Source: Segatella cerevisiae
Lineage (GTDB): Bacteria > Bacteroidota > Bacteroidia > Bacteroidales > Bacteroidaceae
Direction of reading: 5' to 3'
DNA: 64,000 bases
Assembly (NCBI RefSeq): GCF_024054555.1
Contig: NZ_JAMXLY010000010.1
Coordinates: forward strand, 1-64,000
The notes below the pieces were generated by a model. It saw nothing but the letters and a program-made list of their open reading frames with translations, did no database searches and was not told the origin of the DNA. Below, piece by piece: positions 1 through 64,000 of the stretch (its first letter is position 1; every line of letters starts with the position of its first letter). A program made the position numbers and the translations under genes.

Positions 1-96
1 TTCAACCGAAGATCATTTGGCGACAGACTTTTTGACAGGCTAGTTGTTGCAGCTGTGTCCTATAGACCGGCGTTTCAGCACAGAACCTATGATTGA
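1..96 (+). CDS. C-terminal tail of a truncated gene, product unknown
   Basis: Frame 1 is open from the window edge to a TGA at 94-96 and encodes 31 residues rich in Arg and Phe, ending in a run like QHRTYD. It is most simply the last part of a gene that begins left of the window. I do not recognise the family from so short a piece, and no terminator hairpin follows it. It could be chance reading of non-coding DNA. Confidence 0.3.
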   Translation, partial: FNRRSFGDRLFDRLVVAAVSYRPAFQHRTYD

Positions 97-457
97 AGAA
101 AATCACTCAGTTGAGGATAATCATATATTTTTTTTATATTAGGTGAGTTTATCCGTTATTCACAAATGGAAATCATTGGCATTGCTTCTATCAGAGAAAG
201 AATGGAATTGCAGGAAAAGAGCCTGGTCAATATGGTTCTCAAAGTCATTTTCTCTATATATCAGATTCCTTTGGCACCCGTCTAGAAGATTTGAAAAAAG
301 TTTCAAACGAGGAATATGCCCAAACTCAAAAGTACATTTATTGTTAAATGATTAATCAGCTTCGTGGACAATACACCTCGCTGAATTGTTGGAATTAGAG
401 AATAAGCCTGCTAAACAAAAAAGAGGACTTTTAAAAAAATCCTCTTTTCGTGTGTTG
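97..457. other. Non-coding or decayed stretch before tRNA-Arg
   Basis: No convincing intact gene lies here. The frame 147-347 has no ATG but reads like protein near its end (SDSFGTRLEDLKKVSNEEY), which suggests decayed coding DNA. The GTG-initiated frame 143-355 in another phase has poor composition and is not called. The rest is AT-rich, ending in the tRNA terminator at 419-448. Confidence 0.35.
419..448 (-). terminator. Rho-independent terminator of tRNA-Arg(TCT)
   Basis: AAAAGAGGA at 419-427 pairs with TCCTCTTTT at 440-448. Read on the minus strand the hairpin is followed by a T-run, directly downstream of the tRNA. Confidence 0.75.
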
Positions 458-532
458 TGATTCCGCTGGGATTCGAACCCAGGACCCACGGCTTAGAAGG
501 CCGTTGCTCTAATCCAACTGAGCTACGGAACC
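458..532 (-). tRNA. tRNA-Arg (anticodon TCT)
   Basis: The reverse complement folds as a 75-nt cloverleaf. The acceptor stem GGTTCCG pairs with CGGAATC (one G-U), the D stem is GCTC/GAGC, the anticodon stem ACGGC/GCCGT encloses loop CTTCTAA with anticodon TCT, and the T arm is CTGGG-TTCGAAT-CCCAG. CCA is not encoded. It decodes AGA. A promoter lies at 551-582 and a terminator at 419-448, so it is a single-gene unit. Confidence 0.95.
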
Positions 533-550
533 TGCTTTTGATTGGTGGTG

Positions 551-582
551 CAAATGTACTGCTTTTTTAGTTTATTACCAAA
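551..582 (-). promoter_or_regulatory. Bacteroidetes-type promoter for tRNA-Arg(TCT)
   Basis: On the minus strand there is TTTG (579-582), a 20-nt spacer and TACATTTG (551-558), a full match to the TTTG / TAnnTTTG consensus, about 19 nt before the tRNA. Confidence 0.7.
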
Positions 583-671
583 CTTTTCCTTGACTTTTTA
601 AAATGGAAGTGAGCTGTCAGGCTTCCAGAATATCAGTCCCGCTTGGAAATGATTTGTGTGTCCTAAACAGA

Positions 672-720
672 TGATCCGCTAAACAACGTTCTTGTAGATG
701 ACACGTCATTCAGCGGATCA
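672..720 (-). terminator. Hairpin downstream of the TPR protein gene
   Basis: TGATCCGCT at 672-680 pairs perfectly with AGCGGATCA at 712-720. A smaller TGAC/GTCA hairpin sits in the loop. It lies just beyond the stop codon at 741 but lacks a strong T-run, so it may be an mRNA-end hairpin rather than an intrinsic terminator. Confidence 0.45.
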
Positions 721-740
721 GAGAAAGAACAAATGAGTTT

Positions 741-2387
741 TTACTTATTTTTATCGATGTAGCCTTGGGCGCGTGAATCGCCTAGACTCTTGGCTTTCTC
801 TAAGTTTTTCAGGCCTTCGGCTTTCTGCTTTTTGGCAATTTGTGCCAGTCCGAGCAACAGATAACCTTCGGGATAGGAGGGGGCGAGTTTTGTGCACTGT
901 GTAGCAGTACTGATGGCCTCGTCAATACGGTTGACACGAAGGTCAAGAGAAGCCCAGTTAGCTAGATAAACAGGTTCTTGTGGATTTAAGAGACTGGCTC
1001 TGGCAATATCGAGCAAAGCCTGTTGCCACATTTTAGCATTGAGTTCACATTGGTACCGCATGAAAAAGAAAGCTGGATCCTGAGTATGACTCAATGAATC
1101 ATAGACATAATAGTCTTTTATGGCATCCCGATACTGTTTGTTTGCATCGAAGAAACGACCGCGTGCCAGATAATAAGGAGCGGCCAGGCCCTTTCTTGAA
1201 GAAACGTTCACGGCACTGTCCAGAAGAACCTTAATGTCCTGGTTAGGAGCTTTCAACTGGATCTTGCATTGAGCGCACTCATACCATAATTCACCATTAT
1301 TGAGAGGAGTCTTCGTCAACCCCATGAACATATCATAGGCCTGTTGGTAATTACCTTTGGCATAAATGATTTGGGCCTGTTGATGCTTGTAGACCGGTTC
1401 AGGTTTGATCTGATATGCTTTCTCAGCTTCTTCCAGAGCTTTGTCAAGTGTCCAGTCTTTATATTGATTAGGGTGGTAGAGAGCCTGACTGAAAATCAAA
1501 GAAGAATAGTTGGAGTGTGCTTCGTCCTTAAGAGTTGATTTCTCAATACCCTCTTTCATTTCCTTATCAGCTTCAGCGATGAGGCTGTCTGCAACATAAA
1601 GTTCAGCCAATGATTTATATCCCTGTGAGGAATTTGGGAACATATTGATGAATTCATGCGCATATTTGTAATTGTCACTTTTAGGTCGTAGGCTGCGGGC
1701 CAGGAACATTGCTGTCGTCGCATCCTTTTCTGTGTCGGGCAATCCTGTCCTGATTCCTGTCTGGGTCATCGTCTGGCTCGTGAGAGCGTTGACCTTCAGA
1801 CTATTGATGTACTGAGCATCGATGATGGAAGTATGATTGGCATCCAGAGACTTGAGAATTCCGAGTATTTTTCCGGAACCGTCCACTACCGGACAGCCAT
1901 AGTCTGTTTCCGGTGCAGCAAAGTCAGAGACATAATAATTGTATACGTTCTTGAATTTCTCAACCCGGCCGACTTTCAACCCTTTTACATTCGGCTTTTG
2001 ATTAGAGAAAGCGACGATCCAAATATCAGATCCGGCAGGAGCAGATTGAGATGATATTCCCGCACCTTTGGTAGCATGGTCAACCTTGAATTTGACGACA
2101 TCATAGTTCTCGTCAGCCCCCATGATAAAGTCCACAGGCATGGCTGCTCCGGAAGCATCCACTACTGTGGCACTGTCAGCACCAATGAAAGGTTCAAACG
2201 GTGCGATGGCCGTTCCATGATCATCAATGAACACACCACAGCTGGAAGCCTTAATGGATTTGTCTTTACTGAAAGTTGTCAGTGTGAATACTGATTTTGA
2301 TACATTCTTCACGCTCCCGGACTGAGCGTAGACACTTACACTCAATGCAAGGAAGAAGAGACAAGAAAGTAATTTTATCTTTTTCAT
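741..2387 (-). CDS. Secreted trypsin-fold pseudoprotease with TPR repeats
   Basis: The protein has 548 residues. I chose the ATG at 2387 because it opens directly with a signal peptide (MKKIKLLSCLFFLALSVS, cleavage near YA-Q at residue 21); an ATG 13 codons upstream would bury it. Residues 25-200 look like a chymotrypsin/HtrA-type fold (VFIDDHGT, ENYDVVKF, YGCPVVDGSGKILGIL). The catalytic His is absent near residue 64 and the nucleophile Ser is Tyr163, while the Asp equivalent D96 remains, so it is probably inactive. Residues 230-548 are helical TPR-like repeats (for example AYQIKPEPVYKHQQAQIIYAKGN). It is the last gene of the dnaN-recN run, about 100 nt after recN. It is probably a periplasmic scaffold or binding protein. 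The fold call is good; the role is unknown. Confidence 0.75.
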   Translation of the reverse strand: MKKIKLLSCLFFLALSVSVYAQSGSVKNVSKSVFTLTTFSKDKSIKASSCGVFIDDHGTAIAPFEPFIGADSATVVDASGAAMPVDFIMGADENYDVVKFKVDHATKGAGISSQSAPAGSDIWIVAFSNQKPNVKGLKVGRVEKFKNVYNYYVSDFAAPETDYGCPVVDGSGKILGILKSLDANHTSIIDAQYINSLKVNALTSQTMTQTGIRTGLPDTEKDATTAMFLARSLRPKSDNYKYAHEFINMFPNSSQGYKSLAELYVADSLIAEADKEMKEGIEKSTLKDEAHSNYSSLIFSQALYHPNQYKDWTLDKALEEAEKAYQIKPEPVYKHQQAQIIYAKGNYQQAYDMFMGLTKTPLNNGELWYECAQCKIQLKAPNQDIKVLLDSAVNVSSRKGLAAPYYLARGRFFDANKQYRDAIKDYYVYDSLSHTQDPAFFFMRYQCELNAKMWQQALLDIARASLLNPQEPVYLANWASLDLRVNRIDEAISTATQCTKLAPSYPEGYLLLGLAQIAKKQKAEGLKNLEKAKSLGDSRAQGYIDKNK

Positions 2388-2487
2388 ATAGTGTTTAATA
2401 TCAACTCGTTCTGTTATTTTGCTCATGTATTAAGTTTGGTTCTGAAATACCAAAATCCAGGCTAAGGTCGTCAGACCTTTGTCCGAC

Positions 2488-4158
2488 CTATTTTATTTGT
2501 CCCGCCCTTTTCAGCAAGTCCCGTGCGTTGGCAAGAGCAGCTTCGGTGACAGCACTGCCACTCAGCATTTGGGCTATTTCGCGGATACGTTGTTCCGGGG
2601 ACAAGAGGACCATCTCACTGCTCGTTCCCTGCGCTGTATCTTCCTTGATCACCTTATAATGTGTAGACCCTAAAGCTGCGATTTGGGGGAGGTGAGTGAT
2701 GGAGATCACCTGACGGTTCTTGCCCATATCACGCATGATGAGGGCCATCTTCTCAGCGATCTTTCCACTGACACCCGTATCTATTTCATCGAATATGATG
2801 GTCGGGAGTTTGACAACACCGCTGACCATTGCCTTCAATGACAGCATCACCCTGGCTATCTCACCACCGGAAGCGACTTGTGCAACAGGCTGCATCGGCG
2901 TGTTCTGGTTGGCACTGAAGAGGAAAGAGACTTTGTCCATTCCGCGATCACTTAAGGGCCTTTCCTGGAATTGTACGCTGAAGCGGACATGGGGGATTCC
3001 CAGTGGTATCAGCCGTTTCTGCATTTCAGATTCTATCTTGCCGGCAGAAACTTTTCTGGTTTTCGTGAGTATTGCTGCTTTAGACTGACATTCTGCCAAT
3101 TTGTCATTGACCTTATCCTGAAGTTCTTTGAGTTCATCATCGCTATTGTCAATAGAAGCTAACTTATTATCGAGTTGCCGGCTGATTTCTACGAGTTCTT
3201 CCGTACTGTTGACATGGAATTTAAGTTCCAGTGCGTAGAGGGCATCCAGACGATTGTTGATTTGCTGCAGTTCTTCAGGGTTGAAATCGACTTTCTCGAC
3301 TTCACCACTTATCTCTTCACCAATATCTTTCAGGTCGATATAGGAACTGTCCAAGCGAGAAGCAAGTTTGCCGGAATCCGGCAAGAACTTCCCGATGCTA
3401 TGGAGTTGGTTTGAAGTCTCTTTCAACAGTTCTATGATCCCCTTTTCATCAGCGTTCAGTGCTTGATCAGCAGAATACAGTGCCGATTTGATTTCCTCGG
3501 CATGACTCATCGTTTGGGATTTCTGTTCCAATTCTTTCTGTTCTCCGGGCTGAGGGTTGACCTTCTCGATTTCCTGGTATTGGAACCTGATGAACTCTTC
3601 GTTCTGTCGTGCGTTGGCTATAGTCGTTTGAAGATCATTCAATTGCTTTTGCAACTGGTGGTATTCGATATATGATTTGTGATAGTCATCGAGTAACCTC
3701 CTATCATTTGCGACGATGTCCACAATGCCCAGTTGGAAATCATCTTTTTTTAGCAACAGGTTCTGGTGCTGAGAATGGATGTCTACGAGATCCTCACCCA
3801 ATTCACGCATGAGGGCGAGTTGTACAGGAGTATCGTTGATGAAAGCGCGGCTTTTCCCCGTACTGGTCAACTCACGGCGAATAATGGTATCTTTGAAATC
3901 TTTGTCAATATCATGTTGTGAGAAGAAATCGTCCAAGTCTGAGCCGGTCAGATCAAAATGAGCCTCTATGACGCAGTGGCTGCAGCCGGATTTGACCGCT
4001 TTGGAATCAGCCCTGTTTCCCAGGAGCAGTCCGATGGCACCTATGATGATGGATTTCCCCGCCCCAGTCTCTCCCGTGATGACGGAAAAACCTGGGTTGA
4101 ACTTGATATTGAGTTCATCAATAAGTGTAAAGTTCTTGATATATAGTCGTTTAAGCAT
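2488..4158 (-). CDS. recN: DNA repair protein RecN
   Basis: This SMC-like ATPase acts in recombinational repair of double-strand breaks. The 556 residues match the family length. The N-terminus MLKRLYIKNFTLIDEL is typical, Walker A GETGAGKS is at residues 29-36, and the middle is a long coiled coil interrupted near residues 290-310. The signature region VASGGEIARVMLSLK and Walker B TIIFDEIDTGVSG are near residues 430-470. It lies 111 nt after coaBC on the same strand. A 32-codon reading frame fills that gap. The order dnaN, exonuclease, coaBC, recN fits a Bacteroidetes arrangement. Confidence 0.97.
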   Translation of the reverse strand: MLKRLYIKNFTLIDELNIKFNPGFSVITGETGAGKSIIIGAIGLLLGNRADSKAVKSGCSHCVIEAHFDLTGSDLDDFFSQHDIDKDFKDTIIRRELTSTGKSRAFINDTPVQLALMRELGEDLVDIHSQHQNLLLKKDDFQLGIVDIVANDRRLLDDYHKSYIEYHQLQKQLNDLQTTIANARQNEEFIRFQYQEIEKVNPQPGEQKELEQKSQTMSHAEEIKSALYSADQALNADEKGIIELLKETSNQLHSIGKFLPDSGKLASRLDSSYIDLKDIGEEISGEVEKVDFNPEELQQINNRLDALYALELKFHVNSTEELVEISRQLDNKLASIDNSDDELKELQDKVNDKLAECQSKAAILTKTRKVSAGKIESEMQKRLIPLGIPHVRFSVQFQERPLSDRGMDKVSFLFSANQNTPMQPVAQVASGGEIARVMLSLKAMVSGVVKLPTIIFDEIDTGVSGKIAEKMALIMRDMGKNRQVISITHLPQIAALGSTHYKVIKEDTAQGTSSEMVLLSPEQRIREIAQMLSGSAVTEAALANARDLLKRAGQIK

Positions 4159-4171
4159 CCTTGATTAATCC

Positions 4172-4270
4172 TTATCTTATATGTATTTCAAGACCGTTTC
4201 GGGCACAACTGTTCTTGATTTTATTGAGGGCTTCTGACAATCTCAATGCCATGAGACCATGACCGTACAT
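4172..4270 (-). CDS. Possible 32-residue small ORF between coaBC and recN
   Basis: The ATG at 4268-4270 overlaps the coaBC stop codon (TAATG), which would allow translational coupling. The frame runs 32 codons to TAA, 13 nt before the recN start. The peptide is basic and could form a helix (MALRLSEALNKIKNS), with one Cys. I recognise no family. It may be a real small protein, the remnant of a larger gene, or chance. Confidence 0.3.
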   Translation of the reverse strand: MYGHGLMALRLSEALNKIKNSCARNGLEIHIR

Positions 4271-5463
4271 TATAAGAGTTTTGCTAGTTCATCAATAATG
4301 TCAGCAGCCACTTCCGTTTTGGGTTTACGAGAATAATCTTTGCGGGCTGAAGTTGTAAGAATTGAGATCTGGTTTTCATCATAACCAAAAGTCGTCCCAG
4401 GGTTCCGTGTCGAATTGAGGACGATGAAATCAGCATTTTTCTTAATCAATTTTTCCTTTGCGTGAACTTCTTCATGATCAGTCTCCAATGCAAAGCAGAC
4501 CAATTTCTGATCCGGTTTCTTCATACCTCCTAAGGCAGCAGCGATATCATGAGTAGGGATCAGGTGGAGGAGTTCGGTATCTTTTCCTCTCTTGATCTTA
4601 TTTTCGGCAACCTTTTCAGGTTGAAAATCAGCGACCGCCGCACAGAGGATAGCCGCGTTGCAGAGAGGAAAATGTTTCTGAGCCGTTTCATACATTTCCT
4701 GGCAGTTGGTGACATCAATCCGGTGGATCTCTTTCCTGCAGGACCTTGACACCGGACCCGCTATCAATGTGACATCAGCACCCCTTTTATAACATTCTTC
4801 AGCCAATGCAAATCCCATCTTCCCTGAAGAATAGTTGCCTATGAATCTGACAGGGTCGATGTTTTCATAGGTTGGACCGGCAGTAATCAGGAGTTTTTTA
4901 CCTTTCAGTTGGTCTTTCTTTTCATAGAAGAAACGATCGAGGACATCAGTGATCACGTCAGGTTCTTCCATCCTCCCTTTTCCTTCCAGGCCAGAAGCCA
5001 GGAACCCATGCTCAGGTTCAATGATATGGTTGCCGAAACTTTTCAGAATATTTATATTTTCCTGTGTGGCAGGATGCTGATACATATCGACATCCATTGC
5101 AGGCGCAATAAACACCGGAGCTTTCATGGCCAAGTAAGTTGTAATGAGCATATTATCAGCTATCCCGTGAGCCATTTTCCCTAACGAAGCTGTCGTACAA
5201 GGGGCGATGACCATTGCGTCAGCCCACTGACCCAAGGCGACATGAGAGTGCCACGAGCCGTCTTCCTGAGAGAAGAAATCACTGATAACCGGTTTTTGGG
5301 TCAGTGCAGATAGGGTAATAGGAGTGATGAATTCTTTACCGGAGGGAGTGATGACAACTTGGACTTCTGCGCCACGCCTTATCAGGTCCCTAATGAGAAA
5401 ACAAGATTTATAGGCGGCTATAGAACCGGTAATGCCTAGGACAATCTTTTTTCCTTTTAGCAT
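4270..5463 (-). CDS. coaBC: Bifunctional phosphopantothenoylcysteine decarboxylase / phosphopantothenate-cysteine ligase
   Basis: CoaBC performs two steps of coenzyme A synthesis: CTP-dependent joining of phosphopantothenate with cysteine, then FMN-dependent decarboxylation. Residues 1-180 are the CoaC flavoprotein domain with GITGSIAAYKS, the active-site His74 (HSHVALGQW) and PAMDVDMY at 121-128. Residues 190-397 are the CoaB ligase domain with ITAGPTYENIDPVRFIGN and NYSSGKMGFALAEE. The length of 397 is usual. It starts 20 nt after the exonuclease gene and is cotranscribed with dnaN and recN. panC and panD, which act earlier in the same pathway, are at 59224-60452 in this window. Confidence 0.96.
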   Translation of the reverse strand: MLKGKKIVLGITGSIAAYKSCFLIRDLIRRGAEVQVVITPSGKEFITPITLSALTQKPVISDFFSQEDGSWHSHVALGQWADAMVIAPCTTASLGKMAHGIADNMLITTYLAMKAPVFIAPAMDVDMYQHPATQENINILKSFGNHIIEPEHGFLASGLEGKGRMEEPDVITDVLDRFFYEKKDQLKGKKLLITAGPTYENIDPVRFIGNYSSGKMGFALAEECYKRGADVTLIAGPVSRSCRKEIHRIDVTNCQEMYETAQKHFPLCNAAILCAAVADFQPEKVAENKIKRGKDTELLHLIPTHDIAAALGGMKKPDQKLVCFALETDHEEVHAKEKLIKKNADFIVLNSTRNPGTTFGYDENQISILTTSARKDYSRKPKTEVAADIIDELAKLL

Positions 5464-5483
5464 GATCGTGTCAGAATATCTTG

Positions 5484-6344
5484 TTAATGATTGAGTTCCT
5501 TCAGACGAATACGTGTCAGCACCTGTTTGGTGTTGAGCGTAAAGTCACTGTTGAGAATCCATGAGAAATAGCCCGGGTCACGCCGCAGGACATCAGCTAC
5601 AGCCCATCCGCGATATTTTCCGAAATTGAAGACCTCATGCTTACGAGGCTTTCCGTCTTTATCCATCAGAATGTTGCCTTTACCGTCATCCATAGGCTCC
5701 CAAACGATGCGGCCGGAGAAGTCTACATTGTCATTCCGCTTTGAAAATTCAGCAAGTTCATCCATGTTGTTGTTGAGTACACGGTCAGGGTCTTCTTGCT
5801 TACCGGGCGCATACTTGTCCAATTCACCTTGTAGTACACGGTAAGTGGCTTCAGTATCCTGATCAGAACGGTGGGCGACCAAATCATCTTCCATCTTGTG
5901 TCCGGTATAAAACTTATATGCAGCTGCGAGGTTACGTTGTTCCAACTTATGATAGATGGTCTGGGCATCGATGAGACGGCATTTGGAAAAGTCGAAATCG
6001 ATGCCTGCCCTGAGGAATTCCTCAGCCAATAAAGGGACGTCGAAGCGGTTGGAATTAAAACCGGCGAAGTCGCACCCTTTGAACGTTTCTGCCAATTCAG
6101 GCGCGAGCGTTTTGAATGTCGGTTTGTCTTTTACCTTTTCATCATCAATCCCGGTGAGTTCCACCACTTCAGTAGGGATATGCTTTTCAGGATTGACGAG
6201 ATAGTTGCCTCGTACCTCTTTGTTTTCCGGATTGCCCGGTTCCACCTTGATATAAGAAATCTGAATAATACGATCATGAATCAGATCAAGGCCTGTTGAT
6301 TCGAGATCAAAAACAATAAGAGGTTTTGTTACGTTGAGTTTCAT
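5484..6344 (-). CDS. DEDDh 3'-5' exonuclease, DnaQ/PolC-epsilon type
   Basis: This 286-residue protein has an RNase H-fold exonuclease domain. Exo I is FDLESTGLD at residues 12-20, Exo II lies around GFNSNRFDVPLLAEEF, and Exo III is the H-x4-D motif HRSDQD. The C-terminal 90 residues form a small extra domain seen in Bacteroidetes homologues (VFNFGKYRGWAVADVLRRDPGYFSWIL), which resembles the exonuclease-associated DUF3820-like region. It lies 15 nt after dnaN, which suggests a proofreading or repair role near the replisome. Whether it is the true polymerase III epsilon subunit cannot be read from sequence. Confidence 0.88.
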   Translation of the reverse strand: MKLNVTKPLIVFDLESTGLDLIHDRIIQISYIKVEPGNPENKEVRGNYLVNPEKHIPTEVVELTGIDDEKVKDKPTFKTLAPELAETFKGCDFAGFNSNRFDVPLLAEEFLRAGIDFDFSKCRLIDAQTIYHKLEQRNLAAAYKFYTGHKMEDDLVAHRSDQDTEATYRVLQGELDKYAPGKQEDPDRVLNNNMDELAEFSKRNDNVDFSGRIVWEPMDDGKGNILMDKDGKPRKHEVFNFGKYRGWAVADVLRRDPGYFSWILNSDFTLNTKQVLTRIRLKELNH

Positions 6345-6359
6345 TTCTTTTTTCTTTCT

Positions 6360-7484
6360 TTAGTCGTTCAGCAACATTGGCATCAGCAGCATCAGGACTT
6401 CACCGTTTTCAGGTTGAGTAGCCGGATAGACTATTCCTGCCCGAGAAGGATCAGCGAGTTCCATGATGACTTCATCACTTTCAAGGTTGGTTAAGATTTC
6501 CAGCAGACTGGTACCCTTGAAACCGATGCTCATAGCTTGTCCGCTATAGTCACAAGTCAACTGCTCTTTGGCAGATGTGGCGAAATCCAGATCTTCCGAA
6601 TTCAGTTCCAGTTTCCCAGTTCCTAATTGGAATCTGACCAATTCGCTGCTCTCACTGGCGAAAGGAACGACACGGCGGAGCGCGCTGAGCAAGCTTCGGC
6701 GATCGACGGTCAGTTTGTTCGGGTTGTCTGTCGGGATCACGGAATTATAGTTGGGGTATCTGCCTTCAATCAATCGGCAGTTCAGAATACCGCCGTCAAA
6801 TTTGATTTCAGAATTCCGATTATTGAACCGGATGACCACGTCACCACTTTCACGGTTCAGGATATTCTTCAAGAGTGTTGAAGGTTTTTTAGGCAGGATG
6901 AAAGCCGTCGGCGTTTCACTTTTGATACTAAAGAACTTGTTGCGGACGAGTTTATGTCCGTCACTGGCAACAATGTTCAGGCTCTCCGGCGTAAGGTCGA
7001 AGTATATACCGTTCATGACGGGACGAAGTTCGTCATCAGCCGTAGCGAAAAGAGAACGGGTCAAGTTGTCTACCAGAACGCCTGCGTCAATGGTAATGGT
7101 TGTCGTATCGCCGTCTAAGGTTTGAGCCTGGGGATACTCTTCCGCATTTTGAGCAGTGAAATTATAGAGTCCGTTTTGATAAGTGACTTTTACATTATAT
7201 GTATCAGTGTCAATGTCGAAGTTCAGGGGTTGCTCCGGTAATTCCTTGACTGCATCAATGATGGTGCGGCTGGGGATCGCGAAGTTACCGTCGCCTTCAG
7301 AACTGTCCAACTTTAGAGTACTCTTGATGATATTTTCGCTATCACTAGCTGTAATGGACAGCGTTCCTTTGCTGACTTGAAAAAGAAAACAGTCGAGGAT
7401 TGGCAATGAATTCTTGCTGTTGATCACCTTGGATAGCGTGCTAAGACAACTGCTTAGTGCCGTACTGGATATTGTAAATCTCAT
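6360..7484 (-). CDS. dnaN: DNA polymerase III beta subunit (sliding clamp)
   Basis: The 374 residues cover the three clamp domains. Recognisable segments include the N-terminal MRFTISSTALSSCLSTLSKVI, the linker around LTRSLFATADDELRPVMNGI, and the C-terminal end YPATQPENGEVLMLLMPMLL, which matches the clamp end normally close to the peptide-binding groove. It is the first gene of a minus-strand operon and has a well matched promoter at 7551-7582. dnaA and recF are not adjacent, as is common in Bacteroidetes. Confidence 0.97.
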   Translation of the reverse strand: MRFTISSTALSSCLSTLSKVINSKNSLPILDCFLFQVSKGTLSITASDSENIIKSTLKLDSSEGDGNFAIPSRTIIDAVKELPEQPLNFDIDTDTYNVKVTYQNGLYNFTAQNAEEYPQAQTLDGDTTTITIDAGVLVDNLTRSLFATADDELRPVMNGIYFDLTPESLNIVASDGHKLVRNKFFSIKSETPTAFILPKKPSTLLKNILNRESGDVVIRFNNRNSEIKFDGGILNCRLIEGRYPNYNSVIPTDNPNKLTVDRRSLLSALRRVVPFASESSELVRFQLGTGKLELNSEDLDFATSAKEQLTCDYSGQAMSIGFKGTSLLEILTNLESDEVIMELADPSRAGIVYPATQPENGEVLMLLMPMLLND

Positions 7485-7550
7485 GAGTATGTATTTTTAT
7501 GTTCTATTCGCATGTATACCACAAGATGCAAACTCGCACCTTATAATGCA

Positions 7551-7582
7551 CAAAAATACGAAAATATGTGTACATAAGCAAA
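7551..7582 (-). promoter_or_regulatory. Promoter of the dnaN operon
   Basis: On the minus strand there is TTTG (7579-7582), a 20-nt spacer and TATTTTTG (7551-7558). It matches the Bacteroidetes primary sigma consensus fully and implies a 5' leader of about 60 nt. Confidence 0.65.
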
Positions 7583-7598
7583 AATTAGCTTAGAAAAT

Positions 7599-7629
7599 TT
7601 CGGTTTTTAGAACTATTTTAGTAATTTCG
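7599..7629 (+). promoter_or_regulatory. Probable promoter of the DUF3127 gene
   Basis: TTCG (7599-7602), a 19-nt spacer and TAATTTCG (7622-7629) give one mismatch per box to TTTG / TAnnTTTG, 30 nt upstream of the ATG at 7660. Confidence 0.45.
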
Positions 7630-7659
7630 CAGACTGAACTAAATAATAAAACATACGAC

Positions 7660-8079
7660 ATGGAAATTCAAGGAAAGATTATTGCGGTTCTCCCGAAGCA
7701 AAGCGGTACGTCAAAAAGGACGGGCAATCCATGGGCATCGCAGGATTATGTCATAGAAACACACGAGCAGTATCCTCGCAAATGCGTTTTCCGGGTATTT
7801 GGAGAGGACAAGATCAATCAGTTTGCTATCAAGAGTGGGGAGGAGTTGACCGTCTCTTTTGATATAGACGCCCACGAATATCAGGGAAGATGGTTTAATA
7901 ATATCTCTGCCTGGCAAGTACAGCGGGTTGATCCGGCTGCCGTTCAGGCGAGTGCTCAGGGCAATCAACCCCAAGATAGCGCAGAAGGTCTTGCCGGTGG
8001 TACTGCTAATGGTGCTCAGGCTCCATTTCCCCCAGCTCCGGATGATGACAGCAAAGGTGCGGATGACCTGCCTTTCTGA
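7660..8079 (+). CDS. DUF3127 domain protein (OB-fold-like, SSB-related)
   Basis: The 139-residue protein starts MEIQGKIIAVLPKQSGTSK and has the conserved DUF3127 core of about residues 1-95 (DYVIETHEQYPRKCVFRVFG, DIDAHEYQGRWFNNISAW). The C-terminal 45 residues are disordered, rich in Gln, Gly and Pro, and end in an acidic DDDSKGADDLPF tail. That tail closely resembles the SSB C-terminal tip (DDDIPF) which docks partner proteins. It is a single-gene unit divergent from dnaN, with a terminator at 8106-8150. I infer a role in single-stranded DNA metabolism from the tail and fold; the family lacks a firm function. Confidence 0.88.
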   Translation: MEIQGKIIAVLPKQSGTSKRTGNPWASQDYVIETHEQYPRKCVFRVFGEDKINQFAIKSGEELTVSFDIDAHEYQGRWFNNISAWQVQRVDPAAVQASAQGNQPQDSAEGLAGGTANGAQAPFPPAPDDDSKGADDLPF

Positions 8080-8105
8080 TTTTTTCCTTTCAACGATTTA
8101 AATAG

Positions 8106-8150
8106 AAATGGTTCCCGAAACGATAATTGAAGTTTCCGGAACCATTTTTT
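8106..8150 (+). terminator. Terminator after the DUF3127 gene
   Basis: AAATGGTTCC (8106-8115) pairs with GGAACCATTT (8138-8147). The stem extends inward as GAAAC/GTTTC and is followed by a T-run. Confidence 0.85.
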
Positions 8151-8345
8151 ATATATTGGAATGAAACGGGTAATCGCCGTTGCCAATAGTCACTGTTTGC
8201 ATGAACTTCTCCATTTTTCTCAGAAAGTTGTCTTGTTAGAACCAAGGCAACTGACAGCGGACATAGCTGGACAGTGATCCGGAAAAGAATAGGGGAGTTT
8301 TGTATAAGTCTTTTTAATTCGTTGTAATGTACGCTTGGATGACCG

Positions 8346-10040
8346 TCAATGAATAGTGGCCATCTGGAGGAATTTCGTGTACTCCTGTTCGTAACCGTTG
8401 AAGACGTTGATATCGACTTCCCCATGAATACCTTGCACCCTGCCATCAGGACACAATTGCCAAAAAGCCAGACGGACATCGGGTTTGTATTCACCATAGT
8501 GAGCAATCCAGATAAAATAGTTTTGTTTGATATCCGGTGCGTCGTTCAGGTATCTGTTGACGAATATCTGATTGATATACAGTATAGGTCTAGTGCCCGT
8601 ATGTTGTTGCACAATCCTCAGCCATGTCCGGATGTGACTGAACAGAACTTTTGCTCCACCCATTTTCCTGATTTGGCTCGGGTAAGGTTCTACGTCGAGT
8701 ACTGGCGGAAGGTCACCCTTCTCAAATTTTGATTTCTCGAGATAGAACTTGGCTTGTTGTGCCGGATCGCTGTGGAGGGAAAAGAAATGGTAAGTTCCTA
8801 CATGGTAACCGTATGCCTTGGCATTCTTGTAATCGCGGGCATAATAGGGATTGGAAACTGTTACCCCTTCTGTGTTTTTGATGAAGACAAACCTCAGGGG
8901 ATAGTTGACTGTACCTGCCACTGTCTTCTTGCTCAGATTGCCGAGATGGGTAATACGCAGGTGCGCCCAGTCGATGGCATAATAATGCTTGTGCCGCGTG
9001 CCTTTGATATGCTGGTATTTAGAGACGTCGATGCCATAGATCCGCTCTGAACTATAGACCAGTCGTTCTCCCAGATAGACATCGTTTTTCCATTCGCCCA
9101 CACGGAGTCTCTTCCTGTGAGAGACGGAGAATCCGAAGCCGTTGCGCTTGCCTTTCACCCAGTTGCCCTCATAGTATGATCCGTCGTTGTTCAAATGAGC
9201 GCCATGTCCTGAAGGCCTAAACTGGTCATCCATTTCTCCGATGTATATCCCGGAAGAGTCAGGGCGTTCACTCCAGATGATATGCTTTCTGATGCTTTTG
9301 CTGATGCCGATGACAATGCGTTTGGCGACAGACAGAGGCTGACTGGAAACACCTTTGGGTTTCTTGCCGTCATCGGTTTGGACAAGGAGGAAGTGGGGCT
9401 TGAGCGTCTTGATGAAATGACAACTCTCCTCCGCGCGTTTACCTTTCGAATCCTTGTAGATGACCGTAAAGAGTACCTTATAGGTAATATGGAGTTGGTT
9501 GCTGTCTTTTCTGACCCTGTCGAGAGTGTCCAGTTCCCGCCTGATCTGCTGATATTGTTTGACTTTGTGAGTCCCATACCTGGCGATCATCCCGAACCCT
9601 ACATCACGTACATCGTGCACATGGATATAATATTTGAGGTCTGCGACGATGCCCCTCAGTTCAATCCTCTTTCTTTTCAGGGAATCCACATGCGCCCTCA
9701 AGAGTTTTGCAACTTCTGGAGTACTGTATTTATGTTGGAAGAGGGTATTCTCGTAAACCGCCAGAAGTTTGCCTTTACAAGAAGGTATCAGTCCCCATTG
9801 GTCCGTCCAGCATGCGGCAGTCGTGACCGTATCCGTATTGAACGACAGCACGGGTCGCCCCTTCAGTGTAAGTTCATAACAGGAAATACACCTCAGCTGC
9901 GCTTCACTCTTGTAAATTTCTTTATATCCAGCTGTATAGTTGATGGAGACTGCCACAACCACCAGAATGAGCAGTAAGAGTGGTAGGCTGAATACTTTAA
10001 GTCTTTTCTTTGCAAAAATATATTTTATCTTTTCTTGCAT
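8346..10040 (-). CDS. Membrane-anchored GH25 muramidase with MORN repeats
   Basis: The 564-residue protein has one transmembrane segment at residues 17-33 (FSLPLLLLILVVVAVSI). A region of unknown type follows (40-260), then two to three MORN-like repeats at 264-326 (GSYYEGNWVKGKRNGFGF, LRVGEWKNDVYLGE). The C-terminal 230 residues are a GH25 lysozyme domain with catalytic D338 (YGIDVSKYQ) and the D-x-E pair D449/E451 (PVLDVEPYPS). GH25 enzymes cleave MurNAc-GlcNAc bonds. It is probably a periplasm-facing, inner-membrane-anchored cell wall hydrolase. A -7 box ends only 7 nt before the ATG. A second, simpler GH25 lies at 36471-37157. Confidence 0.9.
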   Translation of the reverse strand: MQEKIKYIFAKKRLKVFSLPLLLLILVVVAVSINYTAGYKEIYKSEAQLRCISCYELTLKGRPVLSFNTDTVTTAACWTDQWGLIPSCKGKLLAVYENTLFQHKYSTPEVAKLLRAHVDSLKRKRIELRGIVADLKYYIHVHDVRDVGFGMIARYGTHKVKQYQQIRRELDTLDRVRKDSNQLHITYKVLFTVIYKDSKGKRAEESCHFIKTLKPHFLLVQTDDGKKPKGVSSQPLSVAKRIVIGISKSIRKHIIWSERPDSSGIYIGEMDDQFRPSGHGAHLNNDGSYYEGNWVKGKRNGFGFSVSHRKRLRVGEWKNDVYLGERLVYSSERIYGIDVSKYQHIKGTRHKHYYAIDWAHLRITHLGNLSKKTVAGTVNYPLRFVFIKNTEGVTVSNPYYARDYKNAKAYGYHVGTYHFFSLHSDPAQQAKFYLEKSKFEKGDLPPVLDVEPYPSQIRKMGGAKVLFSHIRTWLRIVQQHTGTRPILYINQIFVNRYLNDAPDIKQNYFIWIAHYGEYKPDVRLAFWQLCPDGRVQGIHGEVDINVFNGYEQEYTKFLQMATIH

Positions 10041-10099
10041 TTGCCCGCAAAATTACACAAGATTTTCGGGATTCGTTTAAAAAATCCAAAATTTATTTT

Positions 10100-10107
10100 T
10101 AACTTTG
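10100..10107 (+). promoter_or_regulatory. -7 box upstream of the MaoC gene
   Basis: TAACTTTG matches TAnnTTTG, with a partial -33 (TTTA) 20 nt upstream. The gene starts at 10156. Confidence 0.45.
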
Positions 10108-10155
10108 CAAAACTGGATGTCGATGACTGCCAGCAATCGAATTTAAACATACGAT

Positions 10156-10620
10156 ATGGGAAAATTAATCATCAATAGTTTTGAGGAATTCGCCTCTCAT
10201 CTGGGTGAACAACTAGGAGTTTCTGAGTGGTTGCGTATCGACCAGGAACGCATCAACGCTTTTGCGGATGCCACCCTTGATCACCAATGGATCCATGTAG
10301 ACGTAGACAGAGCCGGAAAAGAGAGCCCTTACAAGAGCACCATCGCTCATGGTTATTTAACGCTTTCACTACTGCCTTATTTTTGGGGTCAGATCATTCA
10401 GGTGAACAATTTGAAGATGATGGTCAATTATGGTATGGATAAAATGAGATTCGGCAATCCTGTCATCACCGGATCGAAAGTCCGTCTGAAGACCACCTTG
10501 GCTTCCATAGAAAATCTGAGGGGGATTTGCAAGGTCGGTATTGATTTCGCAATAGAAATAGAGGGTCAGAGAAAGCCCGCGCTAAAGGGTCTGGCAACTT
10601 TTCTATACTACTTTAAATAA
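10156..10620 (+). CDS. MaoC-like (R)-specific enoyl-CoA hydratase
   Basis: The 154-residue protein has a single hot-dog fold. The hydratase 2 motif is visible, with FADATLDHQWIHVD supplying the catalytic Asp and His and STIAHGYLTLSL completing the site. The family hydrates trans-2-enoyl-CoA or related thioesters. No other fatty-acid gene is adjacent, so the substrate is uncertain. The downstream membrane protein gene begins about 105 nt later and may be cotranscribed. Confidence 0.88.
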   Translation: MGKLIINSFEEFASHLGEQLGVSEWLRIDQERINAFADATLDHQWIHVDVDRAGKESPYKSTIAHGYLTLSLLPYFWGQIIQVNNLKMMVNYGMDKMRFGNPVITGSKVRLKTTLASIENLRGICKVGIDFAIEIEGQRKPALKGLATFLYYFK

Positions 10621-10724
10621 AGCATTTTACTTTCTGGCAATAAATGGAATAGCGGATCTCCGTCGAACGGTTCAGAAATTCGCATATTGCCGTGTTGTCT
10701 GTGTCTTCCATTGAATGTAATCTG

Positions 10725-11186
10725 ATGATTTATTTTGTCATTGCCGTAACCATCTTATATATCATTTACATGACCTATAAAAAAGGAGAGCCGCTGTCCA
10801 GTATCTCCGAGATATCCTATGTGGCGAAGCACCACTGGGAATTTATAGCCTACATGCTCTTCCTTGCCGTTTACGTTCTGCCCGTCATGTATTGGAAAAG
10901 TTCTCCGGGCACGAGATTTCTGATTTACTTTACTGCTTTAGGCATGTTCATGGCCATCATCACACCGGTCTTCCGGACTCATGGAGCTGTTTTTCATGAT
11001 GTGGGTGGGGTCATTACCTGCGTGTCCTGTCAAGTGTGTGTTCTGTTGAATCATCCCATACTTCTTTTGGCATGGTTCCCCTATATTTTCTTTTTCCTTT
11101 TCTTGAGGAAAGAGAATCATATTCATCCGGTTTTCTGGGCAGAGATGACAGTCTTGGAAAACATGTTTATGTACAGCTTGGTCTGA
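10725..11186 (+). CDS. Small polytopic membrane protein, function unknown
   Basis: The ATG at 10725 is preferred over a GTG 33 nt upstream because it opens directly with a membrane segment (MIYFVIAVTILYIIYMTY). The 153-residue protein has about five hydrophobic segments, the others near residues 43-57, 67-86, 95-110 and 113-128. It contains a Cys pair (CVSCQVCVLL). It resembles no family I can name. It lies on the same strand after the MaoC gene with no terminator between them. Confidence 0.6.
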   Translation: MIYFVIAVTILYIIYMTYKKGEPLSSISEISYVAKHHWEFIAYMLFLAVYVLPVMYWKSSPGTRFLIYFTALGMFMAIITPVFRTHGAVFHDVGGVITCVSCQVCVLLNHPILLLAWFPYIFFFLFLRKENHIHPVFWAEMTVLENMFMYSLV

Positions 11187-11279
11187 ATAGAATCCTATGG
11201 CGACAAAGGTGAACGCATTGACTTTCAATGGTCCGACCGTTGCCTGGCCAAACGTGAAAATCCCGAATAAACAGGCATA

Positions 11280-11313
11280 AAAAAAGGGAAGTATCCTTCT
11301 AAGATATTCCCTT
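11280..11313 (-). terminator. Terminator of the tRNA-Arg(ACG) pair
   Basis: AAGGGAA (11284-11290) pairs with TTCCCTT (11307-11313), with further GTATC/GATA pairing inside. On the minus strand it is followed by a run of seven T. Confidence 0.8.
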
Positions 11314-11315
11314 CG

Positions 11316-11389
11316 TGACCCCGCAGGGATTCAAACCCTGAACCTTCTGATCCGTAGTCAGATACTCTATTCAGTTGAGCTACGGAGCC
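11316..11389 (-). tRNA. tRNA-Arg (anticodon ACG), copy 2
   Basis: The reverse complement gives a 74-nt cloverleaf with acceptor GGCTCCG/CGGGGTC, anticodon stem TCTGA/TCAGA and loop CTACGGA with anticodon ACG. Adenosine 34 is expected to be deaminated to inosine by TadA to read CGN codons. The sequence is identical to the copy at 11416-11489. Confidence 0.95.
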
Positions 11390-11415
11390 TCATCAAAGAA
11401 ACTCATATAAAAAAG

Positions 11416-11489
11416 TGACCCCGCAGGGATTCAAACCCTGAACCTTCTGATCCGTAGTCAGATACTCTATTCAGTTGAGCTACGGAGCC
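11416..11489 (-). tRNA. tRNA-Arg (anticodon ACG), copy 1
   Basis: It is identical to the copy at 11316-11389 over the whole tRNA. The two are 26 nt apart and share the promoter at 11511-11542, so they are probably transcribed together and processed. CCA is not encoded. Confidence 0.95.
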
Positions 11490-11510
11490 TACTTTTCTCA
11501 TAAGCGCTTG

Positions 11511-11542
11511 CAAAGGTACGGCTTTATTTCTTAAAAACCAAA
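11511..11542 (-). promoter_or_regulatory. Promoter of the tRNA-Arg(ACG) pair
   Basis: On the minus strand there is TTTG (11539-11542), a 20-nt spacer and TACCTTTG (11511-11518), a perfect match to the Bacteroidetes consensus about 21 nt before the first tRNA. Confidence 0.75.
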
Positions 11543-11631
11543 TCTTTTCAAAACTTTTTATAACCGGATCTCTCATCGAGGTTTCTTTTGATTTTTCGAG
11601 ATTTGGGAGTCATAAAGCCGCCTAAGCAATT

Positions 11632-13692
11632 TTAGAGTTTGATCAGATCGACAGATCTCTTCAAGAACTTGTCCAGAGCCTCACCCTTCAGCATACCATT
11701 CTGCAGTAGTGACAAGTCGATGAGTTGATGAATGACATCATTCTTGGCTGCATAAGCATCTAGAATCTTGTCTCTCTTCTCGCGCTGGTCATTGACCGCA
11801 TTTTCAGTATTCTTGAGGTCATCTTTTTCAGTTTGGGTGAGTTCCTCGGCTTTCTTCTTGCTTTGCTCCTCGTGAATGGCAGCCAAGCGAGCCTGACAAC
11901 CCTTCAATTCACTCAGGACAGGTTGGAGAGCAGCCCCGTTTTTATTCTCTTCATCGTCGATGACCTTCTTGATTAGCGGATGGTCACTGTTGATGACCAT
12001 GACATAACTGTCAGGCATCTGATTGTAAAAGTCCATTCCGGGTTGGAAGTGGCTCATCGTCTTCATCCGGCGCATATATTCACTCTGTGTGATGATGATG
12101 GGTTGGCTGTTTTCTCCGAGAGCTTGTACTTCCACCATAAACTGTGCCTTATCGAATTTAGGCACCTGAGAGTGGAACATTTCTGTCAGATTGTCACTTT
12201 TATCCTTGTCCAGGTCTGATTTCTTCGGTGTATCCTTGACAATCAGACGATCGATGATGTCGGCATCCACTCTACTGAAGCGCGACTTCTCGAATTTCTG
12301 TTCCAGCATACTGACCATAGGCACATCCAGTTCACCATCCATCATCAAGACATTGTAGCCCTTGTCCTTTGCGGTCTGTATGAAGGAATACTGTTCATCC
12401 TTGTTGGTGGCGTAAAGATAGATCAGATTGCCATCTTTGTCAGTCTGGTTGTCTTTGATCAGGGTCTTGTATTCATCGAAGGTGAAATGCTTACCATCAA
12501 CATCCTTGAACAAAGCGAAATCTTTGGCACGGTCATAGAAGTCTTCGCGAGAGAGCATCCCATAGTTGATGAAGATCTTCAGATCATCCCATTTCTTCTC
12601 ATAGTCCTTGCGGTCTTCCTTGAAGATCTCCTGCAAGCGGTCCGCAACCTTCTTTGTGATGTATACAGAAATCTTCTTGACATTGGCATCACTTTGCAGA
12701 TAACTACGACTGACATTCAGAGGAATATCGGGTGAGTCGATAACGCCGTGAAGCAAGGTCAGGAAGTCTGGTACAATGCCATCGACATGATCCGTTACGA
12801 ATACCTGATTGCAATAGAGTTGGATCTTATTGCGTTGCAGGTCGATATTGCTCTTGATACGAGGGAAATAAAGGATACCGGTGAGGGTAAAAGGAAAATC
12901 GACATTGAGATGGATCCAGAACAAAGGATCGTCTTCCATCGGATAGAGCGCCTTATAGAATTTCTTGTAATCCTCATCTTTAAGTGTCGAAGGCTTTTTA
13001 GTCCAAAGCGGTTCAATATTATTGATGATATTGTCCTCGTCAGTATCCACCTGTTTGCCGTCTTTCCAAGTGGTCTTCTTTCCAAAGACAATAGGTACAG
13101 GCATAAACTTGCAATATTTGCTGAGCAGTTCGGTGATCTTACCCTTTTGCAGGTATTCCTTACAGTCATCGCTGATATGGAGGATGACATCAGAGCCACG
13201 GTCTGTCTTGTCAGCATCCGATATCTCAAATTTTGGACTGCCGTCACAACTCCATTTGATGGCTTTAGAACCTTCTTTATAACTCTTCGTTACGATCTCC
13301 ACCTTATCGCTGACCATGAATGAAGAGTAGAATCCTAAACCGAAATGTCCGATAATGGCATTGGCATTGTCCTTGTATTTAGTCAGGAAGTCGTTGACAC
13401 CCGAGAAGGCAATCTGGTTGATGTATTTATCTATTTCGTCTTCAGTCATCCCGATGCCTCGGTCACTGATCGTAATGGTCTTGGCTTTCTCATCCACTTT
13501 TATCCGGACGCTGAGGTCTCCGAGTTGTCCTTTATAGTCACCTTTTTCTGTAAGGGTTTTTATCTTCTGCGTTGCATCAACTGCGTTGGATACCATTTCC
13601 CGCAGGAAGATTTCATGATCGGAATATAAAAACTTTTTAATAACGGGGAAGATGTTTTCTGTAGTAACCCCAATATTTCCTTTTTTAGCCAT
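11632..13692 (-). CDS. htpG: Molecular chaperone HtpG (bacterial Hsp90)
   Basis: The 686 residues comprise the GHKL ATPase domain, middle domain and C-terminal dimerisation domain. Visible motifs are FLREMVSNAVDATQKI (Asn that coordinates Mg), TISDRGIGMTEDEID, and IGHFGLGFYSSFMVSDKVEI. A stretch in the C-terminal third is charged (EEQSKKKAEELTQTEKDDLK), which makes it slightly longer than the E. coli protein. It acts as a cytosolic ATP-dependent chaperone. It is monocistronic, with an 0.8 kb gap upstream. Confidence 0.97.
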   Translation of the reverse strand: MAKKGNIGVTTENIFPVIKKFLYSDHEIFLREMVSNAVDATQKIKTLTEKGDYKGQLGDLSVRIKVDEKAKTITISDRGIGMTEDEIDKYINQIAFSGVNDFLTKYKDNANAIIGHFGLGFYSSFMVSDKVEIVTKSYKEGSKAIKWSCDGSPKFEISDADKTDRGSDVILHISDDCKEYLQKGKITELLSKYCKFMPVPIVFGKKTTWKDGKQVDTDEDNIINNIEPLWTKKPSTLKDEDYKKFYKALYPMEDDPLFWIHLNVDFPFTLTGILYFPRIKSNIDLQRNKIQLYCNQVFVTDHVDGIVPDFLTLLHGVIDSPDIPLNVSRSYLQSDANVKKISVYITKKVADRLQEIFKEDRKDYEKKWDDLKIFINYGMLSREDFYDRAKDFALFKDVDGKHFTFDEYKTLIKDNQTDKDGNLIYLYATNKDEQYSFIQTAKDKGYNVLMMDGELDVPMVSMLEQKFEKSRFSRVDADIIDRLIVKDTPKKSDLDKDKSDNLTEMFHSQVPKFDKAQFMVEVQALGENSQPIIITQSEYMRRMKTMSHFQPGMDFYNQMPDSYVMVINSDHPLIKKVIDDEENKNGAALQPVLSELKGCQARLAAIHEEQSKKKAEELTQTEKDDLKNTENAVNDQREKRDKILDAYAAKNDVIHQLIDLSLLQNGMLKGEALDKFLKRSVDLIKL

Positions 13693-14437
13693 AAGTGTAT
13701 GATATTTTTAATTATGATTTTCAATCTGTCATTCAAATTCTTTACAACCGGAATATCCATTCTGGAGATTCAATTCTTCAGGCAAGCAGATATTTCTCCG
13801 ATTATAGAACAGCTTCGTATTGATTCATGCAAAATTTGTGCCAAAAACATGAGCGAGGGAGATAAGGAAAATCTGTCTTTCTTTTTCAGAACGGTGAATC
13901 CCACTTCGAGGCTAAACTTTGACAGACCTTTGATCTATATATCTAGTAGGAGCCAACTAAACTTTCTTTGTGATACTCTAAGATAGAGTGACATTTGATA
14001 GGATTCCGTCAGTTTTTAAGCTGCATTTTTTGGACATCATTGGCAAGTTGTCCTGATGTGACAGTATGCTTTGGAACGAAAAGAAGATCGTTTTGGAAAT
14101 AGGCGGTTGAGTAGTCGAATATTCAACATCGTAAATCCGTCAGTACAATTATTATTTTAATATACGCAATTATGATGTTTAATATTGATAATTTTGTGGT
14201 TGATAGTTTCTCGAAAGAGAAGATCGACTTTCGAGAAACAGAGCGTTGACTTTCTCGAAACATAGACAACTGATCTTTCGAGGTCAAGAAAAACCGTTCC
14301 TGCAAGTCGTCAATCGGTCAGATTGGACGTTTGATATGACCTCTTTTTCGTTGAAGTTCATTCCTTTCCATAAGGTGATTACAGGATCTATCCATTATAG
14401 GATGAGTGTATTTCTTTTAGAAAATGTTATCATACAA
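13693..14437. other. Long non-coding gap with an inverted-repeat cluster
   Basis: There is no credible gene in about 745 nt. A 95-codon plus-strand frame at 13699-13986 has unlike-protein composition and is divergent from htpG, so I do not call it. The notable content is the TTTCTCGAAA repeat cluster at 14206-14280, described separately. The htpG promoter should lie in the right-adjacent part, but I see no full consensus match. Confidence 0.5.
14206..14280. repeat. Inverted repeat cluster of TTTCTCGAAA elements
   Basis: GTTTCTCGAAAG (14206-14217) and CTTTCGAGAAAC (14228-14239) form a perfect 12-bp inverted repeat around a 10-nt loop. TTTCTCGAAA recurs at 14251-14260 and CTTTCGAG at 14275-14282. 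Spacing is about 20-23 nt between elements, which looks like a multi-site operator or a structured RNA. Confidence 0.7.
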
Positions 14438-14473
14438 AAAGAGGTTCTGACCCATAAAACGGTCAGAACCTCT
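14438..14473 (-). terminator. Terminator of the lipoprotein-pepD unit
   Basis: AGAGGTTCTGACC (14440-14452) pairs perfectly with GGTCAGAACCTCT (14461-14473), followed on the minus strand by TTTTTG. It sits 45 nt after the lipoprotein stop codon. Confidence 0.88.
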
Positions 14474-14517
14474 ATGCTGATATTCTGATTGATACGATGA
14501 TCTGTCAGAAGATAAAA

Positions 14518-14895
14518 TCAATTGTTTTTGAAAGCCACAATCTGTGTCAGGTCTTTATCCATATAGAAAGTCTGCTGGTAGTTCTGTTCTTTCCCCTGGT
14601 CACCTACTATTTTGTATTTCACGGTGATGAACAGTAGTGTAGGAGTGGGGCTACCATAAGAGATATTCCGATGGAATTCCGGCAAGCGGCTTGTCGCTTC
14701 ACGCATCTTCAAGACGCGTTCATTTGTCACTAGTGTTGTCGAGTCCAATTGACCGTAATGATCTTCTTCTATATCGCCATAGGTCAAATTCTGATTCAGG
14801 AAATTCCTGATCAGGGTTTTACCTTGATGCCGTTCTCCGCATCCCGTAAAAAGAAGGAGAGACAACATCAGAAAGAAAAAAATCCTTGCTTTCAT
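14518..14895 (-). CDS. Small lipoprotein, function unknown
   Basis: The 125-residue protein has a lipoprotein signal with lipobox LLLFTGC at residues 13-19. The mature part resembles small Bacteroidetes lipoproteins with a strand-rich NTF2- or cystatin-like layout (LLFITVKYKIVG, QQTFYMDKDLTQIVAF). It starts 9 nt after the pepD stop, so the two genes are cotranscribed. I do not recognise a named family. Confidence 0.7.
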   Translation of the reverse strand: MKARIFFFLMLSLLLFTGCGERHQGKTLIRNFLNQNLTYGDIEEDHYGQLDSTTLVTNERVLKMREATSRLPEFHRNISYGSPTPTLLFITVKYKIVGDQGKEQNYQQTFYMDKDLTQIVAFKNN

Positions 14896-14904
14896 ATTGA
14901 CTTT

Positions 14905-16359
14905 TCAGTTTTTGATATTCTTCAAGATCAGGAGAAGGTGATCCCAAACCATTTGTACTGTCGGGATATACAACTTCTCATCAGGTGTATGGACATGTTT
15001 CAGTGTTGGACCGAAACTGACCATATCCAAATCAGGATATTTCTCGCTGAACAATCCGCACTCCAAACCTGCGTGAATGCCTCTTACTTTAGGCTCTTTA
15101 TGGAAGAGTTTCCGATAGGCATCAACTGCGATCTTGACAAGTTTGCTGTTGGGGTTCATCTTCCATGCAGGATAACCGTCAGTTACTTCTACATCAGCAC
15201 CGGCTAATTGGAATGCAGCCTTGATGGAATTGGAGAGGTTATCCAAGTTGCTCATGACGTTGGAGCGTTGACTCGTAACGACTGTCACCTTTTCATCCTC
15301 AGTCTTCACGCTGGCAACATTGCTTGAGGTCTCAACCATCCAAGCGAGAGCCTCGTCCTGGCACATGGCGAAAACACCGTTGTCAAGAGCCTGCAAAGCC
15401 CTGACCATCGGTACAGAGACAGACTGTGGAATCACACTCTGGGCACCGGTTTTATCGAAATGCCAGACCATGGACGTATCTGTGACATGATATTCATCCT
15501 CTACGCCTGCAAAGAATTTCTTCCAGTCAGCCTCAGCTTCCTTTTCCTTGTCGGCAGGTACAGCGAAGATGATCTTGCCGTCCCTAGGAATCGCATTATG
15601 CATCTTTCCTGAATCGAACGAAGCCAGACGCAGCGGCATCTTCTCCTGTTCTATATAGAGGTACCGCGCAAGGACCTTGATGGCATTGGCACGTTTCTTC
15701 TCGATATCGTCACCGGAATGACCGCCCTTCAAGCCTTTGATAGAAACCTCGATGAAAGTATAGTCAGCGGGAGCTTTCTCACGTTGGAATTTGAAGGTAG
15801 CGATCGTACTTCTACCACCGGCACAGGACACGAACAGTTCACCCTCGTTTTCAGAGTCCAGGTTGATCAGGTATTTACCCGTCATGAATCCCGGTTTCAT
15901 ACCTATTGCACCAGTGAGTTGAGTTTCCTCATCACGGGTGAAGACGCACTCGATCGGACCATGCTCGATATCGTCGCTACTCAAGATGGCGAGTTCTATA
16001 GCATCACCTATTCCATCGTCAGCTCCCAGGGTCGTACCCTTGGCAGTCAGCCAATCACCGTCTACATAAGTTTGTATGGCATCTTTCGAGAAGTCGAATT
16101 TGATATCCACGAGTTTGTCACACACCATATCCATGTGGCACTGCAGGATGACGGTAGGGTAATTTTCGTAGCCCTTAGTAGCCGGTTTGCGGATCAAGAC
16201 ATTTCCGGTTTCGTCCACTTTTGTTTCCAGATGGTGGCTTTTGCCGAAGTTCTTGAGATATTCGATCATTTTCTCCTCGTGTTTTGAAGGGCGGGGGATC
16301 TTGTTGATTTCCGCAAATTGCTCAAAGACGCGAGCAGGTTCTAGTTTAGCTTTATCCAT
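14905..16359 (-). CDS. pepD: Aminoacyl-histidine dipeptidase (M20 family)
   Basis: This 484-residue cytosolic di-zinc dipeptidase hydrolyses Xaa-His dipeptides. Metal-site motifs are LQCHMDMVCD near residue 80, LGADDGIGDA near 117 and TRDEETQLTGA near 147. A lid domain follows (GLKGGHSGDDI), and the last metal ligand His is in PTLKHVHTPDEKL. The length fits PepD. It is first in the operon with the small lipoprotein gene. Confidence 0.95.
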   Translation of the reverse strand: MDKAKLEPARVFEQFAEINKIPRPSKHEEKMIEYLKNFGKSHHLETKVDETGNVLIRKPATKGYENYPTVILQCHMDMVCDKLVDIKFDFSKDAIQTYVDGDWLTAKGTTLGADDGIGDAIELAILSSDDIEHGPIECVFTRDEETQLTGAIGMKPGFMTGKYLINLDSENEGELFVSCAGGRSTIATFKFQREKAPADYTFIEVSIKGLKGGHSGDDIEKKRANAIKVLARYLYIEQEKMPLRLASFDSGKMHNAIPRDGKIIFAVPADKEKEAEADWKKFFAGVEDEYHVTDTSMVWHFDKTGAQSVIPQSVSVPMVRALQALDNGVFAMCQDEALAWMVETSSNVASVKTEDEKVTVVTSQRSNVMSNLDNLSNSIKAAFQLAGADVEVTDGYPAWKMNPNSKLVKIAVDAYRKLFHKEPKVRGIHAGLECGLFSEKYPDLDMVSFGPTLKHVHTPDEKLYIPTVQMVWDHLLLILKNIKN

Positions 16360-16405
16360 TTTATTTCCTCTTATATTTAAAAATATTCTTTTTATCTCTT
16401 TTTAT

Positions 16406-16436
16406 TTTGCCAATTACTTCAAAACTATTATCTTTG
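16406..16436 (+). promoter_or_regulatory. Consensus promoter upstream of the ompH-nth unit
   Basis: TTTG (16406-16409), a 19-nt spacer and TATCTTTG (16429-16436) match the Bacteroidetes sigma consensus exactly. Transcription would start near 16443, about 8 nt before the ATG of the small ORF and 310 nt before the ompH-like gene. Confidence 0.65.
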
Positions 16437-16450
16437 TGACTGTTTTAGCC

Positions 16451-16639
16451 ATGAAGGTAATTGCAAAAGTAAAGAAAATGATTGAAACATTACTATTCAG
16501 GGTGTTAATTATTGCTATCAGTTTCACTTTGTCAGTGAATAAATGGCTGCCGATGAAAATTGGAAGTGTTTTCTCTCTTCAAGCAGTTGGTTATCCGGCT
16601 GTGTACCGACAGTCTTTTCCAAAATGTCCGGTCGAGTGA
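16451..16639 (+). CDS. Possible 62-residue membrane peptide
   Basis: The ATG follows a perfect promoter by 14 nt. The peptide is basic at the start (MKVIAKVKKMIETLLFRV), has one hydrophobic segment (LLFRVLIIAISFTLSV) and a less regular C-terminal half. It could be a small membrane protein or a leader peptide for the ompH-like gene. The codon pattern is not decisive. Confidence 0.35.
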   Translation: MKVIAKVKKMIETLLFRVLIIAISFTLSVNKWLPMKIGSVFSLQAVGYPAVYRQSFPKCPVE

Positions 16640-16754
16640 GGGAAGCATGGAGCAGTAGAGAAGCAGTGATATTTTTAAAGGAAAATTACTATTTTAGGAT
16701 AGGATACATTGTAAGCTGTCCGGTCTGAAATAAATAAGAATTAAAATAAAGAAA

Positions 16755-17348
16755 ATGAAAAAAAATGTTTTGGGAACGCTAGCCGTAACTGCATGTATTG
16801 CTCTCGGCATGACATCTTGTAACAAACAGCAACCTCAGGTAGAACCTGAGTCTGAAACTTCCAAGGCTCCAGCCAATTTGAAGGTGGCTTACGTGGAAGT
16901 GGATTCTATCATGACGCAATATACTTTTGCCAAACAGTTCTCACAACTTTTGCAGAAGAAGAGTATGAACATTCAGAACACCATTAATGCGAAGGGACAG
17001 CAGTTGCAGGCAGCTGCCGCTAATTTCCAGCAGAAGGTGCAGCAGAATGCCTATACACGCGACCAGGCACAGGCCATTCAGGAAGGTATCCAGAGACAGC
17101 AAGCTGACTTGCAGAGCCTGCAACAGCGTCTGGGCAATGAATTCCAGGCAGAGCAGAACAGATACAACAAAGCCCTGCATGATTCCATCGCACATTATCT
17201 GACCATATACAACAAGGACAAGAAATATTCGATCATCTTCAGTAAGAGTGGTGACAACCTGCTTTATGCCAACAAGGCTTATGACATCACCAACGAAGTG
17301 ATTGCAGGTTTGAATAAGGCTTACAAAGGTAAGCTTAACAAGGAATAA
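16755..17348 (+). CDS. OmpH/Skp-family lipoprotein chaperone
   Basis: The 197-residue protein has a lipoprotein signal with lipobox MTSC (Cys22). After an acidic linker comes the OmpH core: VAYVEVDSIMTQYTFAK at about residues 48-64, then a long Gln-rich coiled coil (about 65-135) and the closing beta segment DKKYSIIFSKSGDNLLYAN. Skp-type proteins form trimers that hold unfolded outer membrane proteins in the periplasm. Lipidation distinguishes it from E. coli Skp. It is 6 nt upstream of nth. Confidence 0.9.
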   Translation: MKKNVLGTLAVTACIALGMTSCNKQQPQVEPESETSKAPANLKVAYVEVDSIMTQYTFAKQFSQLLQKKSMNIQNTINAKGQQLQAAAANFQQKVQQNAYTRDQAQAIQEGIQRQQADLQSLQQRLGNEFQAEQNRYNKALHDSIAHYLTIYNKDKKYSIIFSKSGDNLLYANKAYDITNEVIAGLNKAYKGKLNKE

Positions 17349-17354
17349 TAAGAG

Positions 17355-18008
17355 GTGACCAGAGAAGAGCGTTATCAATTTATTCTTGATTATTTCAGGA
17401 GAACTCAACCGCAGGTAACGACACAATTGGTCTTTGGAAGCGCATTCCAATTGCTGGTAGCTACTCTTTTGAGTGCCCAGTGTACAGATAAACGCATCAA
17501 CGAGATAACGCCGGAGTTGTTCCGGCATTATCCGGATGCGCGTTCTATGTCAAAAGCTTCCCCTGAAGATATTCTCACCTATGTCCATTCTGTCAGTTAT
17601 CCGAACTCGAAAGCTCGGCATTTGTCGGAACTGAGCCGGATGCTGGTTTCTGATTTCGGAGGGGAAGTTCCTTCCACACCTGATGACCTGGTCAAATTAC
17701 CGGGAGTAGGCCGGAAAACTGCAAACGTGTTGCAGGCAGTATGGTTCGGGAAACCGGTGATGGCTGTAGACACACATGTCTATCGCGTGAGCCATCGGAT
17801 GGGACTCGTTCCTCCAACGGCCAATACGCCCAGGAAAGTGGAAGACTATCTTACAGCGCATATACCTTCGTCAGATTTGTCCAAAGCGCATCACTGGCTG
17901 CTCCTGCACGGCAGGTATATCTGCAAGAGCCTTCGTCCTCAGTGTGAGGAGTGCTTTTTTGACCAATATTGTCCCAAGTTGTTAGCCGGAAGCAAATTGG
18001 AAAAATAA
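17355..18008 (+). CDS. nth: Endonuclease III
   Basis: This bifunctional DNA glycosylase / AP lyase acts on oxidised pyrimidines. The 217 residues contain the helix-hairpin-helix LPGVGRKTANVL with its catalytic Lys, the catalytic Asp in AVDTHVYRVSHRMGL, and a complete 4Fe-4S motif of form C-x6-C-x2-C-x5-C near the C-terminus. The start is GTG, chosen because it lies 6 nt after the preceding stop and gives the family length. Confidence 0.96.
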   Translation: MTREERYQFILDYFRRTQPQVTTQLVFGSAFQLLVATLLSAQCTDKRINEITPELFRHYPDARSMSKASPEDILTYVHSVSYPNSKARHLSELSRMLVSDFGGEVPSTPDDLVKLPGVGRKTANVLQAVWFGKPVMAVDTHVYRVSHRMGLVPPTANTPRKVEDYLTAHIPSSDLSKAHHWLLLHGRYICKSLRPQCEECFFDQYCPKLLAGSKLEK

Positions 18009-18033
18009 ATCATTCATTAGATTTCAATGACTT

Positions 18034-18750
18034 ATGCAAATTCATCCGATTATTCGTTTTCTTAAAGAGATAGCAGTTCATAATGACCGGGAGTGGTTTG
18101 CCGGGCATAAGGATGAATACTTGGCTTGCCAAAAGAGTTTTGAATCCGGATTAGGGTAGGCTATTGCCGCCATTTCCGAATTTGATCCGGAAATAGCACA
18201 CCTGACGCCGAAAGACTGTATGTACCGTTTCTATCGTGACACCAGGTTCTCCCCGGACAAGACTCCTTATAAAACGCATTTCGGAGGATTCCTCTCCGGA
18301 CATGGCAAGAAGTCCCTCCGTTGTGGCTATTACATCCATATCCAACCCGGGCATAGTTTTATCTCCCAAGGCAGTTATTGGTTGCCGACCAATATACTGA
18401 CTTCTGTCAGGAATGAGATCATGGGCAATATTGATGTCTGGCGGAAAACAGTTGAAAACGGCAAGTTTGTCACCTTGTTCGGCTACCCCAATGAAGGGCA
18501 GTGCGATGAACACGGTGGTGTGATCTCAGACAAAGGTTTTGGATTCGCTCATCTGAAGACAGCCCCCAAAGGTTTTCCGAAAGACTATCCCTATATCCAG
18601 TATCTGAGAATGAAAGATTTCGCAACTTGGGTGAGGGTCAAGGACAGTTTCTTTGCCGGTGACAGTTGGCTCGATCAAATGACAGCCATCTTCAAAGTCG
18701 GCAAACCGATGATGGATTTTCTGAACGATGTCATCGATGACTATGAATGA
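18034..18750 (+). pseudogene. DUF2461 family gene interrupted by in-frame TAG
   Basis: Reading from the ATG at 18034 gives a standard DUF2461 N-terminus (IIRFLKEIAVHNDREWF). A TAG at 18157-18159 replaces codon 42, after which the same frame continues through the conserved core (MYRFYRDTRFSPDKTPYKTHF) to a stop at 18750. The total would be 238 codons, about the family length. There is no frameshift, only the amber codon, so one base change would restore it. A truncated start at 18220 would lack the N-terminal helices. The gene follows nth by 25 nt. The function of the family is unknown. A sequencing error is possible. Confidence 0.8.
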
Positions 18751-18800
18751 GTACTGAAATACCGTGGAGTCCTATCCGTGGTCATTTCAAAAATGAGTAT

Positions 18801-18841
18801 AAAAAAATCACAGGCATGAGAAGATGCCTGTGATTTTTTTA
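18801..18841. terminator. Bidirectional terminator
   Basis: ATCACAGGCAT (18807-18817) pairs with ATGCCTGTGAT (18824-18834), flanked by seven A on the left and seven T on the right. It ends both the nth-DUF2461 transcript and the converging valS-C11-GYF transcript. Confidence 0.88.
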
Positions 18842-18862
18842 TTATAGGTGAATGTGAGAATG

Positions 18863-19861
18863 TCAATTGATCCCGAACAGACTCATGATCCTGTTGACCA
18901 ACCTGTCGATAGTCGTTGAGTCAGCTACCTGATTGATCTCCTTGTCGATTTTCTGTTCCAGTCCTTTTTGGACCTTATTGCTGATTTGCGAAGCAATCTG
19001 GTCTGCGGATTTATCGACCTTCTCAGTTGCATTATTATCCTGATTAGTCTGCTGCTGGTCAGCGGAATTGTCCAGCGGTTGATCCGGGTTCTCTGTCTGG
19101 ACCTCCATCTTCGTAGGATTCAGGTTGTTGAGCGCTTTCAGAATATCATCCTCGTTGATGGTGTGGACCTTTCCCAGAATACCGAAACTGACGGTGTGGT
19201 TCTCATTTCCCCAGTTGATTGTCGTCTTGGAGAAGAGGAGATAGTTGTGGTATTGCAAGAGGGTATCCAGAGCCGTGTCGAAAAATGTCCCGGTAATCAT
19301 CTTCGTGATCATATTGAACCCTTGGGTGAAGACATCATCGGATTCCTGGTTCTGGTTTTCGTTGGAGGCTTTTTCCACAGCGGTCGTGATCTCACTCTTT
19401 ATGGCACTTTCATGATCCTGCTTGTTAGGGTTCGTGAAAATAAAAAAGAGCAGGGCGACGATGACGACGGCGAGAGCGATCAACCAAGGTGTACGGTTCT
19501 TCTTTTTCTTGTCAGCTTCCGCATCTTCTTTAGTCGGATCACCGGTAGGAGGGAAAGTCTGATCCGTTCCATTGCCTTCAAGAGGACCGTTTGCCCCTGC
19601 CGTATAAGCCGATTCTCCATTTTGATGAGCCATGGGAGGAATAGGTGTGTCAGAGACCTTGTCTTGCGGATTAAAAGGAGGAGGAGTCTGGCGAGGATTT
19701 CCGCTAAGGATATATTTCAATTGTTCCACCTGCCAGGCAGGTGTCCAATTAGTCATACCTTCAGCCCACACGAGCGTTTCAGAAGTAATATGCTTTTGAG
19801 CAAGTTGTTCAATCGTAAATGGACCGCTTTGTTGACCATTTTCTATGATAAAATATTCCAT
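18863..19861 (-). CDS. GYF_2 (DUF4339) domain membrane protein
   Basis: The 332-residue protein starts with a GYF_2 domain at residues 1-50 (YFIIENGQQSGPFTIEQLAQ, LVWAEGMTNWTPAW). A Pro/Gly-rich linker follows, then a transmembrane helix near 124-141 (TPWLIALAVVIVALLFFIF) preceded by lysines, and a Gln/Asn-rich C-terminal region (DQQQTNQDNNATEK). GYF_2 domains are thought to bind proline-rich or partner peptides. It follows the C11 peptidase by 30 nt and is likely cotranscribed. Function unknown. Confidence 0.8.
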   Translation of the reverse strand: MEYFIIENGQQSGPFTIEQLAQKHITSETLVWAEGMTNWTPAWQVEQLKYILSGNPRQTPPPFNPQDKVSDTPIPPMAHQNGESAYTAGANGPLEGNGTDQTFPPTGDPTKEDAEADKKKKNRTPWLIALAVVIVALLFFIFTNPNKQDHESAIKSEITTAVEKASNENQNQESDDVFTQGFNMITKMITGTFFDTALDTLLQYHNYLLFSKTTINWGNENHTVSFGILGKVHTINEDDILKALNNLNPTKMEVQTENPDQPLDNSADQQQTNQDNNATEKVDKSADQIASQISNKVQKGLEQKIDKEINQVADSTTIDRLVNRIMSLFGIN

Positions 19862-19891
19862 AGTTGTAAATTGATGAATAATTATAAAAAA

Positions 19892-21160
19892 TTAATGAGT
19901 AGCTTTCCACCAGTCCGTTTTCTCCTTGCCTTTCAATGCAACTTTGTTGATGCTCGGATCTGAGGTGGCGATTCCGCAATAGTTCTTGATAGTAATATAA
20001 GGTGCCCTCAATCCCAGAGCGGTATAGAGGGTATCAGTATGGTCTGTTTGACGGATGAGCGACTGCAGCGTGTCTTGACAAGACTTCAGAAGAGAAGCGG
20101 GGAGACTATTGTTGTTGGCGTCTTTGAGGTACTTGACGTAATCCAAGAAATCATAATAGATGGTCGGAACATAGCCTCCCAATATTTGTACACTGTCACG
20201 ATAGGATTCAGGAAGGGAATAGTTGGCGTTGATCTTCTTCATGAGCGCTGCAAGTCCGTCCATCTTCCTGCAGTCAATGGCAGACAGAGCCCCGAAAGGA
20301 TATTCGTAGTTTTTATAGAAATCATAGAACGCATCGACCAGTGACGTATAAGTAGGAGCAGAAGAACTCAGATTGTTCCACATCTCTTTATAGGGCATGC
20401 CGAGGGCCATGACTTCACTCGTAGAAGCAACCAGAAAATTGGTGACGTTTCGCAAGGCAAAAGCCGTCTCCACATTCGCCATATAACAGTCGTCAAAGAG
20501 GATAAACTGGAACTTGAACCCCGCATCACTTATCCCTTGTGCCAAAGTCGGGATATCAGTGGCATAGTTCTTCAAGTCAGTGACGCTTCCGAAGAAGCGC
20601 GTCTTTGCCAAATTGCTGATCTTGAAAGCAGAGAGCATCGCTGCCGTCCCTGCTGTCCCTGTCTCATAAGGATAGTTCGTCCAATCATCCTTGTAGGTCC
20701 ACCCTGTGCCATGACACCCGATGATCATCGCATAGTTCAGAGCGGGGGCCGTCGCTTTCACATCATTCAGGATTTCTGTGATTCCCGATGCAGACGTGTA
20801 GGTATGGCCGGTATAGTCCTTTATGGTCTGATGGATGATCTGACCTTGATTATAGACGATCTCATAGAGTTGGGACTGGGTAGCAGATGTGCTGAGGAAT
20901 ACCAACACCCTTTTGTTACTGAGACCTCCGGCATTTTTGATGCCCTGTTCCATGCTGTCCAGATTCTGCTGGAAGAAAGAGTAGAGCCCGTTGTCTGAGG
21001 TTGAGCCTGTCCAAGGCATATAGACGAACAAGGTCTGTTGGGTGATCCCGCTGTCGTCTCCGTCAGTTACGCCGTCTCCACTACTGCAACTGCTGAAGAT
21101 AAATACCATCAGTAGGACGCAGAACCAACCTATGATGAAGCGCCGTCTTTTAACTTTCAT
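19892..21160 (-). CDS. Clostripain-family (C11) cysteine peptidase lipoprotein
   Basis: The 422-residue protein has a signal with lipobox FSSC (Cys25) and an Asp/Gly-rich linker. The caspase-like C11 domain shows catalytic His150 in MIIGCHGTGW and Cys225 in ILFDDCYMANVETA, both conserved. C11 enzymes cut after Arg or Lys and in Bacteroidetes can process secreted proteins. The lipobox suggests it sits on the outer membrane or faces the periplasm. Its ATG is only 1 nt after the valS stop, implying coupled translation, which is odd for a surface protease and a tRNA synthetase. Confidence 0.9.
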   Translation of the reverse strand: MKVKRRRFIIGWFCVLLMVFIFSSCSSGDGVTDGDDSGITQQTLFVYMPWTGSTSDNGLYSFFQQNLDSMEQGIKNAGGLSNKRVLVFLSTSATQSQLYEIVYNQGQIIHQTIKDYTGHTYTSASGITEILNDVKATAPALNYAMIIGCHGTGWTYKDDWTNYPYETGTAGTAAMLSAFKISNLAKTRFFGSVTDLKNYATDIPTLAQGISDAGFKFQFILFDDCYMANVETAFALRNVTNFLVASTSEVMALGMPYKEMWNNLSSSAPTYTSLVDAFYDFYKNYEYPFGALSAIDCRKMDGLAALMKKINANYSLPESYRDSVQILGGYVPTIYYDFLDYVKYLKDANNNSLPASLLKSCQDTLQSLIRQTDHTDTLYTALGLRAPYITIKNYCGIATSDPSINKVALKGKEKTDWWKATH

Positions 21161-21161
21161 A

Positions 21162-23849
21162 TTAATGAGACTTTTCGAGTTCGCTGATCGTCTCCTTCAA
21201 AGTGTGGATCTTTTCGACAGCGTCACTCTCTTTCTTACGTTCACGCGCCACGACAGCTTCGGGAGCATGAGAAACGAAATTCTGGTTGCCGAGTTTTGCT
21301 CTGACGCCTTTCAGGAAACCTTCGAGGTGCTGGAGTTGGTTCTTCGCCTTCTCGATTTCCACATCGACGTCGATCAGATTCCCTACGGGGACAGCGTATT
21401 CGTTTGTGCCGACCATGAAACCGCTGGCATCAGCAGATTTATCTTTGACTGTCTCGATCTTGGAAAGGTTGGCCATCTTCAGGATGACTGCTCCCCATTT
21501 GTCGATATCGTGATGGTTGATGGTCTGGAGGACAAGTTGTTCTTTAGGCGCAATGTTCTTCTGATTGCGGACTGTACGAACGCCACTCACCACTTGTTTC
21601 ACTTTCTCTATCTGCTCGCACAATTCCTTTTCTGAATCGGAAGGAGCGGGGATCTGCAGGATGGATTTCATGATGCTCTCACCCTCCTTGCGCGGATAGA
21701 GATGCTGCCAGAGTTCCTCTGTGATAAATGGCATGAAAGGATGCAGCATCTTCAGCAGGTCATCGAAGAACTTCAATGTTGCCTCGTATGTTGTCTTGTC
21801 GAGGGGCTGCCCGTATGCGGGTTTGATCATCTCCAGATACCAACTTGAGAATTCGTCCCAGAACAACCGGTAGGTCGTCATCAGGGCCTCTGAGATACGA
21901 TAACCCTTAAACTGCTCCTCCATCTCTGCGTTGGCCATTCTCAGTCGGGACTCAAACCATTTGACGGCAATCTTGTTGACCTCGTTGGGTTCACTGTCAA
22001 CAGTCTTCCACCCTTTGATCAGGCGGAACGCATTCCATATCTTGTTGTTGAAGTTGCGCCCTTGTTCACATAAACTCTCATCGAAGAGAATGTCATTGCC
22101 TGCAGGGGCACTGAGCATCATCCCCATACGGACGCCATCTGCACCATATTTATCTATCAGGGTGATAGGGTCAGGAGAATTTCCCAAACTCTTGCTCATC
22201 TTCCGTCCGAGTTTGTCTCTGACGATACCGGTGAAGTAAACATGTTTGAAAGGATAGATTCCCCTGTACTCGTAACCGGCCATGATCATTCTGGCGACCC
22301 AGAAGAAGATGATGTCCGGGCCTGTTACCAAGTCATTCGTCGGGTAGTAATACTTGATGTCTGCATTGTCAGGATTGTTGATACCGTCGAAGACAGAGAT
22401 CGGCCAGAGCCAGGAAGAGAACCATGTATCGAGGCAGTCACTCTCCTGTTCCAAGTCTGCTGCTTTCACATCCGGATTTTCCTTTTGTGCCAGTTTCAGA
22501 GCTTCTTCTGCGTTTTCTGCCACGACGAAGTCTTTCTGTCCCTTCGTATTGGTGTAATAATAAGCCGGTATGCGATGTCCCCACCATAACTGGCGGCTGA
22601 TGCACCAGTCCTTGACATTCTCAAGCCAGTGGCGATAGGTGTTCTTGTATTTCTTGGGATAGAACTCAATGGTATCCTCCATGACTGGGGGGAGGGCGAT
22701 GTCAGCAAAATGCTTCATGCTCAAAAACCACTGGGTACTCAGTTTCGGTTCTATAGGGACGTTGGTGCGCTCGGAGAAGCCGACCTTGTTGTCATAGTCT
22801 TCTACCTTTTCCATCAGGCCTGCCTGAGTCAGATCGATGGCGATCTGCTTTCTGACTTCCATTCTGTCCTGTCCGACATAGAGACCTGCGGCTTTGGAAA
22901 TGGTACCGTCGTCATTGAAGATATCAATCGTCTCCAGATGATGCTTCAGACCTAAGGCATGGTCGTTTATATCGTGGGCCGGCGTAACTTTCAAACAACC
23001 CGTACCAAACTCGATATCCACATAGTCGTCTTCTATGACGGGAATCGTCCGGTTGACAAGCGGAACGATGACGTGCTTACCCTTCAGCCAAGTATTCTTC
23101 TTGTCTTTGGGGTTGATGCACATGGCCGAGTCACCCATGATCGTCTCAGGTCTTGTCGTGGCAACGACGGCATAGAAGCCCTTGTCATCACGATGAATGA
23201 CATTCTCCTTGTCCTGGAGTTGGCAATCCTGCTCTGCGACACGGTATTTCAGATAGTATAATTTAGAATGTTCGTCCTTGTAGATGACCTCTTCATCAGA
23301 AAGTGCAGTCTGAGCCTTCGGATCCCAGTTGACCATCCTGGCTCCTCTGTAGATATAGCCTTTCTTGTACAGGTCCACAAAAACTTTGATGACGCCTTTG
23401 CTGCGCGTCTCATCCATTGTGAAGGCCGTTCTGTCCCAGTCACAGGAGCAGCCCAGCCGGCGGAGTTGTTTCAGGATGATGCCACCGTGCTCATTGGTCC
23501 ATTTCCAGGCTTCAGCGAGAAACTGCTCCCGAGTCAAGTCTGTCTTCCGGATGCCCTTCTGTGCAAGTTTGTTGACAACTTTGGCTTCTGTAGCGATACT
23601 GGCATGGTCTGTGCCCGGTACCCAACATGCATTCTTGCCTTCCATTCTGGCACGGCGTACAAGGATATCCTGTATGGTGTTGTTCAGCATGTGCCCCATG
23701 TGCAGTACTCCGGTGACATTGGGGGGCGGAATAACGATGGTATAAGGTTCACGTCCGTCGGGGTGAGAACTGAATAATTTGTGATCGATCCAGAACTGAT
23801 ACCATTTGGATTCCACTGCTTGTGGGTCATACTTACTTGCTAATTCCAT
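21162..23849 (-). CDS. valS: Valine-tRNA ligase
   Basis: This class I synthetase of 895 residues charges tRNA-Val; a tRNA-Val(TAC) gene lies at 60687-60761. The HIGH motif is [13 protein letters not shown] near residue 45, the CP1 editing region spans roughly 190-400 ([11 protein letters not shown]), and KMSKS is in [10 protein letters not shown] near 550. The C-terminal coiled coil ([15 protein letters not shown]) contacts the tRNA. It is first in a minus-strand operon with the C11 peptidase gene. Confidence 0.97.
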
Positions 23850-24154
23850 TTCTTATACTGATTTTAAATTCTTTCCTGACTATTCAAAGCATCGAAAGAG
23901 TTGTCTGAGGACAACTGGATTGTAATGCCGGCAGACTGCCGTTCTCTTGTCTATCGAAAGGTCAGCGCTCTGCTGTCCCTTTGTAAATATATAATGGTGC
24001 AAATTTACTAATTTTCTTCTTAATAGTGAAAAAATCAATGATTTAATCTTTTGTTTTACGAAAATGTGCGAATATATGAGGCATTTATATGAATTATTTT
24101 GTACCTTTGTGCTTATCAATAGAACGGAATTTCTGACCAGTAAAACGATATAAA
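23850..24154. other. Divergent control region valS / mazG
   Basis: In 305 nt I see a minus-strand -7 box TAAATTTG (complement of 24000-24007) for valS and a plus-strand TACCTTTG (24102-24109) for mazG, both without a clear -33. A perfect 6-bp palindrome, CGGCAG-A-CTGCCG, is at 23929-23941 inside the valS leader, and TTGTC/GACAA pairs just beside it. The leader is 150 nt long and could fold, but I do not recognise a T-box or riboswitch. Confidence 0.45.
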
Positions 24155-25123
24155 GTGCATAGTAAGGAAGAGAAGTTGGAGGCTTTCGGGAGGTTGATGG
24201 ATGTACAGCACCGCCTGCGTAAAGAATGTCCTTGGGATCGAAAACAGACTTTTGAGAGCCTGCGTCCTAACACGATAGAAGAGGTCTTTGAACTTTGCGA
24301 TGCCTTGATGAAAAAGGATTACCGCAATATTATGAAAGAACTTGGCGACGTGATGGAGCATGTCGTCTTTTACTGTCTTATGGGAAATGAGGACAATGAA
24401 TTTGATATCGCTGACGTTTGTAATCAGGAAGCTGACAAACTGATGTTCCGGCATCCGTTCATAAATTGGTCGAATGGGGCACAGACTCCTGCACAAGGAC
24501 AACCGAAATGGTCTGTCAGCAATCCGGATCTGAAAATCAATGCCCAGGGACAGGTGGTCTATCGGGATGCCCCTGATCAGCCTTCTGAGTCCGGGGCATC
24601 ATCGGTTCAAGGAGATAAGAAATCCGGAAATCTGAATGACGAGGTCCGCAACTCCAAACCCTCCAATGCAAGTGAAGTGGAATCGTCTTGGGAACAGATC
24701 AAGCAGAAAGAACGGGACGGCAATCAAACGGTCTTGGGCGGTGTGCCCGAAGCTCTGCCTTCCCTCATCAAGGCTTACCGTATTCAGGACAAAGCCCGGA
24801 ATGTAGGATTTGATTGGAAAGAAAAAGGTGACGTATGGGCAAAGGTCCGCGAAGAGATGGACGAACTGGAGGTGGAACTCCGGAAGGAAGACAAGGACAA
24901 ATCGACTAGGGAACTGGGAGATGTCTTGTTCTCGGTCATCAATGCGGCCAGACTCTATCACCTTAACCCTGACAATGCACTGGAGCATACGAACCGGAAA
25001 TTCATCAGACGTTTCAACTATGTGGAAAGAAAAATTAAAGAGACTGGTAAATCCTTTAAAGACGTTACTTTAGAAGATATGGATAAACTTTGGAATGAAG
25101 CTAAAAAGGAGGAAAAGGGATGA
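24155..25123 (+). CDS. mazG: MazG nucleoside triphosphate pyrophosphohydrolase with a linker insert
   Basis: MazG hydrolyses NTPs and dNTPs to monophosphates, with a housekeeping or ppGpp-related role. The 322 residues include domain 1 (residues 1-100, ECPWDRKQTFESL and EEVFEL) and domain 2 (about 185-322, EEMDELEVELRKE and ELGDVLFSVINAARLY). Between them are about 70 low-complexity residues rich in Gln, Ser, Asn and Pro (102-172), where typical MazG proteins have a short loop. The GTG start is chosen because no ATG fits and the N-terminal helix begins there. It overlaps the next gene by 4 nt (ATGA). Confidence 0.94.
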   Translation: MHSKEEKLEAFGRLMDVQHRLRKECPWDRKQTFESLRPNTIEEVFELCDALMKKDYRNIMKELGDVMEHVVFYCLMGNEDNEFDIADVCNQEADKLMFRHPFINWSNGAQTPAQGQPKWSVSNPDLKINAQGQVVYRDAPDQPSESGASSVQGDKKSGNLNDEVRNSKPSNASEVESSWEQIKQKERDGNQTVLGGVPEALPSLIKAYRIQDKARNVGFDWKEKGDVWAKVREEMDELEVELRKEDKDKSTRELGDVLFSVINAARLYHLNPDNALEHTNRKFIRRFNYVERKIKETGKSFKDVTLEDMDKLWNEAKKEEKG

Positions 25124-25683
25124 AGAAAAATATTTTTTTGATAGGTATTGCCCTGATGGGCATCTTGCTGGTGGCAAGTTGTAAAAATAGTGCCAAGCGT
25201 TCACAACCAGCCAAGTCGAAAGTGTCTGCCACTACTGACAAGACGGATTCGACACTCTATGGTGTTTGCGGTGATGGGACTGCGATGAACAGCCTCGAAT
25301 TGATCACAGATGCCGGAGACACCATCAATTATCTGATCGATGATGAAGAAGGTGCTGAACCTGTTGTCAAGGGCGGTCTCTTTGAAGGTGACCGTATGGC
25401 TGTGATCGGACATAAAGGAGAAGGTGACTGGATAGCTACCAATGTGATTAACCTGACAGCCCTGATGGGAAAGTGGACGAGCATCGACAAGGATTTTGAG
25501 ATCCTTGAAGGTGGAACGGTCAAGAGTTTTGTGAAAGAGGAGACGCACCCTTGGACAAGTTGGAAGATCTACAACGGCAGACTGGTGCTGAACAAAGACA
25601 CCTTCACAATAGACAATCTTGGGGCAGACAGTCTCTATCTGGAGAATCATGCCGGCATTTTTGCCTTTAAGCGTCACAAATAA
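25120..25683 (+). CDS. Lipoprotein of unknown function
   Basis: The 187-residue protein has lipobox LLVASC (Cys21) and a polar linker. The mature domain is beta-rich, with two halves (ELITDAGDTINYLIDDEE; LMGKWTSIDKDFEILEGG; LVLNKDTFTIDNLGADSLYL), reminiscent of lipocalin-like Bacteroidetes lipoproteins. The gene overlaps mazG by 4 nt and ends 2 nt before rnz, so the three form one tightly packed operon. I do not assign a function. Confidence 0.75.
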   Translation: MKKNIFLIGIALMGILLVASCKNSAKRSQPAKSKVSATTDKTDSTLYGVCGDGTAMNSLELITDAGDTINYLIDDEEGAEPVVKGGLFEGDRMAVIGHKGEGDWIATNVINLTALMGKWTSIDKDFEILEGGTVKSFVKEETHPWTSWKIYNGRLVLNKDTFTIDNLGADSLYLENHAGIFAFKRHK

Positions 25684-25685
25684 TA

Positions 25686-26603
25686 GTGGAACCTTTCAAG
25701 ATACATATTATGGGGTGTGGTTCTGCTATGCCCACATTAAAGCATCACCCCTCTTCTCAGGTCATAGAGATCAGGAACAAACTCTTTATGATTGATTGTG
25801 GGGAAGGCACTCAGATCCAGTTGCGTCGTTTCAAAATACGATTCACGAAAATCTCAGCTGTTTTCCTTTCACACCTCCACGGTGACCACTGTTTCGGACT
25901 GCTTGGGATGATCAGTACTTTTGGGATGGTCGGCAGAACGGCCACATTGAATATCTATGCCCCGGCATACTATGAACCGATCTTGAAGAAAGAGATCGAT
26001 TTCTTCTGCCAAGGTCTAGAATTCGATGTGCAATTCCATCCGGTGGATACGAAGAGTCAAAAACTGATATATGAAGACCGGAGCTTGACGGTGGAGACCA
26101 TACCGTTGGTGCATCGTGTCCCCTGCTGCGGCTATCTTTTCAAGGAGAAACCGACGCTTCCGCATATCAAGAGGGATGTGATCGACTGCTACGAAGTGCC
26201 GGTCTCTCAGATCAACAATATAAAAGCCGGTGCAGACTGGACGACCAAAGACGGGGAAGTGATTCCCAATGCTGAGTTCGTGGAACCTGCAGATCCGGCA
26301 CGCTCTTATGCCTATTGCAGTGATACAAGATATGTGCCTGATCTGTACAAAAGGGTGGAAGGCGTCAGCGTCCTCTATCATGAGTCCACGTATGTCCAGA
26401 AAGATGCGGAAAGAGCAAAACTGTATTATCACAGCACCGCACAGCAGGCTGCACAGGTGGCCAAGGACGCAAAGGCCGGAAAGTTGTTGCTGGGTCATTA
26501 CAGTTCACGCTACGATGACGAGCGTCCGATGCTCAAAGAAGCCCAAGCGGTTTTTCCGAATAGCCATCTGACTCACGAAGGAGACGTTTTTGAGGTGGGT
26601 TGA
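25686..26603 (+). CDS. rnz: Ribonuclease Z
   Basis: This metallo-beta-lactamase-fold endonuclease matures tRNA 3' ends. It suits a genome whose tRNA genes here lack an encoded CCA. The 305 residues include the zinc motif FLSHLHGDHCFGLLGM near residue 60, a second-site His in LVHRVPCCGYLF, the Asp in CSDTRY, and GHYSSRY near the end. The start is GTG, 2 nt after the lipoprotein stop; no in-frame ATG fits the conserved IHIMGCGSAMPT opening. Confidence 0.95.
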   Translation: MEPFKIHIMGCGSAMPTLKHHPSSQVIEIRNKLFMIDCGEGTQIQLRRFKIRFTKISAVFLSHLHGDHCFGLLGMISTFGMVGRTATLNIYAPAYYEPILKKEIDFFCQGLEFDVQFHPVDTKSQKLIYEDRSLTVETIPLVHRVPCCGYLFKEKPTLPHIKRDVIDCYEVPVSQINNIKAGADWTTKDGEVIPNAEFVEPADPARSYAYCSDTRYVPDLYKRVEGVSVLYHESTYVQKDAERAKLYYHSTAQQAAQVAKDAKAGKLLLGHYSSRYDDERPMLKEAQAVFPNSHLTHEGDVFEVG

Positions 26604-26784
26604 AGATCATCGGGATTTGAAAGTCGCATCGGAAGGATTGGACTGGAAATGTCGTGATTTTTATATCTAGGCACCAAATTCTAATCGATGTGGGCATTGG
26701 CTGAATACAGATGAGGAAAGAAGTCCTTTTTATTTCTAGGGAACGGATCGTAAGGTAAGAGAAAAGAATGTCCGCCGGAGCTTA

Positions 26785-28389
26785 ATGAAGTTATCAATTG
26801 TGAAATTATTTAGATTCTTTTTGCTGGTCATCTGCTTGCTTGGCAGTCTCACGGCATGTAACAATAAATTAGCAAATCCTAATACACAACTATCGCTTCA
26901 TTCATACAGTGAATTAAGATCGGATACATTGACTTTGAGTCCGTCTCGCGTTCGGGCAGAGATTGATAGTTGTATTGCCCATGATGAGGATTCATTGACC
27001 ACTGATTATCGGATTCGCCAGTATTATCTGAATAGGGGAGATTTTCTATGGATAGACAGAAAAGGTGTTGATGCACGTGCAGATACCGTGCTTTCCTGGT
27101 TGAAGACGGTCAAGGATATGGGGTTCTCGCTGAAGAAGTTCCATGTCCGTCAGATCGAGCGTGATTTGCAGAGGATCCGCAGTTTACAATTTGATCATGT
27201 GAATAATATCAATGTTGTCATGGGTCGTTTGGAATACAATCTGAGTAAAGGCTTTTTCCGCTATGCGGTGGGCCAACGCTTTGGATTTATGAATCCTGAT
27301 TATGTATTCAATCATCTTGAACCTTCAGAGGAGTCCTCTTCTGACAGTCAGGCTGTGACGAACTATTTGCAGCTCTTCGCTCTCCCCATGGAACACGCTA
27401 CAAAGGCCTTTTATCAGTTGTCTCTCCGGAAGGTCAAACAGGACAGTATATCGGAATTCCTGCGTACTGTTCAACCCAAGAGTCCTTTCTACAACAGACT
27501 GTTGGCTCTCCTGAAGACTGCGCAGGGTAGGAGAGAAAGGAATCTGATCCTTTGCAATATGGAAAGGTGCCGCTGGCGGTTAAAGGATTATCCTCAAAGG
27601 CATCGGAAATATGTCGTCGTCAATATCCCATCCTTTGCCCTTCATGCTGTAGACGGCACCTCTGATCTGGTGATGCGTGTGGGCTGTGGAACAAGTGTGA
27701 CTAAAACACCGCTGCTGATGAGCGCTGTGAAACGAATGGATATCAACCCGCAATGGATCGTGCCGAAGAGCATCATCAAGAAAAGTATCGTCCAACATGC
27801 CGGAGATAATGCCTATTTCCAAACCAAGAGGTTTTTTATCCTGGAGAGGTCAAGCGGGGAGACTGTTGATCCCCGGCGGACGACCAGGGCAATGCTCCTG
27901 AGTCCTGACTATGCTGTGATACAAGAAGGGGGGAAGGAAAACTCATTAGGGCGGATCATCTTCCGATTCAATAATGATTTCTCCATTTACCTCCACGATA
28001 CGTCTTCCAAGGAATTCTTCTCACAGGAAAACAGGGGTGTGAGCCATGGTTGTGTCAGAGTGCAGAAACCATTTAAATTGGCGGTCTTCCTCTTGGGTAA
28101 AAAGGATCCTCACTTGATAGAACGGATTCGCTATTCCATGTCTGCTGATATCTCTTCCGTTCAGCATCATCTGTATGACGGGCAGGACCAAAAGGAAGAC
28201 GGTGAGGATGAGGGCAAGGATGACCTCAATCACCACTTGCTGCTCAATACCGTGAGCGTACGTCCCCCGGTCCCTATCTATATCATTTATTATACCCTCT
28301 ATCCGGGGAAAGACGGACAACTTAAAAGATATGACGATATTTACAGTTATGATCGTGTGATTCTACATTTTCTAAGGAATTATCAGTGA
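26785..28389 (+). CDS. L,D-transpeptidase (YcbB-like) lipoprotein
   Basis: The 534-residue protein has a lipoprotein signal with lipobox GSLTAC (Cys25). A YcbB-type scaffold region spans about 40-300 and the YkuD catalytic domain follows, with His404 (YLHDTSSKEFF) and the S-H-G-C-V-R motif at 420-425, Cys423 being the nucleophile. An acidic insert (QDQKEDGEDEGKDD) precedes the last conserved segment VPIYIIYYTLYPGKDG. These enzymes make 3-3 cross-links in peptidoglycan or attach proteins to it. It overlaps the ECF sigma gene by 4 nt. Confidence 0.92.
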   Translation: MKLSIVKLFRFFLLVICLLGSLTACNNKLANPNTQLSLHSYSELRSDTLTLSPSRVRAEIDSCIAHDEDSLTTDYRIRQYYLNRGDFLWIDRKGVDARADTVLSWLKTVKDMGFSLKKFHVRQIERDLQRIRSLQFDHVNNINVVMGRLEYNLSKGFFRYAVGQRFGFMNPDYVFNHLEPSEESSSDSQAVTNYLQLFALPMEHATKAFYQLSLRKVKQDSISEFLRTVQPKSPFYNRLLALLKTAQGRRERNLILCNMERCRWRLKDYPQRHRKYVVVNIPSFALHAVDGTSDLVMRVGCGTSVTKTPLLMSAVKRMDINPQWIVPKSIIKKSIVQHAGDNAYFQTKRFFILERSSGETVDPRRTTRAMLLSPDYAVIQEGGKENSLGRIIFRFNNDFSIYLHDTSSKEFFSQENRGVSHGCVRVQKPFKLAVFLLGKKDPHLIERIRYSMSADISSVQHHLYDGQDQKEDGEDEGKDDLNHHLLLNTVSVRPPVPIYIIYYTLYPGKDGQLKRYDDIYSYDRVILHFLRNYQ

Positions 28390-28931
28390 ATAAAGACGAC
28401 GCAGAAATCTTAAGGCTACTTAGATCTCCCGATACATGTAGAAAAGGATTTGAGAGACTAGTCAAAGTGTACAGTGAACCACTGTACTGGAAAGTGCGTC
28501 ATATCGTCTTAAGTCATGAGGACACTGACGATGTCCTACAGAACACCTTCCTCAAGATCTGGTCGAAGTTGTCTCAATTCCAAGGGAAGTCCAATCTCTC
28601 GACTTGGGTCTATCGGATAGCGATCAATGAAGCTCTCGACTGCCTCCGCCACAGAAAGAATATTTCTGAACTCAGTTCTGATGATCAGATGACCATGGCA
28701 AACCGCCTTTTGGCAGATGACTATTTTGACGGTGATGAAGCTGAAGCCTTGCTTCGTGAGGCCATAGCCCGCCTGCCGGAAGTCCAGCGGATCGTCTTCA
28801 ATCTCCGCTATTACGAGAAGATGAGGTATTCTGAGATGAGTCAGGTCTTGAACACTTCTGAGGGAGCGCTGAAAGCAAGTTATCATCTGGCAGTTCAGAA
28901 GATTACAAAATTTTTGAAATTGAATGATTAA
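28386..28931 (+). CDS. ECF-type RNA polymerase sigma factor
   Basis: The 181-residue protein has sigma region 2 (DTDDVLQNTFLKIWSKL, STWVYRIAINEALDCLR) and region 4 (LPEVQRIVFNLRYYEKM, YSEMSQVLNTSEGALKASYH). It begins with GTG overlapping the L,D-transpeptidase stop (GTGA), so the two are translationally coupled. A probable membrane anti-sigma follows at 28981. The arrangement suggests control of an envelope stress or cell wall response, which is inference. Confidence 0.93.
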   Translation: MNKDDAEILRLLRSPDTCRKGFERLVKVYSEPLYWKVRHIVLSHEDTDDVLQNTFLKIWSKLSQFQGKSNLSTWVYRIAINEALDCLRHRKNISELSSDDQMTMANRLLADDYFDGDEAEALLREAIARLPEVQRIVFNLRYYEKMRYSEMSQVLNTSEGALKASYHLAVQKITKFLKLND

Positions 28932-28980
28932 ACTTTTGATTTCTATACACGTCTAATCATAAAGGAGAAGATATTAGAAT

Positions 28981-29367
28981 ATGAATAAGGATATGAAAGA
29001 AGAGTCTATAGAGCGCATGTTTGGGAGAAAACACCCTTTCAAGGTACCTGAGGGATACTTTGAACAATTCCCTGCGCGACTGATGGCTGCATTGCCGGAA
29101 CAGCAAAAGCCTCTTTCTATTGCTTCTGCTCATGTTTCGAAAGTACGGTTATTACACAAATTCCATATATGGCAGATTGGTGTTGCTGCCGCAAGTGTCA
29201 TTGCTGTTCTGTTTACCTTGAATCTGCTCTTTTTCAGAAAGAGTGCCCAACCTGTACAGAGAGCTCAGAATCCCAGCGTTAATATGGCGGTGGACCAGGC
29301 TTTTGATTTTGGTATGATAGATAATGAGGATATCTATACAGACTTGGCTGATAATGAAAGTCATTAG
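28981..29367 (+). CDS. Probable membrane-bound anti-sigma factor
   Basis: The 128-residue protein has an N-terminal segment seen in proteins paired with Bacteroidetes ECF sigma factors (HPFKVPEGYFEQFPARLM, residues 18-35) and one transmembrane helix near residues 62-80 (IGVAAASVIAVLFTLNLLFF). A short acidic C-terminal tail lies beyond it. Position directly after the sigma gene and the single-pass layout support an anti-sigma role. There is no ZAS zinc motif. The call is by context more than by sequence. Confidence 0.6.
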   Translation: MNKDMKEESIERMFGRKHPFKVPEGYFEQFPARLMAALPEQQKPLSIASAHVSKVRLLHKFHIWQIGVAAASVIAVLFTLNLLFFRKSAQPVQRAQNPSVNMAVDQAFDFGMIDNEDIYTDLADNESH

Positions 29368-29370
29368 ATA

Positions 29371-29811
29371 ATGAAAAGGAAATTATTTATACTTTTGATT
29401 TTTGTAATGGGGGTATTCTACTTTGCCTCCGGTTTTGACGGCAATGGCTTTAATCCTGCCCGTTTCCAGATGGAAATGGAGCAATATATCGTGACAAGGG
29501 CTGGACTGACACCTTTGGAAGCTTCTAAATTCTTCCCTGTCTATAGGGAATGGAAAGCGAAAGAGCGAAGTTATTTCGAACAATTGAGACTTTATCGGCA
29601 TATCAACAGTAAGGATCCGCGCGTATGCACGGAGGCTATCCACAAGCGGGATCAGATAGATATCAATATCAAAAAGTTACAAATGATCTATCATAGGAAG
29701 TTCTTGAAGATATTGCCTGCTACGAAAGTGTATCAGATCGTTCGTGCTGAAGATAAATTCCATCGGCAGGCTTTCTGCAAATTTATATTCCAAGGTAAAG
29801 GCTTCAGATAG
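29371..29811 (+). CDS. Spy/CpxP-like periplasmic protein
   Basis: The 146-residue protein has a signal peptide (residues 1-21) and a helical mature part. It contains ITRAGLTPLEASKFFPVY-type sequence near residues 46-63, which resembles the LTxxQ/EA motif of Spy- and CpxP-like proteins, plus a long basic helix (RDQIDINIKKLQMIYHRKFL). It starts 3 nt after the preceding stop. I infer that it is a periplasmic stress sensor or chaperone in the same sigma operon. Confidence 0.65.
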   Translation: MKRKLFILLIFVMGVFYFASGFDGNGFNPARFQMEMEQYIVTRAGLTPLEASKFFPVYREWKAKERSYFEQLRLYRHINSKDPRVCTEAIHKRDQIDINIKKLQMIYHRKFLKILPATKVYQIVRAEDKFHRQAFCKFIFQGKGFR

Positions 29812-29905
29812 AAAGACGTCATACGCTTTGCCCGAAGTGGGGTATGGCGGGATAATGAGCGAAAGAAAATCCCCGTATCTTCGGGAATGAGTTAAAAATT
29901 AATAG

Positions 29906-29943
29906 TTCTGTCCTATAGAGTGTCGAATCCCTATAGGACAGAA
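29906..29943. terminator. Bidirectional terminator between sigma operon and NCS2 permease
   Basis: TTCTGTCCTATAG (29906-29918) pairs perfectly with CTATAGGACAGAA (29931-29943), followed by TTGTTTT on the plus strand. It lies between two convergent units. Confidence 0.8.
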
Positions 29944-29971
29944 TTGTTTTAAAGATACTTTGAAAACACTT

Positions 29972-31273
29972 CTATTTGAATACAAAACTGAGAATGAACA
30001 GAATGCTTAGAATGATAAGCGTAGGATTCAACGTTTTGTATTTTCCGGTACAGATTTTGATGACGACATAACTGAGGATTCCGAGTGTGATGCCGTCGGC
30101 TATCGAATAGCAGAGGACCATCGTGATCATGGTGATGAAGGCGGGGAAGGCTTCACTGACTTCCGTCAGATCGATCTTCTTCATACTGTCAAGCATCAGG
30201 ACACCGACCAATACCAAAGCCCCACTGGTAGCTGCGCTGGGAATGATCAGGAAGATGGGACTCAGAAACAAACTGACGAGGAATAAGGCGCCTACGACAA
30301 AACTGGTGACACCGCTTTTTCCTCCTTCTGCAATTCCACTGGCACTTTCAATGTATGTCGTAATGGTAGAACTACCCAGGAAAGCACCGCAAGTGGTGCC
30401 GATGGCATCGCTCATCATCGCTTCTTTAACATGAGGAATAGTCCCGTCAGACTTGACGATACCTGTTTTCTGTGCCAACCCTACCAGCGTACCTACAGTA
30501 TCAAAGATGTTGACGATCAGGAGTGTAAAAACAGTGATGACAGTCTGGAAGTTCATCAGCCCGTTAAAATCGAATTTGCAAAATATCGGCATCAGGCTTT
30601 GAGGAGCGCTCACGGGCAGCCACCCTTTTGTAAAAGAAGTGACCCCCATTGGAATGCCGATGACTGTGGTGATGATGATGCTGTAGAATAAAGATCCTTT
30701 CACCTTACGCGCCATCAGAACAGAACTCAGGAGTATGGCCAGTACACCGAGCAACATTGGTCTTGTGAAGTTGCCCAGACCTACAAAGGTACCGGGTTTG
30801 GCTACAATAATGCCGGCATTCTTCAAACCGATGAAGGCGATGAACATACCTATACCTGTACTGATCGCATACCGGAGATTCTGAGGAATAGAATTCAAAA
30901 TAATTTCCCGGACATTCAGGAAGGTGATCAAAAGGAAGATGACGCCCTCAATAACCATGATGGCAAGTGATTGCTGCCAGGTATAGCCGATGGCCTGACA
31001 CATCGTGTAAGCGAAAAATGCATTCAGTCCCATCGAGGGCGCTTGGGCAAAGGGGAGTTTAGCCATAAAGGCTAACAACAGGGTGGCAATGGCAGCTGCG
31101 ATGACTGTTCCGGTAAAAAGAGCAGCTTTTTCCATACCTGTGGTCGAGAGAACAGCCGGGTTAACGGCCAGAATGTAACTCATCGTAAGAAAAGTTGTAG
31201 CACCGGCTACGACTTCTGTCTTCAGGTTCATGCTTTTGGGATCAAATCCCAAAGCCTTTTCTAAGAATTTCAT
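29972..31273 (-). CDS. NCS2-family purine permease (AzgA-like)
   Basis: The 433-residue protein has about 12-14 membrane segments. Characteristic parts are GATTFLTMSYILAVNPAVL, APSMGLNAFFAYTM and the substrate-site helix with ESASGIAEGGKSG. Such proton symporters take up adenine, guanine or hypoxanthine. I start at the ATG at 31273 (MKFLEKALGFDPK) instead of 28 codons upstream because homologues begin there and the extra part is hydrophilic. It follows nudC on the same strand by about 110 nt. Confidence 0.92.
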   Translation of the reverse strand: MKFLEKALGFDPKSMNLKTEVVAGATTFLTMSYILAVNPAVLSTTGMEKAALFTGTVIAAAIATLLLAFMAKLPFAQAPSMGLNAFFAYTMCQAIGYTWQQSLAIMVIEGVIFLLITFLNVREIILNSIPQNLRYAISTGIGMFIAFIGLKNAGIIVAKPGTFVGLGNFTRPMLLGVLAILLSSVLMARKVKGSLFYSIIITTVIGIPMGVTSFTKGWLPVSAPQSLMPIFCKFDFNGLMNFQTVITVFTLLIVNIFDTVGTLVGLAQKTGIVKSDGTIPHVKEAMMSDAIGTTCGAFLGSSTITTYIESASGIAEGGKSGVTSFVVGALFLVSLFLSPIFLIIPSAATSGALVLVGVLMLDSMKKIDLTEVSEAFPAFITMITMVLCYSIADGITLGILSYVVIKICTGKYKTLNPTLIILSILFILSFVFK

Positions 31274-31384
31274 TTCTATTATAAATTGCTGTAATCTGCA
31301 CTTTTCTCGATGGACTCCGGTATCCGCCACAACGTTCTTCTGTATCTCTGTGAACAAATGCCCTTTGTCGTGGTATTCGGGCGC

Positions 31385-32221
31385 TCAGCCTTTCTGGGTT
31401 ATTTTGTCTGCAGGAGTTGTTTTCTTCAGCCAGTCATCCAAGATCATACGTGCGATACTTAATTTCTCAGGTATCATCGGGAGATTGTCTTTGGTAAACC
31501 AAGTTCCTCCACTCAGTTCTTCCTTTTGCAGATGCACTTCGCCACTGACATAATCGGCATTGTATCCGACCATCAACCCACAGGGATAAGGCCATGGCTG
31601 AGAACCGAAATAGCGGAGATTCGTGATCTTCAGAGAGGTCTCCTCCCTGACTTCACGGTACACAGCTTCTTCAAGTGTTTCTCCCGTTTCCACAAAACCG
31701 GCTACCAAGCCGTAAAAGTCCGACTTGAAATTGCGGGCATGTACCAAAAGGACTTCATCACCTCTATGGACAAGTACGATAATGGCAGTAGCTAACTGCG
31801 GCCATACTTCTTTACCGCAATTCGTACACCTCTTGCTGATGTCTGTATGCATCTTCATCGGTGCACCGCAAACCCCGCAAAACTGTGTGTTCTTGTCCCA
31901 ATAAAGGAGTTCGCTGCATTTGCCTGCTTCCAGATAGAGGTCAAAGGGGATTTTATAGTAACTGGACCGAAGGCTGCACATCTCATAATGATCATTATCA
32001 GACATGACCTGCCCCGGATATTTGCTCAGGAATGTCTTGGAAGGATCATCGACACTGAATGTCTTGATCTCCATACCCGCTTTCGTCGGTGCGATATTCA
32101 TGACATGTGTCCAGGGTTTGATCAGAACCGGTGATTCTTCGGAACGAGGTATGTCGTAATGCCCGTCAGGGAACTTTTCTAGTAATATATCACTCTTGCA
32201 AAATACAAACCAATATTTCAT
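31385..32221 (-). CDS. nudC: NADH pyrophosphatase NudC
   Basis: The protein cleaves NADH (and NAD-capped RNA) to NMNH and AMP. The 278 residues hold an N-terminal domain, a zinc ribbon (CGVCGAPM and CTNCGKE near residues 114-136) and a Nudix box GFVETGETLEEAVYREVREE near 175-195. The NudC-specific motif SQPWPYPCGLM follows it. It starts 39 nt after the nucleotidase gene. Together with that gene and the NCS2 permease it makes a plausible nucleotide and purine salvage operon. Confidence 0.95.
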   Translation of the reverse strand: MKYWFVFCKSDILLEKFPDGHYDIPRSEESPVLIKPWTHVMNIAPTKAGMEIKTFSVDDPSKTFLSKYPGQVMSDNDHYEMCSLRSSYYKIPFDLYLEAGKCSELLYWDKNTQFCGVCGAPMKMHTDISKRCTNCGKEVWPQLATAIIVLVHRGDEVLLVHARNFKSDFYGLVAGFVETGETLEEAVYREVREETSLKITNLRYFGSQPWPYPCGLMVGYNADYVSGEVHLQKEELSGGTWFTKDNLPMIPEKLSIARMILDDWLKKTTPADKITQKG

Positions 32222-32260
32222 TTTTCTAATACTTATTTTAAATAGATAGGAGAGAGAATA

Positions 32261-34027
32261 TCATTTTTCTTCTGCCGCAGTAAGTGGTCTGGAGAACAAC
32301 AGTTGTTTGTCGCGTGCGATGGCAGGTTTGGTCCATTTTTCAGGAATAAAGCGCCAGTTGTTATGGGCTTTGGGATCCATGACGCCTGCACTCTCAATTT
32401 CTTTCATCAGATAGTAGCGCTGGTCCTTTTCACTTTCAAAAATGATGCGCTTCTTCAGTTCTTCCATGGAGATACCCGCACCTTTGGTCAGGAGCTCTCC
32501 TCCGCCGTTGCCTCTATAACTGTTCATGGCAACTTTGTACCATTTTTTCAGGTCGAAAGGTTGTCCGTTACTCATCCTGAGGATATGGACTTTCTGACCA
32601 TCAGGTTTGGTTACGTCAACGGTATAGTCGATGCCTACGGCAGAATCAAAATTGAAGGCTAAGTTCTTGAACATATATCTTTCTGCACCGTTATTCTGAT
32701 GATCACTGAGGAGCATGATATGGTCATCGGGGCTTTTCATCGTGTTGACCCATTGATCATAACTCATTTCCAGATGTTTCCTGATTTCATCACCGGTCAT
32801 CCTGACGGTATAGATCTGATTCTCATACCGATAAAGATTGAAAAGGTCACTGACGTGGACGTCTCCTGCCTGGATACTTGCATCAAAAGACAAGGGAGCG
32901 TTGAAAGAGATATCTGCTCCGGTGATTTTCAATTGCAGGTCTTGGATGAAGTCGGAAAATGGGGCACTGCCAAAATAGCAATCCTTTGTGTAGATACTGT
33001 GCTTGAAGGTGCCGACCTTGCGACCGACAAATGCCTTGACACTATCGATCTCTGGTTGGAAGTGCTTGATAAAGGCGGGGTCTGATACCTCGTTGCAGAC
33101 ATTGACGAGTTGCCCTGTTACATTGGTCTTCAGCGTGACAGGACTTTCACCGTCAGAGACAGTAAGGGAGATCTGTGCATCGCTGACATAAAGGGCATTA
33201 CAACTCGGATCGAGGCAAAGGACGTCTTTGCCTGTGATGTCGTTCTTGACGACGTCCTGATGGAGGGTATGGTCATGACCGTATAGGATGAGGTCGAATC
33301 CCGGCACTTGTTTCGCCACCTCCATAGATGCATTCTCATCAAACTTCTCATTATGGATGCCCCCTTCTTTACCGCTGTGGAAGAGTCCGATGATCAGGTT
33401 GGGCTGTTCATGCGTTTTCAGGTAGTTGACCCAATAGCGGCATGACTTGACCATATTGTCGAAATATAGTCCTTTCCACAGATTCTCATTGAGCCAATTG
33501 GGAATGGCATCTGTGATCATCCCCAGAACAGCTATTTTTATGCCGTCGCGCTTGATGATCGTATAAGGATGGACGTATGGCTGTTTGGTCTGTGAGGATA
33601 CGATGTTGGCTCCAAGTATCGGGCATTTCACCTCTCTGATCCATTTGTCATAGACCGGGTGTCCCGTCTCTACATCATGATTGCCCATTGTCTCCGCATC
33701 ATAACGCATATAATTCACGACACTGGCGGCAACATTGGGTTGATCTGTCTTGACGTAATTACAATAGTAACAGGTCGGTTGACCTTGCAGGATATCACCG
33801 TTGTCTAATAATATAAGGTGATCGCCGTATTTTGTTCTCAGGGAATCTACATAAGTGACGACCCGTGCCAATGAGCCCTCTTTAGGCTTCTGATTGATGA
33901 AATCATACGGAAAGAAACTTCCATGAACATCACTCGTCTCAATCACTCGTAGATTGACTGTTCTCGTTTGTGCCATAGTTGGTAAACTTAGTGAGATTGC
34001 CAGAAGGCTAATTATCAATTCTTTCAT
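32261..34027 (-). CDS. Secreted bifunctional 2',3'-cyclic nucleotide phosphodiesterase / 5'-nucleotidase
   Basis: The 588-residue protein has a signal peptide (residues 1-19, PTMAQ cleavage). The metallophosphatase domain has the motifs ETSDVHGSFFPYDF, DNGDILQGQP, GNHDVETG and YGHDHTLH. The C-terminal nucleotidase domain includes the substrate-binding MNSYRGNGGGEL region. It hydrolyses nucleotides in the periplasm, supplying nucleosides. It is first in an operon with nudC and the NCS2 permease. A -7 box TAAATTTG is at 34050-34057 (complement). Confidence 0.93.
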   Translation of the reverse strand: MKELIISLLAISLSLPTMAQTRTVNLRVIETSDVHGSFFPYDFINQKPKEGSLARVVTYVDSLRTKYGDHLILLDNGDILQGQPTCYYCNYVKTDQPNVAASVVNYMRYDAETMGNHDVETGHPVYDKWIREVKCPILGANIVSSQTKQPYVHPYTIIKRDGIKIAVLGMITDAIPNWLNENLWKGLYFDNMVKSCRYWVNYLKTHEQPNLIIGLFHSGKEGGIHNEKFDENASMEVAKQVPGFDLILYGHDHTLHQDVVKNDITGKDVLCLDPSCNALYVSDAQISLTVSDGESPVTLKTNVTGQLVNVCNEVSDPAFIKHFQPEIDSVKAFVGRKVGTFKHSIYTKDCYFGSAPFSDFIQDLQLKITGADISFNAPLSFDASIQAGDVHVSDLFNLYRYENQIYTVRMTGDEIRKHLEMSYDQWVNTMKSPDDHIMLLSDHQNNGAERYMFKNLAFNFDSAVGIDYTVDVTKPDGQKVHILRMSNGQPFDLKKWYKVAMNSYRGNGGGELLTKGAGISMEELKKRIIFESEKDQRYYLMKEIESAGVMDPKAHNNWRFIPEKWTKPAIARDKQLLFSRPLTAAEEK

Positions 34028-34127
34028 CTGACATTATTTGATTACAATGCAAATTTAATAAATAAAGTTGGATTTGGTATACTTTTTGTTGGATATCTTA
34101 TCGTAATTAAAGGAGGATAAAAGAGAT

Positions 34128-34859
34128 ATGGCATTTATAGATTATTATAAAATTCTGGGTGTTGATAAAAGCATTCCACAGAAAGATATTCATGAGGCAT
34201 ACCTGAAAAGGGTAAAGCAGTTTCACCCCGATCTTCATCCTGATGACCCGAAGGCAAAGGCAAAGTTTCAGGCTCTGAATGAGGCTTACGAGGTCCTTTC
34301 AGATCCGAAGAAACGGGCCAAATACGACAAGTACGGCGAGCAGTGGCGCAATGCTGATGCATTCGATCAGAGTCGTACTTCCGGAGGCTTCGGTCAAGGT
34401 GCCGCAGGTGGCAATCCTTTTGAAGGTTTTGATTTCGAAAGCTTCGGGGGTGGAGGAGGCGGCTTCTCCAGTTTCTTTGAAGACCTGTTTGGAGGGAGCG
34501 GGCGTCGTACACACTTCCGTACATCATCCAATGGCTTTGGCGGCGGTTTTGGGAACTTCGGGAGTGCAGGTTTCGAAAACGCCCGTCAGAGTACTGGCGA
34601 AATGGATGCGAAGGTGAATATTGATTTGTATACTGCCCTGCTGGGTGGCGAAATCCTGATCCAGTTGAGCAACGGACATAAGATCAAACTGAAGATTAAA
34701 CCTGAAACGCAGAACGGCACCAGAGTACGTGTTCGCGGCAAAGGCTATGATCGCGGTGACGGCACATATGGGGATTTGATCATTACCTATAATGTGAAAT
34801 TGCCTACAAACCTTACCGAACATCAGAAGGCACTGCTTCGCGAAATGCGTCAAGGCTAA
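34128..34859 (+). CDS. Short J-domain co-chaperone (CbpA-like)
   Basis: The 243-residue protein has a J domain at residues 4-70 with HPD at 33-35. A Gly/Phe-rich linker follows (75-165, [18 protein letters not shown]). Only one C-terminal substrate-binding domain remains (170-243, [20 protein letters not shown]). The CXXCXGXG zinc fingers of DnaJ and the CTD-I of CbpA are absent, so it is about 60 residues shorter than CbpA. It should stimulate DnaK. There is no cbpM next to it, and it is monocistronic with a terminator at 34957-34999. Confidence 0.9.
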
Positions 34860-34956
34860 AAGATGAAGTGGAATGAAGGGAATCTGGAAACAGAATGCTT
34901 TGCTGAAAAGGCATGAAGGACAGACTCCTTGAGGAAGCAAGAGGTAACATCATATT

Positions 34957-34999
34957 AAAAGGCTGGAACTCAATAAATCTTATTGGATTCCAGCCTTTT
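34957..34999 (+). terminator. Terminator after the J-domain gene
   Basis: AAAAGGCTGGAA (34957-34968) pairs with TTCCAGCCTTTT (34988-34999), followed by CTTTT. The 78-codon frame at 34913-35149 runs through this hairpin and is rejected. Confidence 0.85.
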
Positions 35000-35119
35000 C
35001 TTTTAGATCAAGTTTGTCAACAACCCTTGGACTCTTACGGGTGTGAAGAGTTGTATCTCATTAAGGATCATCTGACGTTATCTTATCACTATATGCCGAG
35101 GAACATCCCTTGCAACTTA

Positions 35120-36370
35120 TCAGAGGATGATCCTGACCATGTTGAATGAACTGATTTTACTATCCGGTGAGACTGTAGCGCTGATACGGAACTGTGACTG
35201 TGAAGGTTGTGACGGATCTGTACTGTTGACACTTTGATTGGCAGAGAACTGTACCTGATATTGGTACTTGTCGTCTCCAACGCTGGTCTTCTTGATTTTA
35301 TAATCATTGTTGATCCGCCAGTTCATGTTGACAACATTGTCTTTCCAGAGTTTATGTATAAAACTGGCGACGTCATCTTTACCGGCGTTGCTCTTCCCTA
35401 AGAAAGAAGTCATGACATCTTCCACTTGCGATGTTGCCTGGTCATCATTCCGGGAATTGATTCCTTGGAAGAATTTGCGGAAGAGGGCGCTGATCATCTG
35501 TTTTTCTACCGGCTGGAGTTGTTTCTGCTGCACCTTCTCCATGCTCTCATGAGCCAGATTGGCGAAGGCTCCCTGTGGATGTTCTTTCAGATAAGTTTGA
35601 TAACTCTCTGCCGTATTGTCATTGTGTGCATCCCGCCAGTCTAAAGAGTCAATTTTGGCAAGGGCCTCCTTGGCGTGTATGGAATGTGGAAAATTCTGCA
35701 GGTAGTCTTCCAATGCACCCTTCGAATCTCTCATCACGGCATTTGTCCATTCCTGCTCATTCTGTTTGATTTTCATCAGATGGTTCTGGACGGAATCCAA
35801 ATGGTCTTCAGGGGCATTCTTGTAGGTATCCAAATAACTTTGCAAGACTGTAGGATCTGTACTCTTCATCGCATATTCATAGTCCTGTTCCTCCTTATTG
35901 TCCTGCGCTGTCGCATAGAAATGGTACATGAGGCCAAAGGCGAAAAGCGCGATGATGACACCAATGACGATATAGACGGTATTCCCGTTTTTCTTCTTTC
36001 CCTTTGGAGGATAATTTCCTTTTCCGGGTCCCTTAGGAGGAACTGACGGTCTTTCAGGTTGACTGGAATACTGTGGGGCAGTATGCCCAACAGGTCTTGT
36101 TGTACTTTTTGGGGGTAGGTTGTCGTTCCTGACAGGAGTCGGCTGTGAATGTACGGGACTGACTGGTGCAGAAGTTATTGGGTTTTGGGGAGTCGTACTC
36201 AGTTTGGTGGGGCGATGGCAGTTAGGGCACATCTCTTCATTAGAGAAATACACTTCTCCACAATTCGGACAACGTATGATTTTTCCTGCTATTTCTACTC
36301 CGCAATTGGGGCAAACGGGTGCTTTGTCACTAATCTGATGACCGCACTCCGGACACTTGATAATAGCCAT
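35120..36370 (-). CDS. Double zinc-ribbon membrane protein, function unknown
   Basis: The 416-residue protein has two N-terminal zinc ribbons (CPECG...CPNCG at about residues 5-24 and CPNCG...CPNCH at 34-53), then a Pro/Ser/Gln-rich linker. One membrane helix is near 131-150 (TVYIVIGVIIALFAFGLMY), followed by helical TPR-like repeats (STDPTVLQSYLDTYKNAPED, DYLQNFPHSIHAKEAL). The C-terminal 120 residues are NTF2/SnoaL-like (LFRKFFQGINSRNDDQATSQ). The layout puts the ribbons in the cytoplasm and the rest outside. Function unknown. Confidence 0.8.
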   Translation of the reverse strand: MAIIKCPECGHQISDKAPVCPNCGVEIAGKIIRCPNCGEVYFSNEEMCPNCHRPTKLSTTPQNPITSAPVSPVHSQPTPVRNDNLPPKSTTRPVGHTAPQYSSQPERPSVPPKGPGKGNYPPKGKKKNGNTVYIVIGVIIALFAFGLMYHFYATAQDNKEEQDYEYAMKSTDPTVLQSYLDTYKNAPEDHLDSVQNHLMKIKQNEQEWTNAVMRDSKGALEDYLQNFPHSIHAKEALAKIDSLDWRDAHNDNTAESYQTYLKEHPQGAFANLAHESMEKVQQKQLQPVEKQMISALFRKFFQGINSRNDDQATSQVEDVMTSFLGKSNAGKDDVASFIHKLWKDNVVNMNWRINNDYKIKKTSVGDDKYQYQVQFSANQSVNSTDPSQPSQSQFRISATVSPDSKISSFNMVRIIL

Positions 36371-36470
36371 ATCTTATATTATAAAAAACTAAAATCCTGC
36401 TCTTATTCAGTATAACGGCAGGACTTATCAATCGTATTATTGTTATTAGAACCAAATTATCGTCATCTCA

Positions 36471-37157
36471 TTACCGGTGCCGGAATCTGATCTCTCGCAA
36501 TCTATGACGTCCCATAAACCGGCTCATATCGACATAGCCGTTGATGCCATCCAACCGGCCCTTACCTGTGTACTGCCACAACTCAAAGTCACGGCCGTCT
36601 GCAAGTCTGGGTAAACGGCTTGTGTACTGGGCGATCATCAATTTGTAATTATCTACTTTTCCTGCCAGGTTCTGATTGTAGAAATTAGCTCCCGTATAAA
36701 TGAGAGGTTTTTGCCGGTAAGTTCTTTCGATGAGTCTGAGAAACTTGAAGAGACTGTCACAGAATTCTTCCTCAGATAATCCACTCCTGGTCTCTATATC
36801 GACCATAGGAATCAGGTCCTGGTCCCCCGGACGGCACTGTGACAAGAAATTGTCCAACTGCTGTTGCTGGGAATATCGGGGACGGTAAAAGTGGTATGAG
36901 CCAACCTTCAAACCTTGTCTGTGCGCAAGGTCGATATTTTCCTGATATTTGCTGTCGATTCTCGAGCCGCCTTCTGTCGCTTTCAAATAGACATAAGCTA
37001 CTCTTGAATTTCCTACACTTTCCCAAAAGACTGTACCCTGATAATGACTCAAGTCAATACCTTCGATAGAGCGGCACGTATCACTGTAAACAGACTGCTG
37101 TGCCTGAAGCGATAAGAGAGTAAATATACTGAACAAAAATAATAATAATCTCTTCAT
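36471..37157 (-). CDS. Secreted GH25 lysozyme
   Basis: The 228-residue protein has a signal peptide (1-20) and a complete GH25 domain: D35 in GIDLSHYQG, D120/E122 in IPMVDIETRSG, and LWQYTGKG near the end. It is a muramidase, and unlike the enzyme at 8346-10040 it has no membrane anchor or MORN repeats. A -7 box TACCTTTG (complement of 37162-37169 region, CAAAGGTA) ends only 5 nt before the ATG, so the mRNA may be nearly leaderless. Confidence 0.93.
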   Translation of the reverse strand: MKRLLLFLFSIFTLLSLQAQQSVYSDTCRSIEGIDLSHYQGTVFWESVGNSRVAYVYLKATEGGSRIDSKYQENIDLAHRQGLKVGSYHFYRPRYSQQQQLDNFLSQCRPGDQDLIPMVDIETRSGLSEEEFCDSLFKFLRLIERTYRQKPLIYTGANFYNQNLAGKVDNYKLMIAQYTSRLPRLADGRDFELWQYTGKGRLDGINGYVDMSRFMGRHRLREIRFRHR

Positions 37158-37174
37158 GAACGCAAAGGTACTAA

Positions 37175-37876
37175 CTATTCTTCAATTTCAGATAAGGAAC
37201 GTGCAAAATTATGTAAAAAGTTGAATATGGTTTCTACAGGCGCATATTCAAAATAGCGCATGCTTTGCTTGAGATTACGCCATAAAACTTTATTGTTGTT
37301 ATGCACGAATCCCATATTGTTTTGACGGAAATGCCACTCTTTGGTCAGATCTTCCCATGAGTTGCACAGGGACCTGATCGTCAGTCCGTCTGCTCCATTC
37401 TCAATGTGATGGACAAAAGGGACCTCATCTTCATCGAAATGAAAGAACTTGATGAGGATACTGCCCTCGAGTTGTGCGATGCGTACAATATGAAGTTTAC
37501 CGAGCCATTTATCCAGTTTAATCCAATCTATTTTACCCCCGTTCTCACTTCGGAGGTACTTGCCGAGTTGAATAATACCCTTGAAACTGACCCCGTAATT
37601 CAGCATGGCATTGATGTTGGATACGATGATGCGGAGTAAGTTGATGGTCTCTACACTGGTGTCAATGGCATGGCGTTCATGCTGTTCAATATTATTTAAC
37701 TTCTTTTCCAGGAAGGGGGTTGTCAGAGTGACTGTTCCTTCTTTTGAATCGGCAACATTACTTAACAACGCTTCGAGTTTTTTAATCTTGAACCGGGTCA
37801 TCGGTTCCAATACTTCACCTGATTGGAAATACTGGGAACGCAGTTTCTTAAAAACATTTCTCTGTATAAAATTCAT
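37175..37876 (-). CDS. Conserved hypothetical protein
   Basis: The 233-residue protein has no signal peptide or membrane segment. It is mostly helical, with a basic N-terminus (MNFIQRNVFKKLRSQYF), an amphipathic middle (ERHAIDTSVETINLLRIIV) and conserved-looking acidic/aromatic segments (FFHFDEDEVPFVHH, WEDLTKEWHFRQNNMGFVH). I recognise no family. Its codon use matches neighbours, and the frame is long with no better frame opposite, so it is likely real. It precedes the GH25 gene by 17 nt. Confidence 0.65.
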   Translation of the reverse strand: MNFIQRNVFKKLRSQYFQSGEVLEPMTRFKIKKLEALLSNVADSKEGTVTLTTPFLEKKLNNIEQHERHAIDTSVETINLLRIIVSNINAMLNYGVSFKGIIQLGKYLRSENGGKIDWIKLDKWLGKLHIVRIAQLEGSILIKFFHFDEDEVPFVHHIENGADGLTIRSLCNSWEDLTKEWHFRQNNMGFVHNNNKVLWRNLKQSMRYFEYAPVETIFNFLHNFARSLSEIEE

Positions 37877-38237
37877 AACTCAACCGATTTTGTTCCGGAC
37901 AATTCCTCTTCTCCCTGTTTTCAGGCAGGAGGTTTGACGTAGGGTAGAAAGGCATCCCTCTTTCGAATGATGGGTCAGTGGATTCCGCTGATCTCTTTTC
38001 AGTGGGATAGGAACGTCTTTCTGTCTTCCCAGAGACACGACTTGCCGTCCCGAAATAGTCTGGGGGCGGCTGAAGTCATGATGGATTGTTCTGTATCTCT
38101 ATGTATTTGACGTGGACAACTATAAAACTCCACGTCTGTTATCTTTCAATTGTTTTCTTTTCTAATATTCTGATTTTGCGTTTGATGAAAATGGTTCTGA
38201 GGACCGTCTGAAAATATTCCTGATGGCCGTCGTTGTC
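37877..38237. other. Intergenic region left of uxaA
   Basis: I see no gene in these 361 nt. GACGTGGA (38109-38116) pairs with TCCACGTC (38129-38136), a possible mRNA-end hairpin for uxaA, without a clear T-run. The remainder is unstructured to my eye. Confidence 0.4.
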
Positions 38238-39734
38238 TCAGAGTGTGACACCGTTCTTGAAAATGGCTATACTCTGATAAGCGTTTCTCTCGTTTTTAGT
38301 TTGCTCCCCGCTGGCAACGGAGAGGACTTTGTCAACGAAACGGTCTCTCAACAGTTTCATGTCAGTACCTTCAACGAGAACACCGGCATTGAAGTCCAGC
38401 CAATTCGGTTTACTTTGATAGAGCGTGCTGTTGGACGCAATCTTTATGGTTGGGACAAAGGTGCCGAAAGGCGTTCCTCTGCCTGTCGTAAAGAGGACGA
38501 TCTGACAACCGGCCGCAGCCAGGGCTGTAGAAGCGACCAAATCATTTCCAGGGGAAGACAGGAGGTTGAGTCCGTTAGTTTTCAAGCGCTCTCCATATTT
38601 GAGGACACCACTGATCAGGGCTTTCCCGCATTTCTGTGTGCAGCCCAGGGCCTTGTCTTCAAGCGTAGAGATGCCGCCTGCTTTATTTCCGGGGGAAGGG
38701 TTTTCCCCTACAGGCTGACCATGAGAAAGGTAATATTCTTTGAATCCATTGATCATATCAACTGTTTGATGAAACAGCTCCGGTGTCTTGCAACGGTTCA
38801 TCAGAATCGTTTCTGCACCGAACATCTCAGGTACTTCTGTCAGGATGGTTGTACCGCCCTCAGAAACAAGATAGTCGGAGAATTCTCCGACGAGGGGGTT
38901 TGCCGTTATCCCGCTGAACCCATCGGATCCTCCACATTTCAAACCCACGCGCAGGTGACTAACAGGCACTTCCGTACGTTTGTCGTGGCGGGCTTTCTCG
39001 TAAAGTTGACGGAGGATTTTCATTCCAACCTCCAATTCGTCTCCTTGCACTTGTTGTGCGATGAGGAGTTTTATGCGGTCATGGTCGTAGTCTCCCAAAG
39101 ATTCCATGAAAGGCCCCGGCTGATTGTTCTCACAACCCAGGGATAGGACCAATACTCCTCCTGCGTTAGGGTGGAGGCACAGGTCATGGAGAATCTTTTT
39201 CGTATTCTCATGATCATCTCCCAATTGAGAGCAACCGTAGTTATGGACCCACGCATGAACACCGTCGATCCCGTCAAGATGGGTCTCCTCCTTCAATTGT
39301 TGGGCCAGGTGCTCGGCAATCCCGTTTACACATCCCACAGTAGGAACGATCCATATCTCATTGCGTGTACCCACTTCGCCTGAACTGCGGACATAGCCTT
39401 GGAAAGTCTTGTGATCTTTAGGGTTGTTCTCCGAATAGGTTACGGGACGATAAGTGTATTCGAGGGTTCCTGAAAGATTCGTCTTCAGGTTGTTCTCATT
39501 GACCCATTGGCCCGCTTTCAAGTCTTCTTTTGCATGGCCTATGGGATAGCCATATTTGATGACGTTCTTGTCGCGGGCGACATCTTCCGTCAAAACTTTA
39601 TGCCCCGAGGGGGTATCTTGCAATACAGTGATGGTCTTGCCGTCTATATTGATCGTCTCCCCCTTTTTAAAAGGCCGGAGACAGACCACAACATTGTCAG
39701 CAGAATTAATTTTAATAAAACTCGATTGTTTCAT
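38238..39734 (-). CDS. uxaA: Altronate dehydratase
   Basis: UxaA dehydrates D-altronate to 2-keto-3-deoxygluconate (KDG). The 498 residues include the N-terminal SAF domain (about 1-90, VVCLRPFKKGETINID) and the C-terminal domain with VPTVGCVNGIAEHLAQQL, CGGSDGFSGITANPLVG and SSPGNDLVASTALAAAG. It lies 23 nt downstream of the lacI-type regulator on the same strand. With kdgK and eda across the divergent promoter it completes altronate to pyruvate plus glyceraldehyde 3-phosphate. uxaB and uxaC are not in the window. Confidence 0.93.
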   Translation of the reverse strand: MKQSSFIKINSADNVVVCLRPFKKGETINIDGKTITVLQDTPSGHKVLTEDVARDKNVIKYGYPIGHAKEDLKAGQWVNENNLKTNLSGTLEYTYRPVTYSENNPKDHKTFQGYVRSSGEVGTRNEIWIVPTVGCVNGIAEHLAQQLKEETHLDGIDGVHAWVHNYGCSQLGDDHENTKKILHDLCLHPNAGGVLVLSLGCENNQPGPFMESLGDYDHDRIKLLIAQQVQGDELEVGMKILRQLYEKARHDKRTEVPVSHLRVGLKCGGSDGFSGITANPLVGEFSDYLVSEGGTTILTEVPEMFGAETILMNRCKTPELFHQTVDMINGFKEYYLSHGQPVGENPSPGNKAGGISTLEDKALGCTQKCGKALISGVLKYGERLKTNGLNLLSSPGNDLVASTALAAAGCQIVLFTTGRGTPFGTFVPTIKIASNSTLYQSKPNWLDFNAGVLVEGTDMKLLRDRFVDKVLSVASGEQTKNERNAYQSIAIFKNGVTL

Positions 39735-39757
39735 TTCATAGTTTGTTTAGTAGTTGT

Positions 39758-40822
39758 TTATAATTGTGTTCTTTTATAGAAGTCCACATTCTCTTTCGTG
39801 AGGAGTTCTATAGGCATATAGTTGACAGGTTGTATCTTTTTCTTGAGGACGATGGCTCTGAAGAGTGCGTCTACACAGTAGTAGCCCTGCATATAGGCAT
39901 GTTGTGCGATCAGGAAGGAGATGCTTCCGGACTTCAGGCATCTGGCATTTTTCCCTACCATATCGTAACCCATGATCTGAATATCACGACGGTTGGTCAT
40001 CAAGAGAAAATCGCCGATGATATGGGCTTTGGAACTGAGGGTGATACAATGGTGCACATCGGGATGAGACGTAAAGAAGTCTTCCAGAATCTTGTCGTAC
40101 TCCTTACGTGTATTATCCAGCGGAAGTTGCAGTTCCGTAATCTTGATATGAGGAAAGTGATCGTGCATATAATGTCTGAATCCGACCTCTCTGTTATCCT
40201 GCTGTTTGCTGACCACTTGTCCGTTCTTGGTCAATTTCATCAGCATGATTTCTTTTTCATCCGAAGCGATGAGCATCAGCATCTTTGCTGCAAAGTAACC
40301 GCTGCAGAAGGAATCCTGCCCATAAAAAGCCAAAGGTTTGAGATCGGGCATATAGGAGTCGAGAAAGATGAAAGGAATGTTATTCTCATGCAGTTTGTCT
40401 GTGAAGAGACGCGTGGTATCGAGTTTTGTTGGAACCAGGATGACACCATCCGGCTTTTTCTGGAAGACCTCTTCACACTCAGCCTTAAATGAGGCATCGT
40501 CATAGCGGTTGTAATGCACGATCTCCACGCTGATATGAAAATCCCGTCTTACCTCTTCGCATTTCTTTGCCCCGTCTTCTATTTCTGCCCAGTAAGCCTC
40601 ATATTCATGTTGGGGAATCAGCAAATAGAAGACATATTCCTTATTGTAGGCCAAGGCACTGGCATACATATTAGGCTGATAGTTCATTTCCTTCAACGCC
40701 TGTTCTACTTTTGCCCTTGCCGGTTTTGACACATTAGGGCGATCGTGTAATACCCTGTCGACAGTTCCTACAGAGACACCGGCTCTTTCAGCTATATCTT
40801 TGATTCTAATCTTTACGGACAT
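39758..40822 (-). CDS. LacI-family transcriptional regulator
   Basis: The 354-residue protein has the LacI helix-turn-helix at residues 4-25 (IKDIAERAGVSVGTVDRVLH) with hinge helix, then a periplasmic-binding-protein-like sensor domain (about 65-340). The VDRVLHDRPNVS recognition segment differs from the usual VSRVLN. It is divergent from kdgK-eda and directly upstream of uxaA, so it probably controls both units in response to a hexuronate intermediate such as KDG or KDPG. Candidate operators at 40914-40957 overlap its own -7 box. Confidence 0.92.
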   Translation of the reverse strand: MSVKIRIKDIAERAGVSVGTVDRVLHDRPNVSKPARAKVEQALKEMNYQPNMYASALAYNKEYVFYLLIPQHEYEAYWAEIEDGAKKCEEVRRDFHISVEIVHYNRYDDASFKAECEEVFQKKPDGVILVPTKLDTTRLFTDKLHENNIPFIFLDSYMPDLKPLAFYGQDSFCSGYFAAKMLMLIASDEKEIMLMKLTKNGQVVSKQQDNREVGFRHYMHDHFPHIKITELQLPLDNTRKEYDKILEDFFTSHPDVHHCITLSSKAHIIGDFLLMTNRRDIQIMGYDMVGKNARCLKSGSISFLIAQHAYMQGYYCVDALFRAIVLKKKIQPVNYMPIELLTKENVDFYKRTQL

Positions 40823-40941
40823 GATAATAGTAAAATTGAGTTAATGTTTCGCACGACCGTTCCTTATCTTTCAGGAACAGTCTGTTTTGTCTACTTGACG
40901 CATTTGGATACCGTGCACAAATGTACACATTTCGTTTCAAT

Positions 40942-40957
40942 TGTGCGAATGCACAAC
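40942..40957. promoter_or_regulatory. Perfect palindrome, candidate LacI-type operator
   Basis: The TTGTGC and GCACAA arms flank GAAT. The 6-bp arms are exact. The site is near the -33 position of the lacI promoter. Confidence 0.55.
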
Positions 40958-41105
40958 GATAAAATTTCGGATAAAACTTGTTTTTTGATCGGTCTTGGAT
41001 TGAATAGTAAAATGGAGTTGGCAAATTGATAACTATTTGATACCGATCCATCATTGAAGATTTTCATTTCCCATCGGCATAATGGAAAGTTTTTTTCATT
41101 TTTAT

Positions 41106-41136
41106 TTCGAAATATGGGAAATATTCTTTATATTTG
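41106..41136 (+). promoter_or_regulatory. Promoter of kdgK-eda
   Basis: TTCG (41106-41109), a 19-nt spacer and TATATTTG (41129-41136): a full -7 and a 3-of-4 -33 match, 57 nt before the kdgK ATG. Confidence 0.6.
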
Positions 41137-41193
41137 CCCTATGAGAACAAACATACTCAAGATCTAAGTAAACTTATCAACAAAAATTAGAAA

Positions 41194-42216
41194 ATGGCTA
41201 AAGTTGTTACATTAGGTGAGATCATGCTCCGCCTTTCACCGGAAGCGAATGATCGTTTTGTACAGACTGATACTTTTCGTATTATCCCTGGGGGAGGAGA
41301 AGCTAATGTTGCCGTGAGTTTGGCTAATTATGGGCATGATGCTTATTTTGTGACTAAACTCCCGAAACACGAGATCGGTCAGATTGCAGTCAATGCATTG
41401 CGTCGTTACGGTGTTCATACTGACTACATCGTCCGTGGAGGTAAAAGGGTCGGACTTTATTATGCTGAGACGGGGGCTTCGATGCGCCCTTCTAAAGTGA
41501 TTTATGACCGTGCTGACAGTGCGATCGCAGAAGCAGATCCTTCTGACTTTGATTTTGACACGATCATGGAGGGTGCGAAGTGGTTCCATTGGACCGGCAT
41601 CACACCTGCAATCAGCGACAAAGCTGCCAAGTTGACACTTCTCGCTTGTGAAGCCGCTAAGCGTCACGGCGTCACGGTCTCTGTCGACTTGAATTTCCGT
41701 AAGAAATTATGGACTTCAGAGAAGGCCATTTCCATTATGCGGCCCCTGATGAAATATGTTGACGTCTGTATCGGCAACGAGGAGGACGCACAGTTGTGTC
41801 TGGGCTTCAAACCTGATGCCGACGTAGAGGCAGGGAAGACAGATGCCAAAGGTTATTACCATATCTTTGAGGGTATGATGAAGCAATTCGGTTTCAAATA
41901 TGTGGTATCTACACTCCGCGAATCAATTTCTGCTAGTCATAATGGCTGGAAAGCTCTTATCTATGACGGCAAGGAATTTTACGAAAGCAAGCACTACGAT
42001 ATCATGCCGATCATCGACCGTGTCGGAGGAGGAGATTCCTTTGCCGGAGGTTTGATACATGGTTTGCTGACGAAGCCTGATCAACGTGAAGCCCTGGAGT
42101 TTGCTGTGGCTGCTTCAGCCTTGAAGCATACGATTCCTGGCGATTTCAATCTGGTCAATGCTGAGGAAGTGGAAAGTCTGGCAAATGGTAATGCCAGTGG
42201 CCGTGTTCAACGGTGA
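41194..42216 (+). CDS. kdgK: 2-keto-3-deoxygluconate kinase (PfkB family)
   Basis: The enzyme phosphorylates KDG with ATP to KDPG. The 340 residues show the PfkB N-terminal signature near residue 35 (PGGGEANVAVSLANYGHD) and the C-terminal anion-hole motif RVGGGDSFAGGLIHGLL near 275-291 with its catalytic Asp. Location between a LacI-type regulator and eda, opposite uxaA, supports KDG as substrate over other sugars. Confidence 0.93.
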   Translation: MAKVVTLGEIMLRLSPEANDRFVQTDTFRIIPGGGEANVAVSLANYGHDAYFVTKLPKHEIGQIAVNALRRYGVHTDYIVRGGKRVGLYYAETGASMRPSKVIYDRADSAIAEADPSDFDFDTIMEGAKWFHWTGITPAISDKAAKLTLLACEAAKRHGVTVSVDLNFRKKLWTSEKAISIMRPLMKYVDVCIGNEEDAQLCLGFKPDADVEAGKTDAKGYYHIFEGMMKQFGFKYVVSTLRESISASHNGWKALIYDGKEFYESKHYDIMPIIDRVGGGDSFAGGLIHGLLTKPDQREALEFAVAASALKHTIPGDFNLVNAEEVESLANGNASGRVQR

Positions 42217-42278
42217 TTGATTATCGGTTTCAGTGAAAGAAATTACACCTTTTTATATTATATTTTTAAAAGAAAAAT

Positions 42279-42950
42279 ATGGCAAGATTCAATAAAATAC
42301 AGGTGTTGACAGCAATGGGGAAGACAGGCATGGTACCTGTATTCTTCAATAAAGACTTGGACGTTTGTAAGCATGTCCTCAAGGCCTGTTACGATGGTGG
42401 CGTGAGAGTTTTCGAATTTACTAACCGCGGGGATTTCGCTCACGAGATTTTCGGTGAACTCAACAAGTGGGCAGCTGAGGCTTGTCCTGAATTGATTTTA
42501 GGTGCAGGTACGGTCATCGATGCACCTACTGCTGCACTGTATATTCAACTTGGAGCCAATTTTATTGTCGGACCTAACCTCAATCCGGAGATCGCACCAG
42601 TCTGTAACCGTCGTCTCGTGCCTTACACCCCCGGTTGCGGATCTGTCTCTGAGATCTCTGACGCTCAGGCTCTGGGCTGTGATGTGACGAAGGTCTTCCC
42701 TGCTGGCAATGTAGGAGGGCCGTCTTTCGTAAAGAACCTACTCGGTCCTCTTCGCTGGAGCAATGTGATGGTGACGGGTGCCGTTGCTCCTGACCAGGAA
42801 AATCTCACCGCTTGGATAAAATCCGGCGTGTTCTGTGTTGGAATGGGGTCGAAACTCTTTCCTAAAGATGATATTGCTGCGGGCAACTGGAAAGCCATCA
42901 CACAAAGATGTGTTCAGGCATTAGGCTATATCCAGTCTGCTCGTGCTTAA
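42279..42950 (+). CDS. eda: KDPG aldolase / 4-hydroxy-2-oxoglutarate aldolase
   Basis: Eda splits KDPG into pyruvate and glyceraldehyde 3-phosphate. The 223-residue class I aldolase has the catalytic Glu in the region FEFTNRG, the [12 protein letters not shown] strand, and the Schiff-base Lys in [14 protein letters not shown]. It is 62 nt after kdgK in the same transcript and is followed by a hairpin terminator at 42990-43027. Confidence 0.95.
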
Positions 42951-42989
42951 TATAGAGTAAGAAATTTTTCCGACGAAACTTATCGATTG

Positions 42990-43027
42990 TCAGGGACAAA
43001 CTGGTTACAGTTCTGTCCCTGAATCTT
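42990..43027 (+). terminator. Terminator after eda
   Basis: TCAGGGACA (42990-42998) pairs with TGTCCCTGA (43014-43022), and AACTG/CAGTT extends the stem inside. It is followed by ATCTTTTG, which separates eda from the kinase gene. Confidence 0.75.
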
Positions 43028-43054
43028 TTGCTATTGAAACCTATCTTGAAATTT

Positions 43055-46000
43055 ATGCGGCTTTCAGGAACCTTGTCCCTGATCTTGGTTCTCTTTCTTT
43101 CAGCCTGTACCCCTTCCCATCAAAAGGAAGTTGACGAGTTGAATGCGAGGGCGTATTATTTTCATTATAGGAATATTGACTCTACGAGAGTTCTCGCACA
43201 AAAGGCTTTGGACTTGTCCTCAGATTACGATGCCGGACAAGCGGAAGCACTTAATAACCTTGCCTTTGTCAGCATCGCGCGGATGAATTATCCGCAAGCT
43301 TCTAAACTGTTGGCTCGTGCAATATCAGCAAGTGATAACCAGGTCGAACTTCTGGTCGCTTATATCCAGCAAATGCGGTTGTGCCAACGGCAAGCCCAGA
43401 ATAAAAACTTTTATGACTGTCGTGAACGGGCAATCAATTGTCTGCACCGTATAGATGAGAGTAGTGACGATCTATCCGAAAGAGCACGTCAGAGGATGAT
43501 ATATGCCCGTTCAGAATTCAATTTTGTCAGTGCTACTTATTACTATTATACCGGTCAGAACCATCTCTTCCTCAAAGCCTTGAAAAGTGTCAATTCCAGT
43601 GAGTGCGAATCTGATACTGCCCAATATCTGAGTTATCTTTATAACATGGGTGAAGGTGGAGCAATCAATCAAGGATCCCTGGAACAGATCGCCCAGACTG
43701 AATTTAATTACCTGATGCGTTGCTTTTATTTCGCAACGGTGAGCCACAGTCCTTATTGGATAGCCAATTCCCTTGAAGCAATTAGCGAGCATATGCAGAA
43801 CCAGCGTATCTGCGATTACCTGATCCGCAACAATGGACCGGCTATGGAATGGCTGAATGTCGACCTGATGCCTTATCATCTTCTGGCAGGGAATTTCGCG
43901 CAGCGCTCTCTGGATTTGTTCATCAAGTATGGTGACGTCTATCAGATAGCGGGTGCTTACAGGACCTTAGGCAGGAATTATTGGGCAATAGGGGATTACC
44001 GTTCCGCCCTGATCTGTCTGAACCGTGCATTGAGCAACAAGAAGATACTCCAGGCTCCTGATCTGGTGGCGTCGATAAGGGAGCAGTTGAGTATGGTGTA
44101 CTCGGCTTTAAATGATAAACAGGCGAGTGACTATAACCGTAATGTCTATCTTGACCTACAGGAAAAGACGCGGCAGGACCGGATGATGGAAGCACGGGCT
44201 GCAGAACTGGACAGAAATGCGACCCAGTTGAATGCGATGATCTTTGCAGTCGTCCTGATGATCGCGTTTTTCATCACGCTCCTCTTTTTCTTTGACCGCC
44301 TTCGCCGAAAAAACGATGATGCCGACTCTTTTAGAAAATTACTCCAGCCGCTCCGTCAATGGAAAGAGAAGAACGAACTCCAGATCAGCGACTTGACGGA
44401 TAAGTATGAAGAGATACATGAAGACACTTCGGTGCTCCAAGCCAATATCCTCAAAGACAAACAGAGGAATCTTGAGCAGCGGGCAAAGGTACAACTGGTG
44501 ATCAGCATCACCCCTTTCATTGATCAGATGATCAATGAGGTGAAGCGGCTCCAAGAAGGGAAAGACGATGTGGAAGTGAAGAGGTTCCGCTATCAATATA
44601 TCAACGAATTGATAGACCATATCAATCAGGATAATATCGTCCTGACCCGTTGGATCCAACTCCGGCAGGGACAACTGAGCCTGCACATCGAGAGTTTTCC
44701 GGTAGAGTCTATTTTCGACATCGTGAGAAAAGGCAGCATGGCATTTCAGTTGCGGGGGATAACCCTGACAGTGAAGAAAACCACTGCCGTAGTCAAGGCA
44801 GACCGGACGCTGACTTTGTTCATGATCAATACGATGGCGGACAATGCCCGCAAGTATGTCGACAGTGGTGGGTGTGTCACTATTGAGGCAACAGAATATA
44901 CTGACTATGTAGAAATCAGTGTGGCGGATACCGGGAAGGGGATGTCACCGGAACAGGTGGAGCACATTTTTGACCATAAGGCGATCATCAATGACGAACA
45001 AACTGTCCCTAATGCTGAAAAGAAGCATAGCCACGGTTTTGGACTTTTAAACTGTAAAGGGATTATTGAAAAATATAAGAAGACCAGTAATCTATTCCGA
45101 GTTTGCAGTATTTCTGCCAAAAGCGAGTTGGGCAAGGGGTCGCGTTTCTCTTTCACTTTGCCTAAAGGGATAGTGCGGCACTTGAAATTGATCTTCATCC
45201 CCATCATCGTATTCTTGACGTTTTTCCCGAGACAGATGCAGGCAGACAGTAGCACCATGCAAAAGAGGTATCTGGCGTCTGCCTCTTCAAAACAGGTCTC
45301 GCACGCTTCCCCTAAAATGAAAGTGTGGTTGTCCCACAAAGCTATCCAGTTTGCCGACAGTATCTATTATTCCAATATCTTCGGCCATTATCGTAAGGCC
45401 TTGGTATTTGCGGACAGTACACGCCATTATTTGAATGCACTCTATCTGCAATTGGTCCCTGACGGCAAAGTCCTGATGAAGGCGGTAGGGTCTGAAGTCA
45501 TTCCTCCTGAGATACAATGGTTCCGCAGTCATTTGGATATCAATTATCTAGTGATCCTTGACATGAGGAATGAAAGTGCGATTGCCTGTCTGGCAGTACA
45601 TGACTGGTCCGGATACACTTATAATAATACGGTGTATACACAACTCTTCCGAGAGTTTTCTGCGGACCAGTCCCTCGACGACTATGTGCAGACCATGCAG
45701 CGGTCTGAAAATTCGAAGACAGTCGCTATTATCATTCTTGTCCTACTGTTGTTCTCCATCTTTCCTGCCTATTACTTCCTGTATTACCGTCATAGGGTAT
45801 TCTATAGATTCTGTATAGAACGCATACAAGGTATCAACCAGATTCTACTGAGCGACCTTCCTGATCAGGACAAACTCCGGGAGATCAACCGACTGTGGGA
45901 TAAGCGGATGAGCCGGAACAGAGGTTTCCAATTTCATGAAACTCCCGAATACCGCTCCAAGAACGTGTTGGATCAATTGAATCAGGTTGTCAACCAAATA

Positions 46001-46636
46001 GCACTTGCCTTGCAGAAGGGGATGTCTGTTTACCATAATCATCAGTTGAATATCGAACTTGCACAGGATGAACTGGCACGTGCCAGGTATGAGGACGACC
46101 GCCTGCATGTTTCGAATGCCGTCCTGGACAACTGTCTGAGTACGCTCAAGCACGAGACGATGTATTATCCTTCCCGTATCCAACAGCTCATTGACGGGTC
46201 TGATAAGAATCTGGAGGTCATCAGTGAACTGGCCAGTTATTATAAAGAACTGTATTCTCTCCTCTCGACTCAGGCTTTGAGACAGATTATCGGTCAAATG
46301 AGACTGGATCCGGACTTGGTGGATTATCTTTTCGATATTCTTCAAAGAAAGAGCGGAGAGAAGCGTATAACATCTGAAAAAATAGGGGAGAGCGGCCGCT
46401 ATGCCCGTATACGTATTCCGTTGCCGAAATTAGAACTGACAAGTATGGAGTGCAAACAACTGTTTAACCCTCAGACAAAAGACTTGGATTTTCTTTTATG
46501 CAAGCAGATCGTCAGAGAAATAGGAGACGTGACTAATCTCCGGGGATGTGGCATAGAGGCATTACCCTCCCAAAACGGTTCCGGAACAATTATAGAAATG
46601 GTATTACCTAAAAAAATATGGATAAATTTAAAGTAA
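43055..46636 (+). CDS. Giant three-pass sensor kinase with DUF5112/DUF5113-type architecture
   Basis: I start at the ATG at 43055 because it opens a signal with lipobox LFLSAC; a TTG 27 nt upstream is less likely. The 1193 residues comprise periplasmic TPR-like helices (20-390), TM1 (about 393-415), a coiled linker, and a HATPase domain with N box (N597 in MADNARKY), G1 (D625-x-G-x-G) and G2 (HGFGL, 660-664). TM2 follows (about 708-724, resembling an internal signal sequence), then a second periplasmic domain (725-888), TM3 (889-910) and a helical cytoplasmic part with an H-box-like segment (LKHETMYYPSR, H1033). The very C-terminus looks like the end of a HATPase without N or G boxes. The response regulator overlaps it by 19 nt. 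Domain family names are from memory. Confidence 0.85.
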   Translation: MRLSGTLSLILVLFLSACTPSHQKEVDELNARAYYFHYRNIDSTRVLAQKALDLSSDYDAGQAEALNNLAFVSIARMNYPQASKLLARAISASDNQVELLVAYIQQMRLCQRQAQNKNFYDCRERAINCLHRIDESSDDLSERARQRMIYARSEFNFVSATYYYYTGQNHLFLKALKSVNSSECESDTAQYLSYLYNMGEGGAINQGSLEQIAQTEFNYLMRCFYFATVSHSPYWIANSLEAISEHMQNQRICDYLIRNNGPAMEWLNVDLMPYHLLAGNFAQRSLDLFIKYGDVYQIAGAYRTLGRNYWAIGDYRSALICLNRALSNKKILQAPDLVASIREQLSMVYSALNDKQASDYNRNVYLDLQEKTRQDRMMEARAAELDRNATQLNAMIFAVVLMIAFFITLLFFFDRLRRKNDDADSFRKLLQPLRQWKEKNELQISDLTDKYEEIHEDTSVLQANILKDKQRNLEQRAKVQLVISITPFIDQMINEVKRLQEGKDDVEVKRFRYQYINELIDHINQDNIVLTRWIQLRQGQLSLHIESFPVESIFDIVRKGSMAFQLRGITLTVKKTTAVVKADRTLTLFMINTMADNARKYVDSGGCVTIEATEYTDYVEISVADTGKGMSPEQVEHIFDHKAIINDEQTVPNAEKKHSHGFGLLNCKGIIEKYKKTSNLFRVCSISAKSELGKGSRFSFTLPKGIVRHLKLIFIPIIVFLTFFPRQMQADSSTMQKRYLASASSKQVSHASPKMKVWLSHKAIQFADSIYYSNIFGHYRKALVFADSTRHYLNALYLQLVPDGKVLMKAVGSEVIPPEIQWFRSHLDINYLVILDMRNESAIACLAVHDWSGYTYNNTVYTQLFREFSADQSLDDYVQTMQRSENSKTVAIIILVLLLFSIFPAYYFLYYRHRVFYRFCIERIQGINQILLSDLPDQDKLREINRLWDKRMSRNRGFQFHETPEYRSKNVLDQLNQVVNQIALALQKGMSVYHNHQLNIELAQDELARARYEDDRLHVSNAVLDNCLSTLKHETMYYPSRIQQLIDGSDKNLEVISELASYYKELYSLLSTQALRQIIGQMRLDPDLVDYLFDILQRKSGEKRITSEKIGESGRYARIRIPLPKLELTSMECKQLFNPQTKDLDFLLCKQIVREIGDVTNLRGCGIEALPSQNGSGTIIEMVLPKKIWINLK

Positions 46637-47343
46637 TAATAGTAGAAGATGTGCCTTTGGAACTAAGAGGCACTGAAGGGATATTCCACAACGATATCCC
46701 CGAAGCTCAAATTATCGGTACTGCAGATAGTGAACCTGTGTATTGGAAACTTCTCAAACAGCAATTACCTGATCTGATCTTACTTGACCTAGGCCTCGGC
46801 GGCAGCACAACTGTGGGTGTTGAAATATGCCGTAAAACCAAAGAGATGTACCCGAAAGTAAAGGTACTGATTTTCACAGGTGAAATACTTAATGAAAAAC
46901 TTTGGGTGGATGTCCTCGACGCCGGATGTGACGGCATCATCCTCAAGAGTGGCGAACTGCTTACCCGTGACGATGTTGCTTCCTGTATGTCGGGCAAAAA
47001 ACTAGTATTTAACCAGCCTATTCTAGAGAAGATCGTCGAGCGTTTCAAGAAGAGTGTCAGTCAGGAAAACATGAGGCGGGAAGCATTAGTAGACTATGAA
47101 ATAGATGAGTATGACGAGCGCTTCCTGAGGCATCTTGCTTTGGGATATACCAAGGAGCAGATCACAAATCTCCGAGGAATGCCTTTTGGGGTGAAGAGTT
47201 TGGAAAAACGACAGAATGAACTGGTCCAGAAACTCTTTCCTGATGGCAACGGGGGCATCAGTGTCAACGCTACCAGACTGGTTGTCAGGGCGCTACAACT
47301 GAGAATTATTGATCTAGATGATTTACATCCTGATGAAGAATGA
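46618..47343 (+). CDS. Response regulator with receiver and HTH domains
   Basis: The 241-residue protein has a receiver domain (1-120) with acidic pair E10/D11, phospho-acceptor D57 (LILLDLGLGG), T87 and K110 all in place. A C-terminal helix-turn-helix region (about 165-215, ERFLRHLALGYTKEQITNLR) is LuxR- or sigma-4-like. The ATG overlaps the kinase gene by 19 nt, so the pair is cotranslated. It is the evident output of the kinase. Its targets are unknown; the following membrane gene overlaps it and is a candidate part of the system. Confidence 0.92.
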   Translation: MDKFKVIIVEDVPLELRGTEGIFHNDIPEAQIIGTADSEPVYWKLLKQQLPDLILLDLGLGGSTTVGVEICRKTKEMYPKVKVLIFTGEILNEKLWVDVLDAGCDGIILKSGELLTRDDVASCMSGKKLVFNQPILEKIVERFKKSVSQENMRREALVDYEIDEYDERFLRHLALGYTKEQITNLRGMPFGVKSLEKRQNELVQKLFPDGNGGISVNATRLVVRALQLRIIDLDDLHPDEE

Positions 47344-47986
47344 GTTTCTTTTTAAAAATAACAAATTGTCAAAACGGTGGAAGAACAGAATCGGCTGGTT
47401 GATCTTCATCCTGAGTTTGATGCAGTTGGTCGTGATTCTCTTGTCATGGTTGCTTACAGCCGCAGATCCGGACAGTTCTATACGCTCTTTATTGAGCAGT
47501 GAAGGGATCAGATGGTTTATCGGCAAGAATGTAGAGAATTTATGCCAACCGCTTCTTGTCTGGCTGTTGATGGTCGGTACAGCTTGGGGAACAATGAAGT
47601 CGAGCGGTTTTAACCACTTCCTCGCTTCGGGACAGTTTCTACATTTGAAACAAGCGGAATTCAGAGAGCAAACTGCTTTTAAGTTTGCTCTGTTCGAATT
47701 TTGCCTTGTTTTCATTATCATGATATTACTTACGGCTTTTCCTCATGCCGTCTTATTGAATATTACCGGACATCTTTATCCCGGTCCTTTTTTCTCCGGA
47801 ATTGTTCCGGTAGCGAGTTTGACCTTTATAGGAATGGGGATGACCTATGGTTGTATCAGCGGTAAATTCCTGAACTTTGCGGATATATTTGACAGTGTCA
47901 CTCTTGGCGTGAGTATGGTATCTCCTTTGATCATCATTTATATTGTAGCCATCCAACTCTATTATTCGATCCTTTTCGTATTTTGA
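47333..47986 (+). CDS. AbgT-like small membrane protein
   Basis: The ATG at 47333 (MKNEFLFKNNKLSKRWKNR) overlaps the response regulator end by 11 nt; an ATG 15 nt upstream is possible. The 217-residue protein has about five membrane segments and the segment LLSSEGIRWFIGKNVEN. That segment resembles the short proteins annotated as AbgT-like in Bacteroidetes, which cover only part of the full p-aminobenzoyl-glutamate transporter. Tight coupling to the two-component pair suggests it shares their physiological role. Transport activity is uncertain. Confidence 0.65.
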   Translation: MKNEFLFKNNKLSKRWKNRIGWLIFILSLMQLVVILLSWLLTAADPDSSIRSLLSSEGIRWFIGKNVENLCQPLLVWLLMVGTAWGTMKSSGFNHFLASGQFLHLKQAEFREQTAFKFALFEFCLVFIIMILLTAFPHAVLLNITGHLYPGPFFSGIVPVASLTFIGMGMTYGCISGKFLNFADIFDSVTLGVSMVSPLIIIYIVAIQLYYSILFVF

Positions 47987-48000
47987 ATATTTCAGGCCCG

Positions 48001-48098
48001 TTGGTGGATTTAATTCGGAGCGAATTCAACTACTATATAACCGCCACCAGTACTGTGTGCACCATTATATTGGCGGAATTAATCAGGAACGAATCCAA
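48001..48098. repeat. Diverged pair of 29-bp direct repeats
   Basis: TTGGTGGATTTAATTCGGAG... at 48001 and TTGGCGGAATTAATCAGGAA... at 48070 agree at about 22 of 29 positions. The first copy contains the palindrome AATTCG-GAG-CGAATT (48012-48026). Confidence 0.5.
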
Positions 48099-48448
48099 TA
48101 CTCCCAATCGGTCGTCGGTTCATTTATATCATTGATATACTTTATAACTGTAAATGCTGTGATCTTCGCAATGATTCAGAAAGAAAGACCTGCAGTTTGT
48201 TTTGCGTCATTACGGAAAATCATGAATTGATCACAGAGTTGTGGGGAAGTTGGTCCCTATTCTCTTTTCTTTCTTCTCTCTCTTCTCTCTTCTGCCCTTG
48301 CATAGGACTTGATAGAGTCGGTCTCCGATTCTTCATGTTAAAGCGATAAGAGATTTCGAGTTTTCTGCCGGTACACGTCTTTGCTTCTGAAGCTGAATGG
48401 GCATACATACCATTGATGCCTATCCATTCCTTTTATTGTTGCACGACT

Positions 48449-48613
48449 ATACGTCCTTTCCACTATTTTATGACGTACTGTTTGTAGTTTTCTTGAGGTT
48501 CTGTTCACGTACGTCCTTATACTGTAAGGACGTACGACATTGCACCCTAATAACGTACGACATTAGACCCTAATAACGTACGACATTACACCTTAATGAC
48601 GGACGTCTTTATA
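48449..48613. repeat. CGTAC-type hairpin plus 23-bp tandem repeats
   Basis: CGTACGTCCTTA (48508-48519) and TAAGGACGTACG (48525-48536) form a perfect 12-bp inverted repeat with a 5-nt loop. From 48530 three 23-bp units follow (48530-48552, 48553-48575, 48576-48598), each starting ACGTACGACATT, then a degenerate fourth from 48599. Looser CGTCC/CGTAC motifs also occur at 48451 and 48473. Confidence 0.85.
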
Positions 48614-48816
48614 CCCGTTCAACAGTTTCTACAGATGCTAAAACCGTTTTTGAGTCAAAACCGCAATAAGAACGGTGAGAAACGAGCTGGGAACGGAGAG
48701 GGATGATTATTGATTGCGGGGGAACGGATTCGTTCTCGAGTCAGTCTGAAAGATGCAATACGATACATTGGAGGGGGCTATTATAATCTAGTATGAAGTA
48801 GGGGGACTATATATAA

Positions 48817-48848
48817 AAAAGGTGTATTGCCAACGCAATACACCTTTT
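48817..48848. terminator. Strong bidirectional terminator downstream of rpsA
   Basis: AAAAGGTGTATTGC (48817-48830) pairs with GCAATACACCTTTT (48835-48848) around a 4-nt loop. It lies 45 nt after the rpsA stop. Confidence 0.85.
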
Positions 48849-48892
48849 ATTAATTAATCAGTAAGAATAAGTACAAGACTTATTCAATAAAA

Positions 48893-50665
48893 TCATTTGT
48901 TACTATCCATTTGCTCTTTCAACTTAGCCAGAGCATCGATATCACCGAGTGTTGTTCCTGCAGCGACATTATTGATTTGTGGTGCTTCAGCCTTCTTGCC
49001 GTTGTGCTTGTGAGCAGCCGGTTTGAAGTTATCCTTGACATCCTCGAATGTACGAGAGTGAGAGAGGATGATACGCTTGGTCTCCTTAACAAAGTCAAGT
49101 ACCATAAAGTCAAGTTCTTCTCCAACCTTAGCCTTGGATCCGTCTTGCTTTACCAGATGCTTTGGAGTAGCGAAACCTTCACCACCTTCATTGAGGAGGA
49201 TGACGGCACCCTTGTCCATGATCTGTGTGATCTTTCCTTTGTGGATTGATCCAGGAGTATAGATCGTCTCATAAGTATCCCAAGGATTCGGCTCAAGTTG
49301 CTTGTGACCCAAACTCAGACGACGGTTCTCTTTGTCGATGTCCAAAACGACAACATCAATATCTGCACCTACAGTAGTAAACTCAGATGGATGTTTGATC
49401 TTCTTCGTCCAAGACAGATCGCTGATATGAATCAGTCCGTCAACACCTTCTTCTAATTCTACGAATATTCCGAAATTAGTAAAGTTGCGGACTTTAGCCG
49501 TATGCTTACTTCCAACAGGATATTTCACTTCGATGGTTTCCCAAGGATCTTCAGTGAGTTGCTTGATACCTAAGCTCATCTTGCGCTCTTGACGGTCGAG
49601 GGTCAGGATAACAGCTTCTACCTCATCTCCGACTTTCAGGAACTCCTGAGCTGAACGCAGGTGCTGGCTCCAGGACATTTCACTGACGTGAATCAATCCT
49701 TCTACACCAGGAGCGATCTCAACGAAAGCACCGTAATCAGCCATCACAACAACTTTACCATGGACATGGTCACCAACTTTCAAGTTAGGATCAAGTGCAT
49801 CCCAAGGATGCGGTGTGAGTTGCTTCAGACCCAATGCAATACGTTTCTTTTCTTCATCGAAATCAAGGATAACGACCTTGATCTTCTGATCCAAGCTGAC
49901 GATTTCGTGCGGATCACTGACACGACCCCAAGAGAGGTCTGTGATATGAATCAGTCCATCGACACCGCCGAGGTCTACGAAAGCACCATAAGAAGTGATA
50001 TTCTTGACAGTACCTTCAAGAATCTGACCTTTCTCCAAATGAGAAATGATCTCTTTGCGTTGTGCCTCTAATTCTGCCTCGATCAATGCCTTGTGGGAAA
50101 CGACGACATTGCGGTATTCCTGATTGATCTTGAGGACTTTAAATTCCATGGTCTTGCCTACGAATACGTCGTAGTCACGTATAGGATGAACGTCAATCTG
50201 GCTGCCTGGAAGGAATGCTTCTATTCCGAAGATATCAACAATCATGCCGCCTTTGGTACGACTCTCAATATATCCCTGAATAACTTCTTCTTTCTCGCAA
50301 GCTTCGTTGATCTTTTCCCAACTCTTAGCTAAGCGGGCTTTCTTGTGAGAGAGGACCAGTTGGCCTTTTTTGTCCTCTTGGCTTTCAACGTAAACCTCAA
50401 CCTTGTCACCTACCTTTAAATCCGGATTGTAACGAAATTCAGAAGCAGGGATAATACCATCGCTCTTGTAGCCGATGTTCACTACGACTTCCTTTTTGTC
50501 CATAGCGATGACCGTGCCTTCTACTACTTGATGCTCCTGGATTTTGTTAAGTGTGTCATTGTAGGCCTTTTCAAGGTCTTGTTTGTTGGCTTTCGCACTA
50601 GAACCATTTTCATATTCGTCCCAATCGAAATTTGCCAATGGTTGTACGTTCTTTAAATCTGACAT
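48893..50665 (-). CDS. rpsA: 30S ribosomal protein S1
   Basis: S1 binds mRNA during initiation. The 590 residues carry six S1 (OB-fold) repeats from about residue 48 onward; the clearest are GTVKNITSYGAFVDLGGVDG, GKVVVMADYGAFVEIAPGVE and AKVRNFTNFGIFVELEEGVD. The C-terminal 40 residues are low complexity. Bacteroidetes ribosomes depend little on Shine-Dalgarno pairing, which fits the weak ribosome sites seen in this window. It is monocistronic, with a -7 box (TACCTTTG, complement of CAAAGGTA near 50744-50751) and an AT-rich leader of about 80 nt. Confidence 0.96.
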   Translation of the reverse strand: MSDLKNVQPLANFDWDEYENGSSAKANKQDLEKAYNDTLNKIQEHQVVEGTVIAMDKKEVVVNIGYKSDGIIPASEFRYNPDLKVGDKVEVYVESQEDKKGQLVLSHKKARLAKSWEKINEACEKEEVIQGYIESRTKGGMIVDIFGIEAFLPGSQIDVHPIRDYDVFVGKTMEFKVLKINQEYRNVVVSHKALIEAELEAQRKEIISHLEKGQILEGTVKNITSYGAFVDLGGVDGLIHITDLSWGRVSDPHEIVSLDQKIKVVILDFDEEKKRIALGLKQLTPHPWDALDPNLKVGDHVHGKVVVMADYGAFVEIAPGVEGLIHVSEMSWSQHLRSAQEFLKVGDEVEAVILTLDRQERKMSLGIKQLTEDPWETIEVKYPVGSKHTAKVRNFTNFGIFVELEEGVDGLIHISDLSWTKKIKHPSEFTTVGADIDVVVLDIDKENRRLSLGHKQLEPNPWDTYETIYTPGSIHKGKITQIMDKGAVILLNEGGEGFATPKHLVKQDGSKAKVGEELDFMVLDFVKETKRIILSHSRTFEDVKDNFKPAAHKHNGKKAEAPQINNVAAGTTLGDIDALAKLKEQMDSNK

Positions 50666-50884
50666 AAAAAAATAAAAAATTAATAATTAATAAAGTTAGA
50701 CTTTATGTTTATAGATGTGAGCACTCTTCACCCACATTGCCTGCAAAGGTACATAAAAAAGGTAAGAAGAGTCCTGAGCTACCGGAACTTATCTTGCCTT
50801 TTAAATATTTTTAACCAAGTCTTATGCTTTTGTATTTTAAACACCATTAGTCAGTGCCTTCTCAGTATCGTTTTACGCTCAGAA

Positions 50885-52366
50885 TCAGTAAGATCTTGCG
50901 ACGATGACTCTCGTGTCAGTCGGTTTCCCGCTGATCATATCTTTGCCTGGAGTAGGAGGGAATGCAAAAGGAATGCAACGGATGGTTGCCTGTGTATCTT
51001 CCTTGAGTTTTGCTTCCGTTTCAGCCGAGCCATCCCAATGGCAGAGGAAAAATCCGCCGTCTTTGATCCGCTCTTTGAATTCATCGTAGTTGTCACATTC
51101 ATAGATATGTGCGTCGCGGAACTTCCGTGCCTTTTCGAAGATACTCTTCTGGATAGTATCGAGCAGTTGGCGTACGCGTTCGACGATGCCGTCGAAGGGA
51201 ACGTTTTCTTTCTCGAGTGTATCCCGGCGCATGATCTCAATCGTTCCGTTCTCCAAGTCGCGGCCACCCATGACCAAGCGGACAGGTACACCTTTCAATT
51301 CATAATCGGCGAATTTGAATCCAGGCCGTTTGTTGTCATCATCGTCATATTTCACGCTGACGCCGAGTTCTTCGAGTTTGTCGATGACCGGTTGCAGTTT
51401 GGCCGTTATGGGCGCAAGTTGCTTGGCATTGTTCGCGATAGGGATGATAGCCACCTGAATAGGAGCGAGTTTAGGCGGCAGTACCAGTCCGTTGTCATCC
51501 GAATGAACCATGATCAAACCTCCGATCAATCTCGTGGAAACGCCCCATGATGTCGCCCAGACATATTGGGGTTTATTGTTCTTGTCCAAGAACGTGACAT
51601 CAAAACTCTTTGCGAAGTTCTGCCCGAGGAAATGGCTGGTACCACTTTGGAGAGCCTTGCCATCCTGCATCATCGCCTCTATAGTATAGGTGTTCTCTGC
51701 ACCGCCGAAACGCTCAGTAGGACTCTTGGCGCCTTGTAGGACAGGCATAGCCATCCAGTTCTCTACGAAATCGGCATAGACGTGCAGCATTCGTTGAGCT
51801 TCCTCTTCAGCCTCTTGGGAAGTTGCGTGGGCTGTGTGGCCTTCCTGCCAGAGAAACTCAGAAGTACGGAGGAACGGGCGCGTGCGCATTTCCCAGCGCA
51901 TGACGTTACACCACTGGTTGCACATGATCGGCAGATCCCGATAAGAGTGAATCCAGTTCTTGTAAGTGTGCCAGATGATGGTTTCAGAAGTCGGCCGGAC
52001 AATAAGAGGTTCGTCCAATTTGGCATCAGGATCAACCATGATGCTTTTCCCGTCGTCGCTAGCTTTCAGTCTGTAATGCGTGACGACTGCACTTTCCTTG
52101 GCAAAGCCTTTGACATGTTCAGCTTCGCGGGAGAAGTAACTCATCGGAATCAATAGAGGGAAATAAGCATTCTGGGCTCCTGTCTTCTTGAACATCTTAT
52201 CGAGTTGCTGCTGGATCTTTTCCCAGATAGCGTATCCATAGGGTTTTATGATCATACAGCCACGGACAGGTGCTTGCTCGGCAAGGCCGGCCTTAGCTAC
52301 CAGATCGTTGTACCATTGGCTATAGTTATCAGCACGTTTGGTCAGTTCTTTTAATTCTTTCGCCAT
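50885..52366 (-). CDS. proS: Proline-tRNA ligase (archaeal/eukaryal type)
   Basis: The 493-residue class II synthetase lacks the large bacterial editing insertion between motifs 2 and 3, which places it in the ProS type 3 group. Motif regions visible include LADNYSQW-like N-terminus, [23 protein letters not shown], and [23 protein letters not shown] (motif 2). The C-terminal zinc-binding-like domain ends with Arg-Ser-Tyr, typical of this group. A -7 box TACTTTTG is at 52474-52481 (complement). Confidence 0.96.
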
Positions 52367-52578
52367 AATAATTATATATACTGTATATCGTTTCAGATGA
52401 AACTAAAAGGGAAATCTCTATTTGTTATAGGTATTTTCCCTATGTTTAATCAAGGGAAATTTTTAATTTTGGGCAAAAGTACAAAAAAAAGTTGATTCTT
52501 ATACAAGAATGCGGAAAAAAGACTACCTTTGCATTAAAGAATTAAAGGACAAAGAACAAATTAAAATATAAAAAAGTT

Positions 52579-53256
52579 ATGAAAAAAATGAAATTGGCAG
52601 TTGCCGGTGCTTCTCTCCTCATGATCGTCAGCTGTGGAACAAATCAGGGGAACGGTGCTCTTATAGGAACAGGTGCAGGTGCCGGTGTAGGTGCAATTAT
52701 CGGTGCGATTGCCGGTCATGGTAAAGGTGCTGCAATCGGTGCCGCTTTAGGCGGTGCAATCGGTGCAGGAACCGGGGCAATCATCGGTCATCATATGGAT
52801 AAAGTGAAATCAGAGGTTACCCAGCAGGTTTCCAATGCCAAGGTTGATGAAGTTACGGATGCCAACGGCTTGAAAGCAGTGAAAGTAACATTTGACAGTG
52901 GTTTGCAGTTTGACATCAACAAAGCAACATTGCGGTCTGATGCTCAGAATGATCTGGCTAATTTCGCCAATGTCCTGAAGAAGGATCCTACACTTTCTGT
53001 AGATATTCAGGGCTATACAGATGCCACCGGTGGGGACAAGATCAATGTTCCATTGAGTGACTCTCGTGCCAAGGCTGTATCCAGTTATCTGGAAAGAGAA
53101 GGTGTACCTTCCAGCCAATTCAAGAACGTTGCCGGTTATGGCAGTCAGAATCCTGTTGTCAATCAGACCATTGCTCCTCAGAACCGTCGTGTAGAAGTTT
53201 ACCTCTACGCCAGCAAGGAGATGATCGACAAAGCTAATAACGGTACTTTGCAGTAA
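52579..53256 (+). CDS. OmpA-family lipoprotein with glycine zipper
   Basis: The 225-residue protein has lipobox MIVSC (Cys19), a glycine-zipper region (about 25-75, [17 protein letters not shown]-type repeats) and a C-terminal OmpA peptidoglycan-binding domain (about 105-220, [21 protein letters not shown]). It is a YiaD-like envelope protein that probably ties the outer membrane to the cell wall. A -7 box TACCTTTG is at 52524-52531. Its stop codon overlaps the mtgA start (TAATG), linking two wall-related genes. Confidence 0.92.
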
Positions 53257-53987
53257 TGTTGCATAAGATTCGAAAAGTTTTCAGATGGATGGTGGTACTG
53301 TTTTTCAGTTCCACCATTCTTGCTGTTATGGCCTATCGTTTCTTACCCGTCTTCTTTACTCCTCTGATGGTGATCCGTTGTTTCCAGCAAGTCCATAGAG
53401 GAGAGTCCATGACCCTGCACCATCACTGGGTGTCCATGGATAAGATTTCTCCGCATATGCCTGTAGCCGTGATGGCCAGTGAAGATCAAAGATTCCTCAA
53501 GCATCACGGGTTTGACTTCAATGCTATAGAAAATGCAGCCAGGCATGATATCGGCGGCGGGAGAATACATGGGGGAAGTACGATCAGCCAGCAGACAGCA
53601 AAGAATGTATTTTTGTGGCCCGGCCGCTCTTGGATCCGCAAAGGCTTCGAGACCTACTTCACTTTTCTCATAGAGTTGTTGTGGGGCAAGCAGCGGATCA
53701 TGGAAGTGTATTTGAACAGTATTGAGATGGGGGATGGCATCTATGGTGTAGATGCTGTTGCCGAATACCATTTCAATAAGAAGGCCGTTGACCTGTTTAG
53801 GGACGAATGCGCCTTGATTGCCGCAACTTTGCCCAATCCGATAAAATTTGACAGTGCCCATCCGAGTGAGTATGTGAAGAAACGGCAATTCCAGATCGAG
53901 CATGAGATGAGATTTATCCCTGCTTTTCCTAAAGAGGGAGAAGACGTGGACCCAAATACAGTTGTAGGCGGGTACTACTCCCATTGA
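53256..53987 (+). CDS. mtgA: Monofunctional peptidoglycan transglycosylase (GT51)
   Basis: MtgA polymerises lipid II into glycan strands. The 243-residue protein has an N-terminal membrane anchor (about 11-33) and the GT51 motifs: catalytic E76 in [27 protein letters not shown], and [20 protein letters not shown] with the second Glu. No transpeptidase domain is present. It is translationally coupled to the OmpA-like lipoprotein gene through a 1-nt overlap. Confidence 0.95.
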
Positions 53988-54060
53988 GATGCAACTCGTT
54001 TTCAAGTTTTGCCGGGGTTAGTTCTTCCGAAAGAATAACGAGTGGGGTAAGTGGAAAAAT

Positions 54061-56529
54061 ATGAATGAAAAAATATTAGAAGGGTTGAATCCTTCACAGC
54101 GTGCTGCTGTAGAATATATCGACGGGCCTTCTCTCGTGATTGCGGGAGCAGGTTCAGGTAAGACGCGTGTATTGACTTGCAAGATCGCTTATCTGCTGCA
54201 GAAAGGTTATGCGCCCTGGTCTATCTTGGCCCTGACTTTTACCAATAAGGCGGCTAAAGAGATGAAGGAGCGTATTGGCAGGATCACAGGTTCAGAACGC
54301 GCAGCACAGTTACACATGGGTACTTTTCATTCTGTCTTTTCACGTATCCTGCGTATCGAGGCTGAAACCATAGGCTACACCTCTTCTTTTACCATTTATG
54401 ACGAAGCAGATTCCCGTTCTCTGATAAAGGCGATCGTCAAGGAGAAGGGACTGGACGACAAACTCTATAAGCCGGCTGCCGTACACAAGCGCATCTCCAT
54501 GGCAAAGAATCATCTTATCCTGCCTCAGGCTTATGCGGAAGACAGGGAGGCTTTAGCTAATGACCAAAGTTCCCACATGCCGGCAATCTCAGATATTTAC
54601 ACCTCTTATTGTATGCGCTGCAAAAAGGCGAATGCGATGGATTTTGATGACTTGCTCGTGCTCACCTACATGCTGTTCCGTGATCATGAAGACAAGAGGA
54701 AGAAATATGAGTCCAAATTCGACTTTGTCTTGGTGGATGAGTATCAGGATACCAATTACGCCCAACTCTGCATCTTGTTGCAGTTGACGCGTGACAAACA
54801 GCATATCTGTGTGGTGGGGGATGATTCTCAGAGCATTTACAGTTTCCGGGGTGCAAATATCGACAATATCCTGAATTTCAACCAACACTTCAAAAACTCA
54901 AAACTCTTCAAACTTGAACAGAACTATCGTTCTACTCAGCATATCGTGCAAGCGGCAAACAGTTTAATCAAACACAATAAGGCACAGATCCCCAAAGAGA
55001 TATACAGTAAAAATTCCGAGGGAGAGAAGGTCGTCTTGAAGGCCGCCTATAGTGACAAAGAAGAGGCGATGATCGTCTGTCATAATATCAAGACTATCCG
55101 CAAGAAGGATTCTGCCGAATGGGGAGATTTTGCCATTCTTTACCGGACCAACTCCCAAAGCCGGAGTTTTGAGGAAGAGATGAGGAAGGAAGAAATCCCT
55201 TATCATATTGTCGGCGGATTGAGTTTCTATCAACGGAAGGAGATCAAAGACATCATCGCCTATTTCCGGATGGTCGTCAATCCCGACGATGAAGAAGCTT
55301 TCAAACGGATTATCAACTATCCCTCGCGGGGAATAGGTGCGACGACAATAGCCAAGATCGCCATGTCTGCACAGGAGTATGGCGTGAGCTTCTGGAATGT
55401 GATCCAGAACCCCGGTCATTTCGGGATGAATGTCAATAAAGGGACATTGAGTAAATTGGATCAATTCAGGAGTTTCATCGCAAAATTCCTGCAGATGAAC
55501 GAGAGTACTGATGCCTATGAACTGGGATCGGAACTGATCAAGGAGAGCGGTATCAGTGCAGATATCTTCTCAGGAGTCGATCCCGAGTCGGTCTCTCGCC
55601 AGGAGAACCTGGGGGAGTTCATGGGTGGCCTGAAGGACTTTGTAGAGGAGCGGAAAGAAGAAGGATTGGACAATCAAATCGGATTGTCAGACTATCTCCA
55701 GGAGGTTTCCCTGCTTACTGATCTGGACAGTGATGACAAGAACGGTGAGAGCAGGGTTAACCTGATGACCATTCACAGTGCCAAAGGACTGGAGTTTCCT
55801 ACTGTATTTGTCGTGGGACTTGAAGAAAATATCTTTCCTAGTCCGATGTCTGCCAATTCACCTCGCGAACTGGAGGAGGAGCGCCGTCTGCTCTATGTCG
55901 CCATCACCCGAGCTGAGAAACACTGTATCCTGACTTATGCCAGGAACCGTTGGCGATACGGCAATATGACCATAGATGGTCCCAGCAGGTTTATCCAGGA
56001 CATCAACCCTGATTTACTGTCGGAAGATACAGATTCCTTAGAAGATACCGGCAGTACGCCAACGCGACTTAACCGGAGAGAGTATGAGCCTAACACCCCC
56101 TATACCGGTTTTCATGATTGGGGAAGTGAGCGGCCATCCTATAATTCGAGGTTGCAGAACAGTCATCCCGTTGCCAGTCAATTCAGGGCTGACCCTCAAC
56201 CGAAGATCACTTCGCCCCATCGGCCTGAAAAGGCAGTAGATCCTCTCTCGCCTTCTTTCAAGCGCCATTTCGCTGCGAGCGGAGGCAATCTCCGACGTGT
56301 ATCTGAAGCAATGGCGAATGGTGGGAGAGTGACAGACTCCATATCTACTGCCTCAAGTGTTTCCGAAGGTGACACGATTGCCCATCAGCGCTTTGGCGTG
56401 GGGACGGTCGTGAAGGTCGAGGGAACGGGAGAAAACGCAAAAGCTACGGTGGAATTCAAGAATTCCGGTACAAAACAATTACTGTTGAAATTTGCCAAAT
56501 TCACTATTGTCGGCAAATCCGAATCCTAA
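54061..56529 (+). CDS. UvrD/PcrA/Rep-family DNA helicase
   Basis: The 822-residue superfamily 1A helicase shows Q motif LNPSQRAAV, Walker A GAGSGKTR near residue 31, Ia TFTNKAAKEM, Walker B VDEYQDTNYAQ, III VVGDDSQSIYSFRGA, IV QNYRST, V TIHSAKGLEFPTVFVVG and VI YVAITRAEKH. After an unstructured stretch (about 680-760) comes the PcrA/UvrD C-terminal Tudor-like segment (IAHQRFGVGTVVKVEG), which binds RNA polymerase in homologues. It acts in nucleotide excision repair and replication restart. It is 73 nt after mtgA, so it may share the transcript. Confidence 0.95.
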   Translation: MNEKILEGLNPSQRAAVEYIDGPSLVIAGAGSGKTRVLTCKIAYLLQKGYAPWSILALTFTNKAAKEMKERIGRITGSERAAQLHMGTFHSVFSRILRIEAETIGYTSSFTIYDEADSRSLIKAIVKEKGLDDKLYKPAAVHKRISMAKNHLILPQAYAEDREALANDQSSHMPAISDIYTSYCMRCKKANAMDFDDLLVLTYMLFRDHEDKRKKYESKFDFVLVDEYQDTNYAQLCILLQLTRDKQHICVVGDDSQSIYSFRGANIDNILNFNQHFKNSKLFKLEQNYRSTQHIVQAANSLIKHNKAQIPKEIYSKNSEGEKVVLKAAYSDKEEAMIVCHNIKTIRKKDSAEWGDFAILYRTNSQSRSFEEEMRKEEIPYHIVGGLSFYQRKEIKDIIAYFRMVVNPDDEEAFKRIINYPSRGIGATTIAKIAMSAQEYGVSFWNVIQNPGHFGMNVNKGTLSKLDQFRSFIAKFLQMNESTDAYELGSELIKESGISADIFSGVDPESVSRQENLGEFMGGLKDFVEERKEEGLDNQIGLSDYLQEVSLLTDLDSDDKNGESRVNLMTIHSAKGLEFPTVFVVGLEENIFPSPMSANSPRELEEERRLLYVAITRAEKHCILTYARNRWRYGNMTIDGPSRFIQDINPDLLSEDTDSLEDTGSTPTRLNRREYEPNTPYTGFHDWGSERPSYNSRLQNSHPVASQFRADPQPKITSPHRPEKAVDPLSPSFKRHFAASGGNLRRVSEAMANGGRVTDSISTASSVSEGDTIAHQRFGVGTVVKVEGTGENAKATVEFKNSGTKQLLLKFAKFTIVGKSES

Positions 56530-56533
56530 ACTT

Positions 56534-56568
56534 AAAAGGCAGGACTCCTACATGAGTCCTGCCCTTTA
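56534..56568 (+). terminator. Terminator after the helicase gene
   Basis: GGCAGGACTC (56538-56547) pairs with GAGTCCTGCC (56554-56563), flanked by AAAA and CTTT. Confidence 0.8.
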
Positions 56569-56616
56569 GTTATTGAGATGCATCAGATCTGAAAGTTGTT
56601 CCGATATACAATGGAA

Positions 56617-56748
56617 CTATAGATCCTCTTCATTTTCCTTTTCTATGTGATGGATGGCTTTCTGTGGTAAGTTCTTTTTCTTACGAAGCCATGCTGCTTT
56701 TCTTTCTTCGTAATCGCGGCGATGCCGTTCTAGGAAATTATCTGCCAT
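56617..56748 (-). CDS. Small conserved 43-residue protein
   Basis: The frame starts with ATG at 56748, 13 nt after the DUF4270 stop, and ends at 56617. The product is highly charged and helical (MADNFLERHRRDYEERKAAW, then lysine-rich, then an acidic end). I recall similar short proteins of about this length next to DUF4270 genes in Bacteroidetes, though I cannot check it. It is too short for most gene finders. Function unknown; an RNA- or ribosome-associated role is only a guess from charge. Confidence 0.6.
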   Translation of the reverse strand: MADNFLERHRRDYEERKAAWLRKKKNLPQKAIHHIEKENEEDL

Positions 56749-56761
56749 AAATGATTCGTTG

Positions 56762-58234
56762 CTATTTAAATCGACTGTAGATGACCGTCAATTTGATAGG
56801 ATGGGTCGGCCCTCCCACAACCTTCGTACTCGAAAGTGACATGTCGTTGACCACTCGTGTGATGTAGGTCGTATTGTTCCTCGTCGCCGTTGAGATAGTC
56901 ACCGGGACGATGATCGCCTTGTTGTAGTTGGCACTTACCCCTTTCTTCTTATACATGTCCTTGACCAACCCTGAGATATTATTGAAAGTATAGGTATTGT
57001 TGGCGGAATTGAAGGATGCCGAGAAACTCGTCTTGTAGTTGATCAGTTCGTCGTTTTCGAAGAAACTTTGCAAACTGTCTTCCGGTATGATGAGCAGGTC
57101 TTGGGGGATGCCCAACTTGAATTTACTGTCCGTCGTGTTGTTGATTCTTGTGAGGACCAATTTCGCGCTGTTGATGGAGTCATTCTCATGTTTCGTCATT
57201 ATCTCATCGATAGGCAGGGTAGCTTCCGTAAAGATGCCTGCCGGTGTCTTCAGATAAGTGCATGAAGCGTCAGAGACCAGTCGGTCCAGTGTCGACTCAT
57301 CATTTGTGATCTTGTTGGTCTGCAGCACTTCGCCCGTCCCGTAGAGATAAGCGCCTGTCGTGACATATTCCAGAGAGTCCTTTGTCGTCGTCTGTGTCTC
57401 ACCGTTGACCGTTGTCGAATGCGTGACAGGGATGATGGTATCTGTCAACTGCTGCATATAGACCTGACTGATTTCCACCTTAGCCATAGCGCCCAATCCA
57501 CTTTCATATTTGATGTAGAAACCCGGGAAGACCTTGTTCAGGAAAGTCTGTGGGGTCTTGAAATATTCAGGATGTGCGTAATAAGTCCTCATGATATAGG
57601 TACCGAAGTCAGGGTAGGTCACCCCGTCATGGACATATTTCTTATTGTCGAGAGAGATCGTGATGCCTTTCATCCCGCTGTTGGCAGTCCTGGAAGAATC
57701 AGAGAGGGTCATATCCTGAACGGTATAAGTCTTGCTTAATGTCAGTCCGTCTTCTTTGACGTAGCCTTCCGCCTCAGGATCGAAATCGGAATAGTAATTG
57801 GCATTCTCCGGTACAGGTTTATTCAACTCCATGACTTTCAGATTCATGGTAGCCAGAGAGTCACCGTAATAATCTTCGAAGTAGAGATTCAGATAAGTGT
57901 GGGAAGGTTTTACACCTCCGTCAGGAGCTTTTGATCGGATCGAGTCTTTTTGGATAAATCCGGGGTTAGGAAGGGTATAGAACTGGACCATGTAGTCTCC
58001 CGTCACATAAGCGCCTGTCTCAGGATCTTTGACCTTACCTACATATCCGCTGCTGTTCCTCGCCAGGACTTTTCCGGCTTTTACTGACTGCGTGTAAGTT
58101 TGGAAACTAGAATCGGTTACGTAGAGGACATCAGAATTGTTGATCAGCGATGAGCCAATGTAATCGGTTGTGTCATTACATGCTGTAAAGGTGAGAGCAG
58201 TCAAGGCTGCTATGACCAAAATTTTCAGTTTCAT
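56762..58234 (-). CDS. DUF4270 lipoprotein
   Basis: The 490-residue protein has a lipoprotein signal with lipobox LTFTAC (Cys19). The mature chain is beta-rich with DUF4270-like features (FALLYIT-type strands, DTTDYIGSSLINNSDVLYVTDS near the N-terminus, repeated Asn/Thr-rich strands). The family is confined to Bacteroidetes and is probably surface-exposed; no activity is known. It sits 9 nt after the GT5-like gene and 13 nt before the 43-residue gene, so all three form one minus-strand operon. Confidence 0.88.
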   Translation of the reverse strand: MKLKILVIAALTALTFTACNDTTDYIGSSLINNSDVLYVTDSSFQTYTQSVKAGKVLARNSSGYVGKVKDPETGAYVTGDYMVQFYTLPNPGFIQKDSIRSKAPDGGVKPSHTYLNLYFEDYYGDSLATMNLKVMELNKPVPENANYYSDFDPEAEGYVKEDGLTLSKTYTVQDMTLSDSSRTANSGMKGITISLDNKKYVHDGVTYPDFGTYIMRTYYAHPEYFKTPQTFLNKVFPGFYIKYESGLGAMAKVEISQVYMQQLTDTIIPVTHSTTVNGETQTTTKDSLEYVTTGAYLYGTGEVLQTNKITNDESTLDRLVSDASCTYLKTPAGIFTEATLPIDEIMTKHENDSINSAKLVLTRINNTTDSKFKLGIPQDLLIIPEDSLQSFFENDELINYKTSFSASFNSANNTYTFNNISGLVKDMYKKKGVSANYNKAIIVPVTISTATRNNTTYITRVVNDMSLSSTKVVGGPTHPIKLTVIYSRFK

Positions 58235-58243
58235 CTTATCTTT

Positions 58244-59050
58244 TTATTTATCGGAACTGATTTGATTAATGAAATCCACAAAAGCTTGTGTATCATCTCC
58301 GGGATAGTTAAGCAGTTGTTTCTTCTTGTCTGCTGCTTCTTTGAGGAGATTCGGGCTGACGTGGTTTCCGGCCTCAACAATTCCATCACTATAATCTACG
58401 GCAAGTTTTCCGAGTTCCAGAAAATCAAATTTCTTCTTATAAGAACTCAAGAGATCTGCTTTTGCTCCTTTATACTCGATGCATTTCTTGAAATTTTCTC
58501 CCAGATCAGACTTCAACTGATTCCCGAAGAGAAGGCTGATCGTCTTGACACTGGCAAAGGAAGGTTCGTCTTTGTAGGCTTTCTTGATATAGAAGGGGAC
58601 TACCGAACCCATCCAACCTTGGCAGATCACGATGTCCGGAGCCCATCTTAATTTCTTGACCGTTTCAAGTACGCCGCGGGCAAAGAAGATCGCTCTTTCG
58701 CCGTTGTCCGGATACTCGACGCCTGTCTCGTCAGCTTCCATCTGCCGCTTGCTGAAATAATCATCATTGTCAATGAAATAAACTTGTATTCTGGAAACCG
58801 GTATGGAAGCTACTTTGATAATCAGGGGATGATCAGTGTCATTGATGATCAGATTCATTCCCGATAGGCGGATGACCTCATGCAACTGTCCGCGACGCTC
58901 GTTTATTGTACCCCATTTTGGCATAAATGTACGAATTTCGAAACCGTTTTCCTGCATTTTATGAGGCAGGTCTCTACCCATGATGGACATTTCACTTTCA
59001 GGTACATAAGGAGCAATCTCCTGGTTAATGAACAGTATTTTCTTAGCCAT
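58244..59050 (-). CDS. Short glycogen/starch synthase-like protein (N-terminal half only)
   Basis: The 268 residues match the N-terminal Rossmann domain of GT5 glycogen synthases (ILFINQEIAPYVPESEMS, FEIRTFMPKWGTINERRGQL, APDIVICQGWMGSVVPFY). The C-terminal GT-B domain with the ADP-glucose site is missing; full enzymes have about 480 residues. The gene is not broken: it starts and ends cleanly, and such short forms occur across Bacteroidetes next to panC. It may be a regulator or have another activity. A -7 box TATATTTG is at 59072-59079 (complement). Confidence 0.85.
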   Translation of the reverse strand: MAKKILFINQEIAPYVPESEMSIMGRDLPHKMQENGFEIRTFMPKWGTINERRGQLHEVIRLSGMNLIINDTDHPLIIKVASIPVSRIQVYFIDNDDYFSKRQMEADETGVEYPDNGERAIFFARGVLETVKKLRWAPDIVICQGWMGSVVPFYIKKAYKDEPSFASVKTISLLFGNQLKSDLGENFKKCIEYKGAKADLLSSYKKKFDFLELGKLAVDYSDGIVEAGNHVSPNLLKEAADKKKQLLNYPGDDTQAFVDFINQISSDK

Positions 59051-59223
59051 ACAAGTTGAGTTTTAACAATGCAAATATACGAATAAAAGTCGAGAATTCA
59101 CTATAAAACACTTTAAAACAAAGAAAAGGAACATATTATTCGCAATTTTTTAGGATAATTCTTCCTTATTTAAGAAAAAAAGTTTTATTTTGCAATTCGA
59201 TATAGTATTAAAGTTTTTGGGTT

Positions 59224-60081
59224 ATGAAAATATTCAGTAAAATTGTTGACCTTCAGAATGAACTCTTTTCTGTTCGTAAAGAAGGCAAGTCGGTCGGTCT
59301 TGTACCGACGATGGGCGCTCTCCATGAGGGGCACGCATCTCTTATCAAGCGGTCTGTGAAAGAGAACGACGTCACAGTTGTGAGCGTCTTCCTCAATCCC
59401 ACCCAATTCAATGATAAGAGTGATCTGGAGCGTTATCCGCGTAATCCGGAAGCTGATCAGAAGTTGATTGAAGAATGTGGTGCTGATTATTGTTTTGCTC
59501 CTTCAGTAGAAGATATTTATCCTACCCCTGATACCCGGCATTTCGAGTTTCCTCCTGTCACGACAGTGATGGAAGGCGCTCACCGTCCGGGGCATTTCAA
59601 TGGTGTCTGTCAGGTCGTGAGCCGACTTTTCTACATCGTGCGTCCTGACCGCGCTTATTTCGGGGAAAAGGATTGGCAGCAGATCGCTGTCGTCAAGCGT
59701 CTGGTCAAGTACATCGGAATGAAAGTCCAGATCGTCTGCTGTCCTGTAGTGCGGGATAAGGATGGACTGGCCTTGAGCAGCAGGAACACTTTGCTCTCGG
59801 CTGACGAACGCAAGATTGCTCCGAAGATTTACGAAACATTAAAGGCGAGCCTCGATTTCAAGAAAACTCACACTGTTGAGGAAACGCATGACAAGGTCGT
59901 TGCTGATATCAATGCTGTACCGGGGTTGTCTGTGGAATACTTTTCCATAGTCGACGGCAACACGCTACAAGACGTGAAGTCTTGGGACGACAGTTCTGAT
60001 ATCGCAGGTTGTATAGCAGTAAATTGCGGTGCTAAACCGATTCGCCTGATAGATCATATCACCTATCAGCAATCTGTTTGA
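59224..60081 (+). CDS. panC: Pantothenate synthetase
   Basis: PanC joins pantoate and beta-alanine with ATP. The 285 residues include VPTMGALHEGHASLI with the HIGH-type motif H34-E-G-H37, FLNPTQF, and the KMSKS-like LALSSRNTLLS near residue 180. It precedes panD by 26 nt; panD supplies the beta-alanine, and coaBC at 4270-5463 uses the product after phosphorylation. It is divergent from the GT5-like gene. Confidence 0.97.
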   Translation: MKIFSKIVDLQNELFSVRKEGKSVGLVPTMGALHEGHASLIKRSVKENDVTVVSVFLNPTQFNDKSDLERYPRNPEADQKLIEECGADYCFAPSVEDIYPTPDTRHFEFPPVTTVMEGAHRPGHFNGVCQVVSRLFYIVRPDRAYFGEKDWQQIAVVKRLVKYIGMKVQIVCCPVVRDKDGLALSSRNTLLSADERKIAPKIYETLKASLDFKKTHTVEETHDKVVADINAVPGLSVEYFSIVDGNTLQDVKSWDDSSDIAGCIAVNCGAKPIRLIDHITYQQSV

Positions 60082-60107
60082 CCTGAAAATGTTATCTTTT
60101 AATTACA

Positions 60108-60452
60108 ATGGAAATTGAAGTTCTGAAAAGTAAGATACACTGTGTCAAGGTAACTCAGGCTAACCTGAATTACATGGGAAGTATCACGATTGACGAGGAC
60201 TTGATGGATGCTGCCGGAATGATAGCAGGAGAAAAGGTCCAGATCGTGGATAATAACAACGGTGAGCGTTTTGTAACATATATTATAAAAGGAGAGCGGG
60301 GCAGTGGCTGCATTTGCCTGAACGGTGCTGCAGCCAGGAAGGTCGTGGTCGGTGATATTGTGATCATCATGAGTTTTGCTCTGATGGATTTCGAAGAGGC
60401 CAAGACTTTCAAACCGACTATTGTATTCCCTAAGGAAGGCAATCTTTTATAA
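60108..60452 (+). CDS. panD: Aspartate 1-decarboxylase
   Basis: PanD makes beta-alanine from aspartate. The 114-residue proenzyme has the self-cleavage site G24-S25 ([11 protein letters not shown]), where Ser25 becomes the pyruvoyl cofactor. The catalytic Tyr and Asn-Gly-Ala-Ala segment ([11 protein letters not shown]) are also present. It is the second gene of panCD and is followed by a hairpin with a T-run at 60484-60530. Confidence 0.97.
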
Positions 60453-60483
60453 TTGCGTGTTCAGCACTGTAACTGGAAACAGA

Positions 60484-60530
60484 GAAGGGAGTGGAGAACA
60501 ATGAAAAATTGATTCCCTCTCCCTTTTTTA
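60484..60530 (+). terminator. Terminator after panD
   Basis: AAGGGAG (60485-60491) pairs with CTCCCTT (60519-60525), followed by a T-run. The loop is long, so the structure is moderate. Confidence 0.55.
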
Positions 60531-60598
60531 ATAATGAGCTGAAAATTAATATTGTAGTGAATTTAACAAAAAGTCATTTATCAGGAGAAATAACTTTG

Positions 60599-60681
60599 TG
60601 GGTAGTGATGGATTCGAACCACCGAAGGCGAAAGCCAGCAGATTTACAGTCTGCCCCATTTGGCCACTCTGGTAACTACCC
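60599..60681 (-). tRNA. tRNA-Tyr (anticodon GTA)
   Basis: The 83-nt class II tRNA has acceptor GGGTAGT/ACTACCC, a long variable arm (TGGCTTTCGCCTTCGG region) and anticodon GTA in loop CTGTAAA. CCA is not encoded. It lies 5 nt downstream of tRNA-Val and shares its promoter. Confidence 0.95.
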
Positions 60682-60686
60682 CAGTG

Positions 60687-60761
60687 TGGGCGTTGACGGA
60701 TTCGAACCGCCGACCCTCTGCTTGTAAGGCAGATGCTCTAAACCAGCTGAGCTAAACGCCC
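60687..60761 (-). tRNA. tRNA-Val (anticodon TAC)
   Basis: A 75-nt cloverleaf with acceptor GGGCGTT/AACGCCC, anticodon loop CTTACAA with anticodon TAC, and T arm GGCGG-TTCGAAT-CCGTC. It is the first gene of a Val-Tyr tRNA unit. Confidence 0.95.
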
Positions 60762-60773
60762 TGATTGCGGGTG

Positions 60774-60805
60774 CAAAGGTAGGACTTGTTTATGGGAATT
60801 CCAAA
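60774..60805 (-). promoter_or_regulatory. Promoter of tRNA-Val-Tyr
   Basis: On the minus strand there is TTTG (60802-60805), a 20-nt spacer and TACCTTTG (60774-60781), an exact consensus match 12 nt before the tRNA. Confidence 0.75.
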
Positions 60806-60908
60806 AGTAGCAGGATTCTTTTTAACTTTTTTAAGAGTTCAGAATTACTGAAACCTGGTTGGGATTCTTGATAAAGTGCTGGATGACAGAATAATTGGCT
60901 TTGGACAG

Positions 60909-61691
60909 ATGAAGGTATTCGTGAAAGATGCTTTGAGAAAATATGCCGAGTTGTATGAGATTGCGGATTTCCTGGAAGGAGACCCTTCATGGTTCATGCA
61001 TCAGGTGACCGGATCGCGAAATCAGGAAGTCATGGCGTTTATTGCCTCCGCTCTGAGTTATGGCAGCAGAAAACAGTTTATGCCGAAGATCGAGTATCTT
61101 TTGGATGCTTCAGCCCATCAACCTTATGAGTGGCTAGTCAATGGGAGTTATACGAGTCATATTCCTGATGACTCTGCCTGTTATTACCGGTTGTATACGA
61201 ATCACAAGATGTATGGCTTTTTGGAAGTCCTGAGGAGTTTGTATCAAGAATACGGCAGTATGGCTGATTTTGTCAGTGAAAGGGTTCAGGGACATGATGC
61301 TTCGGACAGTGGATTGATCGCTTTGAAGAGTATCAGTGGCTATTTCCATAGTCGGGGCATCTCTGGTATTGTCCCTCAGTATGGTTCTTCCTGTAAGCGA
61401 CTTTGCATGTTCCTGCGGTGGATGTGCCGAGATCACTCTCCTGTGGATTTAGGATTATGGTCTTCATTGATCGACAAGCGTTCGCTTTATATTCCATTGG
61501 ACACTCATGTCCTGAAGGTCTCTCAAAGTATCGGCCTCATCCCGCATCGTTCTCCCGGATGGACTACTGTTGTCTTGTTGACCGATGCCCTGAAGAAAGT
61601 CTTTCCGGATGACCCGATGAAAGGAGACTTTGCTCTTTTCGGGTATGGCATTCACGAAGACAAAACCGGCAGAGGAATGATTACAGGATAG
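60909..61691 (+). CDS. TIGR02757 family protein
   Basis: The ATG at 60909 (MKVFVKDALRKYAELY) gives 260 residues, near the family length; a GTG 33 nt upstream adds poorly fitting sequence. Conserved segments are FLEGDPSWFMHQ, EVMAFIASALSYGSRKQFMPKI, the Arg-rich FLRWMCRD and IPLDTHVLKVSQSIGL. The last of these resembles the helix-hairpin-helix/Asp region of base-excision glycosylases (compare Nth DTHVYRVSHRMGL at 17355-18008). A DNA repair function is therefore plausible but is inference. Confidence 0.9.
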   Translation: MKVFVKDALRKYAELYEIADFLEGDPSWFMHQVTGSRNQEVMAFIASALSYGSRKQFMPKIEYLLDASAHQPYEWLVNGSYTSHIPDDSACYYRLYTNHKMYGFLEVLRSLYQEYGSMADFVSERVQGHDASDSGLIALKSISGYFHSRGISGIVPQYGSSCKRLCMFLRWMCRDHSPVDLGLWSSLIDKRSLYIPLDTHVLKVSQSIGLIPHRSPGWTTVVLLTDALKKVFPDDPMKGDFALFGYGIHEDKTGRGMITG

Positions 61692-61721
61692 CAGGATAGT
61701 TCCAACAGTGCTGCAACGAGT

Positions 61722-63014
61722 TTAAAATCTGATGCAGGCCCGTGCCCCTAAAGTCAGGATGTGTAAATATTCCTTGCTGGAAAGACCATGAGGCGGGCGG
61801 AGGTCATAATCAAGGAACAGGCTGGCTCCGAAATGATCTTCAAATTGACGGTTGACAGAAAGTCCGGTACCGAATCCCCAACCATTGTTCCTGGGGATGA
61901 TGGTGGAACTGATTCGGGTATTTGTGTACCAAGTATGGTCCAATAATAATTTTGTCCCTAATGATAATCGCTCAGAGAGGGGGAGGGAGAAATAAGGGCC
62001 TATGGAAAGAGAATAAAAATCGAAGGTGTCGTCAGGAGCTTCACTACCGTTGACAATAAAACGGAGATTGGAGATCGACGCTTTTCCACCAAAACCGATA
62101 TATGGGTTAATGAATCCCGCTCCTTCAAGGCCTATTGTCGTTCCAGAGGAGGTCTTGAACGACAAGTTTTCATTCAGGTCATATTTGCTGAGAGGGAGAT
62201 TGTATCCCATATATAATCCCAGAAAGGATGAAGACTCATCACCTGAAAAAAGGTCAGGCTGTGATTTCCTCTGGAGACCTTTGCCCTTGCAGATCTCATC
62301 AGCAATCCAGTATCCGAACTCTGAGGAAAGTATTCCAATCCCGGCTCCTGTGATCACATCGCTCAACCAGTGCTTATTATTGGCCATTCTCATCAGCCCT
62401 GTGGCAGTAGCTATACTGTAGGCTCCAACACTGACCCATGGGCTGAGATAGCCATATTCCTTGCTTAACATCGTGGCCGTCATGAAAGCTGTGGCCGTGT
62501 GGCCGGAAGGAAAACTATGCCGGTCGGACCCATCCGGACGCATCACATGTGTAGTCGTCTTCAGGATGTTGACCGTTGTCCCCATGATTGCAGCGGAGAA
62601 AGCATCACTGATCAGCATCCGCCCCCACGAACTGCGACTTTCAACTCCTGCTGCCTTTAACCCTAACAGTATAGCCGCAGGAGCATATTGGGTATAGTTG
62701 TCCACGGTGCGATGGAAATGAGGCATAAAGTCGTTTCTAAGACTTCTGAATTGATCATCCTGCCGCTTGACAACCAATCCGCTGATAATGAGCGGTATCC
62801 CAATATGGGTTGACTGAAACCAACGGGATTGTACGAAACGACTAACATTAGGATGGATATAACGGATGGGCGTATTGGAGGTGTCTCTGCTCGTACTGTC
62901 TGTACCGTAGTATACAGATGTTGCTGCCCCTAAGGCTGTGGCTTGGGGACAAAGCAGGATAACCGCAGCAATCGTATGTATGATCGTTCTCTTGCCAAAG
63001 ATGAATTGATGCAT
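61722..63014 (-). CDS. Exported PAP2 phosphatase with C-terminal outer-membrane-barrel-like domain
   Basis: I start at ATG 63014 (MHQFIFGKRTIIHT), which begins a signal peptide (1-30); the longer frame adds 34 hydrophobic residues. The PAP2 catalytic motifs are complete: K152-x6-R-P160, P-S-G-H 169-172, and R209-x5-H215-x3-D219. From about residue 250 the chain is beta-rich with alternating aromatic residues (YMGYNLPLSKYDL, IGPYFSLPLSERLSLG, GASLFLDYDLRPP) and ends in Phe, as outer membrane barrels do. The substrate may be lipid A or undecaprenyl pyrophosphate. A domain fusion is inferred. Confidence 0.85.
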   Translation of the reverse strand: MHQFIFGKRTIIHTIAAVILLCPQATALGAATSVYYGTDSTSRDTSNTPIRYIHPNVSRFVQSRWFQSTHIGIPLIISGLVVKRQDDQFRSLRNDFMPHFHRTVDNYTQYAPAAILLGLKAAGVESRSSWGRMLISDAFSAAIMGTTVNILKTTTHVMRPDGSDRHSFPSGHTATAFMTATMLSKEYGYLSPWVSVGAYSIATATGLMRMANNKHWLSDVITGAGIGILSSEFGYWIADEICKGKGLQRKSQPDLFSGDESSSFLGLYMGYNLPLSKYDLNENLSFKTSSGTTIGLEGAGFINPYIGFGGKASISNLRFIVNGSEAPDDTFDFYSLSIGPYFSLPLSERLSLGTKLLLDHTWYTNTRISSTIIPRNNGWGFGTGLSVNRQFEDHFGASLFLDYDLRPPHGLSSKEYLHILTLGARACIRF

Positions 63015-63213
63015 ATTATGTTTTGCAATAAATAGAATCAGATGATTTAATATTATTCTTATCGTCCGGCAAACATACAAAAGAATTTTGGTGAAAATCT
63101 GAAGATGGAGGAACAAGTCTTGCAGGAATGGAAAATTCGTGATAGAAGAGTTAAATATTGTTTAATGGCGAAATTGTTTCTCTGAGAAACTTGTCTGATC
63201 GGCAGAAAGTGAT

Positions 63214-63221
63214 TATATTTG
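63214..63221 (+). promoter_or_regulatory. -7 box upstream of the flavoprotein gene
   Basis: TATATTTG matches TAnnTTTG. CTTG 20 nt upstream (63190-63193) is a 3-of-4 -33 match. The gene starts at 63272. Confidence 0.5.
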
Positions 63222-63271
63222 TGAATATTTCCAGAGGAAATTATTAGTAACAGAGTATATAGAATAGATTT

Positions 63272-64000
63272 ATGAAACATGTGATTATTGGTGGTGTTGC
63301 CGGTGGGGCGACAGCTGCGGCTAGGATCAGACGGGCTGATGAGACAGCCGAAATCGTTCTCTTGGAAAAGGGAAATTATATTTCTTATGCCAATTGTGGA
63401 TTACCTTATTATATAGGTGGTGTCATTTCAGATCGGAGCAAACTCTTCGTGCAGACTCCGGAAGCGTTTTCTCAAAGGTTCAACATTGATGTCCGGACGC
63501 ATCATGAGGTGACTGAGATTCATGCTGATAAGAGAACCTTGAGTGTTAAGCGACTTGATGGTACCATATATGAAGAAACCTATGACCGGCTTTTACTTTC
63601 TCCAGGTTCTTACCCCCTACGTCCTCAGATGCCGGGTATAGATCTGCCGGGGATCTTTACGCTTCGGGACGTTGGAGATACTGATGCCATTAAGGACTAT
63701 CTGGATAAGCATCATGCCGGACATGCTGTCATCGTAGGGGGAGGTTTCATCGGACTCGAGATGGCGGATAATCTGAAGTCTGCCGGAATTCAGGTCTCTA
63801 TCGTCGAACAGTCTGATCAGGTGATGGGACCGGTGGATTTCTCCATAGCCTCTTTCGTGCACAGGGAACTGATGGCACAAGGTGTAGGTCTGTATTTGGG
63901 ACAAGGGGTGACCCATTTCGGACAGGTTGGGGAACAGATCGATGTATTCCTTTCTTCGGGGGAATCGATCAGGACGGATTTGGTGCTTCTGTCTATTGGG
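63272..64000 (+). CDS. CoA-disulfide reductase-like FAD/NAD(P) oxidoreductase (partial, runs off the window)
   Basis: The first 243 residues are present. The FAD-binding Rossmann motif is at residues 4-16 (VIIGGVAGGATAAAR), the redox-active single Cys is in YANCGLPYYIGG at about 43, and the NAD(P)-binding motif is VIVGGGFIGLEMADNL at about 151. This is the CoA-disulfide reductase / NADH oxidase (Nox/Cdr) group, which in Bacteroidetes often carries a C-terminal rhodanese domain beyond the visible part. The gene is cut at the right edge. It is divergent from the PAP2 gene. Confidence 0.9.
   Translation, partial: MKHVIIGGVAGGATAAARIRRADETAEIVLLEKGNYISYANCGLPYYIGGVISDRSKLFVQTPEAFSQRFNIDVRTHHEVTEIHADKRTLSVKRLDGTIYEETYDRLLLSPGSYPLRPQMPGIDLPGIFTLRDVGDTDAIKDYLDKHHAGHAVIVGGGFIGLEMADNLKSAGIQVSIVEQSDQVMGPVDFSIASFVHRELMAQGVGLYLGQGVTHFGQVGEQIDVFLSSGESIRTDLVLLSIG

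Follow-up and report, generated by a model that had tools for sequence, protein, structure and literature searches.

A predicted histidine kinase of Segatella cerevisiae that probably divides ATP-binding and phospho-acceptor functions between two halves of one chain

Introduction

In the histidine kinases Rv0600c and Rv0601c of Mycobacterium tuberculosis, the ATP-binding part and the His part are separate. These two kinases are described as cooperating with TcrA (PMC9274095). The ATP-binding and phosphorylatable parts are also separated in CheA3 and CheA4 of Rhodobacter sphaeroides, for which it is stated that neither protein autophosphorylates alone, and the same source describes known split kinases as rare (PMC3591291). 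Hik36-Hik43 of Synechocystis, which acts with one regulator, Rre6, is called a split histidine kinase (PMC7656254). DivL of Caulobacter is described as a DHp domain without an acceptor His joined to an HATPase fold (PMC4211667).

Here, we characterise a gene of Segatella cerevisiae (Bacteroidaceae) whose product, like CheA3/CheA4, appears to separate an ATP-binding part from a phosphorylatable part. The gene lies in a stretch of 64,000 nucleotides, referred to here as the window (contig NZ_JAMXLY010000010.1, positions 1 to 64,000). A first-pass annotation had proposed that its product is a split histidine kinase with two periplasmic sensors.

Domain organisation

The kinase ORF starts with an ATG at position 43055 and ends with a stop codon at 46636, with an in-frame TTG upstream at 43028. 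The features of the locus, all on the forward strand, are as follows.

43055..46636, +: kinase ORF, 1193 aa, DUF5112-DUF5113-TM1-DHp1-CA1-TM2-DUF5113-TM3-DHp2-CA2, a putative tandem two-half histidine kinase
43055..43108, +: signal peptide with a lipobox-like end, LSAC (C18; Cys in 206 of 213 aligned proteins)
43130..43921, +: DUF5112 (residues 26-289), TPR-like sensor 1, predicted outside
43922..44293, +: first DUF5113 unit (TPR part), with TM1 at its end (about residues 395-413)
44381..44659, +: DHp1-like hairpin lacking an acceptor His (helices 443-500 and 506-535)
44690..45166, +: CA1, intact HATPase_c (N597, D625-G627-G629, G661-F-G663)
45164..45259, +: TM2, internal hydrophobic segment, signal-peptide-like
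45338..45790, +: second DUF5113 unit, with TM3 at its end (about residues 889-911)
45953..46291, +: DHp2 hairpin, helices 967-1045 and 1050-1079
46151..46153, +: codon of H1033, the proposed phospho-acceptor
46310..46609, +: CA2, shortened HATPase fold, N/G1/G2 residues gone
46618..47343, +: response regulator, receiver (D57) and DUF5932; the start of this ORF overlaps the stop codon of the kinase
47318..47986, +: third gene, encoding a short membrane protein related to AbgT (positions 252-351 of 502 in the AbgT profile)

Pfam identified DUF5112 at residues 26-289, DUF5113 in three stretches (the best at 762-912) and HATPase_c at 590-704 (E 5.9e-16) in the window protein. Its scores of 325.7 bits for DUF5112 and 200.3 bits for DUF5113, against Pfam cut-offs of 29.4 and 27.1, place it in the family, and by model score the kinase and its regulator are members of the Pfam group of DUF5112/DUF5113 proteins with DUF5932 regulators. 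Among the 20 families that Pfam gave for the window protein at an E-value of 1 or below there was no HisKA-type model, nor was there one among the 25 families that it listed for 31 members, and Pfam reported no HATPase model for the C-terminal domain of the window protein.

A structure model of the full-length protein had a pTM of 0.55. Because TPR structures and CA1 filled the fold-search lists of the full model, we folded half 2 alone. Residues 911-1193 retained an HATPase fold (pLDDT 89.4), and the 50 best VIA-align rows for CA2 were all kinase-type structures, the best with a Z-score of 9.8 (101 aligned residues, rmsd 2.7), modestly above the background figures of the fold search. In the fold search, the model of CA1 was similar to DivL (4q20; Z 19.9, 143 aligned residues, rmsd 1.4).

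Conservation of the two halves

We aligned 213 full-length proteins, namely that of the window and sets of 82, 50 and 80 from other genomes. H1033, K1032, E1034, P1039, N597, D625, G627, G629, G661 and G663 are identical in all 213, of which 80 come from loci fetched with patterns that included KHET and so carry a selection bias for the H1033 motif. The remaining 132 proteins from other genomes (82 and 50) were retrieved solely with the DUF5113 profile, without KHET patterns, and both H1033 and N597 are invariant in 132/132 of them.

As the first-pass annotation had proposed, half 1 carries N, G1 and G2 boxes and lacks an H-box, while half 2 has an H-box-like segment (KHETMYYP, with H1033) followed by a decayed HATPase without N or G boxes. 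The CA2 stretches that correspond in position to the ATP-site motifs of CA1 vary across 163 rows. At the equivalent place in DHp1, position 482 is V in 194 proteins, A in 14, L in 2, I in 2 and M in 1, and position 483 is N in 109, T in 44, Y in 17, H in 7 and other residues in the rest; a conserved His was thus not found there (0/213 at 482, 7/213 at 483). A His does occur in 156/213 rows at the column of N464, which is Asn in the window protein itself, and the residue after this His is I, L or V in 149/156 and acidic in 0/156. The same annotation had named a conserved phospho-acceptor His upstream of N597 and a variable H1033 as the two observations that would contradict it, and neither was seen in the alignment.

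In an orthodox sensor histidine kinase the acceptor His and an intact CA occur in one half, whereas here the His is confined to half 2 and the N and G boxes to half 1. Judged by motif conservation alone, the acceptor His and the ATP domain lie on separate modules, each without the other's function, as in a split kinase, but these modules are not separate proteins: they share one ORF in 213/213 aligned sequences, the shortest of 978 aa. The sole two-frame case among the matches listed (genome G664) is an ORF that runs off the end of its contig.

DUF5113 is present in 313 of the 399 sampled genomes of the bacterial family. A weak match outside it (genome G120; 23.8 bits, below the cut-off) is a 496-aa repeat protein, TPR-like by eye, without a kinase part. 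A plasmid or viral origin found no support: positions 44000-47300 had no megablast match in 72,556 plasmid records, and none of 47 pattern matches in viral contigs was confirmed by tblastn, although both searches may omit records that are very close to the genome of the window.

Likeness of the halves and an unsplit cousin

Half 1 and half 2 align over 321 columns (hhalign E 7.9e-18). CA1 is similar to CA2 (E 1.7e-17), and the DUF5113 units carried by both halves are similar to each other (E 1e-17). DHp1 and DHp2 by themselves were not significantly alike (hhalign probability 7.7).

An unsplit cousin of 710-712 aa is encoded in three genomes of another family, adjoining a regulator with a DUF5932 match. 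Its sensor is recognised by the sensor profile of the family (35 to 51 bits), and it has a DHp (CLSIFRHDMSPYI) with an H-box and a complete, intact CA. Used as a query against the order, the cousin kinase gave matches in 242/247 genomes, mostly to unspecific HATPase, and a comparison set of 240 ORFs was built from the loci matched. The half-2 kinase profile scored the cousins at 65 to 71.5 bits, above every other non-self ORF of the 240 (the next at 53.7), whereas with the half-1 profile two generic kinases from the order, at 89.9 and 84.6 bits, outscored the cousins (80 to 84). The DHp2 profile placed the cousin's H-box in register with a score of -1.5 bits, which is not significant.

The first-pass annotation had suggested a fusion of two kinase genes with a later division of labour between them. 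The division is upheld by the conservation described above, and the fusion is better read as a tandem duplication: the DUF5113 unit in both halves, the 321-column alignment and the unsplit cousin together support an origin in which one ancestral kinase would have given rise to the two halves.

Regulator and residue coupling

The regulator adjoins the kinase on the same strand in 159/162 loci. D57 is present in 159/160 regulator rows, the remaining row being a broken ORF (locus L061). DUF5932 was also absent in 20/20 tested genomes of the family that lack DUF5113. The sequence match of the regulator to VraR reaches residue 184 and the closest solved structures are of the VraR/NarL type; we infer that its output domain is a NarL-like candidate that may act on DNA.

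Residue coupling hints weakly at a pairing of DHp1 with DHp2. Above 7 sd there were 4/5840 DHp1-DHp2 column pairs versus 1/39130 pairs that link cytoplasmic domains to DUF5112 (Fisher p 0.0013), an excess that did not reach significance at 5 sd (p 0.17). With the half-2 DUF5113 as a second control, the excess was not significant at 7 sd (3/5920 versus 3/20944, p 0.13) and was significant at 5 sd (17 versus 15, p 1e-4). In a paired-change test five leading DHp1-DHp2 pairs took ranks between 55 and 2771 of 5920. In the coupling analysis itself, the implausible pair of residue 878 with regulator residue 104 reached 10.5 sd. The strongest kinase-regulator coupling fell on DHp1 and not on DHp2, between residues 498 and 494 and regulator residue 26 (11.4 and 9.6 sd). 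This signal had been a candidate proof of a docking site, but it was not robust in the paired test (p 0.05 and 0.06), in which a putative K-E/R-D switch had two coherent pairs versus one incoherent pair, and it plays no part in our conclusions.

Proposed mechanism and alternatives

We consider it probable that this protein works as a sensor histidine kinase and originated from an in-frame tandem duplication followed by complementary loss, with phosphate passing from CA1 to H1033 and on to D57. Half 1 (sensor 1, TM1, DHp1 and CA1) would be the ATP-using donor, in which CA1 binds ATP and DHp1, lacking a His, serves as a scaffold. Half 2 (sensor 2, TM3, DHp2 and CA2) would be the acceptor, with H1033 of DHp2 in the motif KHE and CA2 a dead ATPase fold retained as structure. 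DHp1 and DHp2 probably come together in a single four-helix pseudo-heterodimer, across which CA1 would phosphorylate H1033. H1033 would then pass the phosphate to D57 of the adjoining regulator, leading to DNA action via the NarL-like output domain. On this reading, a half by itself could not be expected to signal.

The two halves might instead serve independent functions: CA1 may have a different use (e.g., regulated ATP binding), and H1033 may receive its phosphate from some other cellular kinase or backwards from the regulator. DivL, a known pseudokinase transmitter that senses a regulator (PMC4211667), offers a model for this, and the likeness of CA1 to DivL and the place of the strongest kinase-regulator coupling on DHp1 fit it too. 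We nevertheless regard it as unlikely: both parts stay in one ORF throughout the alignment, and CA1 has intact ATP-site motifs, whereas DivL was reported to bind ATP poorly (PMC4211667). It seems less likely still, and indeed improbable, that the protein in its entirety is a sensor without catalytic activity, in which H1033 is conserved for structure only. The usual position of the Pro in an H-box is H+5, and here the conserved Pro after H1033 lies at H+6; in addition, no HisKA model picks out either DHp. Set against this are the invariance of the N, G1 and G2 residues and of KHE, the near-universal D57 of the regulator, and the H-box and complete CA of the unsplit cousin.

The proposed division of labour between the halves would hold whether TM2 is cut or uncut. 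The resemblance of TM2 to an internal signal sequence, seen earlier in the window protein, is borne out across the family. Its median uncharged run is 16 residues (18 in the N-terminal signal peptide, 23 in TM3) and its core hydrophobicity is 2.74 (2.82 and 3.64, respectively). Across the 213 rows, lipobox-like ends occur in 68 (22.2 expected from shuffles), SPase I-like ends in 104 (78.0 expected) and either motif in 150 (90.6 expected), similar to the N-terminal signal peptide (149/209 versus 81.6 expected), whereas the TM3 control has either motif in 11/213 (41.8 expected). Model confidence is low directly after TM2 (723-751). TM2 may thus be a working internal signal peptide, for which the FbcH cytochrome polyprotein is a bacterial precedent. 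Cleavage behind it by signal peptidase I or II would give donor and acceptor subunits that reassemble as a two-protein split kinase from a single gene. We hold this tentatively and on balance doubt it. The same features are explained by an uncut relic of the signal peptide of the second copy, the lipobox and SPase I motifs are loose, and the end of TM2 in the window protein itself (PRQMQADS) fits neither. Lipobox-like ends are concentrated outside the Prevotella set (64/132 versus 17.6 expected); within it (n = 81 of the 213 rows) they are not enriched (4/81 versus 4.6 expected) and SPase I-like ends are mildly so (49/81 versus 37.4 expected). The more specific proposal, in which the chain is cut on export by signal peptidase II in many members of the Bacteroides type and by signal peptidase I in others, giving an exact 1:1 split kinase, each half with its own periplasmic sensor, is to be taken with the same reserve.

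Comparison with known systems

No publication naming DUF5112, DUF5113 or DUF5932 was found in the literature searched. We also found no single-chain divided bacterial kinase among the listed matches of the literature on split, pseudo-, dual and tandem kinases, as judged by titles and the starts of abstracts. Two candidate precedents were set aside: a 'dual histidine kinase' (PMC7516205) is the pair MSMEG_0244/0246, and 'two histidine kinase domains' (PMC4916428) refers to two Pfam stretches of PmrB.

In one bacterial family, most of the sampled members seem to have converted a homodimeric kinase into an obligate machine of two parts on a single chain, and an unsplit cousin persists in another family. 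This would offer a natural single-chain system in which to ask which ATP domain phosphorylates which His and how a single kinase takes input from two sensors, a case for how duplicated enzymes lose complementary functions, and a testable function for three domains of unknown function (DUF5112, DUF5113 and DUF5932).

The known split kinases are separate proteins, whereas here both parts are on one chain. Hik36-Hik43 is two proteins and Rv0600c/Rv0601c is encoded by two genes, in contrast to the single ORF of this family. CheA3 and CheA4 are two CheA-type proteins, whereas this kinase is one chain of the membrane DHp-CA type, with a copy of the fold retained in each half. DivL corresponds to half 1 only, and was reported to have no autokinase activity (PMC4211667). 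By analogy only, since the enzyme is unrelated, the proposed pseudo-heterodimer recalls the mammalian membrane adenylyl cyclases, which compare with the homodimeric Cya Rv1625c as a pseudo-heterodimer with a homodimeric ancestor (PMC9433096).

Conservation of a putative divided kinase

The kinase combines two halves in one product of 1193 aa: DUF5112-DUF5113-TM1-DHp1-CA1 (half 1) and, after TM2, DUF5113-TM3-DHp2-CA2 (half 2). It is encoded together with two further genes:

43055-46636, + strand, kinase
46618-47343, + strand, regulator with a receiver domain (D57) and DUF5932
47318-47986, + strand, third operon gene, AbgT-related membrane protein (222 aa), matching AbgT profile positions 252-351 of 502 only

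Pfam placed DUF5112 at residues 26-289, DUF5113 at 762-912 and in two more stretches, and HATPase_c at 590-704; neither a HisKA-type model nor a second HATPase_c was found in the protein at E 1. A profile search of the genome placed the remaining DUF5113 stretches at 43928-44293, the TPR and TM1 part of half 1, so the sensor-TM unit occurs twice. The first-pass annotation had described one polypeptide with ATP-binding boxes in its first cytoplasmic half and an H-box-like segment in its last, and the Pfam domains and motifs agree with this wherever the sequence can check it.

We aligned 213 full-length proteins including that of the window (978 to 1529 aa), with 82 from genomes across genera with DUF5113 matches, 80 from related loci and 50 from further genomes. 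The related loci are the best 80 of 584 confirmed relatives, mostly Prevotella or Prevotellaceae with some Segatella, Hoylesella and Hallella, and were fetched with patterns including KHET or V[KR]AD[KR], which biases them for H1033; the other 132 proteins were fetched by the DUF5113 profile and not by KHET-type patterns. H1033 and N597, whose invariance had been suggested as a check on the divided kinase, are present in 132/132 of the profile-fetched proteins, and both are invariant in 213/213, as are K1032, E1034, P1039, D625, G627, G629, G661 and G663. At the DHp1 places equivalent to the acceptor histidine, position 482 is V194/A14/L2/I2/M1 and position 483 N109/T44/Y17/H7 and others (213 rows). 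Histidine is found in 0/213 and 7/213, and half 1 indeed has no conserved acceptor at this place. DxGxG is present at the CA1 G1 box in 213/213 and anywhere in the C-terminal part in 8/213, while the N-box pattern occurs in CA1 of 211 proteins and in the C-terminal part of five. CA1 of all 213 proteins fits a loose G2 pattern, which is also matched anywhere in the C-terminal part of 99; the window's own C-terminal match (GCGI) is not at the G2 place. Contrary to a simple divided picture, an H-box-like string lies within half 1 in 5/213 proteins. Histidine also occupies the column of window residue N464 in 156/213, and the residue after it is I, L or V in 149 of the 156.

Predicted structure and phosphate route

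AlphaFold2 modelled the full protein with a mean pLDDT of 81.9 and a pTM of 0.55, with low confidence at 723-751, directly past TM2. The CA1 model matched DivL (4q20; Z 19.9, 143 aligned, rmsd 1.4), as well as HK853 and CusS. When residues 911-1193 were folded alone (pLDDT 89.4, pTM 0.52), every one of the 50 matches listed was a kinase-type structure; the best were MprB with a Z of 9.8 (101 aligned, rmsd 2.7) and CpxA with a Z of 9.6 (165 aligned, rmsd 5.3). From this model we read CA2 as a genuine but shortened HATPase fold that has lost its motifs. The phosphate route that we infer, at every step, as most likely leads from CA1 through H1033 to D57: ATP would be bound by CA1, phosphate would pass to H1033 across a DHp1-DHp2 bundle, and the H1033 phosphate would then pass to D57 of the adjoining regulator.

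Contacts between the halves were approached by mean-field coupling on the 213 sequences (effective number 146). Above 7 sd there were 4/5840 DHp1-DHp2 pairs versus 1/39130 for a control pairing the cytoplasmic domains with DUF5112 (Fisher p 0.0013), with p values of 0.013, 0.17 and 0.04 for the excess at 6, 5 and 4 sd. When DUF5113 of half 2 served as the control (158 sequences), 3/5920 versus 3/20944 pairs exceeded 7 sd (p 0.13), and at 5 sd the counts were 17 DHp1-DHp2 pairs versus 15 (p 1e-4). Within DHp1, the weaker pair 492-520 resembles 492-1059 and 496-1060, if 1059/1060 correspond to 519/520, which is our reading of the half-half alignment. A paired-change test gave p 7e-5 for 496-1060 and 4e-5 for 465-1010, pairs that rank only 73 and 55 of 5920. 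This covariation lends mild support to a putative DHp1-DHp2 pseudo-dimer.

The strongest kinase-regulator coupling lies on DHp1 and joins 498 and 494 to regulator residue 26. These would be His+15 and His+11, if the lost histidine place is 483; for HK853, the titles of rewired structures name residues 271 and 275, which are H260+11 and +15. This coupling was weaker in the paired test, with p values of 0.05 and 0.06. Lysine at residue 498 (44546-44548) tends to pair with glutamate at regulator 26, and arginine with aspartate, a tendency that was not robust in the paired test; these places are usual for kinase-regulator specificity, although DHp1 lacks the histidine. If the coupling is real, the regulator would dock on the half without histidine, which the favoured mechanism leaves unexplained.

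Probable origin by duplication

Profile alignment with hhalign matched 321 columns of half 1 to half 2 (probability 99.0, E 7.9e-18), CA1 to CA2 (E 1.7e-17) and one DUF5113 unit to the other (E 1e-17); the likeness of DHp1 to DHp2 alone was not significant (probability 7.7). An unsplit cousin kinase of 710-712 aa is present in 3/80 genomes of another family of Bacteroidales, all of one genus (G791, G962 and G994), with a 283-aa regulator with a DUF5932 match directly after it. By sequence the cousin begins like a lipoprotein and has a single TM; its DHp carries RHDMSPY and its CA is complete. Its sensor is recognised by the sensor profile of the DUF5112/DUF5113 family (35 to 51 bits). The half-2 profile scored the cousins at 65 to 71.5 bits, the highest of any non-self ORF in a set of 240 (next 53.7), and with the half-1 profile two generic kinases (89.9 and 84.6 bits) outscored the cousins (80 to 84); in hhalign against the cousins, half 2 reached E 2.2e-18 and half 1 E 1.8e-25. 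These likenesses fit a tandem kinase that would have arisen by duplication of an unsplit kinase, each copy losing one function, the direction of change being the one we infer.

The cousin kinase and regulator loci lie at L205 5894-8862, L239 3757-6725 and L240 1340-4314 (three genomes); the products of the genes after them look by eye as if they were exported, and one of them has a sorting-like tail at its C-terminus. The longer homologues, of about 1400-1529 aa (loci L009, L010, L096 and others), appear by eye to have in each half an additional segment separating TM from DHp, and three GAF models each matched one of 31 members scanned.

TM2 had been likened to an internal signal sequence, and across the family it does resemble one in run length, hydropathy and end motifs. 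The median uncharged run is 16 in TM2, 18 in the N-terminal signal and 23 in TM3, and core hydropathy is 2.74, 2.82 and 3.64. TM2 is either what remains of a signal peptide of the second copy or a segment at which cleavage still occurs; in the latter case the gene would be a polyprotein, which we consider possible but somewhat doubtful. Lipobox-like TM2 ends occur in 68/213 proteins (22.2 expected by shuffling), 64/132 outside the Prevotella set and only 4/81 inside it, and SPase I-like ends in 104/213 (78.0 expected). One or other motif ends TM2 in 150/213 (90.6 expected), the N-terminal signal in 149/209 (81.6) and reversed TM3 in 11/213 (41.8); the window's own TM2 end has neither.

Distribution and neighbouring genes

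DUF5113 was found in 313/399 genomes of Bacteroidaceae (25/30 genera) and in 4/296 genomes of a phylum sample, where the three above the cut-off belong to Bacteroidaceae. DUF5932 was found in 4/247 genomes of the order, three from Bacteroidaceae plus G791, and in 0/20 tested of the 86 Bacteroidaceae genomes without DUF5113. The regulator adjoins the kinase on the same strand in 159/162 loci; at the exceptions, the stretch stops ~0.7 kb past the kinase (L180), other genes are present (L199) or the stretch has no regulator (L043). D57 is present in 159/160 regulator rows, the remaining row being a broken ORF in L061, and similarity to VraR extends to residue 184, into the DUF5932 part. At L172 10399-11422, in one genome, ~1 kb separates the kinase gene from the regulator gene.

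The AbgT-related gene follows on the same strand in 132/162 loci; six homologues were scanned, of which three proved to be full-length AbgT (485-506 aa), two partial and one without a match. Upstream of the kinase, 39758-42950 encodes a LacI-type regulator, a PfkB-type kinase and a KDPG aldolase, and KDPG aldolase is directly upstream of the kinase in 20/80 and 5/82 loci.

Comparison with known split kinases

The split kinase Rv0600c/Rv0601c is made of separate proteins. One report says that these kinases cooperate with TcrA (PMC9274095). CheA3/CheA4 (PMC3591291) and Hik36-Hik43 (PMC7656254) are described as split kinases of separate proteins. The CheA3/CheA4 paper also gives 3.66% of HisKA proteins in SMART as having no HATPase domain (PMC3591291), a count that the window kinase would escape because no HisKA model was found in it. 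Among the papers listed from the literature searched, a coverage with most subscription journals outside it, no single-chain divided kinase appeared. DivL, as described in one paper (PMC4211667), resembles half 1 only. Although the window kinase seems to function as split kinases do, it departs from them in not consisting of separate proteins.
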